Made by a program: the position numbers and the translations under genes | Notes under the pieces: generated by a model | The model's database searches: none | Seen by the model: only the letters and a program-made list of their open reading frames with translations | Told to the model about the DNA's origin: nothing | Assembly (NCBI RefSeq): GCF_017358165.1 | Contig: NZ_CP071446.1 | Coordinates: forward strand, 744,001-808,000 | From: Thermosipho ferrireducens | GTDB taxonomy: Bacteria > Thermotogota > Thermotogae > Thermotogales > Fervidobacteriaceae | Reading direction: 5' to 3' | DNA length: 64,000 nucleotides | Part shown: in pieces, positions 1 through 64,000 of the stretch | Layout: each line of letters starts with the position of its first letter | How positions within the stretch are numbered: the stretch's first letter is position 1

Positions 1-479
1 ATGGGATTGTGTTTGAAATTCATCATAGCAGACTTGGAGCTCAAAGCGCTATAGGCGGTGGTGGAAGATACGATAAATTGATTGAGGAAATAGGAGGGCC
101 AAAAACTCCATCATTAGGATTTGCTATGGGAATTGAAAGGTTGATAATCGCGTTAAAAAAAGAGAATGTTCCTGTGGAAGAATGGAGAAACAATGAGGTG
201 TTTATTGCACACCTTGGGCATGAAGCAAAGATTGAAGCGATAAAAATAGCGGAAGAATTGAGAAAAAATGAAATTTCAGTGGTCTTTAATACAATGGAAA
301 GAGGACTGAGCGCACAGCTTAAACATGCGGCACGATTGAAGTGCAAGCTTTGCATTATTGTAGGAGAAAATGAGCTGGAAAGAGATGTTGTGATATTGAG
401 AAATCTTGAAACAGGTGATCAGGTAGAAATAGAAAGAACTTTCATTGTAGGTACAGCTAAAGAATGGCTTCAAGACTGA
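1..479 (+). CDS. hisS: Histidyl-tRNA synthetase, C-terminal part (5' truncated by window edge)
   Basis: Charges tRNA-His with histidine in the cytoplasm. Only the last ~159 codons are present, and the frame is open to the window edge (codons in phase from base 3). The apparent GTG start at base 9 is therefore internal. Visible landmarks are the class II histidine-specific loop ([14 protein letters not shown]), motif 3 ([10 protein letters not shown]) with its arginine, and then the alpha/beta anticodon-binding domain (from about [10 protein letters not shown] to the end). The gene is followed at once by a bidirectional hairpin and then by a convergent operon, so it is the last gene of its transcript. 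No defect is visible in the part present. Confidence 0.95.
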
Positions 480-482
480 AAC

Positions 483-510
483 ATCCCCGCTATACAGCGG
501 GGATTAGTTT
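483..510. terminator. Bidirectional hairpin between hisS and ABC operon
   Basis: ATCCCCGC (483-490) and GCGGGGAT (497-504) form a perfect 8-bp stem with a 6-base loop. The hairpin lies between the convergent ends of hisS (stop 477-479) and the ABC ATPase gene (stop 509-511 on the minus strand). The U-tract is weak on both sides, so termination efficiency is inferred. Confidence 0.75.
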
Positions 511-1318
511 ATTCAAAAATATTAGAACTTTGTTTACCAGTAAGATATCCTATAACGATTTCGCTTAGCTTTGGATATCTTCCTATTTCTATATCTGTTT
601 TTACAAGAAGTTCATTTTTGACAAGGCCTATTATGGTTCCATCTGTTAGTTCTTCTCCAGAAGACAGTATTTTGTGCGTCTCTTTTGCATGGTCAATACT
701 GTCTGTGAAAATTACTCTGCCTTCTTTTATTATTGCAATATTGTCTGCATATTCTTCAAGTTCAAAGATTTCGTGCGAAGAAACTAAAACAGATTTTCCA
801 GTCTCTGCATAATCGCGGATAATTTTCATTATTTCGATTCTGATAGTAGGATCAAGGTGTTGAGTTGGCTCATCAAGAAGTAAAATTTCTGCACCGCTTG
901 AAACAGCTAATCCAACTAAAAAAAGTGTTTTCATACCTATGGAATAAGTTTCAATTCGCTGTGACAGATTGAAATTATATTTTGCAATAAATCGTTCAAA
1001 GACTTTTTCATTCCATGAAGAGTATAATGTAGACCATAATTTGTAATAGTCTTTTCCGTTGAGTTTTGGAAAAACTACCCTATCTTCAGGAACAACAGCA
1101 ATCTTTTCTTTATGTATTTCTGTAAATTCTTCATCTTCAAAGTAAATCTTTCCACCATCCTTAGGAAAAACTCCCGTTATGCAGTTGATAGTTGTTGTTT
1201 TTCCTGCACCATTTGGTCCCACAAGAGCGAGAATTTCTCCCCTTTTTATTGTGAAATTTACGTCTGTCAACACGAATTTTCCGTTGAAACTTTTTTTCAA
1301 AGATTCTATACGTAACAT
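509..1318 (-). CDS. ABC transporter ATP-binding protein (YtrB-like)
   Basis: Nucleotide-binding subunit of an ABC exporter, 269 aa. Walker A is GPNGAGKTT (residues 34-42). A Q-loop-type region (VVPEDRVVF), a degenerate signature (YSIGMKT rather than LSGGQ), Walker B with ILLLDEPT, and the H-loop SSH follow in the usual order. The last ~60 residues are a small extension. AAGGAG precedes the ATG. The gene starts 1 bp after the stop of the membrane subunit gene and is the last of four co-oriented genes. A GntR regulator of the short YtrA type in the same operon points to a YtrABC-like system, which in Bacillus answers cell-envelope stress; here that role is inference only. The substrate is unknown. 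Confidence 0.85.
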   Translation of the reverse strand: MLRIESLKKSFNGKFVLTDVNFTIKRGEILALVGPNGAGKTTTINCITGVFPKDGGKIYFEDEEFTEIHKEKIAVVPEDRVVFPKLNGKDYYKLWSTLYSSWNEKVFERFIAKYNFNLSQRIETYSIGMKTLFLVGLAVSSGAEILLLDEPTQHLDPTIRIEIMKIIRDYAETGKSVLVSSHEIFELEEYADNIAIIKEGRVIFTDSIDHAKETHKILSSGEELTDGTIIGLVKNELLVKTDIEIGRYPKLSEIVIGYLTGKQSSNIFE

Positions 1319-1319
1319 A

Positions 1320-1904
1320 TTAATTCACGCTCCTTTTTACGTAAGACTTGTAGGCTAACCAGACAAGTAGTATGGAAAGCAACAAAGATAAGAATATGTT
1401 TCCCTGATGAGTTGGGCTTATAAGTGCATATGGATTAAAACTTGGGCCGATTTGAGTTGATCCAAGATCTCCAATTATTAAGTCTGCTATTATGAACAAA
1501 ATAGGAATACCTACATTGTCAAGGCCAAAAGAAACTGAAAGCATTGATATTGCAAAGATGGCTGATGAGAAATTTATAGATTTGAGAAGGATTATCATAT
1601 TAGTTGTAAAACTACTAGTTACAAATAAATATGAAATGAAATGCGTGACTGACACTGCAAATATCAGAAAGAGGAAAGAATATATGAATATTTCTCCTTT
1701 TGCAAACGGGAGATAATAAAGCAGTCTGTCTTTTTTATGCTTTACATCAGAGGGGAGCATATTTATTATGAGAAAAAAGGTAAAAAACATTCTGGTTGTG
1801 TAATTTGGAATAAAAAGGAGTAGAAGAAAGATAAACCAGCTTCCAAGTTTTTCTTTCAATTCTTTTTCATAATATATTTCCATTCTTGACAAACTAATTT
1901 TCAT
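1320..1904 (-). CDS. ABC transporter membrane subunit (hypothetical permease)
   Basis: A hydrophobic protein of 194 aa with about five to six membrane segments (for example GSWFIFLLLLFIP, FFTFFLIINM, IFIYSFLFLIFAVSV and the C-terminal NIFLSLLLSILLVWLAY). An upstream in-frame ATG at 1949 exists. I chose 1904 because GAGGAGGTG (1912-1920) lies at ideal distance from it, and because the predicted protein then starts MKISLSRM, with only an 11-bp overlap with the GntR gene. Its position between a GntR regulator and an ABC ATPase makes it the membrane partner of that ATPase. No family-specific motif is visible, so the permease call is from context. Confidence 0.7.
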   Translation of the reverse strand: MKISLSRMEIYYEKELKEKLGSWFIFLLLLFIPNYTTRMFFTFFLIINMLPSDVKHKKDRLLYYLPFAKGEIFIYSFLFLIFAVSVTHFISYLFVTSSFTTNMIILLKSINFSSAIFAISMLSVSFGLDNVGIPILFIIADLIIGDLGSTQIGPSFNPYALISPTHQGNIFLSLLLSILLVWLAYKSYVKRSVN

Positions 1905-2253
1905 TTTTCCACACCTCCTCAAAAAGTACAAGTATAGTTTGAAGATCAATATGTGTTTCTTTTAGCTTTTTTACACATTCTTTAATCTTTTTCATTACAT
2001 CAACAGATATTGGAATTTTTTTACTAACAAAAAAACCAATTCCATGTTCTGCTTCAAGTATTCCTTCATTTTTTAAACGCTCTAACGCTTTAAGTACAGT
2101 ATTTATGTTGACATCAAATACATCCTGAAGTTTTCGCACAGGCGGAAGTTGAGAACCAGGTTGAAATTCACCTTTAATGATTTCTGCCTTTATCATATTT
2201 ATAATTTGTATGTATGCAGGAATTCCGTTGTGTTTGTCTACTTTTTTTAACAT
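1894..2253 (-). CDS. GntR-family transcriptional regulator, YtrA subfamily
   Basis: A 119-aa DNA-binding protein. Residues ~10-75 are the GntR winged helix: PAYIQIINMIKAEIIKGEF, then SQLPPVRKLQDVFDVNINTV as recognition helix region, then LKNEGILEAEHGIGFFV as wing. Only ~45 residues follow, too few for a FadR or HutC effector domain. This is typical of the YtrA subfamily, which usually controls ABC transporter genes in its own operon. GAGGTG precedes the ATG. The gene begins 4 bp after the upstream repeat protein and overlaps the membrane subunit. The inverted repeat at 3213-3238 over the operon promoter is the natural candidate operator (inference). Confidence 0.9.
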   Translation of the reverse strand: MLKKVDKHNGIPAYIQIINMIKAEIIKGEFQPGSQLPPVRKLQDVFDVNINTVLKALERLKNEGILEAEHGIGFFVSKKIPISVDVMKKIKECVKKLKETHIDLQTILVLFEEVWKNEN

Positions 2254-2257
2254 AATA

Positions 2258-3193
2258 TCACCTCAAGATCACTTTTGGGCCCCTCACCTTGATATCAATA
2301 CCTTTAGAATTTTTTATAGTGATACTTCCAGAGGTTCCATGGACGCTCAGGCTTCTTTTAAATGAATCATTTGAGGGAGCATATTCCAGTACCCCGGAGA
2401 CAGCGGTACCTGAAATTTCTATATCGTAAGAATTTTTAATAGTCACATTTAACTTTATACCTGTTCCGTCGATATCTATGGTTTCTACGTTGTACTTTCC
2501 ATTTATTGAGATGCCAGTTCCATCTACGTTCATATAAGTTCCAGAGAAATTACCGTTTAAAACAATACCAGTTCCATCTATATCAAAATCCCTCGAGTTT
2601 ATATCTCCGTTTATTTTTATACCTGTTCCATTAACATCAAGTCTTTCTAACATAGTTGTATTTTTACCATAAATAACAATTCCCGTTGAGTTAACATTTA
2701 AGAATTTTAAATAATCCGTACCTATATAGAAAATATATGTTTTATTTCTTTCACCACCTGTGAATTTTGTATTTGTTTCTGATATTTGAGCATTTAATTG
2801 AGCAGGATATCTGATAGAATTACCTTCTTCCAGGTATACAATAACTCCACCATTTAGACGGATTTCCACACTTTTAGAAGTTTCTATAGAGGCAGAAGGC
2901 TCTATTGTCCTGGAATTGTTTGAATTATTGTAGCTGTAAAAATTGAAAAAGGGAAAAGTGAAGATAAATTTTGAATTTAAAAAACTTGTTATACTAAGAG
3001 AAGGAATGAAAATTATAAAACTTAATATGATAAATCCAATTTTACCTTTTGGAAGAATTAATGCAAAAAAAATGGTTCCAAAGATTCCAAGAATAATCTT
3101 AAGTGGCCAAAACGGTGCAAACCACCCGAGAATTCCCAGTGTTCCGGCTATAAGTAATTTAAATAAAACCGGATACTTTTTATGTATTTTCAT
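2258..3193 (-). CDS. Membrane-anchored protein with DGTGI beta-helix-like repeats
   Basis: First gene of the operon, 311 aa, preceded by GGAGGTG. Residues ~10-75 contain about three hydrophobic segments (including LLIAGTLGILGWFAPFW and IGFIILSFIIFIPSL). The rest is soluble and built of roughly 19-residue repeats with the core V/I-D/N-G-T-G-I: NSTGIVIYG, NGTGIKING, DGTGIVLNG, DGTGISING and DGTGIKLNV, then a degenerate SGTAVSG. Such short beta-rich repeats resemble the DUF4097-type or bactofilin-like beta-helix folds, but I cannot assign a family from sequence. Linked to a GntR-ABC module, it may sense or buffer envelope conditions (inference). Confidence 0.7.
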   Translation of the reverse strand: MKIHKKYPVLFKLLIAGTLGILGWFAPFWPLKIILGIFGTIFFALILPKGKIGFIILSFIIFIPSLSITSFLNSKFIFTFPFFNFYSYNNSNNSRTIEPSASIETSKSVEIRLNGGVIVYLEEGNSIRYPAQLNAQISETNTKFTGGERNKTYIFYIGTDYLKFLNVNSTGIVIYGKNTTMLERLDVNGTGIKINGDINSRDFDIDGTGIVLNGNFSGTYMNVDGTGISINGKYNVETIDIDGTGIKLNVTIKNSYDIEISGTAVSGVLEYAPSNDSFKRSLSVHGTSGSITIKNSKGIDIKVRGPKVILR

Positions 3194-3212
3194 AACATCA
3201 CCTCCGGTGTGA

Positions 3213-3255
3213 TAGTGTTCTACACAACTATAACACTAATACTTAAATGTGTCAA
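3213..3255 (-). promoter_or_regulatory. Sigma-A promoter with overlapping inverted-repeat operator (GntR/ABC operon)
   Basis: On the minus strand TTGACA (3255-3250), a 17-bp spacer and TATAGT (3232-3227) form a near-consensus promoter just upstream of the repeat protein gene. A perfect 7-bp inverted repeat, TAGTGTT (3213-3219) and AACACTA (3232-3238) with 12 bp between, covers the -10 and start region. GTGT-type dyads are known for YtrA-like GntR repressors, so autorepression is the simplest reading. Confidence 0.75.
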
Positions 3256-3337
3256 GAAAAAAATGAAAATAAAAGTCAAAAGTTCTAACAAATATTAATT
3301 TAGAAAAAACTTTGGGAAAGATTGACGGTACATAGGA

Positions 3338-5605
3338 TTATATGTTTATATCGTATTTAATGTGGCTGCTGTTTTCAAGGATAGCTTTTTTTGCGAGAAT
3401 ATCAGCTAACTCATTTAATTTGTCATTAGAGTGCGCTTTAACTTTGGTGAATTTTATTTTGAAAAATTTTGAGTAGTATTCATATTGCTTTTTATATAGT
3501 TTTGTTAAATTAGTTTTTGCTCTCCATAAACTCAATGCCCACTTTTCTATCCCGGTATAGTCATAGTTTATTTCTATACAGTTCAATTTTTCCTGCCTTG
3601 CGTATTCAAAGGCTAATAGGGCCGCAAGAATTTCACCTGCCACATTTCTGTGCTTTAAATAATCACTTTTGGAGCAAACTTTCCAGTATTTTTCTACATT
3701 TTGATTTCTTATCACAACAATTCCAGCGCCAAATTTTTTCAGCCTGTTCTCATAACTTCCATCAATGTATATTTTCACACATTTTGCATTTTCAATGTGG
3801 GAAGATTCAGCTTCAAAAGCGTTGATACTTTCCGATTTTTTATTAAATATACTCAAAAATTCTTTTGCTATTATTTCGTTTGTTGCTTCTAAAATTTTTA
3901 GATATGTTGGTATAAATTGTTTATTGTAGAATATTTGAATTTTCAGATAATTTTTCAGTTTTTTTATAAAATAAACCTCCTGATAGTTAAAATGTTGAAC
4001 TTTACATATCTTGAAATTATGCGGTTCTAAAAATCGTTTAAATCTTTCAAATAAGTTTCTTAAAAAATGATCTGGAAAATGTAGATTATTAGAGCCATAT
4101 TCTACGGACATATTTATGTTATCTTTTATAGAAAAATTGTTTTTATTTTCTAATTTTAACTTTGAGAAAAACTTTTTTTCAAATGGAAGTTCTGTAATGA
4201 ATATTTTTTTTCGTGAGCGGGTGATAGAAGTATATAACCACTGGAAATATTCTTTACTGAATGTTGAACTGTAATATTCCGGATCTATAAATACATTTTC
4301 CCATTCTCCACCCTGCGCCTTATGTGTTGTTATTGCATATCCATATTTAACATGTAAGGAATTATAGTAAGGGTCGTTTCTTAATACCTCTAATATGTAC
4401 TCTTTTGATTTTCTTTTATTCTCTGGAATTTTACTTATGACAAGAGTATACAGTGCTTTTTTTATCTTAGGTTCTATGCCAGTTGTTTTTGAATCTAAGG
4501 AGTTTGCCAATATTTTTCGAGTAAGGTATTCATTTGACGAAAGATTTTTCAATTTAACATCGTAAAATTCTAATTTAATATATTTTTCTTTGTTTATAGG
4601 TATTTGAGGAATTACTTCATAATTTAGTATTTTCACGACTTTGAGAAACTCGCCGTTAAAAATGACTTTGTCATTGTAATACGTATTTTTTACGTTTAAT
4701 AATATTTCACCGATTTCCAGTTTATTTGAAAAATTCATTTTTTCTCTAATAAAATAATTGTATCTTAAAGCTTTTTCGTTTTTAGAGCAGAGAATGATAT
4801 TTGAATGTATATTACTTATGTCAAAATGTTCAATTAGGTTGTCAACTTTTACAAAATCATTTGAATATACAAGCTCTAAGTGATTAAGTTCATTATTTTC
4901 AATACTGCTTTTGATAATGTTAGCGTTTTTTAAAACAGTACTATCATCCTTTTGTCTTACTACTTTTGTAAGATATAGTTTTTTACCTTTTAAATTAAAC
5001 TTTTTTTCTATATATTCTTTGTCAAGAGCGGGTGATTGAGAAGAACCAACAGGCGGAAGCTGGTACTCATCACCCACAAATATTATTTTGTTACTTTCAC
5101 CATTTTTGACATATTCGACTAAATCAGAAAGTAATTTTCCACTTCCAAATATTAAATCGTTGTCAGAGATGTCAGAATTTTTGTTGTCATGTATCATAGA
5201 ACTTTCGTCTATTATAAATATGGTATTACTGTCTGATGAAAGTTTTAATGCAAAATATGTTTTAATTTCATTTATTTCAACATCTTTTTTGTGAGTTTCT
5301 GATTCATCAAATATTAAGTCTGTATGCAACAAATTATATATTTCTTTGTGGATTGTTTTAGCCTCGTTGTTTGTTTTTTCGCTCAGTATTCTGGCAGCTC
5401 TGCCCGTTGGAGCTAGTAATACAAATTTAATTCCCATTTGTTCAAGATATTTCACATAGTTTGAAATAAGAAAAGTTTTTCCAGAACCTGCACTTCCCTG
5501 GATTATTAAAAAGTTCAGATTATTAGAAGTAAATTGTTTTAGTTCATCAAATATGTATTTTTGCTCTTTTGTAAATACGAATTTTCTTTGAAGGTTTTGA
5601 GGCAT
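3338..5605 (-). CDS. SF1 (RecD-like) DNA helicase fused to a C-terminal RNase H domain
   Basis: A 755-aa two-enzyme protein. The N-terminal ~500 residues are an SF1 helicase. Walker A is GSAGSGKT (37-44), followed by a Ia-like APTGRAA, a Walker B FIIDESSM, motif III VGDEYQLPPVGSSQ, and the UvrD_C_2-type end with TTHKAQGGEW and YTSITRSRKK. From about residue 605 comes an RNase H fold with candidate catalytic residues IYIDGSY, VAGEIL, NYDYTG and NELADILAKK, plus KAHSND. The set matches the D-E-D-D plus His pattern. I start at the ATG at 5605 (GGGGG upstream) rather than the TTG at 5641. Likely role: unwinding and degrading RNA in RNA:DNA hybrids (inference). Monocistronic as far as seen. Confidence 0.88.
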   Translation of the reverse strand: MPQNLQRKFVFTKEQKYIFDELKQFTSNNLNFLIIQGSAGSGKTFLISNYVKYLEQMGIKFVLLAPTGRAARILSEKTNNEAKTIHKEIYNLLHTDLIFDESETHKKDVEINEIKTYFALKLSSDSNTIFIIDESSMIHDNKNSDISDNDLIFGSGKLLSDLVEYVKNGESNKIIFVGDEYQLPPVGSSQSPALDKEYIEKKFNLKGKKLYLTKVVRQKDDSTVLKNANIIKSSIENNELNHLELVYSNDFVKVDNLIEHFDISNIHSNIILCSKNEKALRYNYFIREKMNFSNKLEIGEILLNVKNTYYNDKVIFNGEFLKVVKILNYEVIPQIPINKEKYIKLEFYDVKLKNLSSNEYLTRKILANSLDSKTTGIEPKIKKALYTLVISKIPENKRKSKEYILEVLRNDPYYNSLHVKYGYAITTHKAQGGEWENVFIDPEYYSSTFSKEYFQWLYTSITRSRKKIFITELPFEKKFFSKLKLENKNNFSIKDNINMSVEYGSNNLHFPDHFLRNLFERFKRFLEPHNFKICKVQHFNYQEVYFIKKLKNYLKIQIFYNKQFIPTYLKILEATNEIIAKEFLSIFNKKSESINAFEAESSHIENAKCVKIYIDGSYENRLKKFGAGIVVIRNQNVEKYWKVCSKSDYLKHRNVAGEILAALLAFEYARQEKLNCIEINYDYTGIEKWALSLWRAKTNLTKLYKKQYEYYSKFFKIKFTKVKAHSNDKLNELADILAKKAILENSSHIKYDINI

Positions 5606-5665
5606 AATTAACCCCCAAATACTAATGAGTCTAAGATTCAAATATAAATTTTACCATAGTTCTCA

Positions 5666-5945
5666 TAATACTGTTAGCAAGGCTTGCCCCGAACACAAAG
5701 TACGAAAGATCTAACGCGGATTAACGAAGTTAGCCTCCCATCTGTGTCATTCCGAGGAGCAAGAAGGTGAAGAATCCTCCACTCTGTCATTCCGAGGAGC
5801 GCATGCGACGAGGAATCTTAATTAGCGAGTGTTAGCGAGCTTGGCGAGGTTAGCAAGGCTTGTCCTGAGCACGGAGTGCGAAGGATCTTGCAAAAATTAT
5901 CCCCCAACCATGTCATTCTGAATACATAGTGCGAAGGATCTTAAT
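5666..5945. repeat. Dispersed quasi-palindromic repeat cluster 1
   Basis: The 461-bp gap between the divergent helicase and acyltransferase genes contains at least four degenerate copies of a ~34-bp element. It begins TGTCATTCCGAGGAGCG and ends CGACGAGGAATCTT with a short variable middle (5745-5777, 5785-5819, 5861-5889, 5911-5942). Between copies are short runs of TTAGCGAG-like heptamers (near 5822-5857). Related copies lie at 40.1 and 45.4 kb. No ORF, tRNA or transposase is seen here. The elements could form hairpins in RNA from either strand. Confidence 0.8.
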
Positions 5946-6066
5946 TTAGCAATTTTAGTGTATGTTTGTAATTCCAGTTTTTCTATTTTTTACACACACA
6001 TAGGATTTTATAATAAATGAATGAAATAATATAAATGAGAGAAAAGTTAATGAGAGGAGGCAAAGA

Positions 6067-6822
6067 ATGTATATTTCAAAAAATGCAACAATAGGAAAAA
6101 ATGTGAAATTTGGCCACAATGTTATTATAGAGGATAACGTTTTTATAGGAGATAACGTTGTTATAGGACATAATGTGGTTATCAGGGAAGGAAGTGTAAT
6201 AGGGAAAAATTGTATTATTTCAGATAATACTGTGCTTGGGAAAGAACCTTTTAAAGCGTTAACCTCTGCCACAACAGAGAAAAGAGAGCTTGAGCCGTTA
6301 AAAATAGGGAACTATGTGACAATAGGTGCAAATTGTGTGATTTATAAAGGGGCAGTTTTATCAGACTACGTATTTGTAGGGGACCTTGCAAGTATAAGAG
6401 AAGATGTGGTAATAGGCGAAAAAACTATAATAGGAAGGGGCGTTACTGTTGAAAATAAGACAAATATAGGAAAATATGTAAAAATCGAAACAGAAGCGTA
6501 TATAACTGCTATTTCTACGATTGAAGATTATTGTTTTATAGCTCCTGAAGTAACGTTTACAAACGATAATTATCTGGGTAGAACAGAAGAGAGAAAAAAG
6601 TATTTTGGTGGACCCGTAGTAAAAAAAGGTGCAAGAATAGGAGCAAACGCGACTATTTTACCGGGAATAATCATCGAGGAAGATGCGCTTGTTGCCGCGG
6701 GAGCAGTTGTTACGAAAAATGTTCCTGCTAAAAAAATAGTGGCGGGCGTTCCTGCCAGGGTGTTAAAAGATGTCCCTGAAGAGCAGCTTTTAATAAATCA
6801 AATTTATTACGAAAAACGATAA
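6067..6822 (+). CDS. Left-handed beta-helix (hexapeptide) sugar acyltransferase
   Basis: A 251-aa cytoplasmic transferase that probably moves an acetyl group from acetyl-CoA to a nucleotide-linked amino sugar. Nearly the whole chain is hexapeptide repeat ([IV]-G-x4: [22 protein letters not shown]), ending in the typical cap with [22 protein letters not shown]. The length and form resemble WbpD/FdtC/QdtC-type acetyltransferases. GAGAGGAGG precedes the ATG. First gene of the glycan operon, which also makes a dTDP-4-amino-6-deoxyhexose. It is therefore the best intact candidate to N-acylate that sugar, especially as a GNAT acetyltransferase farther down is decayed. The exact substrate is inferred, not shown. 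Confidence 0.85.
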
Positions 6823-6862
6823 TTGCAAAGAATTAAAGTAAGGCTAATGAGGAGGTATTTAT

Positions 6863-9460
6863 TTGAAACAAGTGAAAGAAGCGTTAGTGCTAATAACAAT
6901 AGATACTATGAGATACGATGATAAAATATTTTTGCTCGAAAATGATGGAGGGTTTATAGATTTTAAAAATGTTTTTGCAACAGGAACGAGTACTCCATTT
7001 GTATTTCCGGGGATTTTTGCTTCGTGTTATCCTGCTGTATATCGACCTTCCGTTCCAAAACTTGCAGAGGTATTAAAATCTAATGGATATGCAACGTTTG
7101 GACATAATGGAGGCAATGTGTACTGCTCTGATGTTAATGGTTATGATGTTGGTTTTGATTTTTTTAAAGATAGATTTAAGCAAAACACTATGACAGGTCT
7201 AAGTACATATATACCATCTTACAATGATATATTGAGTGACTTTTTTAAATGGATTGATGAAGTAAAAAGTGAGAAAATATTTTCGTGGTTACATTTTATG
7301 GATTTACATGGAAGATGGGATCATTTTAAATATTTGAGTGAAGAATATAGGCGAATAGCCTTGAAGGTGTATCAAAAAAAGAGTAAAAAATTAGAATTTG
7401 ATAGCAGAGAATTATCAGATTACAAGAATTTAAGGGCAGAAGTGTTAAAACATTTGAAAGTTGGAATATCTGAGATTATGGATTTTGTTGGAAAGCATGC
7501 TGAAAAATATATTTTGATACTAACATCTGACCATGGAGAAGAGTTAATGGAACATGGCAATATTGACCATTTACCAAAATTATACGATGAAATTTTGCAC
7601 GTTCCGTTTATGATTGCGACAAATATAGAAAAATTGAGAGAGCAGTTTAAAAGTGTAAAAAATAATCTGATTTCTTTAATAGATTTACCGGTTACATTAG
7701 TAGATACTCTGGGCTTTGAGAAACCAAAAGAGTGGCAGGGATTAAATTTTGTAAAGAAAAAAAGAGATTTTATTTATGCAGAAAGTTTCAGGCAGAAAAA
7801 CTCTCCACGGCATGATCCAGCTATGAGAGGTGTAAGGAATTATTGTGTAAGAACTTTAGAATGGAAATATATGATGCTTGATACAAAAGAGACGTTTTTT
7901 GATTTACAAAAAGATCCATATGAACTCAAACCCGAAAGTGTTCCAGAGAAAATAAAAAATTATGTCAAAGAAATTCTTAAAAATGAACTTAAAAATCGTT
8001 TAAAAGTTATAGTTGGAAATAAGCTTTCAAACAAGAAGGAATTCAAAAAGGAAAATGAAGGTAACAGGGGCGAAGGGTTTTTACTATCGGAGTTGAAAGG
8101 AGAAAATTATGGTAAAGTAGTAGAGTTTTTTAAGAAGGTTGCGCCAAAGACCGATAAAGATTATGTAATTTTATCTCTTGCATATTACAATCTTAAAAAA
8201 AGGAATGAAGCTATTACTGCTTTAAAAAGAGCTCTTACCATTAATCCTGGCAACCTCGATGCTCTTTTTAACCTTTCGCAGATTTATCATGAAATGCGAA
8301 AATGGAGCAAATTATACGATGTTGCTAAAAGATATTTTGAAATTGATCCGAACAACTGGCAGATTAACGATATGTTGTGCGATGTTTATGCATTTGAAGG
8401 ACATTTTGAAAAAGCAATAGAATATCTTCAGAGAGCTTTGAACTTTGCTCCAAAGGAAATATTACCTGAGATAGGTGAAAAAATACATTTTTTAAAATCA
8501 AAAGAAAAGGAAGTAGAGAATAAACCGAAATTAGCATTTATATGCGCGAAGGGGTTAGATAGTTTTTTGGATGATATAGTGAAAAGTTTAAGTAGTGAAT
8601 ATTGGGTGAAAAAATATAGAGTTAATAATTCAAAAGAGATATATTCGGCGATAGATTGGGCAGATATAATATGGTTTGAATGGGCAAATGAAGTGGCTAT
8701 CATCGGTACTAATTATCCAAAAATTGTTGGCAAATCAGTATTTGTAAGACTGCATAGTTATGAGTTATTTACAACGTATCCTGTGAAAATAAACTGGAAC
8801 AATGTTAATAAGATAATTTTTGTAGCTCCTCATATTAAGGAAATTTTTGAAAGATCATTTCCGAGAATTTTAGAAAAAGTTAATTGGGAAGTTGTTTATA
8901 ATGGAATAGATCTGGATAACGTCTCTTTTGAAAAAAAAGAAAAAGGATATGATATAGCGTGGGTTGCTCATATAAATCACAAAAAAAATCCTGAAATGAT
9001 AATCCAAATAATTAAGAAATTAACAGAAGTTGATGAGCGTTACAAAATACATGTGGCTGGAGATTTTCAGGAAAGGCGTTACGAACTTTATTTAAAGCAC
9101 ATGGTTAAGAGAATGAGATTAGAAAGAAATGTGATATTTTATGGATGGATAGATGATATGGAAGAATGGTGGAAAGATAAAAATTATCTACTTTCTACAA
9201 GTGTGTTTGAAAGTTTTGGCTTTGCCATAATAGAGGCAATGGCAAGGGGTATAAAGCCGGTAATTCACAGTTTTTATGGAGCAGAAAGGTTATATCCTGA
9301 AAATTTACTTTTCGATACGATAGATGAGGCAGTTCAATTTATAATCTCAGGTGATTATAATTCCGCGGAATACAGGAGTTTTGTTGAAAGGTATTCGTTA
9401 AAGAAACAAATTAAAGAAATAAAAAAAATCTTAAAATTTAAATCAGGGAGAGGAAATTAG
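6863..9460 (+). CDS. Alkaline-phosphatase/sulfatase-like domain + TPR + GT4 glycosyltransferase fusion
   Basis: An 865-aa three-part protein. Residues ~5-390 are an alkaline phosphatase superfamily (sulfatase-like) domain, with the metal aspartate in LITIDTMRYDD (D14), a Ser/Thr candidate nucleophile in TGTSTPFVFP (S43 or T44, not the Cys-x-Pro-Ser-Arg of true sulfatases), and TSDHGEE (D223, H224). Residues ~405-545 are TPR repeats. Residues ~553-840 are a GT-B, family-4-like glycosyltransferase with VVYNGIDL and the EX7E motif in FESFGFAIIEAMARG. Start is TTG at 6863 with GAGGAGG 8 bases away. No signal peptide is seen, so it is probably cytoplasmic. It may add both a sugar and a phospho-linked group; this is inference. 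Confidence 0.85.
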   Translation: MKQVKEALVLITIDTMRYDDKIFLLENDGGFIDFKNVFATGTSTPFVFPGIFASCYPAVYRPSVPKLAEVLKSNGYATFGHNGGNVYCSDVNGYDVGFDFFKDRFKQNTMTGLSTYIPSYNDILSDFFKWIDEVKSEKIFSWLHFMDLHGRWDHFKYLSEEYRRIALKVYQKKSKKLEFDSRELSDYKNLRAEVLKHLKVGISEIMDFVGKHAEKYILILTSDHGEELMEHGNIDHLPKLYDEILHVPFMIATNIEKLREQFKSVKNNLISLIDLPVTLVDTLGFEKPKEWQGLNFVKKKRDFIYAESFRQKNSPRHDPAMRGVRNYCVRTLEWKYMMLDTKETFFDLQKDPYELKPESVPEKIKNYVKEILKNELKNRLKVIVGNKLSNKKEFKKENEGNRGEGFLLSELKGENYGKVVEFFKKVAPKTDKDYVILSLAYYNLKKRNEAITALKRALTINPGNLDALFNLSQIYHEMRKWSKLYDVAKRYFEIDPNNWQINDMLCDVYAFEGHFEKAIEYLQRALNFAPKEILPEIGEKIHFLKSKEKEVENKPKLAFICAKGLDSFLDDIVKSLSSEYWVKKYRVNNSKEIYSAIDWADIIWFEWANEVAIIGTNYPKIVGKSVFVRLHSYELFTTYPVKINWNNVNKIIFVAPHIKEIFERSFPRILEKVNWEVVYNGIDLDNVSFEKKEKGYDIAWVAHINHKKNPEMIIQIIKKLTEVDERYKIHVAGDFQERRYELYLKHMVKRMRLERNVIFYGWIDDMEEWWKDKNYLLSTSVFESFGFAIIEAMARGIKPVIHSFYGAERLYPENLLFDTIDEAVQFIISGDYNSAEYRSFVERYSLKKQIKEIKKILKFKSGRGN

Positions 9461-9461
9461 C

Positions 9462-12290
9462 ATGGATATAACTGGGTATTTAAGAAACGGAGACTTTAAA
9501 AGAGTAATCGAAGCATTTTCAAAGTTAAAGTCCAGGACAGCAAGTGATTACGTAGCTTTATCCCTGGCATATTACAATCTGGGAGAAAAGAATCGTGCAA
9601 TAGCTGCTTTGAAAAAAGCAATTAAAATAGAACCGAAAAATTTAGATGCACTTTTTAATCTTGCCCATATTTACCACGAAATAAAAAAGTGGGATAAGTT
9701 GGAAGACATAGCACTAAAATACCTTAGTCTCGATCCTCATAATTGGGAAATTAACGATATGCTATGTGATTTATATATTTTTGAAGGACATTTTGAAAAA
9801 GCTATAGAATACCTTAAAAGAGTCCTGGAAAATGTTCCGGAAAATTTAGTTTTTCAAGTGAAAGAAAAAATGAGCTACTTAAAAAAGAAGATAGAAGAGT
9901 CCAAAAAGAAAACGAGAGTGGCATTTGTATGCCAAAAAGGATTGGGACATTTTTTAAACGGTATAATATACGGCATAAGCGATGAATACTGGGTAAAGAA
10001 GTTTTTAGTTACAGAGAATGAAGAAGTCTATAGAGCAATAGATTGGGCAGATATAGTGTGGTTTGAATGGGCAAATGAAGTAGCAATTATTGGAAGCAAT
10101 TATTCTGGAATTGAAGGGAAGCCTGCAATTGTAAGATTACATAGGTATGAAGCTTTTAGAGAATTTCCTGAAATGATTAGATGGAACAACATATCTACCC
10201 TGGTATTGGTGTCTCATTCTATGAAAGAAGTTATAAGAAAATATCATCCCGAAATTGGAAAGAAAACACAGATAGAAGTAATTTATAATGGGATAGATTT
10301 AAGTACAGTGTCGTTTAAAAAGAGAAATAAAGGGTATAATATTGCTTTTGCAGCATATATTAATAGCAGGAAAAACATACAGCTAGCACTCCAAATTATG
10401 AAAAAATTAATAGCCATAGACAAAAGATACAAACTACATATAGCCGGTGATTTTCAAGAATTGGTGCTTGATCTTTATTTAGATTATATGGTGAAAGAAA
10501 TGGGGTTAGAAAATAACGTGATATTTTATGGATGGGTTGATAATATGGAGGAATGGTGGGAAGATAAAAATTATTTGCTTTCTACAAGCATTCATGAAGG
10601 TCATCCGTACAATATTATGGAAGCAATGGCACGTGGCATAAAACCTGTGATTCATAATTTTTATGGAGCGAAAGAACTTTATGAACAGCGTTGGATATTT
10701 AACGATATAGATAAGGCATGCAAAATAATAGCCAGTAAGGAATATGATTCAGAATATTATAGAAATTTTGTTCGGAAGAAAGGATGGTTGCTGGATAATC
10801 AAATAACTCAGGTTAGGAAGTTAATTAGTAAGTTGAAAAAAACAGTCAATTTGAAAATTTCAGAAATAAAAAAGGAACCAGACTTAAACAATTTGGATGA
10901 AGTTGATAAACATCTAAATTATTTATCACAGATTTCTGAAAAAGACTATGTAAAATTTCTGGAAGATTTTATTGTAAAGAGTCGTTTCCCTGTGGATTTT
11001 AAGATGGAATATTATTCTTATTCTTTGTATAGAAATATGAGAAATTACGATAGGTTTTCATACATTTCAGATGTTATACCAGAATATTTTCATAAAGAAG
11101 GAAAAAAAGTATTTGAAAACATCAGCGATAAAAGTCACAGAAAAAGCAACTTATTAAAAGCAAATTCGAAAATTAAAGTAGGTTTTTTGTTAAATGGTTT
11201 GGATTATTTTCAGGTAATTTTTAGGCATATATTCGAAGCAGTGGTAGCCAGTAAAGATCTTCACTTTGAATATCATTTTATAAGTGTTTTGCCTGAAAAC
11301 TTTTTTCAAAATTCCAGGATTGCTAAAAATATGTTGCAAGAATATAACATTAAGTATTACATCCCATCAAGTAAAAATCTTATTCAAAGAGCAAACGAAA
11401 TACTTACATATATTAAAGAGGAAAAAATGGATGTAGTAATTATTCAGTCATTTTATTTGATACCGTTGATGATGTTTATGTATCCTGCTATTAGAAAAAT
11501 TGTACCTGTAATTGGACAGTGGATGTTGCAGGATTTAGAAAAGTATTTTTTGGATAAAATAGATTTTTTAATGCTGGAAGAAAAAGAGAAAGAACATTTG
11601 TTAAATGGAGGTTTGAAAAAGACAAAATTATTTGAATTTATTAATGCTGTTGATAGAGAAATTATAGAAAATTCTCGTGACGTTAAAAGTTTTTATGGAC
11701 TACCGAGGAATAGCGAGGTAGTAATTTCAGTAGGACGGGCGATAAAATATATGAACAAGGAATTCTGGAAAGTAGTTTTAGAATTACTTGAAAATATCCA
11801 GAAAGATTTACGATTTATTTTTATAGGTCCTGATAAAAAAAGTGTGGGAAAATATGTGCCAGACTTTTATTTAAAAAATAAAAAAATAATACTTCATGGA
11901 CCTGATTTAAATGGAAGAAGTTTTTTAAAAAGTGCTGATTACTATATAAATTCATTTCCCAATGGAGGTGGTATTTCTTTTAAGGAAGCATATTACGCTG
12001 GATTACCAATTATAAGTTTCTATTCCAGGTGTAAAAATAAGATAAATATACATTGTCGTTCTTTGTATCTTCCGATCATTTATTATGAAAATGCAGAAAA
12101 TTACTTTCCAGAATACAGAGAGGGAGAAAATAATGTAAATAAGTTCTACGAAATGGCTTATAAACTAATAACAGATAAAGGTTTCAAAGATAGTTTACAA
12201 AATAGTAGAAGAATTCCAAAAGAAAAAATGACTTATGAGTTCTTTATTACCAATTTTGAAAAGTTTATAATTAATAATTTCAGGAGGTGA
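9462..12290 (+). CDS. TPR + GT4 + second glycosyltransferase (OGT/SPINDLY-like) protein
   Basis: A 942-aa protein that starts 1 bp after the preceding stop (GGAGAGGAAATTAGC then ATG). Residues 1-150 are TPRs and ~155-460 a GT4 domain, with VIYNGIDL and EX7E in IHEGHPYNIMEAMARG. Both parts are clearly paralogous to the C-terminal half of the preceding protein; shared blocks include DWADI-WFEWANEVAIIG. From ~570 a second GT-B domain follows (KVGFLLNGLDY, VVISVGRAIKY, SADYYINSFPNGGGISFKEA), with a layout like the C-terminal part of O-GlcNAc-transferase-type enzymes. TPR-linked glycosyltransferases often act on proteins, so a role in flagellin or surface-protein glycosylation is plausible. The acceptor is not known. 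Confidence 0.85.
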   Translation: MDITGYLRNGDFKRVIEAFSKLKSRTASDYVALSLAYYNLGEKNRAIAALKKAIKIEPKNLDALFNLAHIYHEIKKWDKLEDIALKYLSLDPHNWEINDMLCDLYIFEGHFEKAIEYLKRVLENVPENLVFQVKEKMSYLKKKIEESKKKTRVAFVCQKGLGHFLNGIIYGISDEYWVKKFLVTENEEVYRAIDWADIVWFEWANEVAIIGSNYSGIEGKPAIVRLHRYEAFREFPEMIRWNNISTLVLVSHSMKEVIRKYHPEIGKKTQIEVIYNGIDLSTVSFKKRNKGYNIAFAAYINSRKNIQLALQIMKKLIAIDKRYKLHIAGDFQELVLDLYLDYMVKEMGLENNVIFYGWVDNMEEWWEDKNYLLSTSIHEGHPYNIMEAMARGIKPVIHNFYGAKELYEQRWIFNDIDKACKIIASKEYDSEYYRNFVRKKGWLLDNQITQVRKLISKLKKTVNLKISEIKKEPDLNNLDEVDKHLNYLSQISEKDYVKFLEDFIVKSRFPVDFKMEYYSYSLYRNMRNYDRFSYISDVIPEYFHKEGKKVFENISDKSHRKSNLLKANSKIKVGFLLNGLDYFQVIFRHIFEAVVASKDLHFEYHFISVLPENFFQNSRIAKNMLQEYNIKYYIPSSKNLIQRANEILTYIKEEKMDVVIIQSFYLIPLMMFMYPAIRKIVPVIGQWMLQDLEKYFLDKIDFLMLEEKEKEHLLNGGLKKTKLFEFINAVDREIIENSRDVKSFYGLPRNSEVVISVGRAIKYMNKEFWKVVLELLENIQKDLRFIFIGPDKKSVGKYVPDFYLKNKKIILHGPDLNGRSFLKSADYYINSFPNGGGISFKEAYYAGLPIISFYSRCKNKINIHCRSLYLPIIYYENAENYFPEYREGENNVNKFYEMAYKLITDKGFKDSLQNSRRIPKEKMTYEFFITNFEKFIINNFRR

Positions 12291-12296
12291 TAAGTA

Positions 12297-13232
12297 ATGT
12301 CAAGATTTAAATACGATTTTGAGGCAGTGAAAGAACGTGTAGATGAACGAATAAGAAGAGAAGTTAACGAGAAATTTCCAGGTATCATTTTAATTGATAA
12401 TGTATCATTTTGTAATTTACGTTGTTCCATGTGTTCCCATAAAGATATGGTCAGGAAACCTGGATTTATGGAATGGGAATTGTACAAAAAAATAATAGAT
12501 GAGATAGCCGAAGAGAGACCAGATGCGAGGGTTTGGATAACATATTTTGGAGAAGGATTACTTCTTAAAGACCTTGATGAAAGGATTAAGTATGCAAAGG
12601 AAAAAGGGTTAAAAGATGTTGTGTTGAATAGTAATGGGGTATTGTTGCCTCTTAATAATTGGGCAGATCGTCTTGTGAAAGCTGGTCTGGATGCTTTATA
12701 TGTAGGAATAGATGCTTATTATAAAGAGACATATGAAAAGCTGCGTGTAGGTGGGGACTTCGATAGTGTTGTGGAAGGAGTTTTGTTGTATAAAAAAGCT
12801 TTACAACGTTATGGAAGAGACGGGCAAAGGCTTTTTGTCCAATTTGTTGAGATGGAAGAAAATTCTTCTGAGGTAGAAAAATTTATAGAATTTTGGCGGG
12901 GTAAAGGGGTAAATGTTAAAATTCGACCCAAGGTTAGCTGGGCAGGAAGAATAGAGGCGAAAAATTTGAAGGAATTTGAAAAAAGACTCCCGTGTTTTTG
13001 GGGATTAAATACTATGAATATAGCTCATGATGGGTCTGTTTGTTTGTGTGCAATAGATCTTGATTGTCAAACAAAGATGGGAAACATAAACGAGAAAAGT
13101 TTGAAAGAGGTGTGGAACACTGCGCTAAAAGATTTCAGGAAAGTGCATCTGAAGGGAATGTGGGAAATTCTTCCGGAAATGTGTAAAAAATGTAAGGATT
13201 GGCAGTCTGGTTACGCAGAATATATATCATAG
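12297..13232 (+). CDS. Radical SAM/SPASM domain enzyme
   Basis: A 311-aa iron-sulfur enzyme. The radical SAM cluster motif is CNLRCSMC (CxxxCxxC), preceded by a short N-terminal helix. The C-terminal SPASM region has cysteines in CFWGL, CLCAIDLDC and MCKKCKDW, with the usual NIAHDGSVCLC and GNINEKSLKEVW signatures. AGGAGGTG precedes the ATG. It lies between the glycosyltransferases and a second radical SAM gene in the same operon. SPASM enzymes modify peptides or small molecules. In this context it may modify a sugar precursor or the target protein, but the substrate cannot be read from the sequence. Confidence 0.88.
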   Translation: MSRFKYDFEAVKERVDERIRREVNEKFPGIILIDNVSFCNLRCSMCSHKDMVRKPGFMEWELYKKIIDEIAEERPDARVWITYFGEGLLLKDLDERIKYAKEKGLKDVVLNSNGVLLPLNNWADRLVKAGLDALYVGIDAYYKETYEKLRVGGDFDSVVEGVLLYKKALQRYGRDGQRLFVQFVEMEENSSEVEKFIEFWRGKGVNVKIRPKVSWAGRIEAKNLKEFEKRLPCFWGLNTMNIAHDGSVCLCAIDLDCQTKMGNINEKSLKEVWNTALKDFRKVHLKGMWEILPEMCKKCKDWQSGYAEYIS

Positions 13233-13242
13233 GAGTGATAGT

Positions 13243-14241
13243 ATGAAAAAAATAAAGAAAATGTATACTGATTTTTATGTTCACACTTTAAATCGTTATG
13301 GTATAAGAAAAGAAGCGCAGGAATTTCCAATGATGGTTGTCTTGAGTATAACTTATGTATGTAATGCTAAGTGTCCTTCATGTCCTTATACAAATTCAGA
13401 GATAAGAAATTCATATGAAAAGGCACTGTATATTCGGGAAGATACTTTTAAGATTATAGCAGATCAATGTGGAGAATACGGGGCATACATAAGATTTACA
13501 GGTGGAGGAGAACCACTTATACATCCGAAAGCGGTTGAGCTTGCAGAGTATGCAAAAAAAGTAGGTGCAAGGGTATCAATCATAACGAATGGATCTTTAC
13601 TTGATAAAGAAAAATCGTATAGATTGTTAAAAGCCAATGTTGATATGATAGAAATCAGTGTGGATGCGGCAGATAAAAAGACATACGAGAGTGTAAGGAA
13701 AGGATTAAGCTGGGAAATTCTGCTGGAAAATGTGGCAAATTTTGTGAAAATGCGAAATGAGATGAAAAGTTCTACAAAGATTATTGTTAGTGCAATCAAT
13801 CAAGAAGGTGTGGATATAGATGAGGTAGAAAAATTTTGGAGAGACAAAGTTGATCATGTTCAGCTGAGAAAATATTTAACCTGGGGATTTTTGAATCCAG
13901 AAAAATCTCAGGATCCTCTACCGTATCTTCCAGATGAGGCACCATGTCCATGGCTTTTTGAAAGGCTAAATATAGATACATATGGTAATGTGAGTATGTG
14001 CGGATATGACATAGCTTTTAGTACACATCTTGGTAACGTGCATGAAAAAAGTATAAAAGAGATATGGAAAGGCGAGGAATTTCAAAAACTTAGAAAACTT
14101 CATTTAGAAGGTCGAATGAACGAAATAGAACTGTGCAGAACATGTACTGACAGAAAATATAGAACATGGACATATAATTTTTACAAATTGGTTGAGATAG
14201 CTGAAGAAAATAGAAAGAAAAAAATTGAAGATCAGAGGTGA
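13243..14241 (+). CDS. Second radical SAM/SPASM domain enzyme
   Basis: A 332-aa protein. The cluster motif CNAKCPSC is followed by RFTGGGEPLIHP, the glycine-rich SAM-binding segment. The C-terminal SPASM segment has CPWLFERL, NVSMCGYD, GNVHEKSIKEIW and CRTCTDRK. It is related to the preceding gene but clearly diverged, with different spacing and only modest similarity outside motifs. It begins 10 bp after its neighbour and its stop overlaps the ribosome-binding region of asnB. Two such enzymes side by side in a glycan cluster suggest successive or alternative modifications (inference). Confidence 0.88.
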   Translation: MKKIKKMYTDFYVHTLNRYGIRKEAQEFPMMVVLSITYVCNAKCPSCPYTNSEIRNSYEKALYIREDTFKIIADQCGEYGAYIRFTGGGEPLIHPKAVELAEYAKKVGARVSIITNGSLLDKEKSYRLLKANVDMIEISVDAADKKTYESVRKGLSWEILLENVANFVKMRNEMKSSTKIIVSAINQEGVDIDEVEKFWRDKVDHVQLRKYLTWGFLNPEKSQDPLPYLPDEAPCPWLFERLNIDTYGNVSMCGYDIAFSTHLGNVHEKSIKEIWKGEEFQKLRKLHLEGRMNEIELCRTCTDRKYRTWTYNFYKLVEIAEENRKKKIEDQR

Positions 14242-14249
14242 ATGGATAG

Positions 14250-16124
14250 GTGTGCGGGATATGCGGTTATACTCGGAACCCACATGATGCTATAGAACCT
14301 ATGACGAGCGTTCTACAGCATAGGGGACCAGATGAGAATGGTTATTTTGTTGATAAAAAAATAAAATTAGGTTTTAGAAGACTGAGTATACTTGATCTGG
14401 AAACAGGGAAACAACCTGTGAAAAATGAAACAGGAAAAATTCATGCGGTATTTAATGGAGAGATATATAATTACAAAGAATTGCGAAAAGAGCTTATAAG
14501 AAAAGGGCATCGTTTTGTGTCTGATCACTCTGATTCAGAGGTTATAGTGCATTTATACGAAGAATATGGAATAAAATTTCCTGAAAGACTAAATGGCATG
14601 TTTTCGATTGCACTATGGGATTCGGAGAAAGAAAAGTTGTATCTTATTCGAGATAGGCTTGGACAAAAACCGTTATATTATAGTTTAATAAATGAAGAAA
14701 TTATTTTTGCTTCCGAAATAAAATCTATATTGAAGCATCCAGAAGTTCGTAAAGAACCAGATTTTGAGGCTTTATATCATTATTTAAGTTTCAGACATGT
14801 GCCTTCTCCAATGACTCCTTTCAAAAGCATATTTGCTTTAAGACCGGCTTCTATTCTGGAATATGATTTTAGAACTAAAAAAGTGGCTCTTCATAAATAC
14901 TGGGAGTTAAATTTTAAGGAGCATAATTTTAAAAGTTATGAAGAAGCACTGGAAGAATTTAGAGAACTATTTATAGATGCAGTTAAAATTAGACTTAATA
15001 GTAGCGATGTGGAAGTGGGAGCGTATCTTAGTGGTGGTGTAGATTCAAGTAGTGTTGTATCGATAGCTTCAAGATATCTTGATTCTTTAAAAACATTTGC
15101 ACTTGGATATTCAAATGCACCATCCGGGAAATTTGAGGATCTCAAGTTTTCAAAATTTGTTTCGGAAATTTTTAGAACACATCATTATGAGTATATTATG
15201 GATGCAAATGAGTTGATTAATGATTTTTCTAAAGTAATAAAAGCTTTTGATGCTCCTTTTGCTGGAACGATATCTCCATATTTTCTTAATAAACTTGTTT
15301 CCAGGCATGTTAAGGTGGCTCTCTCTGGCGATGGTGCCGATGAACTTTTTGGAAGTTATTTAACACACCGGTTGGCTCAACCTTTAATAAATTACGCAAA
15401 GTTAAAAGGAAAAAAAAGTCTTACAGTTGAAGAACTTGAAACACTTAAACCTTTTGATGAAAATCTGAAGTTTCTTAGAGAAATATTTGAGAAAACTAAT
15501 GGAGATCTTATGAGAATGAGATACGTTTTATTTGTTTTTGATGATTTTGAAAAAAAGAATGAACTTTTGGAAAGAAGTTTTTATGAAAATAATGGTAATT
15601 TTAATACTTTTGAATTAATAAAAAAAGAATTTAACGATTTAACGGCAGGTGATCCATTAAATAGAATACTTGAATATGAGTTAAAAACCATATTTCCCGA
15701 CCAGGTGTTAGCTTTTGTGGATTTTTTGTCTATGGCACATTCTGTAGAGGTAAGAAGTCCATTTTTAGATTACCGTTTGGTAGAATTTGTAAGTAGATTA
15801 CCTGGAACCTGGAAAATAAATAAAGGTGTGGTGAAAAAGTTTTTAAAGGACGCTGTTCAAGAATTTTTGCCGGAAGAAGTTACTAATAGAAAAAAAGAGG
15901 GATTTGTACTTCCAAATTATTATTGGCTAAAATTGTATATGAAAGATTATGTTTATGAACTTTTAAATTCCGAAAAGTTAAAAAAACATGGGATGCTTAA
16001 TCCGGGCTATGTAGAAAGAATACTGGATAATTATTATGGCAAAAAAGAAAACGATTATGTGCTTGCCTCAAAGATATGGACACTAATTGGGTTTCAAGTG
16101 TGGTGGGATGTATATTTTGGTTAG
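14250..16124 (+). CDS. asnB: Glutamine-hydrolysing asparagine synthetase-type amidotransferase
   Basis: A 624-aa AsnB-family protein. Start is GTG at 14250, chosen because Met removal then exposes the class II glutaminase nucleophile Cys2 (CGICGY). GAGGTG lies 9 bases upstream. N-terminal glutaminase landmarks are RRLSILD and NGEIYNYKEL. The synthetase domain has the PP-loop LSGGVDSSSV and GDGADELFG. Classical function is ATP-dependent amidation of aspartate. AsnB homologues within surface-polysaccharide loci are often thought to amidate uronic acids or other glycan carboxylates. Because it sits between radical SAM genes and rmlA, that alternative is as likely here as general asparagine synthesis. 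Confidence 0.9.
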   Translation: MCGICGYTRNPHDAIEPMTSVLQHRGPDENGYFVDKKIKLGFRRLSILDLETGKQPVKNETGKIHAVFNGEIYNYKELRKELIRKGHRFVSDHSDSEVIVHLYEEYGIKFPERLNGMFSIALWDSEKEKLYLIRDRLGQKPLYYSLINEEIIFASEIKSILKHPEVRKEPDFEALYHYLSFRHVPSPMTPFKSIFALRPASILEYDFRTKKVALHKYWELNFKEHNFKSYEEALEEFRELFIDAVKIRLNSSDVEVGAYLSGGVDSSSVVSIASRYLDSLKTFALGYSNAPSGKFEDLKFSKFVSEIFRTHHYEYIMDANELINDFSKVIKAFDAPFAGTISPYFLNKLVSRHVKVALSGDGADELFGSYLTHRLAQPLINYAKLKGKKSLTVEELETLKPFDENLKFLREIFEKTNGDLMRMRYVLFVFDDFEKKNELLERSFYENNGNFNTFELIKKEFNDLTAGDPLNRILEYELKTIFPDQVLAFVDFLSMAHSVEVRSPFLDYRLVEFVSRLPGTWKINKGVVKKFLKDAVQEFLPEEVTNRKKEGFVLPNYYWLKLYMKDYVYELLNSEKLKKHGMLNPGYVERILDNYYGKKENDYVLASKIWTLIGFQVWWDVYFG

Positions 16125-16137
16125 AGGGTGATAGGAT

Positions 16138-17007
16138 ATGAAAGGAATAATTTTATCCGGGGGATTTGGCACAAGACTTTATCCAATGACAAAGGTAATT
16201 TCAAAACAGTTGTTACCCATATATGATAAACCGATGATATATTACCCACTTTCTGTGCTTATGTTAATTGGTATAAGGGAAATACTTATAATTTCGTCGC
16301 CACAACATATAGAGTTATATGAAAAGCTTTTAGGGAATGGTTCACGCATTGGAATAGAAATATCTTATGTTGTTCAGGAATATCCAAAAGGTATAGCAGA
16401 AGCTTTTTTAATAGGTGAGAATTTTATTAAGGATAATAGAGTTTGTTTGATTCTTGGGGACAATGTATTTTATGGGCAGGGATTAGTTCAAATACTGCGA
16501 GATGCTTCACAACTGAATGAAGGAGCAGTAATTTTTGGATACTATGTTAATAATCCGAAACAGTTTGGAGTTGTTGAATTTGATGATAGAGGGAACGTTC
16601 TTTCAATAGAAGAAAAACCTGAAAAGCCAAAATCTAATTATGCAATTCCTGGCCTGTATTTTTATGATCAAACTGTTGTGGAATTTGCACGGAATTTAAA
16701 GCCCTCTGAAAGGGGAGAGCTTGAAATAACAGATTTGAATAAAGAATATTTAAAAGCTGGAAAATTGAAAGTTAAAATTCTTGGCCGTGGTATAGCCTGG
16801 CTTGATACTGGAACACCTGAAGGATTACTTGAAGCAAGTAATTTTATTTCAGCTATTCAAAAAAGGCAGGGTTTGTATGTGGCATGTATTGAAGAAATAG
16901 CATATCGTCAGGGGTATATCAGTAAAAATCAGCTTTTAAAATTAGCAAATGAAATGAAAAACACAGATTATGGGAAATATTTGTCAAAAATAGCGTATGA
17001 AATTTGA
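16138..17007 (+). CDS. rmlA: Glucose-1-phosphate thymidylyltransferase
   Basis: Makes dTDP-glucose from dTTP and glucose 1-phosphate, the entry step to dTDP-deoxysugars. The 289-aa length and the motifs fit RmlA/RfbA: nucleotide-binding GGFGTRLYPMT at the N-terminus, KPMIYYPLS, LGDNVFYG, EEKPEKPKSNYAIPGLYFYD and LDTGTPEGLLEAS. GAGGGTGATAG precedes the ATG. It is followed 14 bp later by rmlB, so the two products act in sequence. No rmlC or rmlD is seen next to it, which argues for a product other than dTDP-rhamnose. Confidence 0.95.
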   Translation: MKGIILSGGFGTRLYPMTKVISKQLLPIYDKPMIYYPLSVLMLIGIREILIISSPQHIELYEKLLGNGSRIGIEISYVVQEYPKGIAEAFLIGENFIKDNRVCLILGDNVFYGQGLVQILRDASQLNEGAVIFGYYVNNPKQFGVVEFDDRGNVLSIEEKPEKPKSNYAIPGLYFYDQTVVEFARNLKPSERGELEITDLNKEYLKAGKLKVKILGRGIAWLDTGTPEGLLEASNFISAIQKRQGLYVACIEEIAYRQGYISKNQLLKLANEMKNTDYGKYLSKIAYEI

Positions 17008-17021
17008 AGTGGTGAGATAAC

Positions 17022-18080
17022 ATGACTATACTTGTTACAGGTTGTGCTGGGTTTATAGGAAGTAATTTTGTATATTACTATCTTGAAAGGTATAAGGATA
17101 GAAAAATAATAGGCCTGGATAAACTTACATACGCAGGTAATCTGGACAATCTGGAGAATTTAACTGAAGAACAAAAGAAGAGATTCAAATTCATAAAAGG
17201 AGATATAAATAACAAGGAACTTCTTGAATGCGTATTCGAGGAATACGATGTAGATGGAGTGATAAATTTTGCGGCAGAGAGTCATGTGGATAGATCAATA
17301 AGTGATCCACAAATATTTTTGAAAACAAACGTACTTGGTACACAGACATTACTTGATGTAGCAAAAAAACACTGGTTTAAGGAAGGAAAATGGCTAAGAG
17401 GAAAAAAATTCTTACAAATATCAACAGATGAAGTATATGGTTCACTTGGACCAAAGGGATACTTTACAGAAAAAACACCTCTTGATCCCCACAGTCCATA
17501 TTCTGCAAGTAAAGCAAGCGCTGATTTAATAGTAAAAGTCTATTATGACACATACAAAATGCCAGTAAATATAACAAGATGTTCAAATAATTATGGACCG
17601 TATCAATTCCCAGAAAAACTGATACCGTTAATGATATGGAACGCTTTAAGTCACAAAGAACTACCTGTTTATGGAGATGGAAAACAAATAAGGGATTGGA
17701 TTTTTGTAAAAGATCATTGTCGAGCGGTGGATGTAGTTTTTGAAAAAGGAAAAGTGGGAGAAATATATAACATAGGCGGGCATAATGAAAAAGAGAACAT
17801 ATATATTGTCAAAAAGATAATAGAAATCTTAAGAGAAAAAACTGGAGATGAAAAGATAAATGAACGGTTGATAAGACATGTAAAAGATAGACCAGGACAT
17901 GATAGAAGATATGGAATAGATCCTACTAAAATACAGAAAGAACTTGGCTGGGAACCGCAAATAATGTTTGATAAAGGAATAGAGATGACAGTGGAATGGT
18001 ATTTAAATCACCTGGATTGGATGAAAAAAGTTATGAGTAAGACAAAGAGATTTAAGGGGGCGTTCTATGATACCTTCTAA
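17022..18080 (+). CDS. rmlB: dTDP-glucose 4,6-dehydratase
   Basis: Converts dTDP-glucose to dTDP-4-keto-6-deoxyglucose using tightly bound NAD. A 352-aa extended short-chain dehydrogenase, with the Rossmann motif GCAGFIGSNF at the N-terminus, FAAESHVDRSI, the catalytic pair in STDEVYG, and YSASK (Tyr and Lys of YxxxK). SNNYGPYQFPEKLIP is also typical of RmlB. GTGGTGAGATAAC precedes the ATG. The 3' end overlaps the next gene by 14 bp, suggesting translational coupling to the aminotransferase that would use its product. Confidence 0.95.
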   Translation: MTILVTGCAGFIGSNFVYYYLERYKDRKIIGLDKLTYAGNLDNLENLTEEQKKRFKFIKGDINNKELLECVFEEYDVDGVINFAAESHVDRSISDPQIFLKTNVLGTQTLLDVAKKHWFKEGKWLRGKKFLQISTDEVYGSLGPKGYFTEKTPLDPHSPYSASKASADLIVKVYYDTYKMPVNITRCSNNYGPYQFPEKLIPLMIWNALSHKELPVYGDGKQIRDWIFVKDHCRAVDVVFEKGKVGEIYNIGGHNEKENIYIVKKIIEILREKTGDEKINERLIRHVKDRPGHDRRYGIDPTKIQKELGWEPQIMFDKGIEMTVEWYLNHLDWMKKVMSKTKRFKGAFYDTF

Positions 18081-19191
18081 CAAACAGGTCCTTGTAGGGA
18101 AAGAATTAGAGTATATAAAGGATGCTTATGACAGTTTGAAGATAGCTGGTGGAGGGAAATATACCAGAAATTGTGAAAGGTTCATAGAGGAAAGATTTAA
18201 AGCAAAGAAAGCATTTTTAACCACATCGTGTACGCATGCTCTGGAAATGAGCGCTTTTTTAATTGATATAAGGCCTGGTGATGAAGTGATAATGCCTTCA
18301 TTTACTTTTGTATCCACAGCAAATGCCTTTGTAATTCGAGGAGCAAGACCAGTATTTGTAGACATAAGAGAAGATACTCTTAATATTGATGAAAAATTAA
18401 TAAGAGAGAAAATAACTTCCAGAACTAAAGCAATTGTTCCTGTTCATTATGCTGGGGTTGGAGCAGAAATGGATGTTATTATGGAAATCGCAAAAGAAAA
18501 AAATTTATATGTAATAGAAGATGCTGCTCAGGGAATTGGGGCAAAATATAAAGATAAATTTTTAGGTACTATTGGGCATTTTGGAACATATAGTTTCCAC
18601 GAAACTAAAAATTTTACAATGGGTGAAGGCGGAGCCCTTCTTATAAATGATAAAAAGTTTGTAGAAAGGGCAGAAATAATTAGAGAGAAAGGAACTGATA
18701 GATCAAAATTTTTCAGGGGAGAAGTTGATAAATACACGTGGGTTGATATTGGTTCAAGCTATATTCCTTCTGAGATAAACGCAGCAATTTTGTGGGCCCA
18801 GTTTGAAAATATTGATCATATACAAAACAGGAGGAAAAGTGCCTGGTTATATTATTATGAAGAGCTAAAAGATTTAGAAAATAGAGGTGTTTTAAGACTA
18901 CCCATAATCCCCGAAAATGTTGAGACAAATTATCATATTTTTTATGTACTGTTTCCCACGGAAAAATTGCGTGAAAAGATTAGAAATTACTTAAAATCGA
19001 ACAAAGTTAACGCTATCTTTCATTATATACCACTGCATCTATCTACATATTATAGAAAAAACTATGGAGAAGTTTCCCTGCCAGTGACGGAAAGTATAGC
19101 TTCCAGGATTTTAAGATTACCTTTATACAATACTATTACTGAATCTGAGTTGAATTATATTGTGACTATGATAAAAAAATTTTTTAGATAA
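18067..19191 (+). CDS. dTDP-4-amino-4,6-dideoxyhexose transaminase (WecE/RffA-like)
   Basis: PLP-dependent DegT/DnrJ/EryC1-family enzyme, 374 aa. The sequence tracks E. coli WecE (RffA) very closely: SCTHALEMSAFLIDI, PGDEVIMPSFTFVSTANAF, VPVHYAGVGAEMD and EDAAQGIGAKY. The Schiff-base lysine is in SFHETKNFTMGEGG. The expected reaction is transamination of dTDP-4-keto-6-deoxyglucose to dTDP-4-amino-4,6-dideoxygalactose, or the gluco epimer. Start ATG 18067 lies inside the rmlB end after AAGGGGGCG. With RmlA and RmlB it completes a three-step dTDP-aminosugar route. The sugar configuration cannot be told from sequence. Confidence 0.9.
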   Translation: MIPSNKQVLVGKELEYIKDAYDSLKIAGGGKYTRNCERFIEERFKAKKAFLTTSCTHALEMSAFLIDIRPGDEVIMPSFTFVSTANAFVIRGARPVFVDIREDTLNIDEKLIREKITSRTKAIVPVHYAGVGAEMDVIMEIAKEKNLYVIEDAAQGIGAKYKDKFLGTIGHFGTYSFHETKNFTMGEGGALLINDKKFVERAEIIREKGTDRSKFFRGEVDKYTWVDIGSSYIPSEINAAILWAQFENIDHIQNRRKSAWLYYYEELKDLENRGVLRLPIIPENVETNYHIFYVLFPTEKLREKIRNYLKSNKVNAIFHYIPLHLSTYYRKNYGEVSLPVTESIASRILRLPLYNTITESELNYIVTMIKKFFR

Positions 19192-19203
19192 GAAAGTGAG
19201 ATT

Positions 19204-19896
19204 ATGAGCAGGATAGCAATTCTTCAACCTAATTATTTGCCCTGGAAAGGCGTTTTTGATATGATAAATAGAGTGGATATTTTCGTATTTCTTGATAATG
19301 TTCAATATACCAAGCACGATTGGCGGAATAGGAATTATATAAAAACACCCAATGGAAAGCAGCTAATAGTGGTACCTGTGAAAAATAATAGTATAAAGCA
19401 GTTGATTAAAGATGTAATGGTATCAGATAAAGTTAACTGGCAGAGGAAACATTATAATTCGTTTATAGCAAATTATTCAAAAGCGCCGTACTTTAAGGAC
19501 TTTAAGTGGATGCTGGAGGATTTTTATGTAAAACAACAATGGGTTTATCTTTCAGAGTTAAATATTTATACTACAAGAGTTATATGTGAAGTACTTGGGA
19601 TAAAAAAGACAGAATTTGTTAAAGCGTCTGAACTTGAAATTCAAAATGCTGACAAAAATTTACGTTTAATAAATATAATAAAAGCATTAGGAGGAAAAGA
19701 ATATTTATCAGGACCAGCCGCTAAAGATTATCTTGATTTAGAGTTGTTTGCAAAAAATGAAATAAAAGTGGAATTTATGAATTATAAATATCCTGTTTAT
19801 CCACAACTTTATGGGAATTTTTTGCATGAAGTTACAGTACTTGATGTAATATTTAATTGTGGAAAAAATGCGAAGAATTATATATTTCTTGAATAA
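19204..19896 (+). CDS. WbqC-like family protein
   Basis: A 230-aa protein with the WbqC signature: ILQPNYLPWKGVFDMI at the N-terminus, FLDNVQYTKHDWRNRN, IKTPNGKQLIVVPV, and the C-terminal YPQLYGNFLHEVTVLDVIFNCG. WbqC-family proteins recur in O-antigen, capsule and protein-glycan loci. Their biochemical role is poorly defined (proposed enzyme-like fold). Last intact gene of the glycan operon, 12 bp after the aminotransferase. It directly precedes a decayed GNAT fragment and the flagellin genes. Confidence 0.88.
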   Translation: MSRIAILQPNYLPWKGVFDMINRVDIFVFLDNVQYTKHDWRNRNYIKTPNGKQLIVVPVKNNSIKQLIKDVMVSDKVNWQRKHYNSFIANYSKAPYFKDFKWMLEDFYVKQQWVYLSELNIYTTRVICEVLGIKKTEFVKASELEIQNADKNLRLINIIKALGGKEYLSGPAAKDYLDLELFAKNEIKVEFMNYKYPVYPQLYGNFLHEVTVLDVIFNCGKNAKNYIFLE

Positions 19897-19934
19897 TGTA
19901 TTTGTTTTTGAAGAATTGAATATTAGAAAGTTAA

Positions 19935-20078
19935 AAGTGGGGGGTAGCATTTAATGAAAAAGCTGTGGAAATGTATAAAAAAAGAGGATATGAATTGGGA
20001 GGAGTTTTGAAAAAAGAGATTTTTAGAGAAGGGAAATATCACGATCTGTTGATTATGTCTAAATTTAGAAAGTATTAG
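19935..20078 (+). pseudogene. Remnant of a GNAT-family acetyltransferase (C-terminal end only)
   Basis: An open frame of ~47 codons with no start of its own reads GVAFNEKAVEMYKKRGYE, then a GKYHDLLIMS ending before TAG at 20076-20078. This is the typical C-terminus of a GNAT acetyltransferase (N-x-x-A-x-x-x-Y-x-x-x-G-F/Y followed by x-G-x-Y-x-D). A stop codon lies just before it (19932-19934), and the acetyl-CoA-binding N-terminal two thirds are missing. Downstream of a WecE-like gene, the lost enzyme may have been WecD/PseH-like. What remains cannot encode an active enzyme. Confidence 0.7.
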
Positions 20079-20112
20079 TTCTCTTGTAAAGCTTATAACT
20101 TATTTGTTGTGC

Positions 20113-20139
20113 TAAAAAAACTTCTAAATATGCCGATAA
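20113..20139 (+). promoter_or_regulatory. Sigma-28 (FliA) flagellin promoter
   Basis: TAAA (20113-20116), exactly 15 bases, then GCCGATAA (20132-20139): an exact match to the flagellar sigma-28 consensus. It lies 64 bp before the first flagellin start codon. No comparable site precedes the second flagellin, so both copies are probably transcribed from here. Confidence 0.93.
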
Positions 20140-20186
20140 TTTATACGGAATTACCAGAGCGCTCTGGATTCAAGGATGAAATATTT

Positions 20187-20639
20187 CACACGGAGGTGAT
20201 GATATGAGGATTAATCACAACATCAGTGCGTTGAACGCATGGAGGAACATAGGAGCTACAAACACAGCGATGAGCAAGACATTGGAAAGACTTTCCTCAG
20301 GTTTGAGGATAAACAGGGCAGGAGACGACGCAGCAGGATTGGCAATCAGTGAAAAGATGAGAGGTCAGATTAAAGGTTTAAACATGGCGATAAAGAACTC
20401 ACAGGATGCTATATCATTGATACAGACAGCAGAAGGAGCATTGACAGAGGTACACTCCATATTACAGAGGATGAGGGAACTTGCGGTGCAAGCATCGAGT
20501 GATACAAACACAGATGTAGACAGGAACCAGATACAGGCAGAGCTTGATCAATTAAGGGAAGAAATAGACAGGATAGCAAGAACAACAGAGTTTAACACAA
20601 AGAAATTGCTTGATGGTAAGCTTGAAAGCTTTAGATCAA
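20187..20639 (+). repeat. Left arm of flagellin tandem duplication
   Basis: This 453-bp segment, from CACACGGAGGTG before the first start codon through codon 145, recurs without visible change at 21400-21852 in the second flagellin. Synonymous positions are also the same, which points to recent duplication or ongoing gene conversion. Confidence 0.93.
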
Positions 20640-21370
20640 GCGTTGACGCAAAAGTTGTTACTGGCGGTAATATTAATTTGCAAATTTCAGGTACAGGGAA
20701 TGCGACTACAGCAGAAGGAAGTTATATTATCGAGATAGGGCAATTTACCGGGGCAGAAACCAGTGAACTTGATATAAAAATATCTCGTGCAGATGCAAAT
20801 GGTGTCACTCAGCTGACACTTATTGCGAACAATGGTGCTAGTTCCTGGTCAACAGCCAGTATAACATTCTCCTGGACTAATTTGAATATTTCAGATTTTG
20901 GTGGAGCATTGCCACAGGATGAAGTGGTAGATGCAGCAGTTGCAAGAATTGAAGCAATAAACACATCGGCGAATCAACTAATCTTCCAGATAGGAGCGAA
21001 CGAAGGGCACAACATGGTGGCAGGGATAGACGACATGAGTGCAGGAGCGTTGGGAATAACGACAACCTCACTTGACGTGACATCGCAGGATGCTGCTGAA
21101 AGGGCAATAATGGTGATAGACGCAGCGATACACAAAGTAAGTTCACAAAGGGCATCGTTGGGAGCTATTCAAAATAGATTGGAACACACAATAGCAAACC
21201 TTGGAGTGGCATCAGAAAACTTAACAGCAGCAGAAAGCCGTGTAAGAGATGCGGACATGGCGAAAGAGATGATGGAATTCACCAAGCAACAGATATTGCT
21301 GCAGAGCAGTATGGGAATGCTTGCACAGGCAAATGCTCAACCTCAAAATGTACTTCAATTATTAAGATAA
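20204..21370 (+). CDS. fliC: Flagellin, copy 1
   Basis: A 388-aa flagellar filament subunit, exported by the flagellar type III system. The N-terminal D0/D1 region opens MRINHNISALNAWRN and contains LERLSSGLRINRAGDDAAGLAIS. The C-terminal D1/D0 region contains ANLGVASENLTAAESRVRDADMA and ends NVLQLLR. Residues 1-145 and the last ~133 are identical to copy 2. The ~110-residue centre (surface-exposed in filaments) differs and is rich in Thr, Ser, Ala and Gly. CGGAGGTGATGAT precedes the ATG. Driven by the sigma-28 promoter upstream. The Ser/Thr-rich exposed centre is a plausible target for the neighbouring glycosyltransferases (inference). Confidence 0.97.
   Translation: MRINHNISALNAWRNIGATNTAMSKTLERLSSGLRINRAGDDAAGLAISEKMRGQIKGLNMAIKNSQDAISLIQTAEGALTEVHSILQRMRELAVQASSDTNTDVDRNQIQAELDQLREEIDRIARTTEFNTKKLLDGKLESFRSSVDAKVVTGGNINLQISGTGNATTAEGSYIIEIGQFTGAETSELDIKISRADANGVTQLTLIANNGASSWSTASITFSWTNLNISDFGGALPQDEVVDAAVARIEAINTSANQLIFQIGANEGHNMVAGIDDMSAGALGITTTSLDVTSQDAAERAIMVIDAAIHKVSSQRASLGAIQNRLEHTIANLGVASENLTAAESRVRDADMAKEMMEFTKQQILLQSSMGMLAQANAQPQNVLQLLR
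20969..21370 (+). repeat. Right arm of flagellin tandem duplication
   Basis: This 402-bp segment recurs at 22179-22580. The only difference I see is in the penultimate leucine codon (TTA against TTG). Together with the left arm it brackets the divergent central module. Confidence 0.92.
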
Positions 21371-21416
21371 TAAGCGGTAAGGAAGCCGCATAGAAATAAC
21401 ACACGGAGGTGATGAT

Positions 21417-22580
21417 ATGAGGATTAATCACAACATCAGTGCGTTGAACGCATGGAGGAACATAGGAGCTACAAACACAGCGATGAGCAAGACATTGGAA
21501 AGACTTTCCTCAGGTTTGAGGATAAACAGGGCAGGAGACGACGCAGCAGGATTGGCAATCAGTGAAAAGATGAGAGGTCAGATTAAAGGTTTAAACATGG
21601 CGATAAAGAACTCACAGGATGCTATATCATTGATACAGACAGCAGAAGGAGCATTGACAGAGGTACACTCCATATTACAGAGGATGAGGGAACTTGCGGT
21701 GCAAGCATCGAGTGATACAAACACAGATGTAGACAGGAACCAGATACAGGCAGAGCTTGATCAATTAAGGGAAGAAATAGACAGGATAGCAAGAACAACA
21801 GAGTTTAACACAAAGAAATTGCTTGATGGTAAGCTTGAAAGCTTTAGATCAACTGAAGATGTAAAAGTTGTTACTGGCGGAAACATAAATGTAAGCGCTT
21901 CTTCTGCTGCAACTACAGTAACTGAGGGTACATACGTTGTAGAAGTCGGTCAATTTAATACAGATACAACACTTGAGGTTAAGGTGACATTAATTACCGC
22001 AGGAGGAACAAATAGTGTTACAACGACATATTCAGGAGGTTCTGCAACAATAGGTGGTATAAGTATTACATGGGATACCTCTGTATTTGACGTTAATTTT
22101 GCTGATTTTGGTGGAGCACTTCCAAGTGGTGAGATTGTAGACAGTGGTGTTGTCAGAGTTGAGGCTATTAACACAACAGCGAATCAACTAATCTTCCAGA
22201 TAGGAGCGAACGAAGGGCACAACATGGTGGCAGGGATAGACGACATGAGTGCAGGAGCGTTGGGAATAACGACAACCTCACTTGACGTGACATCGCAGGA
22301 TGCTGCTGAAAGGGCAATAATGGTGATAGACGCAGCGATACACAAAGTAAGTTCACAAAGGGCATCGTTGGGAGCTATTCAAAATAGATTGGAACACACA
22401 ATAGCAAACCTTGGAGTGGCATCAGAAAACTTAACAGCAGCAGAAAGCCGTGTAAGAGATGCGGACATGGCGAAAGAGATGATGGAATTCACCAAGCAAC
22501 AGATATTGCTGCAGAGCAGTATGGGAATGCTTGCACAGGCAAATGCTCAACCTCAAAATGTACTTCAATTGTTAAGATAA
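21417..22580 (+). CDS. fliC: Flagellin, copy 2
   Basis: A 387-aa paralogue of the preceding gene, beginning 46 bp after its stop with the same CGGAGGTGATGAT leader. D0/D1 regions are identical to copy 1. The centre (about residues 146-254) is different in sequence but similar in length, richer in Thr/Val/Gly, and realigns at FGGALP and at VEAINTTANQL. There is no separate sigma-28 site in the short intergenic stretch, which holds only a small GCGG/CCGC hairpin near 21374-21389. A strong terminator follows. Probably co-transcribed with copy 1, with the two giving a mixed or switchable filament. Confidence 0.97.
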   Translation: MRINHNISALNAWRNIGATNTAMSKTLERLSSGLRINRAGDDAAGLAISEKMRGQIKGLNMAIKNSQDAISLIQTAEGALTEVHSILQRMRELAVQASSDTNTDVDRNQIQAELDQLREEIDRIARTTEFNTKKLLDGKLESFRSTEDVKVVTGGNINVSASSAATTVTEGTYVVEVGQFNTDTTLEVKVTLITAGGTNSVTTTYSGGSATIGGISITWDTSVFDVNFADFGGALPSGEIVDSGVVRVEAINTTANQLIFQIGANEGHNMVAGIDDMSAGALGITTTSLDVTSQDAAERAIMVIDAAIHKVSSQRASLGAIQNRLEHTIANLGVASENLTAAESRVRDADMAKEMMEFTKQQILLQSSMGMLAQANAQPQNVLQLLR

Positions 22581-22601
22581 TTTTTGTGGTGGTTTTAATG
22601 A

Positions 22602-22630
22602 AAAGGCGGGCGTTAAGCCCGCTTTTGTTT
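22602..22630 (+). terminator. Rho-independent terminator of the flagellin operon
   Basis: GCGGGC (22606-22611), loop GTTAA, GCCCGC (22617-22622), with flanking AAA/TTTT extending the stem and a T-rich tail. It ends the transcript after flagellin copy 2. Confidence 0.9.
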
Positions 22631-22699
22631 TAGGAGTTGATGTTTTGTTTAAAGAAATAATAATAAGAAAGCTTTAGTAAAAAATCATGAGGTGATAAC

Positions 22700-25303
22700 A
22701 TGAGGAACTGTCTTCTATCTGTTGCAATGATTGTGAAAGATGAGGAACATAACATAAGAAGGGCACTTGAAAGTATCAAAGATATAGTAGATGAAATAAT
22801 AGTCGTTGATACTGGTTCTACAGATAAAACTCCTGAAATAGTTAAAGAGTATACGGATAAGTTGTATTTTTATGAATGGACCGGGAATTTTTCAGATGCG
22901 CGTAATTATTCGTTGAAATTCCCCACATGTGAGTGGGTGCTGATTTATGATGCAGATGAGGAGGTAAAGGCTGATTTTAAAGGGATAAGAGAATTTCTTA
23001 AAAATTTGCCTGAAAATGTAAATACAGTATATTTACCCACGTTAAGTTACCTTGATTGGGATCTTAAAAAAACAGAAGTAGCCTCAACACCGAGAGTCTT
23101 CCGAAATGGAACGGTAAAATACGAAAATATTGTACATAATCAGGCTAAACATAAAGGAAAAGTTGTTCAGGCCCCTTTTATAATATACCATTATGGATAT
23201 ATATGGACACGTGAGTTAAGAGAGAAAAAGTATAATCGAACTCGAGAGCTTATAATCAAATTTTTAGAAAGCAAAGATATAGATGCAATAGAAAGAATAT
23301 ATTATCTGGTTCAACTTTATAAGACAGAAACTTTGTCAAAATACAAGCACAGGAAAATTGAAGTAGGATGGAAAACATTAAATGCGATAGAACAATTGAG
23401 GGAAATTCCTGGAATTGGATTAGAATTTTTGTATTTGTTTGGCTTTGATTGTCTTAATGCAGGTTTATACAATCTGGCAGAAAGATTGTTTAAAATGGCT
23501 TTAAAAGCAACTCCAGATTTTCCGGATCCATATTATGGATTAATAGGAGTGGCAGAAAAAAGGAACGATATAGATGCCCAAATAGAATACGGGGAGACTT
23601 TTCTCAAAAAGGTGAAATTTGCTGAGGAACATCCAGAAAAATTTGAATGGACAATTACCGGATTTAAGTTTAAAGCAGGGGTTCATACTGTTCTGGCAAA
23701 AGGGTACTTAAATAAAAATAGGCTTGAAAAGTTTAAATACCATTTAGAAAAAATCTTTGAATATATAGAAGAAACAGGAGAAGACATAAAAAAATTAACA
23801 AGAATTTTATTGACTGAAATAACAAAAGTTGACCAGGATGAGATTTTGAAAAGGATAAAACCTGATTTTGAAAAGATACTTAATTACATGTACGAGCATA
23901 ATGTTCATTTAAATATATGGAATGTTGTATATAAATATTTAGAAAATGGGATTTCACTTTCGCCGGAATTGCTTTCAAAGTTTGCAAAAAGTGATTTTGA
24001 AAAGTTGGTTGTTAAAAAGCTGGAGAGGCAGGAAGAAGATTATCTTATCGAATATGCATTTGGTAATTCACCAGAAGAAGTGATAAAAAATTATGGAATT
24101 CCGGCGCTTCTTTTTTATTTTGAATATTACCAGGGAGAACCTGTGGATTTGTTGAAGTTTTTAAGTAGTGTTAGAAAATTTGAAAGTAGCGAGTTAAAAG
24201 GAGTAGCAAATGCGTTAATTGCTGATACATATTTAAAACTTGGAAATTTCAACGGCGCAATTAATTATTATAAAAAAGCCATAGAAGAAAGTTCAGAATT
24301 AGCAGAATTTGTAAAACCTGTTATTGATGATTTGAAAACTAAACTTGATTCTGAAATTGAGGGTACATTTGATGAGTTGAAAAAATACTTTGGAAAAAGG
24401 AAAGAGTTTTTGTTTGATATTACAAAAATATACCCGAAAGAGGAATTAAAATATCTGCACTTTATTTCAAATACCGATTTTGCAAAATATATATCTGCTA
24501 CCAGTAGTGATAACGAAAAAATAGCAGAAAAACTTCTTAAAAAAATTGAAAATAAAGAAGACTTTCCATTCTTTTATTATAGACTTTCTAAAATATATGA
24601 GAAAAAACCAAACGAGTATAGGAAGGCCTTCGAATTACACATAAAAGCCTGTGAAGAGAATTCTATATTAGGCGACATATCTCTTGGAAAATATGAATAT
24701 AACGCGTTTTATCCAAATGTCACTTACTCATTTATGAAAAGAGACGACAGAATTGTCTGGGTTGGGAATATTTCAGAAAAAATCTCCGGGTTAGGGGTAA
24801 TAAATCCTATAAGAATGTGGAAAAAATGTGAAAAGTTTTACTATTCATATCCTTATCCAAGTGATGAAGCTCTTAATATTTATAAAGAAAGAGCTAAAAA
24901 AACATATAAAACAACTCCTTATGATGTTGAGATAGAAAATATTCTGGAACTCATTTTAGAAATGGACGTGACGGATATCAACTTAGTGGGAGAAATAGAA
25001 AACGACTGGATTTTTGAAGATATAGGTGTAGATTTAAAAAAAGATTCGAAAAATATCTTAGTATTTAAAGAAGTACATTATGAACACGAACTTTCAAGGC
25101 TTATTAAAAATGCTAAGAAGGGGGCTATATTGTTTTTTGTACCTGTAATGGATAATAGGGAAGATATTGTCTGGTATAATCCTGAATTTAGAATATTAAG
25201 AACAACAAACCAGATGGTGAAAGAAATAAAAAGATTTGGATATGAAATTAAGAAATTGAAAATTTTTAATAAAAATTTGAGAGGAATAATATTTGAAAGG
25301 TAG
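22700..25303 (+). CDS. Family 2 glycosyltransferase with TPR region
   Basis: An 867-aa protein. Residues 1-~230 are a GT-A, family 2 domain: SVAMIVKDEEHNIRRALES, VVDTGSTDKTPEI, the DxD-type YDADEE, and FRNGTVKYENIVHNQ. Helical repeats follow (about 245-700), including clear TPR pieces such as LGNFNGAINYYKKAIEES. The last ~170 residues are a separate alpha/beta segment with no motif I can name. GAGGTGATAAC precedes the ATG. SunS-like or TPR-linked GT2 enzymes often glycosylate proteins. Its position directly after the flagellins suggests flagellin glycosylation, although the flagellin terminator separates the transcripts. Confidence 0.85.
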   Translation: MRNCLLSVAMIVKDEEHNIRRALESIKDIVDEIIVVDTGSTDKTPEIVKEYTDKLYFYEWTGNFSDARNYSLKFPTCEWVLIYDADEEVKADFKGIREFLKNLPENVNTVYLPTLSYLDWDLKKTEVASTPRVFRNGTVKYENIVHNQAKHKGKVVQAPFIIYHYGYIWTRELREKKYNRTRELIIKFLESKDIDAIERIYYLVQLYKTETLSKYKHRKIEVGWKTLNAIEQLREIPGIGLEFLYLFGFDCLNAGLYNLAERLFKMALKATPDFPDPYYGLIGVAEKRNDIDAQIEYGETFLKKVKFAEEHPEKFEWTITGFKFKAGVHTVLAKGYLNKNRLEKFKYHLEKIFEYIEETGEDIKKLTRILLTEITKVDQDEILKRIKPDFEKILNYMYEHNVHLNIWNVVYKYLENGISLSPELLSKFAKSDFEKLVVKKLERQEEDYLIEYAFGNSPEEVIKNYGIPALLFYFEYYQGEPVDLLKFLSSVRKFESSELKGVANALIADTYLKLGNFNGAINYYKKAIEESSELAEFVKPVIDDLKTKLDSEIEGTFDELKKYFGKRKEFLFDITKIYPKEELKYLHFISNTDFAKYISATSSDNEKIAEKLLKKIENKEDFPFFYYRLSKIYEKKPNEYRKAFELHIKACEENSILGDISLGKYEYNAFYPNVTYSFMKRDDRIVWVGNISEKISGLGVINPIRMWKKCEKFYYSYPYPSDEALNIYKERAKKTYKTTPYDVEIENILELILEMDVTDINLVGEIENDWIFEDIGVDLKKDSKNILVFKEVHYEHELSRLIKNAKKGAILFFVPVMDNREDIVWYNPEFRILRTTNQMVKEIKRFGYEIKKLKIFNKNLRGIIFER

Positions 25304-25374
25304 AAATTGTACAATATCTTAAAACGTTTATCAGAATAAGTAATTTATTTGCACCTCCTTTGGAATTTTCCATT

Positions 25375-25403
25375 TTGGTTATAAAAAATTCATCGGTTAA
25401 AAT
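25375..25403 (+). promoter_or_regulatory. Putative sigma-A promoter of the GH57 gene
   Basis: TTGGTT (25375-25380), 17 bp, TAAAAT (25398-25403), 44 bp before the chosen ATG. Both hexamers are close to consensus, and the long gap after the previous gene supports an independent transcript. Confidence 0.6.
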
Positions 25404-25446
25404 GGTAGAATATTTGTGGAAATAATTCCAATAGGAGGTGTTTTTT

Positions 25447-28400
25447 ATGAAAAAGTTGTTTGTTTTAATGTTGCTTTTGATATCAGTTGCTTACTTTTCA
25501 GCGGTATTTGTGGAAAATGGAAAGGTTGTTTTTACATTTTCTGATCCAGAAGCTGCAAATGCAAGTGTAGTATATCTTGCAGGAACTTTTAACAATTGGA
25601 ACCCTAAAGGACTTGCGATGAAATTTGTAGATGGTGTTTGGAGAGCAGAGCTGGAACTGAAACCAGGTACTTATCAATATAAATATGTTATTAATGGAAC
25701 AAATTGGAAAGAAGATCCAGAAGCGCCAGGTTATACAGATGATGGTTTTGGTGGCAAAAATGGGATATTCACCTTAGTAGAAAAAGGTGGGAAGCTTTTA
25801 GTAGTTGGTGAACAGGCGCAGAAGGTGGATAAATCAAACTATGAAATTAATGAAAAATTTGATAAAAGTAAATTGTATGTAGATGAAGAAGGGTACGTCG
25901 TTATAAGATTTTACGCACCGGATGCTGAATACGTAACTGTCGCAGGTTCTTTTAACGATTGGAATATGGATGCCAACGAGTGTTACGATATAGGAGATGG
26001 CTGGTGGGAAGCAGTTCTTGAACTTGATCCAGGAATATATCAATATAAATTTGTTGTAAACGGTTCTGAATGGATAACTGACCCAAATGCTCCCGCATTT
26101 ACCGATGATGGTTTTGGAGGTAAAAACGGAGTTTTTGAGGTGTTTAAGCAGAATGGTGAGTTGAAAGCAGGACTCAGGACTATTTCCGCGGATTCTTCTG
26201 AGAAATTACCAGAAACGTCAGAGAATCCTCCTTTGAAAGTTATACTTATATGGCACAATCATCAGCCTCTTTACAAGATTCCAGGTTCAGATAATTACAT
26301 GATGCCATGGGTCAGAGCACATGGGGTAAACGATTATCCATATATGGCTGATCTTGTGGACAAATACTTAACAAAAGGGAGTGTCACATTTAATTTTGTT
26401 CCGAGTTTACTTCTTCAGGTACAGGACTATTTAAAAGGGGCAGTAGATGAATATCAAAGATTATCTTTAAAACCTGAGAGTGAACTTACAAAATTGGAGA
26501 AAAAATTTATCCTTGATCACTTTTTTGATATCAATCCTCAATTTGTAAATGCACATCCTCGATATAAAGAACTTATGGAGAAAAAGGTTTCAGGTGAAAG
26601 TTTTACAGAGCAAGATTTTCTTGATTTGAAAGTTTGCTGGAACCTGTACTGGATAAATATTGATTATATAAAAGCAGATAAAAGATTATCGGAAATGCTT
26701 GGTAAAAGGCATTATACGCGTGATGATCTTGAATATGTTATATCATATCATAAAAAACTCCTGGGAGAAATTATAGCAAAGTATAAAAAACTCTGGAAAG
26801 ATGGAAAAATAGAAATTACGACAAGTCCTTTTTATCATCCAATATTACCCTTGCTTGTGGATATGGGTTGGAAAGATGATGCGCTTGGACAAATTTCAGA
26901 AGGCCTGTCGTATTTTGAAGACATTTTTGGGAAAAGACCGGCTGGTATGTGGCCTTCGGAGCAGGCGGTATCTCAGGATGTAGCTGAACTTATAAGTTCT
27001 CAAGGTGTGAAATGGATTGTTACTGATAAGCAGATTCTCCAAAAATCTGGAATTGATATAGGAGATATTGAAAACATTATGAAACCGTACAAGGTTAAAA
27101 CTCAAAGTGGTGAGTTAATAGTATTTTTTAGAGATACTGACCTTTCGGATAGAATAGGATTCAAGTATTCGCAAATGAGAGCAGAAGATGCGGTAAATGA
27201 TTTTGTTAGTACGCTTCACGAGTATCAGAAACTTAATAAATCCGGAGAACTTGTAATAACTGTTGCACTTGACGGAGAAAATGCATGGGAGCATTATCCA
27301 AATAATGGAAATGATTTTAGAAGACTTCTTTACGAAACACTTTCAAATGATCCTTTAATTGAGCTTGTTACACCTTCTCAGTATATAGAGAAGTATGGAG
27401 TAAAAGAAGAGTTACCACTTCTTGCAAAAGGTTCGTGGGTTGGTGGATCTCTTGACACATGGATTGGTGAAAAAGAAGAAAATGAAGCCTGGGATAGATT
27501 AAAAGATGCGAGAGAAGTTCTTTTAAAAGCGATTCCTGATCTTTTAAAAAATAGCCTCGCAAGGCATGTCCTATACGCTGCTGAAGGAAGTGATTGGTTC
27601 TGGTGGTATGGAGCGGATCAAGATGCTGGTAATAACGAAGTACTGTTTGATCAACAATTTAAACAACTCTTGGTAAAAATGTATGAACTTGCTGGATATA
27701 AAGAATCTGATATTCCAAGTTATTTGTTTATACCAAATAAGAAACCCGCTTCTGCTTCAAAAGGAGTTATAAAAAAGATAAGTTATAAAATAGATGGAAT
27801 CCTTGATGCAGCGGAAAAAACAGGGGCCCTGTTTGATGATTCATTAGATGAGAACATATTGCAAAAAGTTTATGTTGGAAGAAGTGAAAAAGGAGTATAT
27901 GTTGCGATAAAACTTGGCAAAAAAGCTACAGACTATCTTGGAAAAGATGTTAAAGTGGAGATTTATGCAGACAGTCCACAGGCCAAAAAGTTCAACGCTA
28001 AAACCCAGTACTCAGCTAATGGATATACTCCTTTAGGATTTGCCCTGAGTTATAGATTCACTATTAATTTTAAAACATGGGAAAAACGAAAAAGAGTCAG
28101 TTTTTACAAAGCTTCTGGAACTGATAAATGGGTTCTCTCAAGCGCAAAAATAGCAGGAGATGTTAACGATGTAGTGGAGTTTGAAATTCCTTATGATGTA
28201 ATAAATGTAAAATCAGGTCAGGAGTTTAATCTCGCAGTTGTGGTAGCAGTCAACAAAAAGGATGCTGATTATGCACCAAATTCTGGACCAATAAATGTTA
28301 TGATTCCAGCAGCAGTTTCAGGAGATGTGATAGCAAGGTTCAAAGATCCAGAAGGTGATGAGTATGGCCCGGGTACTTATGTATATCCAAAAGATCAAGC

Positions 28401-29019
28401 ATTTAAACCTTTCAAAGGTTTGTTTGATATGACGGATGTAGTGGTTCTTGAAAATGATGAAGCATTTGTATTTCAGATTAAATTTGTAGAAATGACAAAT
28501 CCGTGGGGTGCACCGAAGGGATTCTCGCATCAACTTATAAATATTTATCTTGATACAAAACCTGGTGGAAGAACTGATACATATAATGAAGGGGCAAGAG
28601 TTAAGTTTGATAAGACGCATCCCTGGGATTATTTTATAAAAGCAGCTGGATGGCCAGGTTATGGACAATTTTTTGCAACAGCCGATAATAATGAAATATC
28701 TGACGCTGTAAGAGTAGAAGCTGATGCCGGGGAGAAAGTGATAAATGTAATAATATATAAGAAATATCTTGATATTCAGAATGGGATTTATGCATACATA
28801 CTTGTTGGTAGTCAGGATGGTTACGGTCCAGATAATTATCGACCAGTAACGCCAGACCCCGGGCAATGGAGTCTGGGTGGTTATCCATCAGATTCAAAAG
28901 ATATGGCGCCATATGTTGTAGATATTCTTGTACCTGATGGGTACAATCAAAAAGAGATTCTTTCTTCGTATAAATCAGGTGTGGAATATGCAACAGTTCT
29001 TCCTGTTAAAATTAAATAA
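25447..29019 (+). CDS. Secreted GH57 amylopullulanase-like alpha-glucan hydrolase with two CBM48-type modules
   Basis: 1190 aa. Start ATG 25447 is preferred over the GTG at 25438, because AGGAGGTG (25433-25440) is the ribosome site. A signal peptide (MKKLFVLMLLLISVAYFSA) is followed by two glycogen-binding-type modules (about 25-115 and 140-230), each with NDW/NNW and YQYKFVV or YQYKYVI. The GH57 catalytic domain has IWHNHQPLYKIPG, the putative nucleophile Glu in GMWPSEQAVS (~503) and the acid Asp in VALDGENAWE (~608). The C-terminal ~400 residues are two beta-rich modules like glucodextranase-C/DOMON domains (DPEGDEYGPGTYVYP). It should hydrolyse starch or pullulan outside the cell or in the periplasm. 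A terminator follows, so it is monocistronic. Confidence 0.9.
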   Translation: MKKLFVLMLLLISVAYFSAVFVENGKVVFTFSDPEAANASVVYLAGTFNNWNPKGLAMKFVDGVWRAELELKPGTYQYKYVINGTNWKEDPEAPGYTDDGFGGKNGIFTLVEKGGKLLVVGEQAQKVDKSNYEINEKFDKSKLYVDEEGYVVIRFYAPDAEYVTVAGSFNDWNMDANECYDIGDGWWEAVLELDPGIYQYKFVVNGSEWITDPNAPAFTDDGFGGKNGVFEVFKQNGELKAGLRTISADSSEKLPETSENPPLKVILIWHNHQPLYKIPGSDNYMMPWVRAHGVNDYPYMADLVDKYLTKGSVTFNFVPSLLLQVQDYLKGAVDEYQRLSLKPESELTKLEKKFILDHFFDINPQFVNAHPRYKELMEKKVSGESFTEQDFLDLKVCWNLYWINIDYIKADKRLSEMLGKRHYTRDDLEYVISYHKKLLGEIIAKYKKLWKDGKIEITTSPFYHPILPLLVDMGWKDDALGQISEGLSYFEDIFGKRPAGMWPSEQAVSQDVAELISSQGVKWIVTDKQILQKSGIDIGDIENIMKPYKVKTQSGELIVFFRDTDLSDRIGFKYSQMRAEDAVNDFVSTLHEYQKLNKSGELVITVALDGENAWEHYPNNGNDFRRLLYETLSNDPLIELVTPSQYIEKYGVKEELPLLAKGSWVGGSLDTWIGEKEENEAWDRLKDAREVLLKAIPDLLKNSLARHVLYAAEGSDWFWWYGADQDAGNNEVLFDQQFKQLLVKMYELAGYKESDIPSYLFIPNKKPASASKGVIKKISYKIDGILDAAEKTGALFDDSLDENILQKVYVGRSEKGVYVAIKLGKKATDYLGKDVKVEIYADSPQAKKFNAKTQYSANGYTPLGFALSYRFTINFKTWEKRKRVSFYKASGTDKWVLSSAKIAGDVNDVVEFEIPYDVINVKSGQEFNLAVVVAVNKKDADYAPNSGPINVMIPAAVSGDVIARFKDPEGDEYGPGTYVYPKDQAFKPFKGLFDMTDVVVLENDEAFVFQIKFVEMTNPWGAPKGFSHQLINIYLDTKPGGRTDTYNEGARVKFDKTHPWDYFIKAAGWPGYGQFFATADNNEISDAVRVEADAGEKVINVIIYKKYLDIQNGIYAYILVGSQDGYGPDNYRPVTPDPGQWSLGGYPSDSKDMAPYVVDILVPDGYNQKEILSSYKSGVEYATVLPVKIK

Positions 29020-29046
29020 GAAATTAAGAGTATAAAACACGAAATT

Positions 29047-29078
29047 AAAAATGGGCGCATTTACTGCGCCCATTTTTT
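29047..29078 (+). terminator. Rho-independent terminator after GH57 gene
   Basis: A 13-bp stem, AAAAATGGGCGCA (29047-29059) with TGCGCCCATTTTT (29065-29077), 5-base loop, T-run. Confidence 0.95.
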
Positions 29079-29170
29079 GTTTTAAGTTCCCCTGGTATTC
29101 TCAGGATTTTTCAGGTTATATAAAGAAATATATTGAATGAAACAGCGCGTTAATGCTGGAGGTGTAACCT

Positions 29171-30703
29171 GTGAAAAAAGTTCAATTTTATATTTTGTTG
29201 ATAATCGTTCCTTTTCTTTTGATTTCATGTGTATCAAAACAAGTGTATTCAAACGGAAAACTTTATATCACAGTTCCAAAGGTAGCAACTATTGGAAAAA
29301 CTACAAAAATTTCTGTGCTAAGTGAGTCGTTAATAGGTTTAACTAACGGGACACTCGAAATTGATGGAACGGTGATAAGTTTTTCTAAAATTCCAACAAA
29401 TGTTATATGGACACCTGAACACACTGGTGAATTTGTTGCTGTAGCAAAAGCTTTTTCTCTTGCAGATGGAAAAAGTTACGAAGCAACAGCGACAATACTC
29501 GTTATAGATGATTCAACACCGAGTATACTCTCCTGGGATGTACTTCCCAAAGAAATAGATACAACTAAAGAAGTGATTCTTCACATAGCTGTGAAAAGCG
29601 ATAATAATAAAGTTTCTGTGAAAACTTTTGGGGAGAAAGCTATTTCAATAGAAGCATCCCCTGGAAATTTATACATACCTCTTGGAAAGTTTGATACACC
29701 AGAGCTAAAGGAATTATTTCTTCTGGTCGATAATATGTATGGCAAACAGGACGCTACTACAGTTGTGTTTAATGTGAATCCTTACGATACAATGGCGCCT
29801 GATGTTCAACTTCAAACAAACTTCTCGTATCCTCCCAATACAAATGTTATAGTGACTCTTCGAGCGAACGATGATGTGTCTTTGCAAAGCTATAGAGTAG
29901 AGTTAGATGGAAATATTGTAGCTGAAGCAACGTTTACATCCGGGACTAAAAGTATATCAGGAATTCCCATATCTCTGGGTATGCTCTCAACAGGGCAGCA
30001 TTCTGTAATAGCAAGGGTAAAAGATTGGCTGGACAGAGAAACGGTAATAGGAAAAAGGATAATTGTTGGAGACACAACATTAACTTTTGAAGTGGCGATC
30101 AGTCCTCAGGAAGATATTCTTATACCGGGACACACTGCTATTATTTCAATGATTCCTCTGGAAGAGGGTATAGAATTTAGCAAAATAGTGTTTTTTGTAG
30201 ATGGTACAGAAATAGCCCGGTACGAAGGAAGTGCTCCTCAGCGTTTTACAGAATGGACGATTAAAGAAGGGCCCCATTATATATCGATTTATGCAGAATC
30301 AACTGATGGCAGAGCGGGGTTAAACGAAAGATGGATAAATGTTGTGGATAACGATCCCCCGGAAATAAAGGATATATCGGCAAATGGGAAATCTCTTCTT
30401 TCGGGAGACTCTGTGTGGGTAGTACCTGGACCAACTAAATTCACAGTAAAAGTTTACGACGAAGGGGGAATTTTGAAAGATTCAACACCATTGCTTTACA
30501 TAAGAGAAGATAACTTTGATTATTATTACGATGTAATTGAACTTGCACTGAGCGAATACAGCGCTGATGGAAAAGAAGCGACATTTACCGGTTCAAGTGT
30601 TCTGGGGATAGGTTACTATAACATAGCAGTGTCTGGTGTAAAGGACAAAAGTTACAATGAGCTTGAAAAGTCACAAAATTATATCTTAAATGTTGGATTT
30701 TAA
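29171..30703 (+). CDS. Putative lipoprotein with immunoglobulin-like domains
   Basis: 510 aa. The GTG start at 29171 follows GGAGGTG by 7 bases. The signal sequence MKKVQFYILLIIVPFLLISC ends in a lipobox with Cys20, so the mature protein is lipid-anchored. The rest is all-beta, with repeated sandwich-like units carrying patterns such as DDSTPSILSWDV, DTMAPDVQLQTN and DNDPPEIKDISA. These resemble bacterial Ig-like/cadherin-like interdomain turns (D-x-x-x-P). I do not recognise a specific family or function. It begins a run of three exported proteins (to 34128), which may form one surface assembly. Confidence 0.7.
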   Translation: MKKVQFYILLIIVPFLLISCVSKQVYSNGKLYITVPKVATIGKTTKISVLSESLIGLTNGTLEIDGTVISFSKIPTNVIWTPEHTGEFVAVAKAFSLADGKSYEATATILVIDDSTPSILSWDVLPKEIDTTKEVILHIAVKSDNNKVSVKTFGEKAISIEASPGNLYIPLGKFDTPELKELFLLVDNMYGKQDATTVVFNVNPYDTMAPDVQLQTNFSYPPNTNVIVTLRANDDVSLQSYRVELDGNIVAEATFTSGTKSISGIPISLGMLSTGQHSVIARVKDWLDRETVIGKRIIVGDTTLTFEVAISPQEDILIPGHTAIISMIPLEEGIEFSKIVFFVDGTEIARYEGSAPQRFTEWTIKEGPHYISIYAESTDGRAGLNERWINVVDNDPPEIKDISANGKSLLSGDSVWVVPGPTKFTVKVYDEGGILKDSTPLLYIREDNFDYYYDVIELALSEYSADGKEATFTGSSVLGIGYYNIAVSGVKDKSYNELEKSQNYILNVGF

Positions 30704-30824
30704 CAGGAAAAATGTGAAAGGGGGCGATGTATGTAAGCAAAATTAATAAAATCTTTTTAGAAATGATTATGCGTATAGAAGGTAAAGTGGAAGGATTAAC
30801 ACGTTTAAAGAAAGGGGTGATGAT

Positions 30825-33533
30825 ATGAAAAAAGTGCTATTGTTGATGTTTCTAATTTCCGGGGCTCTTTTATTCGCGTCTGTTAGTATTACTAATTTAT
30901 GGGTTCAGGAAAGCATAAATTTGAATGAAGATGGTGGCGCTGGAATTGTGATGAGAAATACGGGAGATATCTATGCAGTTACAAAAGGGGGTTATTTGTG
31001 GATAATCAACAAGCTTGGGAAAACAACAAAGATAGGAGCAAATCCTCAATTAAAGAATATTATGTCATATCCTGTGTATGTAAACGGTGCGCTCTTTTAT
31101 GTTTCATGGGAATGGGGAAGTAATGCTGATAACAAACTTGTGGTTAGATATGGAACAGGTTTTAGCACATCTGCTTCTACTGATCTTACAACGGGAGTTT
31201 ATGGCGCGCCTGTTGTTTTTGAAACAGGTGGAAACTATCACATATATTTTGCTGATGCAAATGGAATGTTATACCATTATATGTTTGACGGGACAAACTT
31301 TTCTCTGCCATCAACGACAACACTTAATTCAGGTGTTTCTGTGAAAGCTCCTGTTATACTATCTCCATCAAAAGATGCAATTTTTGTTATCGATTCTAAT
31401 GGTACTTTTTACAGAGTAGCCCTTGATGGCTCATACAATTTTGGTACAAAATCAACTATAGCTATATCAGATAAATTCTTTACCCCGATGGCATATTCAG
31501 AAAAGTATATATATGTTGCAAGTGTTAATGGAAAGTTGTATAAAATACCACCTGCGGGAACTGCTGGAGAAGTGAAATCTGTTGATTTAAAGTCTTCTGT
31601 TACGACCTCTGGAGTATTGGTAGATGGTAATGGTTATGTGTATGTTTTTAATGATGGTGGTTATATAGAAGTTTTTGATAGAGATTTAACATATTATGCG
31701 TCGTACAATGTGGGTTCAAATATGAGATTTTCTACAACACCGCTTATATTCAAAAAATCAACAGAAAACAGGGCATATATTTTGGTCCTTTTGGTATCCG
31801 TTGGTTCAACCGAAGGAAAGGCGCAAATATACACATTTGATTATGATACAAAAGAAATTTCAGGACCTGTCTGGGAAAAAGACTTAAAAGCTGCTGTGCC
31901 AATTCAGAGTGCACCTGCCATTGTCGCAGAGGCAGGCATAAGTGAAGATAGATACATATTCGCATTTGTTGATAACAAAGGAAATGTATACGCTTACAGG
32001 GTGGATGCTCGAGGACCATACGGAGATTGGGCGATGGCAGGTCAGAACGCTTATAGAACGGGTTTTATAGATGATGAAGCGATAACATTTTATAGTTATA
32101 TAACAATAAAAGCGTATGAGGGAATTAATGGTAGAGAAATTTCAAAGACTATATATGATCCAAATGACTCAGGAAAATATGGACTGCTTTATGATGCTAC
32201 CGTTCTTGCGCTGGGTGATGCTACAACACTTTCTGGATATATTGAATACAAAACAAATCCATATGGAAGTGATGCTATTCCTTCTGGACGTGCAGGGCTT
32301 GATAAACTTTTCCTGAAATTCTCAAGTCCAACTGCACTGACATTGTTATTTAGCTCTAACTTTGTCTTTGATAAGGTCGGAAATGGTATAGGCGCCCCCA
32401 CAATTGACGCGACTTTCGCTTTCAACAGTTTTGACAGCGCGACTGTGGGGCTTGAAGGTCCAAACGGGAGTAACGAAGCTACAATAACCTTTGGTTACAA
32501 TGATAAAGTTGTTAAAGTATGGACTGATGCAACTTATGCGGTATTTATAAAATATAAAACCCCCGATGGATATGCCACGGAATTAAAAAATATACTTTAT
32601 AAGTATAATGATCCAAACGAAACGGGAACTTTTGAAATAGATGCGACAAATCCACCAACATCTGTAGGAGATGACTTATTCCCGTATAAATGGTTTGTTT
32701 ATCAATGGGATCCAGACGAGGTTCAGGGATATAAAAGCGAAGTTTACGGCGCTGAAGATAAAATTACTTTAAATAAAACCGGACCTGCGTATATTGAAAT
32801 TTACTATACGCCTTTAACTGGTACAGTGACATTTGTAACCCCACGTTATGGGTATAGATCAACGAAAGCTTATATACTTCTGGATGCTGCCACAGATGCT
32901 GTTTTGTTTAATTTGAATATCACATTTCCAAGCAGTGTAGTAAAATTTTCTACAATTGTCAATATAGAAATAAATCCTAACATAAATTTCAGTGAAGTAG
33001 AAGTGTTAAGAGATATTTCAAGTGATAATATAGATATAACATTGGATTCTGGAAATCCAATTTCTGGATCTACAAGAGTTGCGACAATTACTGCAGAACT
33101 TGATTTTACTGAACCTAAAGAGATATACTTTCTTACCAACACAGGTTATACACAATATTTTGATGTATCTGGATTTGTTCAGCTTAAGACGATTAGTAAT
33201 GTGTCAACTGAAATTATTACCAAGACAAGATTTATATCAAATAAATTCTTAAGTATTGTGGGTGATTTTGATCTTGACGGAGATGTTGATGTTAATGATT
33301 ACAATGCGTTTATGCTGGCACTCGGCACAAGCGAAGGCTCTCCAAATTATAGTGAAATTTATGATATATATCCCCGAGCTCCAACTTTTAATGGTCCGTA
33401 TCCAACAGATGACGATTACGATCCGGGTGTAGCTGACCCTGATGGAAAAATAGACGCGTTTGATCTTGCGGTTATGTTAATGATGTTTGGCTGGACTGCT
33501 CCTTCAACGGCTTTGGAATATACTGGTAACTAA
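30825..33533 (+). CDS. Exported beta-propeller-like protein with dockerin-type C-terminal calcium loops
   Basis: 902 aa with a signal peptide (MKKVLLLMFLISGALLFAS). Residues ~25-400 contain propeller/PQQ-like blades (GDIYAVTKGGYLWIINKLG, GKLYKIPPAG, GYVYVFNDGGYIEVFDRD, GNVYAYRVD). The middle ~450 residues are beta-sandwich modules, with a cohesin-like stretch near 690-810. The C-terminus has paired EF-type loops: DFDLDGDVDVNDYNAFMLAL and, after a ~35-residue linker, DPDGKIDAFDLAVMLMMFG. This is the pattern of type I dockerin repeats. GAAAGGGGTGATGAT precedes the ATG. Dockerin-like ends outside cellulosomes usually mediate surface protein assembly or self-folding. The function is not known. 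Confidence 0.72.
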   Translation: MKKVLLLMFLISGALLFASVSITNLWVQESINLNEDGGAGIVMRNTGDIYAVTKGGYLWIINKLGKTTKIGANPQLKNIMSYPVYVNGALFYVSWEWGSNADNKLVVRYGTGFSTSASTDLTTGVYGAPVVFETGGNYHIYFADANGMLYHYMFDGTNFSLPSTTTLNSGVSVKAPVILSPSKDAIFVIDSNGTFYRVALDGSYNFGTKSTIAISDKFFTPMAYSEKYIYVASVNGKLYKIPPAGTAGEVKSVDLKSSVTTSGVLVDGNGYVYVFNDGGYIEVFDRDLTYYASYNVGSNMRFSTTPLIFKKSTENRAYILVLLVSVGSTEGKAQIYTFDYDTKEISGPVWEKDLKAAVPIQSAPAIVAEAGISEDRYIFAFVDNKGNVYAYRVDARGPYGDWAMAGQNAYRTGFIDDEAITFYSYITIKAYEGINGREISKTIYDPNDSGKYGLLYDATVLALGDATTLSGYIEYKTNPYGSDAIPSGRAGLDKLFLKFSSPTALTLLFSSNFVFDKVGNGIGAPTIDATFAFNSFDSATVGLEGPNGSNEATITFGYNDKVVKVWTDATYAVFIKYKTPDGYATELKNILYKYNDPNETGTFEIDATNPPTSVGDDLFPYKWFVYQWDPDEVQGYKSEVYGAEDKITLNKTGPAYIEIYYTPLTGTVTFVTPRYGYRSTKAYILLDAATDAVLFNLNITFPSSVVKFSTIVNIEINPNINFSEVEVLRDISSDNIDITLDSGNPISGSTRVATITAELDFTEPKEIYFLTNTGYTQYFDVSGFVQLKTISNVSTEIITKTRFISNKFLSIVGDFDLDGDVDVNDYNAFMLALGTSEGSPNYSEIYDIYPRAPTFNGPYPTDDDYDPGVADPDGKIDAFDLAVMLMMFGWTAPSTALEYTGN

Positions 33534-33546
33534 GGAGGTGAGTAAT

Positions 33547-34128
33547 ATGAAGGTTAAACTAATAGCAGTTAGTTTTCTTTTAATACTCTTGTTTATTTTT
33601 TCTGGATGTGGAATTTTTCAACGAGCTTTTGTAAAATATACGGATGTTTCTGTAATTGATCCCGAGGGTAATAAAATTTATATAGAAGGAACACTGAATG
33701 GCAGCAAATTGCTTCTGGATGAGAAGACGGGAAGAGTTTACATAAAAGATGAGATAAAAGTAATAAATAATGTTGATTTACAAACAGAAATATTTAACTA
33801 TAAGGCAGCCATGGTAGATGGAAGGGTTTTAATTACGTTGAGTTATATTCCAGATGTGAGTAATAAAGTGGAATTGCACAAACAACTCAATGGAAATCTT
33901 ATACTTTATGCCAGAAACATAGCAAAAGATACTTTAAATATCTGGTTGAAGAATCGATTTGGTATGACATCTGGAAAAATATATAAAGATGTGGCAAATG
34001 GACATGATGTAATAGTTGGAGGTTATTTAATAGGTATAGCTAAGCTTAAAGAAGAAGAAAAGCCTATAGGAAGTGTTGCGGTAAAATTAGACGTAAAGAA
34101 TGAACCAGAGATAGTGAGAATATATTAA
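33547..34128 (+). CDS. Putative small lipoprotein
   Basis: 193 aa. The start is ATG 33547 after AAGGAGGTG; an in-frame GTG/TTG extension back to 33487 would overlap the previous gene and is rejected. The signal sequence MKVKLIAVSFLLILLFIFSGC carries a lipobox with Cys21. The remainder is a mixed alpha/beta domain with no recognised motif. It sits 13 bp after the dockerin-like protein and before a strong terminator, so it is the last gene of the exported-protein operon. Confidence 0.75.
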   Translation: MKVKLIAVSFLLILLFIFSGCGIFQRAFVKYTDVSVIDPEGNKIYIEGTLNGSKLLLDEKTGRVYIKDEIKVINNVDLQTEIFNYKAAMVDGRVLITLSYIPDVSNKVELHKQLNGNLILYARNIAKDTLNIWLKNRFGMTSGKIYKDVANGHDVIVGGYLIGIAKLKEEEKPIGSVAVKLDVKNEPEIVRIY

Positions 34129-34132
34129 GTTT

Positions 34133-34156
34133 TGGGGCCTTCTGGCCCCATTTTTT
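34133..34156 (+). terminator. Rho-independent terminator
   Basis: TGGGGCC (34133-34139), loop TTCT, GGCCCCA (34144-34150), then six T. It separates the lipoprotein operon from the phosphoglycosyltransferase gene. Confidence 0.95.
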
Positions 34157-34157
34157 A

Positions 34158-34166
34158 TGATATAAT
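34158..34166 (+). promoter_or_regulatory. Extended -10 promoter element
   Basis: TGA-TATAAT directly after a terminator and 32 bp before the GTG start of the phosphoglycosyltransferase gene. No good -35 is present. The same TGN-TATAAT form recurs elsewhere in this window. Confidence 0.6.
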
Positions 34167-34197
34167 CAATTTTGCAGAGAAACAGGGAGGTTTGACG

Positions 34198-35118
34198 GTG
34201 CTTTTTATAGTTTTGAGTTTTGCAGTAGCAGTTGTGTCTATTCCAATAGCAGGTAAAATAGCAAGAAAATATGGTATAGTGGATAAACCAGACGGTATTT
34301 TAAAAACACATGAAAAGGGAGTTCCATATCTTGGTGGTATGGGAATATATTTTGCTTTGATGCTTATAAGTCCTTTTGATATTGTTGTTAAATCTTCCAT
34401 AACACTTTTAGCTTTTTTAGGACTTTATGATGATTTAAAGGGTGTTTCACCTAAAATAAGATTAATCATTGAATTTATAGCTGGTGGGCTATTAGCATAT
34501 AAATATGTAGGAGTGTCGTTGTATTTATTCCTCGGTGCGTTTTTTGTAGCTGTGATAATAAATGCGGTAAATATGATGGATGGAATGGATGGAGTTTGTT
34601 CAGGCGTTTCTGTTATAGGAAGTGCTGGTTTGATCTTTATAGTTACGAGTAATTATGATAAGCAATTACTTCTGGCTTTAATAGGAGCGTTGGTAGCTTA
34701 TTTAATGTACAACTTCCCTCCTGCAAGGATTTTTATGGGGGATATGGGCAGCTATATAGTAGGTGGTGTTCTTTCAGCTGCTTTTCTATCATCTTCAAGA
34801 GCAGGGACAGTTTCTTTGCTTTCGGCTGTGATTATCTTAACTCCGTTTTTTCTGGATCTTGCAGCTGGTTTCTTTAGAAGATTATTGAATGGAAAGTCGC
34901 CATTTAGTGGGGATAGAGCTCATATTTATGACAAAGTGTATTTAAGATTAAAAAACAAAAGGAAAACATTTTTCATTATGCTTATAATTTCCAGTACTTA
35001 CGTGCTAACAGGTTTTCTTTTTTATATAAACAGCTCTTTAAGGATTTCTGCGTTTTTATTTTACCTTGTTATTACCATATTTCTTGTTCTTCATTTAAAG
35101 TTGTTAAAATATGAATAA
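34198..35118 (+). CDS. Undecaprenyl-phosphate sugar-1-phosphate transferase (WecA/MraY family)
   Basis: 306 aa, polytopic membrane enzyme that transfers a sugar-1-phosphate from a UDP-sugar to undecaprenyl phosphate. Start is GTG 34198 (GGGAGG 7 bases upstream); the longer TTG frame from 34132 begins inside the terminator stem. Motifs: LKTHEKGVPYLGG, the Asp-rich GLYDDLKG, NAVNMMDGMDGVCSG, and FMGDMGSYIVGG, with ~10 hydrophobic segments between. The WecA/TagO-type is more likely than MraY, because no murein genes are nearby and an O-antigen-ligase-like gene follows. This suggests it starts a surface polysaccharide or protein-linked glycan. Confidence 0.88.
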   Translation: MLFIVLSFAVAVVSIPIAGKIARKYGIVDKPDGILKTHEKGVPYLGGMGIYFALMLISPFDIVVKSSITLLAFLGLYDDLKGVSPKIRLIIEFIAGGLLAYKYVGVSLYLFLGAFFVAVIINAVNMMDGMDGVCSGVSVIGSAGLIFIVTSNYDKQLLLALIGALVAYLMYNFPPARIFMGDMGSYIVGGVLSAAFLSSSRAGTVSLLSAVIILTPFFLDLAAGFFRRLLNGKSPFSGDRAHIYDKVYLRLKNKRKTFFIMLIISSTYVLTGFLFYINSSLRISAFLFYLVITIFLVLHLKLLKYE

Positions 35119-35164
35119 TTATAATGTTATAATTTTAAAAGAAAAATTCAGGGAGGGGTTCAAA

Positions 35165-38100
35165 TTGCAGATGTTCCAGGATATATTGATGCACATTACG
35201 ATAGTTCTTGTGGCACTTTTCACGAGTCAGAAATATACCTATGAATTTAGTGTTCCAAAATATGCAATATTAACTTTAGCAATATCTGTTCTGTTTACAA
35301 TGTTAGTTTTTAAGTGGATCAAGGAAAAGAAAATCTCTTTATATTTAACACCTGCGCATGTTTTGTGGATAGGTTTTGCTATTGTTTCTATTATTTCAAG
35401 TTTTAATGTCCTAAGGGATAATCCATATTATTTCAGACGGTCTTTTGATATAGGCTTATATGTTTTGTTTAACGCTGTTCTTGCTGTGTATTTTAGTACT
35501 GTGTACAAAGATAAAAGAAGAATCAACTCATTACTGTTTACTTTTTTAATAACGGGATTATTTGTTAGTGTTGATGCGCTTATAAATTTTTACACAGGAT
35601 ACGATGTTTTTCTTGGAAAAGTTGGGAGTCCATTTGAAAGGGCTTCAATAAAAGCCACAGTGGGAAATGTGATTTTTACAGCAAATTATATTGACATGCT
35701 TCTGCCTGTTGCGCTTTACTTTATTTTAAGTTTTGATCCTGGTTTTGGAAAAATTAATTCGTTATGGAAAATTGTTTTGTTAAAGATAACTGCAGCTTTT
35801 GCTTTTATCGTAGGTGTTGTGGCTGTTATAGTTTCACAGACGAGGTCTGAATATCTGGCTATTATAATTATGAGTATCCTTTACGTTGTGTTCTATTTTG
35901 TATGGGTTAAAATAGGGAAGAAAAAGGATAGTGCTTTTGAAAGCTTAAAAGCGGAAAAAGAAATAATGGCAAAAAAAGTGGAAAATTTTGAAAAAATACT
36001 ACTTGTTACTATACTCACTTTTGTTGTTATTGCCGTTGTTGTGTACAACACTCCAAATGTTTTTACAGGAAAAGGAAAAGTTAATATGACCTCGCGTTTT
36101 AGTGCAATGGCATCGGTATCAAGTATAGATGAGAGAAAACTATCATGGTTTACTTCTTTAGAACTCTGGGAAGATCACAAAATATTTGGTAGTGGAATCG
36201 GGACATATCAATTGCTTTCCATATCAAAGATGGGGGAATATTTAGAAAAACACCCAGAGCTTTACTATGGATGGAATAATTTTAAACGTGCTCATAACGA
36301 TTATTTTCAGGTGTTGGGAGAAACTGGTATAGCAGGTTTACTACTTATTTTAGGGGTTTTAACAGTGTTGGTTTATTATTTTTTCAGTATTCCTGGAAAA
36401 TTAAAAGATAGAGATGAGATTTTGCTCTTTCTTTCTTTATCTGTAGCGATTGTTGGTTTTGCTATTCAGAGTTTTTTCAGTTTTCCAGGGCATCTTTTAC
36501 CTAATGCACTTGCAGCTACCTTTTTTGCAAGTGTCGCTATAGGTCCTTATTTTACAAGAAAAAGTCATAAAGAAATCAAAGGTATTTTTGGGATTATTAT
36601 AGGAATGCTGTTGCTTATAATAACGTACTCTTCCACATACCTTAGGTGGAATCATTTCATATCGGAAGTTTATTTCAAAAAGGGTAATAGTGCATATCTT
36701 ACCTATGTGAAAGTTCTCGAAGAACTTCCAAAGGCAAATTCATATATAACCCAGCTTCGAAACCAGCTAAAAGAATTGGAGAATTTATCTGGACGATTTG
36801 AATACTTAAAGCCCGAAAATTGGAAGACCTTAAAAAGGCAGGAGTACCAGAGAAAGGGACTATCCTTTAACGATGTGGATATAGAAAACCAAAGACTTTC
36901 TGAGATAAATAAGATAAGATCTAAAATACTAAGCGAACTTAATCAGATAGAGGCTCAAAGAAAGAAATTACCGGGTATAGCTGATAACTATTATAAACTT
37001 GCAAAAGAGAATCTTGTAAAAAGTGTGAGTTTGAACCACACTTATGGAAAATCTTATTTTTATTTAGCTTCGCTTGTTGCTCAAAATCCAAGAATTTCAG
37101 AGTTAAAAGTTGCTCTTCCAGAACGTTATGAACAAATTTTCAGGCAGGAGTTTGATGATTATCAAAAAGTGATTTTTCCAGAGTATAAGCATAAATGGCT
37201 GGAAAAAATTGTTCCTTTCATAAAAAATAATCCAGCTATTATTTCAAAATTTGATTTTGCTTCAATGCAGGCGGTAATTGATTCTATAGGTTTATACGAA
37301 ACGTCCCTTAAAACCTTTAATGAGAGAAACACGTATAAGGCTCTTGCCATGAGATATCATACACTTCATAATTTTTCAAAGCAACTTTTGAGTATAATTC
37401 CATCAACAAATACGGAACTTATAAATTATGTAAAGAAAATAGCTGTAAGCTCGTTTGATTCCTACGTGGACTATGCGAAGTTAACTATATATAACATGCC
37501 CGGAGGCTGGAATAGATTTCCAGATTGGAAAAATCCTGATTTAGCAAAAGCAAGTGTCGGGGAAGATATATACAGATTTTTTGCAGGGATGACAGTAAAG
37601 CTTCAGCCTCCAACCCTCCTGGTTGTAAGAGATTTTCTTAACTGGTTAGCTCTTCAAGAGATAAAAGCGGTAAAGTACATGAATTTAAAGGGAATATGGG
37701 GTGTCCCAGATGGCGTACTTGACTTTTTGCATGCAAGTGCTTTTGCGTATTATAAAGCTGGACAATTTCAGGAAACAATTTACGCTCTTCAAAAGTTGAA
37801 AAAAATGTATAAGAACTCATATGAAAATGCTGAGAAGAATATAGAAAAGTATTTAACATTTGCAAGAAAAGAAGTGGAAAAAAGAAAATCAAAGCTGGAA
37901 GAAAACCTTGAAAAAATTTTGAAGGAAACGGGGGCTCCATCGGCGGCAATTAATTTTGTAACAAAAAAATTCGAAACGGTTGTAATGGATATTTTTAATA
38001 GTTTTGTTAATTATAACTTTTTGGCAATAGAAACAGATTATATGAAAAAACTTGTAAATGAGCAATTTACAAAATGGTATGACACAAGAAAAGCAGGAAT

Positions 38101-38455
38101 ATGGTCTTCGATAGCGGTTGAAAAAATGAACCAGTTTATAAAAGAGCTTCAAAAGATGGGATTTCCAACAAGTACGTTGCTGGAAATAAAGAACGCATTA
38201 AAAAGCATTATATATCCAACGCCTAATATCAATGTTTATGAACGTTATAAGAGATTTGTAGCACATTATCAGCTTATTTTGAACGATTTGAATTATATGG
38301 CAAAAAATTTAAAAAGTACATATCAAGAGATGACAGATAATATGTGGGAGGGTGTAATAAAAGACTGGAGTGAAATTGTAATGGAAGATGGGACACCGTT
38401 GAACAACAAAGAAGATATATTGAACTATCTTGATAAAATAGTCTCAAATAAGTAA
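35165..38455 (+). CDS. O-antigen ligase (Wzy/WaaL)-like membrane protein with long C-terminal helical domain
   Basis: 1096 aa from TTG 35165, which has GGGAGGGG at the right distance. An ATG at 35111 overlapping the previous stop lacks a ribosome site. The N-terminal ~480 residues hold about ten to twelve membrane segments and the Wzy_C-type landmarks: EDHKIFGSGIGTYQ, and RAHNDYFQVLGETGIAGLL with the conserved HND. The remaining ~600 residues are soluble and mostly helical (possibly TPR-related), which is unusually long for the family. The expected role is ligation or polymerisation of lipid-linked glycan on the outer face of the membrane. It may act with the preceding phosphoglycosyltransferase. 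Confidence 0.82.
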   Translation: MQMFQDILMHITIVLVALFTSQKYTYEFSVPKYAILTLAISVLFTMLVFKWIKEKKISLYLTPAHVLWIGFAIVSIISSFNVLRDNPYYFRRSFDIGLYVLFNAVLAVYFSTVYKDKRRINSLLFTFLITGLFVSVDALINFYTGYDVFLGKVGSPFERASIKATVGNVIFTANYIDMLLPVALYFILSFDPGFGKINSLWKIVLLKITAAFAFIVGVVAVIVSQTRSEYLAIIIMSILYVVFYFVWVKIGKKKDSAFESLKAEKEIMAKKVENFEKILLVTILTFVVIAVVVYNTPNVFTGKGKVNMTSRFSAMASVSSIDERKLSWFTSLELWEDHKIFGSGIGTYQLLSISKMGEYLEKHPELYYGWNNFKRAHNDYFQVLGETGIAGLLLILGVLTVLVYYFFSIPGKLKDRDEILLFLSLSVAIVGFAIQSFFSFPGHLLPNALAATFFASVAIGPYFTRKSHKEIKGIFGIIIGMLLLIITYSSTYLRWNHFISEVYFKKGNSAYLTYVKVLEELPKANSYITQLRNQLKELENLSGRFEYLKPENWKTLKRQEYQRKGLSFNDVDIENQRLSEINKIRSKILSELNQIEAQRKKLPGIADNYYKLAKENLVKSVSLNHTYGKSYFYLASLVAQNPRISELKVALPERYEQIFRQEFDDYQKVIFPEYKHKWLEKIVPFIKNNPAIISKFDFASMQAVIDSIGLYETSLKTFNERNTYKALAMRYHTLHNFSKQLLSIIPSTNTELINYVKKIAVSSFDSYVDYAKLTIYNMPGGWNRFPDWKNPDLAKASVGEDIYRFFAGMTVKLQPPTLLVVRDFLNWLALQEIKAVKYMNLKGIWGVPDGVLDFLHASAFAYYKAGQFQETIYALQKLKKMYKNSYENAEKNIEKYLTFARKEVEKRKSKLEENLEKILKETGAPSAAINFVTKKFETVVMDIFNSFVNYNFLAIETDYMKKLVNEQFTKWYDTRKAGIWSSIAVEKMNQFIKELQKMGFPTSTLLEIKNALKSIIYPTPNINVYERYKRFVAHYQLILNDLNYMAKNLKSTYQEMTDNMWEGVIKDWSEIVMEDGTPLNNKEDILNYLDKIVSNK

Positions 38456-38488
38456 TGCATTTCAAAGATTGAGTTATAATGCATAAAT

Positions 38489-39496
38489 TTAGCTGTTTAT
38501 ATGAAGAAGTGTATATTTTTTTGTAATAAAATATTCTTTAAACCATTTTAATGTATCGGAAAGTGTAAGCTCGAAAGGCCTTGGATTGTAGGATAGTTCC
38601 TTTTGAGCTTTGCTGTGGGAAAAGATATAATTTCTGGTCAGAGTGTGAATAGAGTAAGGAGTGAATAACGGTTTTGAATTTGTTAAAAGTCCGTAGAATA
38701 TTGCCAGATATGAGAAAAAATATGCGATTTTCGTGCTAACAATCTCTGGTATAGTAGTTAAGCCGGAAATCTTATTCAGAGTTTTTATTAATTCTAAAAG
38801 GCTGATTGTTTTATTTCCCAGGATGTAAAATTGACCTTTTTTCCCTTTTTCAATGGAGCTAATAATTCCAGTAGCTACGTCGCGGACATCGACAAAATCA
38901 AAACTTCCATCTATTATGTATTTTAGTTTTCCTTTTAAATAATTTAGAAAGAAAATTCCCATATTTGAAGGTTTGAAGTCAAAAGGTCCAATTATACCTG
39001 TTGGGCAAATCGTCACAACATCAACACCCGACTTTGCTGCGTTCATAACTTCCAGTGCAGCTGTTGCTTTTGATTTACCATATACTCCAGAAGTGAGTTT
39101 GGGATCAATTGTTGTTGATTCGTCGATAATAGAATATGGTTCTGGTTCGGAGAAAGCGTGAACTGAACTAACATAAATAAGCTTTTTGTTGTGTTTTTGA
39201 ACAAGTTTTAGAATATTTTTTGTACCGTTTACATTTATTGAATAAACTAACTTTTTTCTCCAGGGAAGAATGGAAATAATAGCTGCAAGATGTATTACAA
39301 CATCACTTTCTTTTATAATGCTATCCAGTTTATCACAGTTTCTAATATCGCATTTTAAAATTTTAACATCAAGTTCTTCAAGACTGGTGCATTTATCATT
39401 GGGATGAACTAAAGTAACTATTTTTTCGCCTAGTGCGCGTAACTTTCTGATAAGAACGTTACCTAAATGCCCTGAGCCCCCCGTTATAAATATCAT
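38489..39496 (-). CDS. NAD(P)-dependent epimerase/dehydratase (extended SDR)
   Basis: 335 aa. N-terminal Rossmann motif TGGSGHLGNVL, DVVIHLAA, NVNGTKNIL, VSSVHAF, and the catalytic YGKSK. The pattern resembles dihydroflavonol reductase-like and 3-beta-HSD-like SDRs more than nucleotide-sugar epimerases. The start overlaps the marR stop by 4 bp, so it is translationally coupled and probably controlled by that regulator. Substrate unknown. Confidence 0.82.
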   Translation of the reverse strand: MIFITGGSGHLGNVLIRKLRALGEKIVTLVHPNDKCTSLEELDVKILKCDIRNCDKLDSIIKESDVVIHLAAIISILPWRKKLVYSINVNGTKNILKLVQKHNKKLIYVSSVHAFSEPEPYSIIDESTTIDPKLTSGVYGKSKATAALEVMNAAKSGVDVVTICPTGIIGPFDFKPSNMGIFFLNYLKGKLKYIIDGSFDFVDVRDVATGIISSIEKGKKGQFYILGNKTISLLELIKTLNKISGLTTIPEIVSTKIAYFFSYLAIFYGLLTNSKPLFTPYSIHTLTRNYIFSHSKAQKELSYNPRPFELTLSDTLKWFKEYFITKKYTLLHINS

Positions 39497-39918
39497 TTTT
39501 CCACTTCCAGACTTTTTATGAAATATTCAAACCCTTTGTTTATAATTTCTATTTTGTCTTTAGGAATTTTTGCTGTTACAGTATCTATTATTGAAGAGAA
39601 ATACCCTGAAATTCTGGAGAATAATCTTTTTCCTTTTTTAGTCGGTACAAGATAAATTTTTCTTCTATCAGTATTTGAACGTTCTCTTAGGATAATTCCC
39701 TTGTTTTCAAGTTTATCTATTAAAACTGTTATGGTACTTTTTGAAAGCCTGAGTTTTTGGGAGCATTCTTTCATTGTCACAGGATTATGAAAATTTATAA
39801 ATAAGAATAAGTAAAATTCGTTTGTAGTCATCTCACCGAATTCTTTATCTTTTGGTATTAAATTGACAAAATTTACAACTAATGAAAAAATAACTTTAAA
39901 AACTTCACTTTTTTCCAT
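39493..39918 (-). CDS. MarR-family transcriptional regulator
   Basis: 141 aa. ATG 39918 with AAGGGG upstream is preferred over the longer frame from 39987, which would run across the operator. Winged-helix landmarks are TTNEFYLFLFINF, VTMKECSQKLRLSKSTITVLIDKLENKGII as recognition region, and RSNTDRRKIYLVPTKKG as wing. The wing DRR is the MarR hallmark. It is the first gene of a two-gene operon with the SDR. An inverted repeat between promoter and start strongly suggests autorepression. The ligand is not known. Confidence 0.9.
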   Translation of the reverse strand: MEKSEVFKVIFSLVVNFVNLIPKDKEFGEMTTNEFYLFLFINFHNPVTMKECSQKLRLSKSTITVLIDKLENKGIILRERSNTDRRKIYLVPTKKGKRLFSRISGYFSSIIDTVTAKIPKDKIEIINKGFEYFIKSLEVEK

Positions 39919-39936
39919 ATTAGTTTCCCCTTTTAA

Positions 39937-39977
39937 AAATAGTTTATTTATTAAACTATTTATATTATAAACTATTT
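39937..39977 (-). promoter_or_regulatory. MarR operator: inverted repeat plus third half-site, overlapping -10
   Basis: AAATAGTTTA (39937-39946) and TAAACTATTT (39952-39961) form a perfect 10-bp dyad with a 5-bp gap. A further TAAACTATTT lies at 39968-39977 in the same orientation as the second arm. On the minus strand a TATAAT (39969-39964) lies inside this array. It sits 19 bp before the marR start. Confidence 0.78.
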
Positions 39978-40064
39978 TTCTCAACAAATGAAATTAGAAA
40001 AAGCAAGAAAACACGAAAATATTAAAGGATTTTAAAGATAATTACCTGAGGTGGCCCTTGCCCA

Positions 40065-40310
40065 TGTCATTCCGAGGAGCAGGAAAGTGAGGAATCCCCC
40101 TTCCCTTGTCATTCCGAGGAGCGAAAGCGACGAGGAATCTTGATTAACAAATGTTAAGTAAAAGAATAAGATCCCTCGTCATTACATTCCTCGGGATGAC
40201 AGGAAGGGAGGGGGGGATGACATGAAAGTAACGAAGTTGACATCCCCACCTTATGTCATTCCGAGGAACGCAGTGACGAGGAATCTTATGATTAGCGAGT
40301 GTTGGCGAGA
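40065..40310. repeat. Dispersed quasi-palindromic repeat cluster 2
   Basis: Copies of the 34-bp element at 40065-40097 (degenerate), 40107-40140 (best match) and 40254-40286, and an inverted copy at 40168-40201, all between marR and the 3' end of the MFS gene. TTAGCGAG-type heptamers follow the last copy. The remainder of this ~400-bp gap shows no gene. Confidence 0.82.
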
Positions 40311-40328
40311 TTAGAGAAAGAGTTTTTC

Positions 40329-41681
40329 CTACCACCATCTTTGAATACGTTTGTTGTCGGGGACGATTTTCTTTATATAGCTTGGCCTTGATAATTTTGC
40401 CTGCTCGTATATTCTTTGAGTGGGACGTCTTGCGATTGTGTTAAGGGCACTGAACATAAATGTTATAGGAGAAATGTATTTTTGAGTACGTATTCTGGCA
40501 AATATTGGAATAGCAAGGAGCCTAAGAAAACTTTCTATCAAAAAGAATATCTGGAGTCCGAAAAGGTGGTAACCATTTATGTAAAAGTTGAGTTTGTTAA
40601 AGTAGAACGCCAGATATCCTCCGAATATGGAACCTATCAATCCGCCAATTCCACCAAAAGATGCGAAAACAGCAAAATATATAGGAGAAGAACTTTTGGC
40701 TACTTCCATGGGAAGTGTTAAAAATGTCAAGTTTATAGCAGCCCAACCTATTCCAGATATAAGGGCATCAATTGCGAGTCCAAAAGGCCAGTGATTTTCG
40801 TTCATTAAAATCCATACAGCTGGTGAAATTGCTACGAAAGATATTCCGCTGATTAAAACTGTTTTATGGCCAAATTTATCACTTATTTTTCCCCAGACAA
40901 AATAAAACACCATGGATAAAAGCGTCATTGCAATTGTTGCATAACTTATATAAGTCATAGGAATTTTAAGGTTTTTAAGTTGATGGTATGAAAAAAATGG
41001 AGCAGCTAAAAGCAAGGCGAAATTCCAGTACATATTGGCTAAAGAGAGCTTGATAAAATTTCTTTCTGAAAAAATTTTCCTTATTTCCGTAAATGTTCCA
41101 AGCACTTTGACAGGTGGATCTTCAACAGGAACAAGGCTTATTAAGCCTAATATTATTCCAATTAATGTTGTAAATATGACTAAAAGATAATTTTTTGGCT
41201 CAGCAACATTGTCTATTATTGCTGAATAGAGGTAGAATAAAAGCAGTGTTGAAAATGAAACAAAAACACTTCTTATGCCAAAGTATCTTCCTCTTATTTC
41301 TGGCTTTATTAAATCTGTTACCAAAGAAGTCCACGTATTACCAGCAAGTGATGAAAAAGCCTGTGTGATAGCGAAAACTATTATTAAAGTAAAAACTGAT
41401 TTTATATCAAAAAATAACTCTAAAAGTATAACAAACCACAAGAGTTTAAAGGAATTGAAAAACAGAAGAAGTTTTTTCCTGTATTTAAATTTTTCTATTA
41501 TAGGGGGAGTTAAGAGCTGAAAAAGTTGAAAAATCATAGGAAAGGCGCTTGTTATTCCTAATAAGACTTCGTTTAGCCCAAAATAGATAGCGAGTGATGT
41601 AAAAACTACGCCCTGAGTGAGCACAAAATAGAAGTTGGAGAAAATACCTTCTAAGATGATAAATTTTTCAGCTTTTTTCAT
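40329..41681 (-). CDS. Major facilitator superfamily transporter
   Basis: 450 aa, about 12 membrane segments in two halves. Visible features are SAFPMIFQLFQLLTPPIIEKFKYRKKLLL (the loop 2-3 region with basic residues after helix 2) and WGKISDKFGHKT, the equivalent loop in the second half. The soluble C-terminal tail is basic. It starts 9 bp after the rtcB stop in the same direction and so may be co-transcribed. No substrate can be assigned. Confidence 0.82.
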   Translation of the reverse strand: MKKAEKFIILEGIFSNFYFVLTQGVVFTSLAIYFGLNEVLLGITSAFPMIFQLFQLLTPPIIEKFKYRKKLLLFFNSFKLLWFVILLELFFDIKSVFTLIIVFAITQAFSSLAGNTWTSLVTDLIKPEIRGRYFGIRSVFVSFSTLLLFYLYSAIIDNVAEPKNYLLVIFTTLIGIILGLISLVPVEDPPVKVLGTFTEIRKIFSERNFIKLSLANMYWNFALLLAAPFFSYHQLKNLKIPMTYISYATIAMTLLSMVFYFVWGKISDKFGHKTVLISGISFVAISPAVWILMNENHWPFGLAIDALISGIGWAAINLTFLTLPMEVAKSSSPIYFAVFASFGGIGGLIGSIFGGYLAFYFNKLNFYINGYHLFGLQIFFLIESFLRLLAIPIFARIRTQKYISPITFMFSALNTIARRPTQRIYEQAKLSRPSYIKKIVPDNKRIQRWW

Positions 41682-41690
41682 CCTTTTTTA

Positions 41691-43106
41691 TCATCCTTTT
41701 ATCACCGCCAGGGGGATTAGTCTTGCTACGCGCTTTGAAATCCCAAGTTCATCAACTATACTTGCAATTTTGTCAATGTCTTTGTAGGCATCAGGTGCTT
41801 CTTGAATTATTGTTTTTTTGTTTTTACTGATTATTATTATATTCTTCTTTTCTAAATTTTTTAGCACTTTTGCCAGATCTAAAGTTCTCATAGCCTGTCT
41901 TCTTCCAAGGGTTCTACCAGCCCCATGGGCTGTTGAAGAAAAAGCATATTCTTCAGCCTTTTTGGTACCAACCAGAATGTAAGAAGCTGTTCCCATATCT
42001 CCTGGAATTATAACTGGCTGTCCAGCATCAACATATTTTTTTGGTATTTCAGGTCTTCCAGGTCCGAAGGCTCGCGTAGCTCCCTTTCTATGGACAATCA
42101 CTTTTTTTTCGACTCCATTTATGTTGTGGCTTTCCAATTTTGCTATATTATGTGTTATATCATAAAAAACTTTTATGTCAATATTGAATATTTCGCGGAC
42201 AGCTTTTCTAATATAATGAGTTATTATCTGTCTGTTTGCAAATGCATAGTTTGCCGCGCAATTCATTGCAGAATAATATTTTTGGCCTAATTCGCTTTTG
42301 AAAGGAGCATTAATTAATTGCTTGTCAGGTAGGTTTGCATTATGTTTTTTTAAGTGTGTGCGCATAAGTTGTATATAATCTGTTGCGATTTGATGACCAA
42401 ATCCGCGACTTCCTGTATGAATCATTATGACAAGTTGTCCTTCAAAAAGGTCAAAAAGACCTGCAATTTTGCGATTGTATATCCTTTCAACCAGCTGAAT
42501 TTCTAAAAAATGGTTGCCTGAACCAAGCGTTCCAAGTTCTTCTCGGCCACGTTCAAAAGCTTTAGGAGATATATCCTGGAAACTTGCGGGCATAATTTTT
42601 CCGTTGTCCTCTATGTATTCTATGTCTTCTTGTAAACCGAATCCCATTTCTATTACAGCAACTGCGCCCTGTTCTACTATTTTTTTGAAATCTTTTTTAT
42701 TATATTTTTTTGAACTTGTTGAACCCACACCTACAGGAACGTAGTTATATATTTTTTCTATAAGTTGTCTTATTCTGCTTTTGTTTTCATCAAATTTTAT
42801 TGTAGTGGTGAGCAGTCTAACACCGCAGTTTATATCAAATCCAACTCCCCCGGGACTGATTATTCCATTTTCAGAGTCGAAAGCTGCAACTCCACCTATT
42901 GGGAAACCATACCCCCAGTGGATATCTGGCATCCCATAAGCAGCTTTAACTATTCCGGGGAGCGAGGCAACGTTTTTAATTTGCTCAAGTGCCTCACTAT
43001 TTAATTTTAGGCCTTCCTCGTCTGTAAAAATATAGGCATCAACTTTCATTTTTTCTTTTTTTGGAATTTTCCATATATAATCGGAGATTTTCTTCAAAGT
43101 ATTCAT
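41691..43106 (-). CDS. rtcB: RNA-splicing ligase RtcB
   Basis: 471 aa. Joins 2',3'-cyclic phosphate (or 3'-phosphate) RNA ends to 5'-OH ends using GTP and Mn2+. Motifs: DIHWGYGFPIGGVAAF, GVGFDINCGVRLL with metal-binding Asp and Cys, LGSGNHFLEI, MIHTGSRGFGHQ, and STAHGAGRTLGRRQA with the guanylated histidine. The length is as expected. AAGGAG directly abuts the ATG at 43106; a TTG three codons later (43097) is better spaced and may be the true start. No archease gene is adjacent. In bacteria it serves RNA repair or tRNA healing. Confidence 0.95.
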   Translation of the reverse strand: MNTLKKISDYIWKIPKKEKMKVDAYIFTDEEGLKLNSEALEQIKNVASLPGIVKAAYGMPDIHWGYGFPIGGVAAFDSENGIISPGGVGFDINCGVRLLTTTIKFDENKSRIRQLIEKIYNYVPVGVGSTSSKKYNKKDFKKIVEQGAVAVIEMGFGLQEDIEYIEDNGKIMPASFQDISPKAFERGREELGTLGSGNHFLEIQLVERIYNRKIAGLFDLFEGQLVIMIHTGSRGFGHQIATDYIQLMRTHLKKHNANLPDKQLINAPFKSELGQKYYSAMNCAANYAFANRQIITHYIRKAVREIFNIDIKVFYDITHNIAKLESHNINGVEKKVIVHRKGATRAFGPGRPEIPKKYVDAGQPVIIPGDMGTASYILVGTKKAEEYAFSSTAHGAGRTLGRRQAMRTLDLAKVLKNLEKKNIIIISKNKKTIIQEAPDAYKDIDKIASIVDELGISKRVARLIPLAVIKG

Positions 43107-43243
43107 CTCCTTATTTTAAAGAAAATAAATTTTATTGAAGAGATACTATGAATTACGAAGGAATTTATATTAAGCTATTAAACGATTCTAACATCAGTAA
43201 CAAAGATGTTTAAAAGGCAAGCTTTCTTTTTTAGGTAAGGACT

Positions 43244-43726
43244 TTATTTTAGATTATTAATTTTTTGTATTAGTTTTTTTTCGACGTATTCTGGAACCCA
43301 CCTTGAAATATCTCCACCAAAATACGCGACTTCCTTTACAAGGCTTGAAGATATAAAAGAAAACTTTTTATCTGTCATAAGAAATATAGTGTCCGCATGA
43401 GGGCACATTTCTTTGTTTGCCATGGCCATTTGAAGTTCGTATTCAAAGTCAGTAACGGCTCTTAACCCTCTTATAACAACATCTATTTCTTTGTCTTTTA
43501 CGTAATCAATAAGAAGACCTTTGAAAAAGTCTATCCTGACGTTGTGAATATGTTTCGTACAGTTTTCTATCATGTCTATTCTTTCTTCGAGTGAAAACAT
43601 GTATTTTTTTCTTTTATTTTCCATAACAACCACGTATATTTCCGAAAAAATTCTTGCTGCTCGTTCAACTATATCAATATGTCCATAAGTAATAGGGTCA
43701 AAAGAACCTGGATAGATTGCTTTCAT
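43244..43726 (-). CDS. coaD: Phosphopantetheine adenylyltransferase
   Basis: 160 aa. Transfers AMP from ATP to 4'-phosphopantetheine in coenzyme A synthesis. Nucleotidyltransferase motif YPGSFDPITYGHIDIVERA, RGLRAVTDFEYELQMA, and the ISSSLVKEVAYFGGD end are all diagnostic. GAGGTGATAGAATA precedes the ATG. The start codon shares its first base with the last base of the dnaB stop, so the two are tightly coupled. Confidence 0.96.
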   Translation of the reverse strand: MKAIYPGSFDPITYGHIDIVERAARIFSEIYVVVMENKRKKYMFSLEERIDMIENCTKHIHNVRIDFFKGLLIDYVKDKEIDVVIRGLRAVTDFEYELQMAMANKEMCPHADTIFLMTDKKFSFISSSLVKEVAYFGGDISRWVPEYVEKKLIQKINNLK

Positions 43727-45069
43727 TATTCTATCACCTCGTGAGATATGTCTAAGTCAAAGAAAGCGGTGTATTGCGGATCAAATAAAAGCTTTACAGT
43801 ACCAATTGGTCCATTCCTTTGCTTTCCTATGATTATTTCTGTTTCGTGAGGATCTGAGGTTTTTTCTTTTTTATAATACTCTTCTCTATACAAAAACAGA
43901 ACCATGTCAGCATCCTGTTCAATGGATCCTGATTCCCTGAGATCACTGAGTCTTGGGCGTTTGTCCTCTCTTTGTTCAACAGCTCTGGAAAGTTGAGACA
44001 GAGCGATTATAGAGACATCTAATTCCCTTGCAAGAAGTTTTAAGGATCTGGAAATTTCTGAAATTTCCTGTTGTCTGTTTTCTCTAAAAGATCTTGTTGT
44101 CATGAGCTGTAAATAATCTACAAATATGGCCTGTACACCGTATTCTTTTTTCATTCTTCTTGCTTTGGCTCGTAAAGAACGTGGGTCAAGATTTGCCTCA
44201 TCATCGACTATTATATTTGCTTTATATAACCTACTTGTAGCAGTTAATAGTCTTTGCCATTCTTCATCGCTCAGAAAACCTTTTCTAATTTTTTGCAATT
44301 GTATAAACGCTTCCATGCCAAGTAATCTTTGTGCAAGCTGTTCTTTGCTCATTTCAAGACTAAAAATTCCGACAGGGATATCGCCTTTTATAGCCATATT
44401 TCTTGCTATATTCAAAGCAAACGCCGTTTTTCCAACACTTGGCCTTGCTGCAACAATGATAAGATCAGATTTGTGAAACCCAGAAGTTAGTTCATCTAAC
44501 AATTTATATCCGGTGGGAAGACCTGTTATAAGTGACATACCTGCAGATTTTGAGTGTGCTCGTAACTTTTCAAGATTTTCAAATACTCCATGAAGTATAT
44601 CATTCATAGGCTGATACGTTTTTGTGGTCTTTGACTCGGCTATCTCAAAGATTACTCTTTCGGCGTTATCAAGAATTTCGTCAACTTCATTGTCTGATAG
44701 TGCATCTTCAACAACACGCGAGGCTGCTGTTATAAGCGCTCGTAAAATTGATTTATCTCTGACTATCTGGGCGTACATTTCTACATGAGCAGCAGTAGGT
44801 ACTTCATCAGCGAGCTGAGCTACGTAAATCTCTCCGCCTATTTGTTCTAAAATCCCTTTTGTTCTTAATCTATCACAGATTGTAATAACATCTATTGGAG
44901 CACTTTCATCATATAACTCCTCTATTACTTTAAATATTTCTCTATTTTTGGAATCATAAAAGTCTGAAAAGTTTAAAATAGAGATAACAGACTCTATTGC
45001 TTCTGGATCGATTAAAATACTTCCTATTACAGCCTGTTCTGCTTCGATACTATGAGGTGGGGTTTTCAT
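43726..45069 (-). CDS. dnaB: Replicative DNA helicase
   Basis: 447 aa hexameric helicase for fork unwinding. The N-terminal DnaB domain is PPHSIEAEQAVIGSILID; the RecA-like core has Walker A ARPSVGKTAFALNIA, IFSLEMSKEQLAQRLL, Walker B VQAIFVDYLQLM, and LSRAVEQREDKRPRLSDLRESGSIEQDAD. The length fits and no intein is seen. AAGGAGGTTTAAGAA precedes the ATG. An extended -10 lies 23 bp upstream. Confidence 0.96.
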   Translation of the reverse strand: MKTPPHSIEAEQAVIGSILIDPEAIESVISILNFSDFYDSKNREIFKVIEELYDESAPIDVITICDRLRTKGILEQIGGEIYVAQLADEVPTAAHVEMYAQIVRDKSILRALITAASRVVEDALSDNEVDEILDNAERVIFEIAESKTTKTYQPMNDILHGVFENLEKLRAHSKSAGMSLITGLPTGYKLLDELTSGFHKSDLIIVAARPSVGKTAFALNIARNMAIKGDIPVGIFSLEMSKEQLAQRLLGMEAFIQLQKIRKGFLSDEEWQRLLTATSRLYKANIIVDDEANLDPRSLRAKARRMKKEYGVQAIFVDYLQLMTTRSFRENRQQEISEISRSLKLLARELDVSIIALSQLSRAVEQREDKRPRLSDLRESGSIEQDADMVLFLYREEYYKKEKTSDPHETEIIIGKQRNGPIGTVKLLFDPQYTAFFDLDISHEVIE

Positions 45070-45091
45070 TTCTTAAACCTCCTTCAAAAAG

Positions 45092-45130
45092 ATTATAGCA
45101 CAATAATAATGCCCCAGCTACTGCTGGGGC
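45092..45130 (-). promoter_or_regulatory. dnaB promoter (extended -10) with upstream hairpin
   Basis: On the minus strand TGC-TATAAT (45100-45092) precedes dnaB. Immediately upstream, GCCCCAGC (45111-45118) and GCTGGGGC (45123-45130) form a perfect 8-bp hairpin with loop TACT. It may end transcription from the RecB-like nuclease gene, though it has no clear T-run. Confidence 0.65.
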
Positions 45131-45302
45131 TATTCACTTGGAAACTAATGTTCCAAGGGGGGATAGGGGGGTCGCTGCTCAATTAAGAAAATAACACAAC
45201 AATTGTTAAAACTCAATAGTACTATTTAAAAATTTTTGGTAAACTTTTTTCTTATTTCCTATCATGCCAGTCTATCGTTTAGCGAAGTTGGCTTTCCATT
45301 CA

Positions 45303-45510
45303 TGTCATTCCGAACCCGAAGGGTGAGGAATCTTACATTTAGCAAGGGTTAGCGAGATTAGCGAGGTTAGCCTCGCCTATGTCATTCCGAGGAGCGCACG
45401 CGACGAGGAATCTTGTTTCTCTGTCATTCTGAGGAATGAAACGACGAAGAATCTTGCAAGAGTTAGTAAAGGAATAAGATCCCTCGTCATTTCATTCCTC
45501 GGGATGACAT
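45303..45510. repeat. Dispersed quasi-palindromic repeat cluster 3
   Basis: The ~480-bp gap between dnaB and the nuclease gene has copies at 45303-45333 (degenerate), 45380-45414 (strong), 45422-45455, and an inverted copy at 45477-45510. TTAGCGAG heptamers lie at 45339-45370. The rest (45131-45300) is AT-rich with no gene visible. Confidence 0.82.
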
Positions 45511-45553
45511 TTCATTTGTCATCTCATTTCTTGTGATAACATCCTCTTCGTTA

Positions 45554-46795
45554 CTAATCTTCTTTGGATGATATCCTCCTTTCCCTCTTTGATTTTAAAA
45601 CCTCCCAGAGTAGTTTTGTGGCTCGTACATCGTCTTCGTTGTAAGTCAGAATTTCTTCTATAATTTTCTTGTTTTTTGTTTTCAAAAATTCTTCAAATTT
45701 TGTAACAACTTTCATACCATTAAGATCTGTTCTCCAGTGGAAACCGAAATATTTTGCAAGGCTTTTTAATGAGTATGAAATTGTTGGAATTGCAAGATGT
45801 TGCGAGACTATTTCGTATATATCAACAAATCTTCTTGTGATATTTGAATTCATTTTGAATTTTTTTAAGAGTGATTTGATTTGATTTGGTTCATAAGTGT
45901 GGTAGTGGTATATCGGTCCTTCATTTTTTTCGAGGAATTTGATGAGTTTTAGGAATGTTTTTTTCTCATTGTCTGGAGTAGTTGCCATAAATGGAATGTA
46001 TTTATTTTTCAGAAGAACACCAAACAGGTAATGAAATTGTTTTGGAGGATAACTTTCAATATCTAAGAAAATACCATCTGGTAAGTCTGGAATAGGTTTA
46101 ATCTGGTAAATTTTTTCTTGCATAAACGCTTTTGCCAGCAGGTAAATTTTCTCTCCTCTGGTTTCACCCACTAATTCTTTTAAAAGACCTTTTCTCTCAA
46201 TAATATCTGAAAGTTTTTCAATACCATTACTATGTAATTTTTCAATAGCGTTTTTTCCTAATCCTCTTAGTACAGAGAGTTCACCTTTTTTTACGAGAAT
46301 TGCTTTACATTCTTCTGCATAAATACAAAAACGACATTCATGGTTTAACACAGGAAAAGGTTCGTCCATTTTTGATATTTCGCTCATTAAATTTAAAGCT
46401 TTATCTAAATAAAGCTGCCATGATAATTCTATTTCGTAGTGGGGACTTTTGAAGATAATTCTCAGTTTCTTTCCAGTTGAGTTAGCTTCTGTATTATAAA
46501 TATACCCATGAAGGGCAGCTTCGTAATAATGATAAGTGTAAAGTTTTTTTCCTCTGCGATGGGAAATTAGCTTTATGTTTTTTGAGTCTGAAAAAAGTTC
46601 CAATCCGCATGAACACAATTTTATTCCAAAAACACCTGTACATAATTTTGCAGATTTTGTTGAACCACCATATCTTAGAATTGTTCTGGTGACATCTTCT
46701 TCAGCGCAGTCTTTTGTGCCTGTTTGATGATTATCTATCCAGAATTTTCTTGGACATGTTAATATAGTTTTTATACTGGAAACATTAATTAGCAT
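45554..46795 (-). CDS. TM0106-type RecB-like putative nuclease
   Basis: 413 aa from ATG 46795 (GAGGTGG 6 bases upstream; a TTG at 46801 is less likely). The N-terminal PD-(D/E)XK-like region starts SSIKTILTCPRKFWID and ends in a cysteine cluster, CRFCIYAEEC, probably an Fe-S site closed by the early CPRKF Cys. A helix-hairpin-helix-like segment (LRGLGKNAIEKLHSNGI) follows. The C-terminal RNase H-like/DEDD exonuclease domain has IFLDIESYP, YHYHTYEP and YNEDDVRATKLLW. This combination is known from Thermotoga TM0106-family proteins. Probable DNA repair nuclease; not tested. Confidence 0.82.
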   Translation of the reverse strand: MLINVSSIKTILTCPRKFWIDNHQTGTKDCAEEDVTRTILRYGGSTKSAKLCTGVFGIKLCSCGLELFSDSKNIKLISHRRGKKLYTYHYYEAALHGYIYNTEANSTGKKLRIIFKSPHYEIELSWQLYLDKALNLMSEISKMDEPFPVLNHECRFCIYAEECKAILVKKGELSVLRGLGKNAIEKLHSNGIEKLSDIIERKGLLKELVGETRGEKIYLLAKAFMQEKIYQIKPIPDLPDGIFLDIESYPPKQFHYLFGVLLKNKYIPFMATTPDNEKKTFLKLIKFLEKNEGPIYHYHTYEPNQIKSLLKKFKMNSNITRRFVDIYEIVSQHLAIPTISYSLKSLAKYFGFHWRTDLNGMKVVTKFEEFLKTKNKKIIEEILTYNEDDVRATKLLWEVLKSKRERRISSKED

Positions 46796-46816
46796 AAGCA
46801 ACCACCTCTAATGACA

Positions 46817-46825
46817 TGTTATAAT
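46817..46825 (+). promoter_or_regulatory. Extended -10 promoter for ribF operon
   Basis: TGT-TATAAT in the 69-bp divergent gap, 39 bp before the ribF ATG. There is no convincing -35. Confidence 0.55.
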
Positions 46826-46864
46826 TATATCGTATATTTGAATATTTCAGAAGGGGACACAATC

Positions 46865-47743
46865 ATGAGAGTTGTTACTGTTGGAGTCTTTGATGGAGTG
46901 CACAAGGGACATATAAAAATTTTAGAAGAGGTTAAGAAGCTTTCTGAAAAATATGATTCAAAAGTTGAAATATATACCATAATTTACCCTATGGAATATT
47001 ATGTGGGAAGCTTTCCTGGACTTTTGATAACTTTAGAAGAACGGTTAATGCACCTTGAAATGTACGGTGCAGTCTATACGCTTGATCTTATGAATATAAA
47101 GGACGTAACTGCAGATGAATTTTTTAAAGAGATTTCCAGAAATACTGCAGCTATAGTGGTAGGTGAAGATTTCAGATTTGGAAAAAATGCCCGTGGTGAC
47201 ATAAATTATCTAAAAAAACAATGCGAAAAGTCTGGAATAGAGCTTAAAGTAGTAAACAATTTATTGGCAAACGGTGAACGTATCAGCAGTACTTTAATAA
47301 GGAATCTGATACTTGAAGGACAAATAAGAAAAGCGAATGAACTTTTAGGCAGGCCATACAGTATGCATGGAAAGGTTTACAAAGATAAACAGATAGGAAG
47401 AAAATTGGGATTTCCCACAGCAAATATTAAGCGTGATAAAGCTCTGATTACTCCAAAGCCAGGGGTCTATTTATGCAGGGTTTATATACCTGAAAGATAT
47501 TACGGCTTGATGAATATCGGGTACCGACCTACTGTGGAACAAACCGAAGATATAAAATATGAAGTATACATATTGGATTTTCAGGGTAATTTGTACGGCA
47601 GAGAGATTCATATAGAGCTGTTGCAGTTTTTAAGGTCAGAAGAAAATTTTGAGAACATCAATGAACTTACCTCTCAGATAAGAAAAGATGTAAAAAAAGC
47701 GCGAAAAATTATAGCTTTTCTGGAGGAAAGAAATGAAAATTAA
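46865..47743 (+). CDS. ribF: Bifunctional riboflavin kinase / FAD synthetase
   Basis: 292 aa. Makes FMN and then FAD. Start ATG 46865 (AAGGGG upstream) rather than 46811, which runs through the promoter. The N-terminal adenylyltransferase domain has VTVGVFDGVHKGHIKIL (a HxGH-like nucleotide site), VVGEDFRFGKNARGD and ISSTLIRNLI. The C-terminal kinase domain has GKVYKDKQIGRKLGFPTANI, GVYLCRV and MNIGYRPT. The 3' end overlaps nth by 11 bp. Confidence 0.95.
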   Translation: MRVVTVGVFDGVHKGHIKILEEVKKLSEKYDSKVEIYTIIYPMEYYVGSFPGLLITLEERLMHLEMYGAVYTLDLMNIKDVTADEFFKEISRNTAAIVVGEDFRFGKNARGDINYLKKQCEKSGIELKVVNNLLANGERISSTLIRNLILEGQIRKANELLGRPYSMHGKVYKDKQIGRKLGFPTANIKRDKALITPKPGVYLCRVYIPERYYGLMNIGYRPTVEQTEDIKYEVYILDFQGNLYGREIHIELLQFLRSEENFENINELTSQIRKDVKKARKIIAFLEERNEN

Positions 47744-48374
47744 AGAACAGGAAATAGTTTTAGTTGCAGAAAAAATTATAAAATCTTTCCCACGTAATCA
47801 TAGCATAACTGATCCATACAGAGTACTTATAACAACTGTTCTCAGTCAGCGTAGTAAAGATGAAAACACTGAGATTGCAAGTGAAAAGTTATTTTCTGTT
47901 TATGATAGTGTAGACAAAATAGCGAATACATCTCCTCAACAATTGTATGAACTTATAAAGCCAGCAGGCCTTTATAAGCAGAAAGCGAAAAGAATAGTAG
48001 AAATATCTAAAATTATTAAGAAAAAGTATTCAGGTAAAGTTCCAGATACACTTGAAGAACTTATTTCCCTTCCCGGTGTTGGGAGGAAAACTGCTAATAT
48101 AGTTTTGTACGTATCCTTTGGAATTCCTGCGCTTGCCGTAGATACACATGTGCATAGAATTTCAAACAGACTTGGCTGGGTAAGTACAAAGACTCCAGAA
48201 GAAACTGAAACTTTACTTATGAAAATTCTTCCAAAAAGGCTATGGGGTCCTTTAAATGGATCAATGGTAGAATTTGGAAAGAAAATCTGCAGACCAATAT
48301 CTCCAAAATGTAATTTGTGTGTTGTTAAGGAAAAATGTAAATATTATAAATCAGAAAAGGGAGGGAAAAGATAG
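47733..48374 (+). CDS. nth: Endonuclease III
   Basis: 213 aa base-excision repair glycosylase/AP lyase for oxidised pyrimidines. The helix-hairpin-helix LPGVGRKTANIVL carries the catalytic lysine; the catalytic aspartate is in ALAVDTHVHRI. The Fe4S4 cluster is C-x6-C-x2-C-x5-C (CRPISPKCNLCVVKEKC). GGAGGAAAGAA precedes the ATG within ribF. Its stop shares one base with the next start. Confidence 0.96.
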   Translation: MKIKEQEIVLVAEKIIKSFPRNHSITDPYRVLITTVLSQRSKDENTEIASEKLFSVYDSVDKIANTSPQQLYELIKPAGLYKQKAKRIVEISKIIKKKYSGKVPDTLEELISLPGVGRKTANIVLYVSFGIPALAVDTHVHRISNRLGWVSTKTPEETETLLMKILPKRLWGPLNGSMVEFGKKICRPISPKCNLCVVKEKCKYYKSEKGGKR

Positions 48375-49510
48375 TGATACCTCTTTTTGATTTAACAAGG
48401 CAATATTCCAGTATTAAAGAAGAGATAATAGTTGCAGTTGATAAAGTCTTAGCTTCTGGAAGAGTGATACTTGGACCTGAAGTAAAGAAACTTGAAGAAA
48501 GTATAGCTGATTATTTGAAAGTGAATTATGCAGTTGGTGTTGGTAATGGAAGTGATGCACTTGTTATCGCTTTAAGGGCAATGGGAATAAAAAAAGGTGA
48601 TAAAGTAATTACCACACCATACACTTTTTTTGCTACTGCTTCGAGTATTGTGAGAAATGGTGGAAAACCTGTCTTTGTAGATGTAGAACCTGAAAGCTAT
48701 AATATTGATTTAAATCAGGTGGAATACGTGTTGAAAAATGAAACTGTATTTGGAATAATACCTGTCCATCTTTTTGGTCAAACGGTTGATCTTGAAGGGT
48801 TAAATTATCTCAAAGAAAAATATGGTGTAAAAGTTCTTGAAGATTGTGCACAGTCAATAGGATCAGAAGGTGAGGTAAATGGAGAAATTAAAAAAAGTGG
48901 TACAGTTGGTGACGCGGCCATATTGTCCTTTTTTCCCACGAAAAATCTTGGCGCTTATGGTGATGGAGGAATGATCATTACGAATAATGTGGAAATATAT
49001 GAAAAATCAAAAACTCTAAGGGTACACGGTGCAAAGAAAAAATATTTACATGATGAAATAGGTTATAATTCAAGACTCGATGAAATTCAGGCAGCCATTT
49101 TAAATGTGAAGCTAAAATACATTGATTTATGGACGGAAAAAAGGGCAAAAATTGCGGAGAAATATGCGATAGAATTTGAAAAACGCCAATTACCAATTAA
49201 ATTTCCGAAAATATTGGAAAAATCTTACAGATACCACGTTTTCCATCAATATGTGATAGAATTTGAAAGTAATAAAATTAGAGAAAAAGTTAAAGAGCAT
49301 CTAAAAAACAATAGTATAGGGACCAGTATATATTATCCATTACCGCTTCATCTGCAAAAATGTTTTAAAGATTTAGGATACAAAAAAGGAGATTTGCCTG
49401 TTTCTGAAAAATTATCGCAAACAACTCTTGCACTACCGATATTTCCTGAGTTGACGTATAGCGAAATTGAAACAATTGTTGAAAAAATAAAAGAGGCAAT
49501 GGAGGGATGA
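48374..49510 (+). CDS. DegT/DnrJ/EryC1-family aminotransferase
   Basis: 378 aa, GTG start. PLP enzyme of the sugar aminotransferase family: IPLFDLTRQYSSIKEEI, GVGNGSDALVIALRAMGI, TTPYTFFATASSI, VPVHLFGQTVD, and the PLP lysine in FFPTKNLGAYGDGGMI. The closest named pattern is that of WbpE/DegT-type UDP-3-keto-sugar transaminases. It differs clearly from the WecE-like protein at 18067. It lies in a housekeeping operon with nth and ribF, away from other sugar genes, so its substrate is open. Confidence 0.88.
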   Translation: MIPLFDLTRQYSSIKEEIIVAVDKVLASGRVILGPEVKKLEESIADYLKVNYAVGVGNGSDALVIALRAMGIKKGDKVITTPYTFFATASSIVRNGGKPVFVDVEPESYNIDLNQVEYVLKNETVFGIIPVHLFGQTVDLEGLNYLKEKYGVKVLEDCAQSIGSEGEVNGEIKKSGTVGDAAILSFFPTKNLGAYGDGGMIITNNVEIYEKSKTLRVHGAKKKYLHDEIGYNSRLDEIQAAILNVKLKYIDLWTEKRAKIAEKYAIEFEKRQLPIKFPKILEKSYRYHVFHQYVIEFESNKIREKVKEHLKNNSIGTSIYYPLPLHLQKCFKDLGYKKGDLPVSEKLSQTTLALPIFPELTYSEIETIVEKIKEAMEG

Positions 49511-49511
49511 A

Positions 49512-49709
49512 ATGGAAAGCACAAACACATTGGAAGAACTTTTAAAAAGGTATCTTAAAGTGAAAGAAACAATAAAAGAGCTTAACCGTGAAAAAAAAGA
49601 ATTAGAAGAAATGATAGTGGAGCTTGTTGAACACATGGATATTGATAACATGATAGTGGAGGGTGTATTGGTGGAATTTACCAGAAAAACTCGTATAAAA
49701 ATAAAATAG
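49512..49709 (+). CDS. Small coiled-coil protein, unknown function
   Basis: 65 aa. GGAGGGATGAA precedes the ATG, which lies 1 bp after the aminotransferase stop. Residues ~5-42 form a highly charged heptad-type helix (ELLKRYLKVKETIKELNREK, then EELVELVEH-like). The last ~20 form a short beta-rich tail ending TRKTRIKIK. Good ribosome site and tight packing support a real gene; no family is recognised. Confidence 0.65.
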   Translation: MESTNTLEELLKRYLKVKETIKELNREKKELEEMIVELVEHMDIDNMIVEGVLVEFTRKTRIKIK

Positions 49710-49750
49710 TTTAATTCACAATTCATACATCTTAAGGGGGAGGGATGTTT

Positions 49751-51094
49751 GTGGAGAAGTTTTTTAAACTAAAAGAAAGCGGGACTAACATACGTACTGA
49801 GATCATTGCAGGTATTACTACTTTCCTTACGATGGCCTACATCATATTTGTAAATCCAAACATATTGATTAACGTTATTCCTGGAGCAACTCCTGGAAGC
49901 GATCTTTACACCCAATTTTTCGGAGCTTTTATGGTTGCAACTATTCTTGGTGCAGCAACAGCCACTTTAATTATGGGTCTATGGGCAAATTATCCATTTG
50001 CACTTGCACCTGGAATGGGGTTAAACGCATACTTTGCATTTACTGTATGTTTGAAACTTGGTATTGACTGGCGTATAGCACTCGCTGCGGTTTTTGTGGA
50101 AGGTATTATCTTCATTATACTTACTTTAACTGGAGTACGAGGATTTGTAGTAAAAGCTGTACCTTCAAGTATTAAACTTGCTACAAGTGCTGGTATAGGT
50201 CTTTTCATTGCGTTTATAGGGCTTAAAACCGCAGGAATAGTTGTTAGTGATAAAGCAACGTTTGTAACACTTGGTGATTTAACTCAACCAGCAGCTATTG
50301 TGGCAATATTAGGATTTTTCATTATTTCCATATTATTTGCATTAAAAGTACCAGGTTCAATACTTATAGGCATTCTATTATCAACAGCAATTGGAGCGTT
50401 GCCAATTTTTGGTGTAACGAAATACCAGGGAATTGTTGGAAAAGTTCCTGATATTTCTCCCACTTTTTTGAAACTATTTGAAAAATTCACATGGTCTGAT
50501 CTGTTAAGTGGAACTTTCTGGATTGTTGTGTTTACATTCTTCTTTGTAGACTTTTTTGATACATTGGGAACATTGACTGGCCTTGCAGAGAGTGCTGGTT
50601 TTATAAAAAACGGAGAATTTCCAAGGGCTAACAAGGCTTACATGTCAGATGCTGTTGGAACAACGGTAGGAGCTTTGTTTGGAACTTCTACGGTAACAAC
50701 GTATATAGAAAGTAGTACGGGAATAGCAGAAGGTGGTAGAACAGGATTAACAGCGGTTACAGTTGCAATTTTAATGCTTCTTATGCTTTTCTTTGCACCT
50801 TTAGGATTAACAGTTCCAGGTGCAGCAACGGCACCTGCTCTTGTGTTTGTTGGCGTTTTAATGCTTAAGACGTTAAGACTTATCAATTGGGATGATATCA
50901 CCGATGCAATACCAGCTTTCGTAACGTTAATTATGATGCCATTAACATATTCCATAGCAAATGGTATTGCGCTTGGTTTGATAACATATCCTATTGTAAA
51001 AACATTCAGCGGAAAGGCCAAAGAAGTTCACTGGTTTACATGGGTTCTTGCGATATTATTCGGAATTTATCTTATATATCTTAGAGGAGCATAA
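49751..51094 (+). CDS. Purine/uracil-type permease (NCS2, AzgA/PbuG-like)
   Basis: 447 aa, about 12-14 membrane segments. The start is GTG 49751, since GGGGGAGGG (49736-49744) abuts the ATG at 49745 and is correctly spaced only for the GTG. Family signatures: TEIIAGITTFLTMAYIIFVN, ALAPGMGLNAYFAFTV, IKLATSAGIGLFIAFIGLK, FFFVDFFDTLGTLTGLAE, and GTSTVTTYIESSTGIAEGGRTG. This is the AzgA/PbuG branch, which imports adenine, guanine or hypoxanthine. No purine riboswitch fits in the 35-bp leader. A strong terminator follows. Confidence 0.9.
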   Translation: MEKFFKLKESGTNIRTEIIAGITTFLTMAYIIFVNPNILINVIPGATPGSDLYTQFFGAFMVATILGAATATLIMGLWANYPFALAPGMGLNAYFAFTVCLKLGIDWRIALAAVFVEGIIFIILTLTGVRGFVVKAVPSSIKLATSAGIGLFIAFIGLKTAGIVVSDKATFVTLGDLTQPAAIVAILGFFIISILFALKVPGSILIGILLSTAIGALPIFGVTKYQGIVGKVPDISPTFLKLFEKFTWSDLLSGTFWIVVFTFFFVDFFDTLGTLTGLAESAGFIKNGEFPRANKAYMSDAVGTTVGALFGTSTVTTYIESSTGIAEGGRTGLTAVTVAILMLLMLFFAPLGLTVPGAATAPALVFVGVLMLKTLRLINWDDITDAIPAFVTLIMMPLTYSIANGIALGLITYPIVKTFSGKAKEVHWFTWVLAILFGIYLIYLRGA

Positions 51095-51133
51095 TGGGTA
51101 TAATATAACAGATACTAATAAGTATTGGCTTTT

Positions 51134-51175
51134 AAAAACATGGCTACGTTATTCCAGCGTAGCCATGTTTTTTTA
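51134..51175 (+). terminator. Rho-independent terminator after permease
   Basis: AAAAACATGGCTACG pairs with CGTAGCCATGTTTTT around a 9-base loop, followed by a T-run. Confidence 0.95.
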
Positions 51176-51224
51176 TTTTGGGTAAAAAGGAACACTTTTT
51201 TATTTTTTAATCAAGACTATTATC

Positions 51225-51262
51225 TTGACATAATCTAAATTTAGATTTATAATAAATTTAGA
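51225..51262 (+). promoter_or_regulatory. Consensus sigma-A promoter with embedded PerR/Fur-type palindrome
   Basis: TTGACA (51225-51230), exactly 17 bp, TATAAT (51248-51253). The spacer contains a perfect 16-bp palindrome, AATCTAAATTTAGATT (51232-51247). A second dyad, TCTAAATTTA (51234-51243) with TAAATTTAGA (51253-51262), overlaps it. A promoter this strong under such a dyad is expected to be repressed by the PerR-like protein encoded next. Confidence 0.85.
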
Positions 51263-51284
51263 CATTGTATAAAGAGGTGTTGAT

Positions 51285-51692
51285 ATGGAAAAAGTGGTGC
51301 GTATTTTGACAAAACATGGTGTTAGACCCACTTTGCAGAGAATTCATATCTTAAAATTTGTTATGAAACATAAGAATCACATGTCGGCTGAGGAGATTTT
51401 CAGATTGCTACAAAAAGAGGTTCCGGGAATTTCCAGAGCTACGGTGTACAACACTTTAAATCTTTTATCAGAAGAAGGTATTTTGCTTGAAATAGTTACC
51501 CCCGGATCTGTTAGATATGACTATGTTGAAGAACCACATCATCATTTTTATTGTGAACGATGTAAGAAAATTTATGATCTTCATGATGAAATACCGTTAT
51601 TTAACATTAAGGAAATTGAAGGTCATAAGGTGAAAAGGGTTGAATATTACATTGTTGGAATATGTAGACATTGTTTAAATGGAGGTGAGTAG
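51285..51692 (+). CDS. perR: Fur-family peroxide-type regulator (PerR-like)
   Basis: 135 aa metalloregulator. The N-terminal winged helix has GVRPTLQRIHILKFV and ISRATVYNTLNLLSEEGIL; the metal-binding hinge is YVEEPHHHFYCERCKKIYDL, and a second Cys pair is in GICRHCLNG, completing the structural zinc site. First gene of an operon with peroxiredoxin, ferritin and desulfoferrodoxin, which together argue for PerR rather than Fur. GAGGTG precedes the ATG. The overlapping palindromes in its promoter indicate autoregulation. Confidence 0.9.
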   Translation: MEKVVRILTKHGVRPTLQRIHILKFVMKHKNHMSAEEIFRLLQKEVPGISRATVYNTLNLLSEEGILLEIVTPGSVRYDYVEEPHHHFYCERCKKIYDLHDEIPLFNIKEIEGHKVKRVEYYIVGICRHCLNGGE

Positions 51693-51695
51693 AGT

Positions 51696-52334
51696 ATGTC
51701 GTTACCACTTATTGGGGAAAAGATACCAGAATTTAAAGCTGTAACAACTAAAGGAGTCCTTAGATTCCCAGATGATTTTAAGGGTAAATGGGTTGTTTTA
51801 TTTAGCCACCCTGCCGATTTTACACCTGTCTGTACTACAGAATTTGTGGCGTTTCAAAAAAGGTATGATGAGTTTAAAAAGGTAAACACAGAACTGGTTG
51901 GATTGAGTATTGACCAGGTTTTTTCTCACATTAAATGGGTTGAGTGGATAAAAGAAAAGTTGGGGATTGAAATCAAATTTCCTGTTATTGCCGATGATCG
52001 AGGACGAATCGCCGAAATGCTTGGAATGATTCATCCTGCCAAAGGAACGAATACTGTTAGAGCTGTATTTGTAATCGATCCGGATGGTATTCTCAGGACA
52101 ATTCTTTATTACCCACAAGAACTTGGAAGAAATATGGATGAAATTTTAAGAATTGTGAAAGGGTTGCAGATAGTAGATGAAAACGGAGTAGCGTTACCAG
52201 CGAATTGGCCGAACAATGAACTTGTTAATGATGAAGTGATAGTTCCACCGGCATCAACCACAGAAGACGCGGAAAAGAGATTGAAAGAATATGATTGTTT
52301 TGATTGGTGGTTCTGTCATAAAAAGATAAGGTAG
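51696..52334 (+). CDS. Peroxiredoxin (Prx6/archaeal type)
   Basis: 212 aa thiol peroxidase. The peroxidatic Cys is in [14 protein letters not shown], with the conserved Thr three residues before and an Arg later in [11 protein letters not shown]. The long C-terminal arm ends with [10 protein letters not shown], whose cysteines can serve as resolving residues, as in the archaeal-type enzymes. GGAGGTGAGTAGAGT precedes the ATG. 3 bp after perR and so co-regulated with it. Reduces hydrogen peroxide; the electron donor is not encoded here. Confidence 0.95.
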
Positions 52335-52371
52335 AATGTAATATCTAATAATTTGAAAAAAGGGGGAAGAG

Positions 52372-52890
52372 ATGATGGAAGAAAGAATGATAGAGGCTTT
52401 GAACAAACAGACTAATGAGGAATTTTATTCTGCTTATCTGTATTTATCTATGTCAGCTTATTTTGAAAAAATTGGGTTAAAGGGATTTGCAAACTGGATG
52501 AGAATTCAGGCTCAAGAAGAAAGGGACCATGCGATGAAGATTTTTGATTATATTTTAAGCCGTGGCGATAATGTTAAATTGTTTTCAATTAAAGAACCAA
52601 CAGAAAAATGGGATGGGCCACTTGACGTTTTCAAACAGGTTTTGGAACACGAAAAACATATAACTAAATGTATAAATGATTTGGTGGATCTTGCAGAAGA
52701 GCTTAAAGATAGAGCAACGTATAATTTCCTGCAGTGGTATATTGATGAACAAGTTGAAGAGGAAGAAAATGCTAATGAAATATTGAACAAATTGGAATGG
52801 ATTGGTGATAGAAAAGAAGCAATATTCATGCTTGATAATGAATTAGGGCAAAGAGTTTATAGTCCATTAACTCAAAATAATAATACGTAG
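52372..52890 (+). CDS. ftn: Ferritin
   Basis: 172 aa iron-storage protein forming a 24-mer shell. Ferroxidase ligands are in NEEFYSAYLYLSMSAYF (Glu17 region), QAQEERDHAMKIF (Glu and His) and DEQVEEEENANEIL. Two adjacent ATGs (52372 and 52375) both fit the GGGGGAAGAG site. Third gene of the oxidative-stress operon. It removes ferrous iron that would feed Fenton chemistry. Confidence 0.95.
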   Translation: MMEERMIEALNKQTNEEFYSAYLYLSMSAYFEKIGLKGFANWMRIQAQEERDHAMKIFDYILSRGDNVKLFSIKEPTEKWDGPLDVFKQVLEHEKHITKCINDLVDLAEELKDRATYNFLQWYIDEQVEEEENANEILNKLEWIGDRKEAIFMLDNELGQRVYSPLTQNNNT

Positions 52891-52936
52891 ATTTTCATAA
52901 GGGATTTTTGGATAGTTTTAAGGGGAGGGATAAATT

Positions 52937-52999
52937 ATGACGAAGAGAGGACAAATTTACAGGTGTGAGGTTTGTGGGAATATTGTAGAAGTTGTTCAT
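52937..52999 (+). pseudogene. dfx: Desulfoferrodoxin (superoxide reductase), 5' fragment interrupted by IS
   Basis: AGGGGAGGG precedes ATG 52937. Twenty-one codons read MTKRGQIYRCEVCGNIVEVV then His, giving the first CxxC of the rubredoxin-like Fe centre. The frame then enters the insertion element and stops after eight foreign codons (CKSQDKNA). The last two codons, GTT CAT, are the left copy of the target duplication. Confidence 0.95.
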
Positions 53000-53058
53000 T
53001 GTAAAAGTCAAGATAAAAATGCATAAAAAAGGGAAAATAATAATGGACAAAAAAAGTA
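53000..53058. repeat. IS left terminal repeat region (pairs with 55066-55129)
   Basis: The left end begins TGTAAAAG and contains ATGCATAAAAA and ATGGACAAAAA blocks. The inverted right end begins TGTAAATG and contains ATGGACAAAAA and ATGCACAAAAA blocks. Multiple imperfect terminal repeats with TG...CA ends are typical of IS21. Confidence 0.85.
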
Positions 53059-53820
53059 TTATTGCTTAGAAGAATTAGAGAAAAATTCGAGTTTTTCCTT
53101 TAATCTATATGATTCACCTTTAATTGAAATTACGTGGGAATGATGCAGTAGTCTATCCAGGATTGCTTGAGCCAGGACAGGGGATCCAAATATTTCACTC
53201 CACTCTGAAAACGGTGTATTGGTTGTTATTATCGTTGAATGTTTTTCATATCTTTTTGAGATTAACTGGAAGAATATATTTGCACCATCTTTATCTATTG
53301 GTAAATATCCTATTTCATCTATTATTAATACTTTGTATTTTGCAAAATGTTTTAGTCTTACTTCTAATCTATTTTCTTTTAAAGCCTTTTTCAATTGAGC
53401 TATTAATTCTTGAAAATGTATAAAATATGTTGAGTATCTATGTTTTGCACATTCAATTCCCAATGAAACAGCAAGATGCGTTTTACCAACTCCTGGAGTA
53501 CCTACAAATAATATATTTTCATTATTTTCCACAAATCTTAAGCTTTTTAAATCTAAGATTTGTTGTTTATTTATTCCAGGTTGAAAATCAAAGTCAAAAT
53601 CTTCTATTCCTTTCAAAAAAGGAAAATTAGCAACTTTTACCATTGAAGCAATAGCTCTTTTTCTCTTTGCTTTTAACTCTAATTCACTTAATTCATATAA
53701 TGCTTCTACTATGCTTTTTTCTTCATTATTTATAAGGGTTATATATTTATCCAGATTATTTTTCATATTTACCAGATTCAATTCTTCCAGATTGTTTTGT
53801 AATTTTATATAAACATTCAT
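53059..53820 (-). CDS. istB: IS21 helper ATPase IstB
   Basis: 253 aa AAA+ ATPase that selects the target and activates IstA. N-terminal helical region, then FPFLKGIEDFDFDFQPGI, Walker A FVGTPGVGKTHLAVSLG, Walker B KVLIIDEIGYLP, TTNTPFSEW and the end HHSHVISIKGESYRLKE, all typical of IstB. The ATG overlaps the istA stop by 4 bp (ATGA), so translation is coupled. Confidence 0.95.
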   Translation of the reverse strand: MNVYIKLQNNLEELNLVNMKNNLDKYITLINNEEKSIVEALYELSELELKAKRKRAIASMVKVANFPFLKGIEDFDFDFQPGINKQQILDLKSLRFVENNENILFVGTPGVGKTHLAVSLGIECAKHRYSTYFIHFQELIAQLKKALKENRLEVRLKHFAKYKVLIIDEIGYLPIDKDGANIFFQLISKRYEKHSTIITTNTPFSEWSEIFGSPVLAQAILDRLLHHSHVISIKGESYRLKEKLEFFSNSSKQ

Positions 53821-55031
53821 ACATTTCCCTCCTGCAAGAATTTATCCAGATTTTTTAAATTATTCTCACATACTTCTTTTAATTCTTCGCCGCTTTTTAT
53901 ATGCTTTCTCATTAATGCCATATAATGGTTATTAAGATAATTAATTTTTTTACCTGTTATTTCGTGTACTGCTATTAACTCTGTGATATAATACACATAG
54001 ATGTAGTTCTCATTGATTTTTAAATTAACTATTTTTCCTATGTATTCTGGTGGAACGGAGTATTTATTCCCTTTGTAGTATATCAATGAATCTTTTTGGA
54101 CTTTAACTTTGACAGAATAATCTACATATGATTCAATGATATGTCTTTTTGGTAGTGGGAATAAATACTCCTTTTCTTTTTGAAACAACAACAGTGGTGG
54201 AACATTAGTTGCTTGATTTATTCGTGTGTTGACTTTTTTATTTATCCTTCTGATTATATCCTTTAATTCTTCCTCACTTTCAAAAGCGTAATTATATGCT
54301 AATAACCAATTTAAAAATTTATTTGCTGATTCTACTTTCCCTTTGGTATATGAGTGCTTTGGCTTACATAATTTAATTTTAAACCCAAAATCTTTCGCAA
54401 AAGCTTTCATCTTGTTGTTTATTTTTCTACCGTTTTCGGTAATATCTACAACAGATTTCATATTGTCGAATAGTATTTCTTGAGGAACACCACCTGTAGC
54501 TTTAAATGCGTTGATTAAACATTCAAAAATATCTTGTTGTGTTTTGCTTTGTCTGTATTCAAAGTAACAGTATCTTGAATATCCCAATTTGTAATTAAAT
54601 ACATTTACTACAAATTCTTCACCACTTTTTGAATGTAATCTCATATTTTCTTTCCAATCCACTTGAGCTTGAATACCAGGTAAAGTTTCAAACCTCGGAT
54701 GTCCTTTAGAATTCTTCTCAGCTCTCAACCCCTTCCTTTTTACATATTTCCTAAAGTTCGAATATGTTCCAATTACATCTCCTTCTTCATCTCTCAATCT
54801 TTCATATGCCGCTCTAATTGTAATTCCTTTAATTGACATTAACATCGCTATTTTTTCAAAATATTTATCCAGCTTACTGGGTTTGTTTCTAGTTTTAGGC
54901 TTTCCCTGATAACCTTCCCAATACTTCTTTACAGTTCTTCTATCTATCCCATATATCCTTGCTAGTTCAGAAAAGTTAGGTTTCAAATTCATCCCCCTTA
55001 ACATTTGCAAATGTTGTTTGATTTTCTCCAT
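53817..55031 (-). CDS. istA: IS21 transposase IstA
   Basis: 404 aa DDE transposase. Start ATG 55031, with GGAGGAGGG (55041-55049); the longer frame from 55076 is less likely. The N-terminal helix-turn-helix is [19 protein letters not shown]. The retroviral-integrase-like core has D in [13 protein letters not shown] in [10 protein letters not shown], and E in [16 protein letters not shown] beta-barrel C-terminal part follows ([15 protein letters not shown]). Full length for the family with no disruption. Confidence 0.95.
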
Positions 55032-55135
55032 CTTTGGTATCCCTCCTCCCAAAGGAAGGATACCATTTATGTACATTTTTGTGCATTTTTATTTTCCTCT
55101 TTTTGTCCATTTGTATTTTACCATTTACAGTTCAT

Positions 55136-55456
55136 GAAGCGAAGGGGACACTTGTTTGTTGTGGACAGCCAATGACGTTGTTAGAGGAAAAAACAGCAGA
55201 TACTTCAGAAGAAAAACATGTGCCGTTTATTCAAGAAATAGATGAAGGTTATCACGTGAAAATTGGAGAAAATGCTTTACATCCCATGGAAGAGAATCAT
55301 TATATAGAGTGGATTGAATTGATAGTAGATGAAATGGTATATAAAAAATATTTAAACCCGGGTGATAAGCCTGAAGCACTATTTAAAGTTCCAAGGGGAG
55401 AAAAAGTATCCGCAAGAGAATATTGCAACGTTCACGGTCTTTGGGTAAATAAATAA
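55136..55456 (+). pseudogene. dfx: Desulfoferrodoxin (superoxide reductase), 3' fragment
   Basis: Begins after the right target copy and reads [18 protein letters not shown], giving the second Cys pair of centre I. The whole catalytic centre II follows: [23 protein letters not shown] and the terminal EYCNVHGLW. Joined to the 5' fragment through one GTTCAT it gives 127 aa, the normal family length, with no other lesion. An in-frame read-through from IS sequence (from 55034) is unlikely to be a native start. The ATG in QPM has no obvious ribosome site. Confidence 0.95.
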
Positions 55457-55480
55457 TTGGGCGAACTCTAATAAAATACT

Positions 55481-55518
55481 ATACATGGCTTCGATGTACA
55501 GTCGAAGCCATGTTTTTT
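55481..55518 (+). terminator. Rho-independent terminator of the oxidative-stress operon
   Basis: ACATGGCTTCGA and TCGAAGCCATGT form a 12-bp stem with a 7-base loop, then T6. It resembles the terminator at 51134-51175 in its ACATGGCT arm. Confidence 0.95.
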
Positions 55519-55662
55519 AATGGGGTAAGATGAATTGGATAGAGGAGTCATGAGAGGAAAATAAAGAAGATGTATATAAAGTTGAGTGGAAAAGAGTAAA
55601 AATAAACAGATGTAGTAATACCTGAGCTAACAATTATCTGACAGAGACAATAATTTTTACTA

Positions 55663-55690
55663 TCTACAATGGAGAAAATTGTGATATAAT
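55663..55690 (+). promoter_or_regulatory. Promoter of the maltosyltransferase-pullulanase pair
   Basis: TCTACA (55663-55668), 16 bp, TATAAT (55685-55690) with an extended TGA in front; about 60 bp before the ATG. The 200 bp upstream (from 55519) show no gene. Confidence 0.65.
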
Positions 55691-55751
55691 CTTTAAAGAA
55701 AATTTTTTTAAACATTTTTGGAACCGTTTCTATGCGCATGGAGGTGTTTAT

Positions 55752-57761
55752 ATGGTTTTGAGAGAAATATATAAGTATTTGAAAAGTAGAACAACAGGGC
55801 ACAAAAATTACGCAGTTCCTAAGTTATGGGTTAGAGGATTTGAAAGTAAACTTGGTGATATATTTGAGGAAAAAGAAAAAGTTTATTTTGTTGATCCTTA
55901 TGCCTATTTTTCAAAGGTGATAGGTTTAATTTTAGAAAATTCACAAGATGAAATTAATTATTCGATGTCTCTTTCGAGGATTAGAGGTGAATTTTCACCG
56001 GAATGGATTAAAAAAGCAGTGTTTTATGGAACTTTGCCGAGAATGACTGCAGCTTTTAATCATAAAGGCTTTGGAAATTTTGAAGAAAGTGACATTCTCG
56101 GGTTTAAAGAATCCGGGACTTTTTTGAAGATGATAGCGTTACTTCCATATATAAAGAGATTAGGTGTTAATACTTTATATATGCTTCCAATTAGCAAGCC
56201 CAGTAATTTGTTTAAAAAAGGAAGTATAGGCTCTCCTTATGCTGTGAAAAATCCAATGATGCTTGATGAGGGTTATCACGATTCTTTACTTGAAGAATTT
56301 ACAGTTGAGGATGAATTTAAAGCACTTGTTGAGGCTGCGCATGTTCTGGGTATAAGAATTGTTCTGGATTTTATTCCACGAACTGCTGCCAGAGATTCTG
56401 ATATTATCAGGGAACATCCTGACTGGTTTTATTGGATCAAAGTTGATGATTTACCGTTTTATAAACCTCCAAGAATAGAAGAACTTCCTTTTAAGATACC
56501 GGATAAAGACGATTTATCAGTTATTTACAATAATAAAGATGTGAAAACACATCTCAAAAGGTTTGTTGACTCACCAGATAAAATTGATCCTGAAAAATGG
56601 GAAAGAGTAAAAAAGATGAATGGAAACATACTGATTAACATTATAAAAGAGTTCGGAATAGTAACTCCTCCAGGATTTTCAGACTGGATTAACGATTCAC
56701 AACCTACCTGGGATGACGTTACTTTTTTAAGGTTGTATCTTGATCATCCCAGAGATGTAAGAAAATACATTTCTAAAAATCAAAAACCGTATATTTTGTT
56801 TGATGTCATTAAAGCAAGTAAATTTCCTGGAGAAGTTCCAAACAGGGAGTTATGGGAGTATCTTTCTGATATAATACCAGGTTATCAAAAAAGATTTGGT
56901 ATAGATGGTGCGCGAATTGATATGGGGCATGCTTTGCCTTCCGATTTGCAGGACATGATAATTTCACGAGCTAAAGATTATGATCCGGCTTTTTCATTTA
57001 TTGCAGAAGAACTTGAAATGAAAAATGATGAAAAGGCAATGAAAGAAGGCTATCACGCTATTCTCGGTAATAGCTGGTATGCTGTTGCTCGCCGGGAAGA
57101 ATTTTATAAGTTGTTGGAGGATACAAGCCCAAAGTTGAAGTTGCCATTTTTGGCGTCATGTGAAACACCGGATACACCGAGAATTAAGTCACGTGAAAAT
57201 GGTGAAAAACTTAAGTTTCTTGCGCCATTTCTTTTATATTTTTCCCCAAATGGTATACCGTATATAAATTCCGGGCAGGAGATAGGAGAGCTCCAACCAA
57301 TGAATCTTGGATTAGACAATACAATATGGGGAAAAACTGTTCTACCTCCTGATGATGAATTTTACGGAAAACTGGCTTTTTTTGAACACTATGTTCTTCA
57401 CTGGGGCGATTATGATGAGGAGCTCTATAATTATCTGACGAATCTTATGGCTCTCAGGAAAAGGTATGAATCTTTTCTGTATTCTGGAGAATTTAAGTAT
57501 GTATATTTTAGTTATCAGGATGGTTTTCTGGCAAATATGTCGTATTGGTTGGAAGACAGAGGAATAATAATTGTAGGGAATCTTGATCTTGCATGGAAAA
57601 GAGATTTTGAAATATATATTGACAAAACAGCTCAAAGACCAATCCATATAAAAAATTTGAAGCTCTGGACAAGGTATGGAGAAAAAGAAATAGAAGTTTC
57701 AAACGATATTTTATTAAGTCTTAATCCTGGTGAATTTTTGTTACTTGGGATTAATATATGA
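55752..57761 (+). CDS. mmtA: Maltosyltransferase (GH13 subfamily 16)
   Basis: 669 aa cytoplasmic enzyme that moves maltosyl units between maltodextrins. The sequence resembles Thermotoga maritima maltosyltransferase throughout: YAVPKLWVRGF, VFYGTLPRMTAAFNHKGFG, LDFIPRTAARDSD, HPDWFYWIKV, PQPTWDDVTFLRLYLDHP-like (here SQPTWDDVTFL), FLASCETPDTPRI and GQEIGE-QPMNLGLD. GH13 catalytic residues fall in GIDGARIDMGHA (Asp), FIAEELEM (Glu) and ETPDTPR (Asp). No signal peptide. GGAGGTGTTTAT precedes the ATG. It is followed 38 bp later by pulA, whose products it can rearrange after uptake. Confidence 0.93.
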   Translation: MVLREIYKYLKSRTTGHKNYAVPKLWVRGFESKLGDIFEEKEKVYFVDPYAYFSKVIGLILENSQDEINYSMSLSRIRGEFSPEWIKKAVFYGTLPRMTAAFNHKGFGNFEESDILGFKESGTFLKMIALLPYIKRLGVNTLYMLPISKPSNLFKKGSIGSPYAVKNPMMLDEGYHDSLLEEFTVEDEFKALVEAAHVLGIRIVLDFIPRTAARDSDIIREHPDWFYWIKVDDLPFYKPPRIEELPFKIPDKDDLSVIYNNKDVKTHLKRFVDSPDKIDPEKWERVKKMNGNILINIIKEFGIVTPPGFSDWINDSQPTWDDVTFLRLYLDHPRDVRKYISKNQKPYILFDVIKASKFPGEVPNRELWEYLSDIIPGYQKRFGIDGARIDMGHALPSDLQDMIISRAKDYDPAFSFIAEELEMKNDEKAMKEGYHAILGNSWYAVARREEFYKLLEDTSPKLKLPFLASCETPDTPRIKSRENGEKLKFLAPFLLYFSPNGIPYINSGQEIGELQPMNLGLDNTIWGKTVLPPDDEFYGKLAFFEHYVLHWGDYDEELYNYLTNLMALRKRYESFLYSGEFKYVYFSYQDGFLANMSYWLEDRGIIIVGNLDLAWKRDFEIYIDKTAQRPIHIKNLKLWTRYGEKEIEVSNDILLSLNPGEFLLLGINI

Positions 57762-57799
57762 TGGAAATTACACAAATATAACAAGGAGGGATTGGGTTT

Positions 57800-60331
57800 A
57801 TGAGAAAATTTTTAATGGTAATGATGTTATTATTGGTGATTGTCAGCTTTGCGGAAACAACTATAGTGGTCCATTATCACAGATTTGATAATAATTATGA
57901 AGGCTGGAATTTGTGGATATGGCCAATGAAACCAACGCCTATGGAAGGAAAAGCGTATCAATTTACTGAAAAAGATGATTTTGGAGTGGTAGCTGTTGTA
58001 AAACTCGACATGGATCTTCAGCAGGTTGGAATAATAGTAAGGCTTAACGAGTGGCAGGCAAAAGATGTTGCCAAAGATAGGTTTGTAGATATAAAAGACG
58101 GTAAAGCGGAGGTGTGGATTTTGCAGGGCGTTGAGGAAATTTATACGAACAAACCAGATGTAAGTCCAAGAGTGTTTTTCGCCCAGGCAAGGGCAAAAAA
58201 TATAATAGAGGCTTATTTGACAAATCAAATTGATACAAAAACTTTTACAGGAATAAAAGTAACTGTTGATGGTGTTGAAAGAAAAGTAGAGAAAATTGAA
58301 AAGGCTGATCCAACTGATATTTCAAAAACAAATTATATAAGAATATTCCTTAAAGAGCCTCTTGAAGAGGATGATTTTAGAAAAGACGTGGTGTTATATA
58401 TAGATGGTTTTAAACCTGCCACAGTTTACATGATGGAAGTGCTTGATAGTTTATATTATGATGGGGAACTTGGTTATATTTATACTCCTGAAAAGACTAT
58501 ATTCAGAGTTTGGTCTCCTGTTTCAAAAACTGCAAAAGTGCTGCTTTATAAAAATGGCGCTGATGATAAGCCATACAAAGTCGTTGATATGAACTATATT
58601 GGTAAAGGTGTATGGGAAGCTGTGGTAAAAGGAAATTTAGATGGAATCTTTTATAAGTATAGATTTGAAAGTTATGGGAAAATAAGAGAAACAGTTGATT
58701 ATTATTCGAAAGCTGTATATAAAAATGGGGCAAAAAGTGCAGTTGTTGATCTTGGTAAAACTGATCCAGCTAACTGGAGTAAAGATAAAAGGCCGTATAT
58801 GGAAGCGCTCGAAGACGCAATAGTTTATGAAATACACATAGCAGACATGACGGGTCTTGAAAATTCCGGTGTTAAAAATAGGGGGACTTATCTTGGACTT
58901 ACAGAAGAAAATACAAAAGGCCCCGGTGGTGTTTCAACAGGGCTTTCGCATTTAGTAGAACTTGGAGTTAATTATGTGCATATTTTACCAATGTTTGATT
59001 TTTATACAGGTGATGAAGCAAGTAAAGATTTTGAGAAGAGTTACAACTGGGGTTATGATCCTTATCTTTTTACAGTGCCAGAGGGGAGATATTCAACTGA
59101 TCCATTCAATCCATATACGCGAATAAAGGAAGTTAAGCAAATGGTTCAGGCACTTCATAAAAATGGTATAAGGGTAGTACTTGATATGGTGTTTCCTCAT
59201 ACGTTTGGTGTAGGCGAATTATCTCCTTTTGATCAAACTGTTCCATATTATTTTTACAGAGTTGATAAAACAGGAGCTCATTTAAATGAAAGTGGTTGTG
59301 GAAACGTTATTGCCTCAGAAAGACCGATGATGAGAAAATTTATCGTAGATACCGTTTTGTACTGGATTAAGGAATATCATGTGGATGGATTTAGATTTGA
59401 TCAAATGGGATTGATAGATAAAAAAACAATGCTCGAAGTTGAAAAGGCAGTGCATTCCATTGATTCAACTATTCTGCTTTATGGTGAACCATGGGGTGGA
59501 TGGGGCGCTCCTATAAGATTCGGAAAGAATGATGTTGCAGGGACTCATATAGCAGCGTTTAATGATAATTTTAGAGATGCCATGAGAGGCTCAGTGTTTA
59601 ATGCAAAGGTAAGAGGATTTTTAATGGGAGCTATTGGAAAGGAAACTGCTATTAAAAAAGGTGTGGTTGGTAGTATACATTACGATTCCAGATATAAAAG
59701 TTTTGCCTCTGATCCTGAGGAAACAATAAATTACGTTGCGGCTCATGACAATCATACACTCTGGGATAAAAATTATCTAGCAGCCCAAAGTGATACGAAA
59801 CATAAATGGACAGAGGAAATGTTAAGAAACGCTCAGAAATTGGCAGGTGCTATAATATTGACTTCTCAGGGGATACCTTTTATCCATGCGGGTCAGGATT
59901 TTGCCAGAACGAAAAAGTTCAATGATAATTCTTATAATGCGCCAATTTCTATCAATGGTCTTGATTATCAAAGAAAGTATGAATACATGGATGTGTTTAA
60001 TTACTATAAAGGTCTTATAGCACTTAGAAAGGCACATCCTGCATTTAGGTTAAGAACGGCAGATGATATAAAGAAACATGTGAAATTATTAAGGAGTAAA
60101 AAAAGAAGGGTTGTTTCATTTATGATAGATAACAACGCAGGTGGTGACAGCTGGAAAACAATTCTTGTTATATATAATGGTAATCTTAATATGGTAGAAT
60201 ATGATTTACCAGAAGGAATCTGGAATGTAGTAGTAGATGGTGAAGAAGCTGGAACAAATGTATTGAGGAAAGTGTCTGGTAAAATAACACTTGAGGGTAT
60301 TTCAGCGTATGTTCTGTACAAGAATGAATAA
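57800..60331 (+). CDS. pulA: Secreted type I pullulanase
   Basis: 843 aa debranching enzyme for alpha-1,6 links in pullulan and starch. The signal peptide is [21 protein letters not shown]41 is at ~20-115 ([19 protein letters not shown], then AEVWILQG). A linker domain follows, then CBM48 (~235-330, [16 protein letters not shown]). The GH13_14 catalytic domain has the pullulanase signature YNWGYDP, with catalytic Asp in [10 protein letters not shown] (~533), Glu in [10 protein letters not shown] (~562), and Asp in [10 protein letters not shown] (~649). AAGGAGGGATTGGGTTT precedes the ATG. Probably co-transcribed with mmtA. Confidence 0.96.
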
Positions 60332-60344
60332 TTTGTGATATAAT
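60315..60344 (+). promoter_or_regulatory. Putative promoter of the response regulator gene
   Basis: TGTACA (60315-60320), 18 bp, TATAAT (60339-60344) preceded by TGA (extended -10). It overlaps the 3' end of pulA and lies 43 bp before the ATG. Confidence 0.55.
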
Positions 60345-60387
60345 TAGAAAAAGGGTTTTTCTACCTCTCTTGAAAGGGGGAGAAACA

Positions 60388-60747
60388 ATGGACAAGAAAA
60401 AGATTCTTGTTGTTGAAGATGAAGATAATATGCGATTACTAATCACAGAAGAGTTAGTTGATAGTGGTTACGATGTAGATGAAGCGGCGAACGGCGAAGA
60501 AGCGTTGAAAAAATTTAGAGAAAAAGATTATGCGCTTGTTACAGTGGATATAGAAATGCCAGGAATGAATGGGCTGGAACTTGCTGGAAAACTTCGAGAA
60601 ATGAAGAAAGATGTAAAGATAATAATTCTTACGGCTTATTCGCATTATAGAAGTGACCTGGCCTCGTGGGCAGCGGATGCTTATGTAGTAAAATCTTCAG
60701 ATTTGACAGAACTTAAAGATACTATAGCAAAGATAATTAACATGTAA
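60388..60747 (+). CDS. Single-domain response regulator (CheY-like)
   Basis: 119 aa receiver domain with no output domain. ATG 60388 follows AAAGGGGGAGAAACA; a TTG at 60370 would place that site inside the gene. Acidic pocket ILVVEDEDN, phospho-acceptor Asp in VTVDIEMPGMNG, switch Thr in IILTAYS, and conserved Lys in YVVKSSD. No histidine kinase is adjacent, so it is an orphan here. It may act in a phosphorelay or by protein contact. Confidence 0.92.
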   Translation: MDKKKILVVEDEDNMRLLITEELVDSGYDVDEAANGEEALKKFREKDYALVTVDIEMPGMNGLELAGKLREMKKDVKIIILTAYSHYRSDLASWAADAYVVKSSDLTELKDTIAKIINM

Positions 60748-60753
60748 TCAATA

Positions 60754-60797
60754 CCCTCCCGCACAATAATAAGGTGGCGGGAGGGCCACCTTTTTTA
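60754..60797 (+). terminator. Terminator with competing upstream pairing
   Basis: AAGGTGG (60771-60777) and CCACCTT (60786-60792) form a hairpin followed by T's. Its loop, with the adjacent base, is GCGGGAGGG (60777-60785), exactly complementary to CCCTCCCGC at 60754-60762. The two pairings can compete or form a pseudoknot. It lies between the response regulator and ileS. Confidence 0.75.
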
Positions 60798-60870
60798 TTA
60801 TTAGTTATTATCAATTAGTTATTATCAATAATTATATTAAATATAAACTGGGAAGTTCGGAGGTGAGTTG

Positions 60871-63603
60871 ATGGACTATAAAGAAACTTTAAATCTTCCG
60901 TTTACATCGTTTTCGATGAGAGCAAATCTTGTGAAAAAAGAGCCTGAGATTCTGAAAAAGTGGCGTGAATTAGACGATTATAATCTTTCTTTAAAAGCTC
61001 GAGAGGGTAGACCGGTGTTTATGTTACACGACGGACCTCCATATGCGAATGGAAACATTCATATAGGAACTGCCATGAATAAAGTTTTGAAAGATATTGT
61101 GATTCGTTATAAAACTATGAGAGGGTTCAAAGCTCCATACGTACCTGGATGGGATACGCATGGACTTCCCATTGAGCATAGAGTTAGTGTAGAGATGGGC
61201 GAGAAGATTAAAGATATGTCACCTGTGGAGATAAGGAATAAATGTAGAGAATTTGCCTTACACTTTGTAAATGTTCAACGTGAACAGTTTAAAAGGTTAG
61301 GAGTTAGAGGCGACTGGGAAAATCCATATTTAACACTTTTACCAGAATATGAAGAACATATATTGAAAATATTTAAGACACTTGTTCAAAATGGTAATGT
61401 ATATCGAGGTAATAAACCAGTTTATTGGTGTCCAACATGTAGAACAGCGCTTGCAGAAGCGGAAGTAGAATATCATGATCATTCATCTCCGTCCATATAT
61501 GTTAAATTCAAAGTATTGGGCGAAGAAGGTACTTACATAGTGATATGGACAACTACTCCGTGGACACTTCCAGCGAATGTTGCTATTGCTGTTCATCCCG
61601 ATTATGATTATGTAAAAATAAAAGTTAACGATGAAAAATGGATTGTAGCAGAGGGTCTGGTACAGAAGTTTGCTTCTGAGACGGATATAGAATATATCCT
61701 GGTAGAAAAGGTAAAAGGTAAAGAACTGGAAGGGTTAAGGGCAAAACATCCGTTTGTTGAACGAGAGTCTGTTGTAGTTCTTGCAGACTATGTAACGTTA
61801 GAGGATGGAACAGGTTGTGTTCACACTGCACCTGGTCATGGTACAGAAGATTATTTGACAGGAATTAAGTACGGGCTTCCTGTTCTTTCTCCGGTAGATG
61901 AAGATGGAATTTTCACAGAAGATGCTGGAAAATATGCAGGAATGAAAATATGGGACGCAAATAAAGTGATAATAGAAGATTTGAAAGAATCAGGAGCTTT
62001 GATAAAAAGCTCAAAAATAGAACATAGCTATCCGCATTGCTGGAGATGTAAAAATCCAGTAATATTTAGAGCAACTCCCCAATGGTTTATTTCTGTTGAT
62101 GCCAATAATTTAAGAGAGAAAGTACTCAGTGAAATAAAAAAAGTGGAATGGCATCCAGAGTGGGGTGAAAATAGAATAACAGCAATGGTAAGTGAAAGAC
62201 CAGATTGGACTATTTCAAGGCAAAGAGTCTGGGGAACTCCAATTCCTGCTGTAAAATGTAAATCCTGTGGAGAAGTATTTCTGGATACTGAAATTATAGA
62301 TAAATTTATAGAAATAGTTAAAAACCAGGGAACAGATGCGTGGTTTGAACTTTCTGAGGAAGAATTAATACCTGAAAGTGTGAAGTGTCCTAAATGTGGT
62401 AAAAATGAATTTGAAAAAACATATGATACATTAGATGTATGGATAGATTCTGGTTGTTCTTTTGAAGCGGTGGTACGTTCAAAAGGTGAAAAGTTTCCTG
62501 CTGATCTTTATCTGGAGGGCGATGATCAGCACAGGGGATGGTTCCAGAGTTCCATATTTATGTCTGTAGCATATACCGGAGAAGCGCCATACAAGGCTGT
62601 TGTTACTCATGCGTTTATAAAAGATGAGCAGGGAAGAAAAATGAGTAAATCTCTGGGAAACGTTGTGGACCCAGGAGAAATAGTGGATAAATATGGTGCA
62701 GATATTCTGAGGTTGTGGATAGCAAGCACTGACTTTTTTGATAATATTAGAGTAGGAAAAAATATAATTCACCAGCAGGTAGAAGTTTACAAAAAAATAA
62801 GAAACACCTTAAGATATTTATTGGGAAATCTTAGCGACTTTTCAGAGGAAGATTTGGTTCCATATGATAAACTTTTGTCCATAGACAAATGGGCTCTTGG
62901 AAGGCTCATGCAGGTTATTAAGCAAATAACAGGTTACTATGAAAGATATGAATATTCAAAAGTTTATAGTGCTATTAATAAATATTGTACTGTAGAATTA
63001 AGTGCAACTTATCTTGACATTATAAAAGATAGACTTTATGTTGAGGCAAAAGATTCAATATATAGAAGATCAGCACAAACTGCTATGTATTACATTCTCG
63101 AAGCGTTGATAAAAATGCTGGCACCTATCCTTGTTTTTACAAGTGAGGAAGCATATGAGGCGAGCCCATTCAAAAAATACGAAACAATCCACATAGAAGA
63201 GTGGCCAGAAGTGCGTGAAGAGTGGATTGACGAAGAATTAATAAGCGATTTTAAAGCTCTATTAATGATAAGAGATGATGTGCTAAAAGCGCTTGAGAAT
63301 GCAAGAAATAGAGGAGTAATAGGTCATTCGCTGGATGCTAAAGTTATAATAGAAGCGTTGAACGAAGATGTTCAAAAACTTTTAGAAAATTATGAAGATA
63401 TTCTTGGGGAATTTTTAATAGTTTCTCAGGTGGAATTTGGAAAAGGGGATCAGAAAGGTGAACTTGTCAACGTGTCAGTTATTAAAGCCGAAGGCGAAAA
63501 ATGTAATCGATGCTGGAAATATCATCCGAAAACAGGACAGAGTGAAGAATTTCCGAATATTTGTCCAAGATGTGTATCAGTCTTAAAAGGCGAGCGAAAA
63601 TAA
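60871..63603 (+). CDS. ileS: Isoleucyl-tRNA synthetase
   Basis: 910 aa class Ia synthetase. ATG 60871, with GGAGGTG 5 bases upstream (TTG 60868 less likely). HIGH-type motif [21 protein letters not shown], editing domain with [18 protein letters not shown] and [20 protein letters not shown] loop [16 protein letters not shown]. The C-terminal zinc ribbon is CNRCWKYHP...[10 protein letters not shown]. Full length with no defect. A T-box leader is not seen. Confidence 0.97.
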
Positions 63604-63613
63604 GTAAAATATT

Positions 63614-63641
63614 AAATGCGGGGAATTATCCCCGCATTTTT
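63614..63641 (+). terminator. Rho-independent terminator after ileS
   Basis: AAATGCGGGGA (63614-63624), loop ATTA, TCCCCGCATTT (63629-63639), T-run. The next gene's AAGGAGG begins only a few bases on, so read-through or partial termination is likely. Confidence 0.93.
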
Positions 63642-63655
63642 GAAAGGAGGAAATA

Positions 63656-64000
63656 ATGAAAAGAGTAGCGGTTATTGGATATTCTGGAAATCCGCATTTA
63701 TTTTCCCTTTCTTTAAAAGAGTTGTGTATAGAAATTGGAAAAGAATTAGGAAAAAAATACATTGTCTATACCGGGGGAAGAGACGGAGTTATGGAACTTG
63801 TATCAAAAGGGGTAAAAGAAGTAGGCGGTGTGAGCCTGGGCATTCTTCCTTTTGAGGAGGATGGAAATAAGTATGTTACACATCAGATACAAACGGGCCT
63901 GGATTTTCAAATGCGTTCTTTTATACTTGTTAAAAATGTAGATGTGGTTGTATCAATTGGTGGTGAAATAGGAACAGCTATAGAAATATTGGGGGCGTAT
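63656..64000 (+). CDS. LOG/TIGR00725-like protein (SLOG superfamily), 3' truncated by window
   Basis: 115 codons to the window edge, without stop. AAAGGAGGAAATA precedes the ATG. Rossmann-like start VAVIGYSG, then YIVYTGGRDGVMELVSKGV, and VDVVVSIGGEIGTAIEIL. The GG-x-GT segment resembles the PGGxGTxxE motif of LOG (lysine decarboxylase-like) proteins, with an isoleucine before GT. Such proteins bind nucleotides; some release cytokinin-type bases. The closest family is the short bacterial TIGR00725 type, whose role is unknown. Confidence 0.8.
   Translation, partial: MKRVAVIGYSGNPHLFSLSLKELCIEIGKELGKKYIVYTGGRDGVMELVSKGVKEVGGVSLGILPFEEDGNKYVTHQIQTGLDFQMRSFILVKNVDVVVSIGGEIGTAIEILGAY

What the first reader, a model, noticed from the sequence alone, without database searches (positions are those of the whole stretch)
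3338..5605. Helicase-RNase H fusion
A RecD-like SF1 helicase with intact motifs is followed by an RNase H domain with an apparently complete catalytic set. Such a protein could unwind and cut the RNA of R-loops in one step. The fusion is uncommon, and its gene stands alone with no repair partners.
Basis: partly seen in the sequence, partly recalled or inferred. Interest (0 to 1): 0.66.

Follow-up and report, generated by a model that had tools for sequence, protein, structure and literature searches.

The report
Helicase–TBP–RNase H fusion in Thermotogota
A heat-loving bacterium carries a single protein that joins a DNA-unwinding motor, a small domain likely to grip nucleic acid, and an RNA-cutting RNase H; it is built from a helicase normally found in candidate anti-phage systems, and in several sister species it is the only RNase H of its type that could be found.

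Summary
In detail: 3338-5605 (-) is one intact 755-aa gene with a complete SF1B helicase core and a C-terminal type-1 RNase H with all catalytic residues (D615, E658, D682, H725, D735). It is no frameshift artefact: eight other intact genes in Thermotogota share the architecture and their helicases form one clade (100/100). Helicase plus TBP match PADLOC PDC-M16A at E 1e-138, the helicase of a two-gene candidate anti-phage (TOTE-type) system. So 'RecD-like' is too loose, and the absent partner is the TPR/cold-shock protein M16B, not found by one profile in the genome. RNase H sits where the canonical second TBP domain would be. In five near-complete Marinitoga genomes the fusion is the only type-1 RNase H detected; in four genomes of the window's own family a helicase-less TBP-RNase H is. 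Best reading: a candidate-defence helicase re-used as the cell's RNA:DNA-hybrid processing enzyme (unwind, clamp, cut). Unwinding, hybrid binding and cutting are inferred, not shown. New variant of a known kind; moderate interest.

The parts
3338..5605 (-). whole gene, 755 aa: SF1B helicase - TBP-like - RNase HI
4181..5578 (-). SF1B helicase domain, aa 10-475, PDC-M16A type
   Evidence: Pfam, PADLOC M16A over aa 8-634 E 1.3e-138, VIA-align Z 29 to Dda and RecD2
5474..5497 (-). helicase motif I (Walker A) GSAGSGKT, aa 37-44
5198..5209 (-). helicase motif II DESS, aa 133-136, invariant
5051..5074 (-). helicase motif III region GDEYQLPP, aa 178-185
4301..4342 (-). GYAITTHKAQGGEW conserved stretch, aa 422-435 (helicase domain 2)
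4208..4237 (-). helicase motif VI region LYTSITRSRK, aa 457-466
3809..4069 (-). TBP-like domain, aa 513-599 (helix, four strands, helix), PF22721 TBP-TOTE over aa 513-585
   Evidence: Pfam E 8.9e-13; model secondary structure
3365..3787 (-). type-1 RNase H domain, aa 607-747
   Evidence: Pfam PF00075; PDB 2kq2 by sequence; VIA-align Z 18.2 to archaeal RNase HI 2ehg
3761..3763 (-). catalytic D615
   Evidence: invariant
3632..3634 (-). catalytic E658
   Evidence: invariant
3560..3562 (-). catalytic D682
   Evidence: invariant
3431..3433 (-). conserved H725
   Evidence: invariant
3401..3403 (-). catalytic D735
   Evidence: invariant

Best explanation
It is a three-domain RNA:DNA-hybrid processing enzyme. 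An SF1B helicase of the PDC-M16A/TOTE type (presumably moving 5' to 3' on single-stranded DNA) opens or remodels a hybrid such as an R-loop or a lagging-strand primer. A TBP-like domain, in the place that the hybrid-binding domain has in HBD-RNase H1 and the N-domain has in RNase H3, holds the nucleic acid. The C-terminal RNase HI domain cuts the RNA by the two-metal DEDD mechanism. It arose once in Thermotogota when RNase H took the place of the second TBP domain of a candidate-defence helicase and the partner gene M16B was dropped. It now serves as the cell's type-1 RNase H in Marinitoga, and in related genomes survives as a helicase-less TBP-RNase H. Shown by computation: architecture, intact motifs, clade, census and purifying selection. 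Inferred: hybrid binding by the TBP-like domain, coupled unwinding and cutting, the direction of evolution, and the housekeeping role.
For: Architecture and intact motifs. M16A match E 1.3e-138 over aa 8-634. Helicase fold Z 29 to Dda and RecD2, RNase H fold Z 18 to archaeal RNase HI. Fusion helicases one clade 100/100; fused and TBP-linked RNases H group together, 81/77. A profile of type-1 RNase H finds only the fusion in G050, G088, G090, G091, G092 and only TBP-RNase H in G003, G007, G010, G013 (PF00075, agrees), each genome also with one RNase HII. The PDLC01170 TPR/cold-shock model finds nothing in any fusion genome. dN well below dS in helicase and RNase H domains between Marinitoga species. 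HBD-RNase H1 and RNase H3 both carry small hybrid-binding domains, the latter TBP-like (PMC4132731).
Against: No activity has been measured. PF22721 is named after conflict systems, and its ligand was not established here; a sequence-profile comparison with one RNase HIII N-domain gave nothing. The RNase H gene tree puts the G009 and G010 copies among Marinitoga copies, so the gene moves between lineages, as accessory genes do. The window's own genome keeps a second, divergent type-1 RNase H with DEDD intact and an RNase HII, so there it is not the only one.
Confidence: 0.6

Rival explanations
1. It is still an anti-phage effector: a solitary M16A helicase in which RNase H replaced the second TBP domain and the partner was lost, cutting phage RNA:DNA intermediates (replication primers, transcripts).
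For: Strong M16A match. A Bacteroidota MAG carries an independent helicase-RNase H-TBP-TBP protein next to a TPR/cold-shock gene, so RNase H is used inside M16-type operons (L100). M16A-like helicases are found on plasmids. Transfer between lineages.
Against: M16B partner not found in the genomes and the window gene has no defence neighbours among those scanned. Present in all seven Marinitoga genomes searched, with a nitroreductase-like gene directly downstream in four of them. Sole detected type-1 RNase H in five.
Confidence: 0.22
2. The helicase and RNase H act on separate substrates: the fusion only co-expresses a repair helicase and an ordinary RNase HI.
For: TBP-RNase H exists without the helicase in seven related genomes, so the nuclease does not need it. 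The model's linker around aa 591-606 has pLDDT under 50.
Against: The fusion is kept across both families with low dN in both domains.
Confidence: 0.15
3. Artefact: a frameshift or assembly error joined two genes, or the RNase H is dead.
For: The Marinitoga lauensis copy is split into two ORFs, but its RNase HII is split too, which suggests assembly indels there.
Against: Eight other intact fusions; catalytic residues invariant.
Confidence: 0.02

Closest known systems
PDC-M16A / TOTE helicase (PADLOC PDLC04475; TOTE = TPR, OB, TBP, Effector, Aravind et al. 2022 as cited in PMC12458937)
   Same: SF1B helicase followed by a TBP-like domain, aligned over aa 8-634
   Different: Canonical homologues often have two TBP domains and lie beside a TPR or TPR/cold-shock gene; here one TBP, then RNase H, and no partner found
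RNase H1 with hybrid-binding domain (Cauli_VI type; in the T. maritima control genome and L014)
   Same: Type-1 RNase H with a small nucleic-acid-binding domain in front
   Different: Binding domain is TBP-like, not Cauli_VI; helicase added
RNase HIII (RNase H3)
   Same: TBP-like domain in front of an RNase H fold; in RNase H3 it binds RNA/DNA hybrid (PMC4132731)
   Different: Catalytic domain is type 1 (PF00075), not type 2; no detectable sequence similarity of the N-domains; helicase added
RecD2 / Dda / Pif1 SF1B helicases
   Same: Helicase fold, Z 29 to Dda and RecD2
   Different: RecD2 model scored far below its cut-off (113 against 500 bits); TBP and RNase H domains absent there

Membership tests
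Type-1 RNase H (RNase HI) | RNase H fold with D-E-D-D and His | tested here: met
Type-1 RNase H (RNase HI) | Cuts RNA in RNA:DNA hybrids | not testable with these tools
   needs an assay
PDC-M16 / TOTE system | M16A helicase | tested here: met
   PDLC04475 E 1.3e-138
PDC-M16 / TOTE system | TBP-like domain | tested here: met
   PF22721
PDC-M16 / TOTE system | TPR/OB (M16B) partner gene | tested here: not met
   PDLC01170 finds none in the window's genome (the several M16B models were not run genome-wide), and the flanking genes include an ABC transporter, a GntR regulator, a hexapeptide transferase and a sulfatase/glycosyltransferase
RecD2 | TIGR01448 equivalog cut-off of 500 bits | tested here: not met
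   113 bits
RNase HIII | Type-2 RNase H catalytic domain (PF01351) | tested here: not met
   PF00075 instead; the genome's PF01351 hit is a separate 227-aa open frame
RNase HIII | TBP-like N-domain that binds hybrid | tested here: inconclusive
   TBP-like by PF22721; profile comparison with one HIII N-domain gave nothing

The most novel reading that the evidence does not exclude
A candidate anti-phage helicase has been domesticated in Thermotogota as the housekeeping RNase HI, with the TBP-like domain as a third, independent kind of hybrid-binding domain on an RNase H, physically coupled to a 5'-3' helicase.
Probability: 0.35. Interest if true: 0.72.

Novelty: new variant of a known kind. Interest (0 to 1): 0.52.

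Why it matters
If right, it shows a defence-type helicase becoming basic hybrid-clearing machinery, and gives a natural one-polypeptide unwinding-and-cutting enzyme for RNA:DNA hybrids, possibly thermostable, in which coupling can be tested directly. It also suggests that TBP-like domains were recruited twice as the binding module of an RNase H (RNase H3, and here on a type-1 nuclease).

Tried and rejected
Frameshift artefact: rejected by eight other intact relatives. RecD2: cut-off not met. Homology of the TBP-like domain to the RNase HIII N-domain by hhalign with one sequence: no signal (the RNase HIII came from the genome of L036). A lone PF00075 census was not trusted, because it does not ring in the T. 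maritima control while Cauli_VI does; a profile of eight Thermotogota RNases H was used instead. The genome-contig scan used helicase peptides only and kept the best 80, so RNase H fusions outside Thermotogota may have been missed; within it the only near-full-length relative was Marinitoga lauensis. Scans of viral contigs found helicase-TBP or RNase H matches but no full-length relative. Four literature searches aimed at such a fusion or at the TOTE/PDC-M16 names turned up no report of it in the titles, abstracts and passages seen; that library holds open-licence papers only.

Full report
The finding at 3338-5605 on the minus strand is real. It is one gene of 755 aa starting at ATG 5605, behind a GGGGG run. 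Pfam assigns an SF1 helicase (AAA_30/AAA_19 and UvrD_C_2, aa 20-470), a TBP-like domain PF22721 'TBP-TOTE' (aa 513-585) and a type-1 RNase H PF00075 (aa 610-742), each above its curated cut-off. The helicase motifs listed under the observation check and the RNase H residues D615, E658, D682, H725 and D735 are intact and conserved. AlphaFold gives a confident model, mean pLDDT 88.7 with a low-confidence linker at 591-606; the helicase matches Dda and RecD2 at Z 29 and the nuclease archaeal RNase HI at Z 18.

It is not RecD2: TIGR01448 scores 113 bits against a cut-off of 500. PADLOC PDC-M16A covers aa 8-634 at E 1.3e-138. Aligned homologues elsewhere carry one or two TBP-like domains after the helicase and often an adjacent TPR or TPR/cold-shock gene, which scored as M16B or PDLC01170 where scanned. 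The name TOTE stands for TPR, OB, TBP, Effector, and such systems often include RNase H domains (PMC12458937). In the window protein the RNase H sits where the second TBP domain of these homologues lies. The PDLC01170 model finds no partner in the window's genome or in any fusion genome, and the flanking genes include an ABC transporter, a GntR regulator, a hexapeptide transferase and a sulfatase/glycosyltransferase.

The same architecture occurs in two further genomes of the window's family and in all seven Marinitoga genomes searched (group g20, named through the M. lauensis record, whose sequence is shared with G089), in M. lauensis broken into two ORFs; that assembly's RNase HII is split as well. 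The helicase parts of the fusions are one clade, 100/100. Seven other genomes of the window's family carry a shorter TBP-RNase H protein without the helicase; in four it lies by an aminopeptidase-like gene. The copy in G010 lies inside the fusion clade of the RNase H tree (starred branches) and its RNase H is 78-80% identical to some fusion RNases H against 55-59% to its genus mates, so there the helicase was probably lost. Whether the other TBP-RNase H proteins are losses or an ancestral intermediate is not settled; loss is favoured because the helicase-TBP order is shared with M16A.

Census. A profile of eight Thermotogota type-1 RNases H finds only the fusion in five Marinitoga genomes of 99-100% completeness, and only the TBP-RNase H in G003, G007, G010 and G013. 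PF00075 agrees for these. G087 also has a Cauli_VI RNase H. Each of these genomes has one RNase HII. The window's genome has the fusion, a divergent 156-aa type-1 RNase H with DEDD intact, and one RNase HII. dN is about 0.11-0.17 in helicase and RNase H domains against dS about 0.8-1.4 between Marinitoga species.

An independent fusion exists: L100, a Bacteroidota MAG, has helicase-RNase H-TBP-TBP beside a TPR/cold-shock gene; its helicase is outside the fusion clade.

Mechanism, inferred: the SF1B motor opens or remodels a hybrid, the TBP-like domain holds it, the RNase H cuts the RNA. In RNase H3 a TBP-like N-domain binds RNA/DNA hybrid specifically (PMC4132731); this is by analogy only, since hhalign found no sequence link. 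The rival, a still-active defence effector, is not excluded.

Literature: four searches aimed at such a fusion or the TOTE/PDC-M16 names showed no report of it in the titles, abstracts and passages seen; that library covers open-licence papers only.

Noticed in passing
window 5746, 5786, 40066, 40108, 40255, 45381 (+): A 15-base element GTCATTCCGAGGAGC occurs six times (five exact, one with a single mismatch) against 0.02 expected; the copies at 5746 and 5786 lie in a repeat-rich stretch upstream of the fusion gene.
   Followed up: partly
window 6863-9460 and 9462-12290 (+): Two adjacent long proteins with TPR and group-1 glycosyltransferase domains, the first with an N-terminal sulfatase domain.
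   Followed up: no
L010 (G005), 1498-3330 (+): M16A-type helicase with one weak TBP match and no RNase H; the PDLC01170 model finds no partner in that genome.
   Followed up: partly
L132 (G052): An M16A-type helicase with two TBP domains followed by a TPR/cold-shock gene, a TOTE-type pair within the window's class.
   Followed up: no
L100 5995-8619 (+): Independent helicase-RNase H-TBP-TBP fusion in a Bacteroidota MAG beside a TPR/cold-shock gene.
   Followed up: partly
L006 (G010): TBP-RNase H beside the same aminopeptidase-like gene as in its genus mates, but with an RNase H 78-80% identical to some Marinitoga and G009 fusions: probable replacement by a transferred copy.
   Followed up: partly
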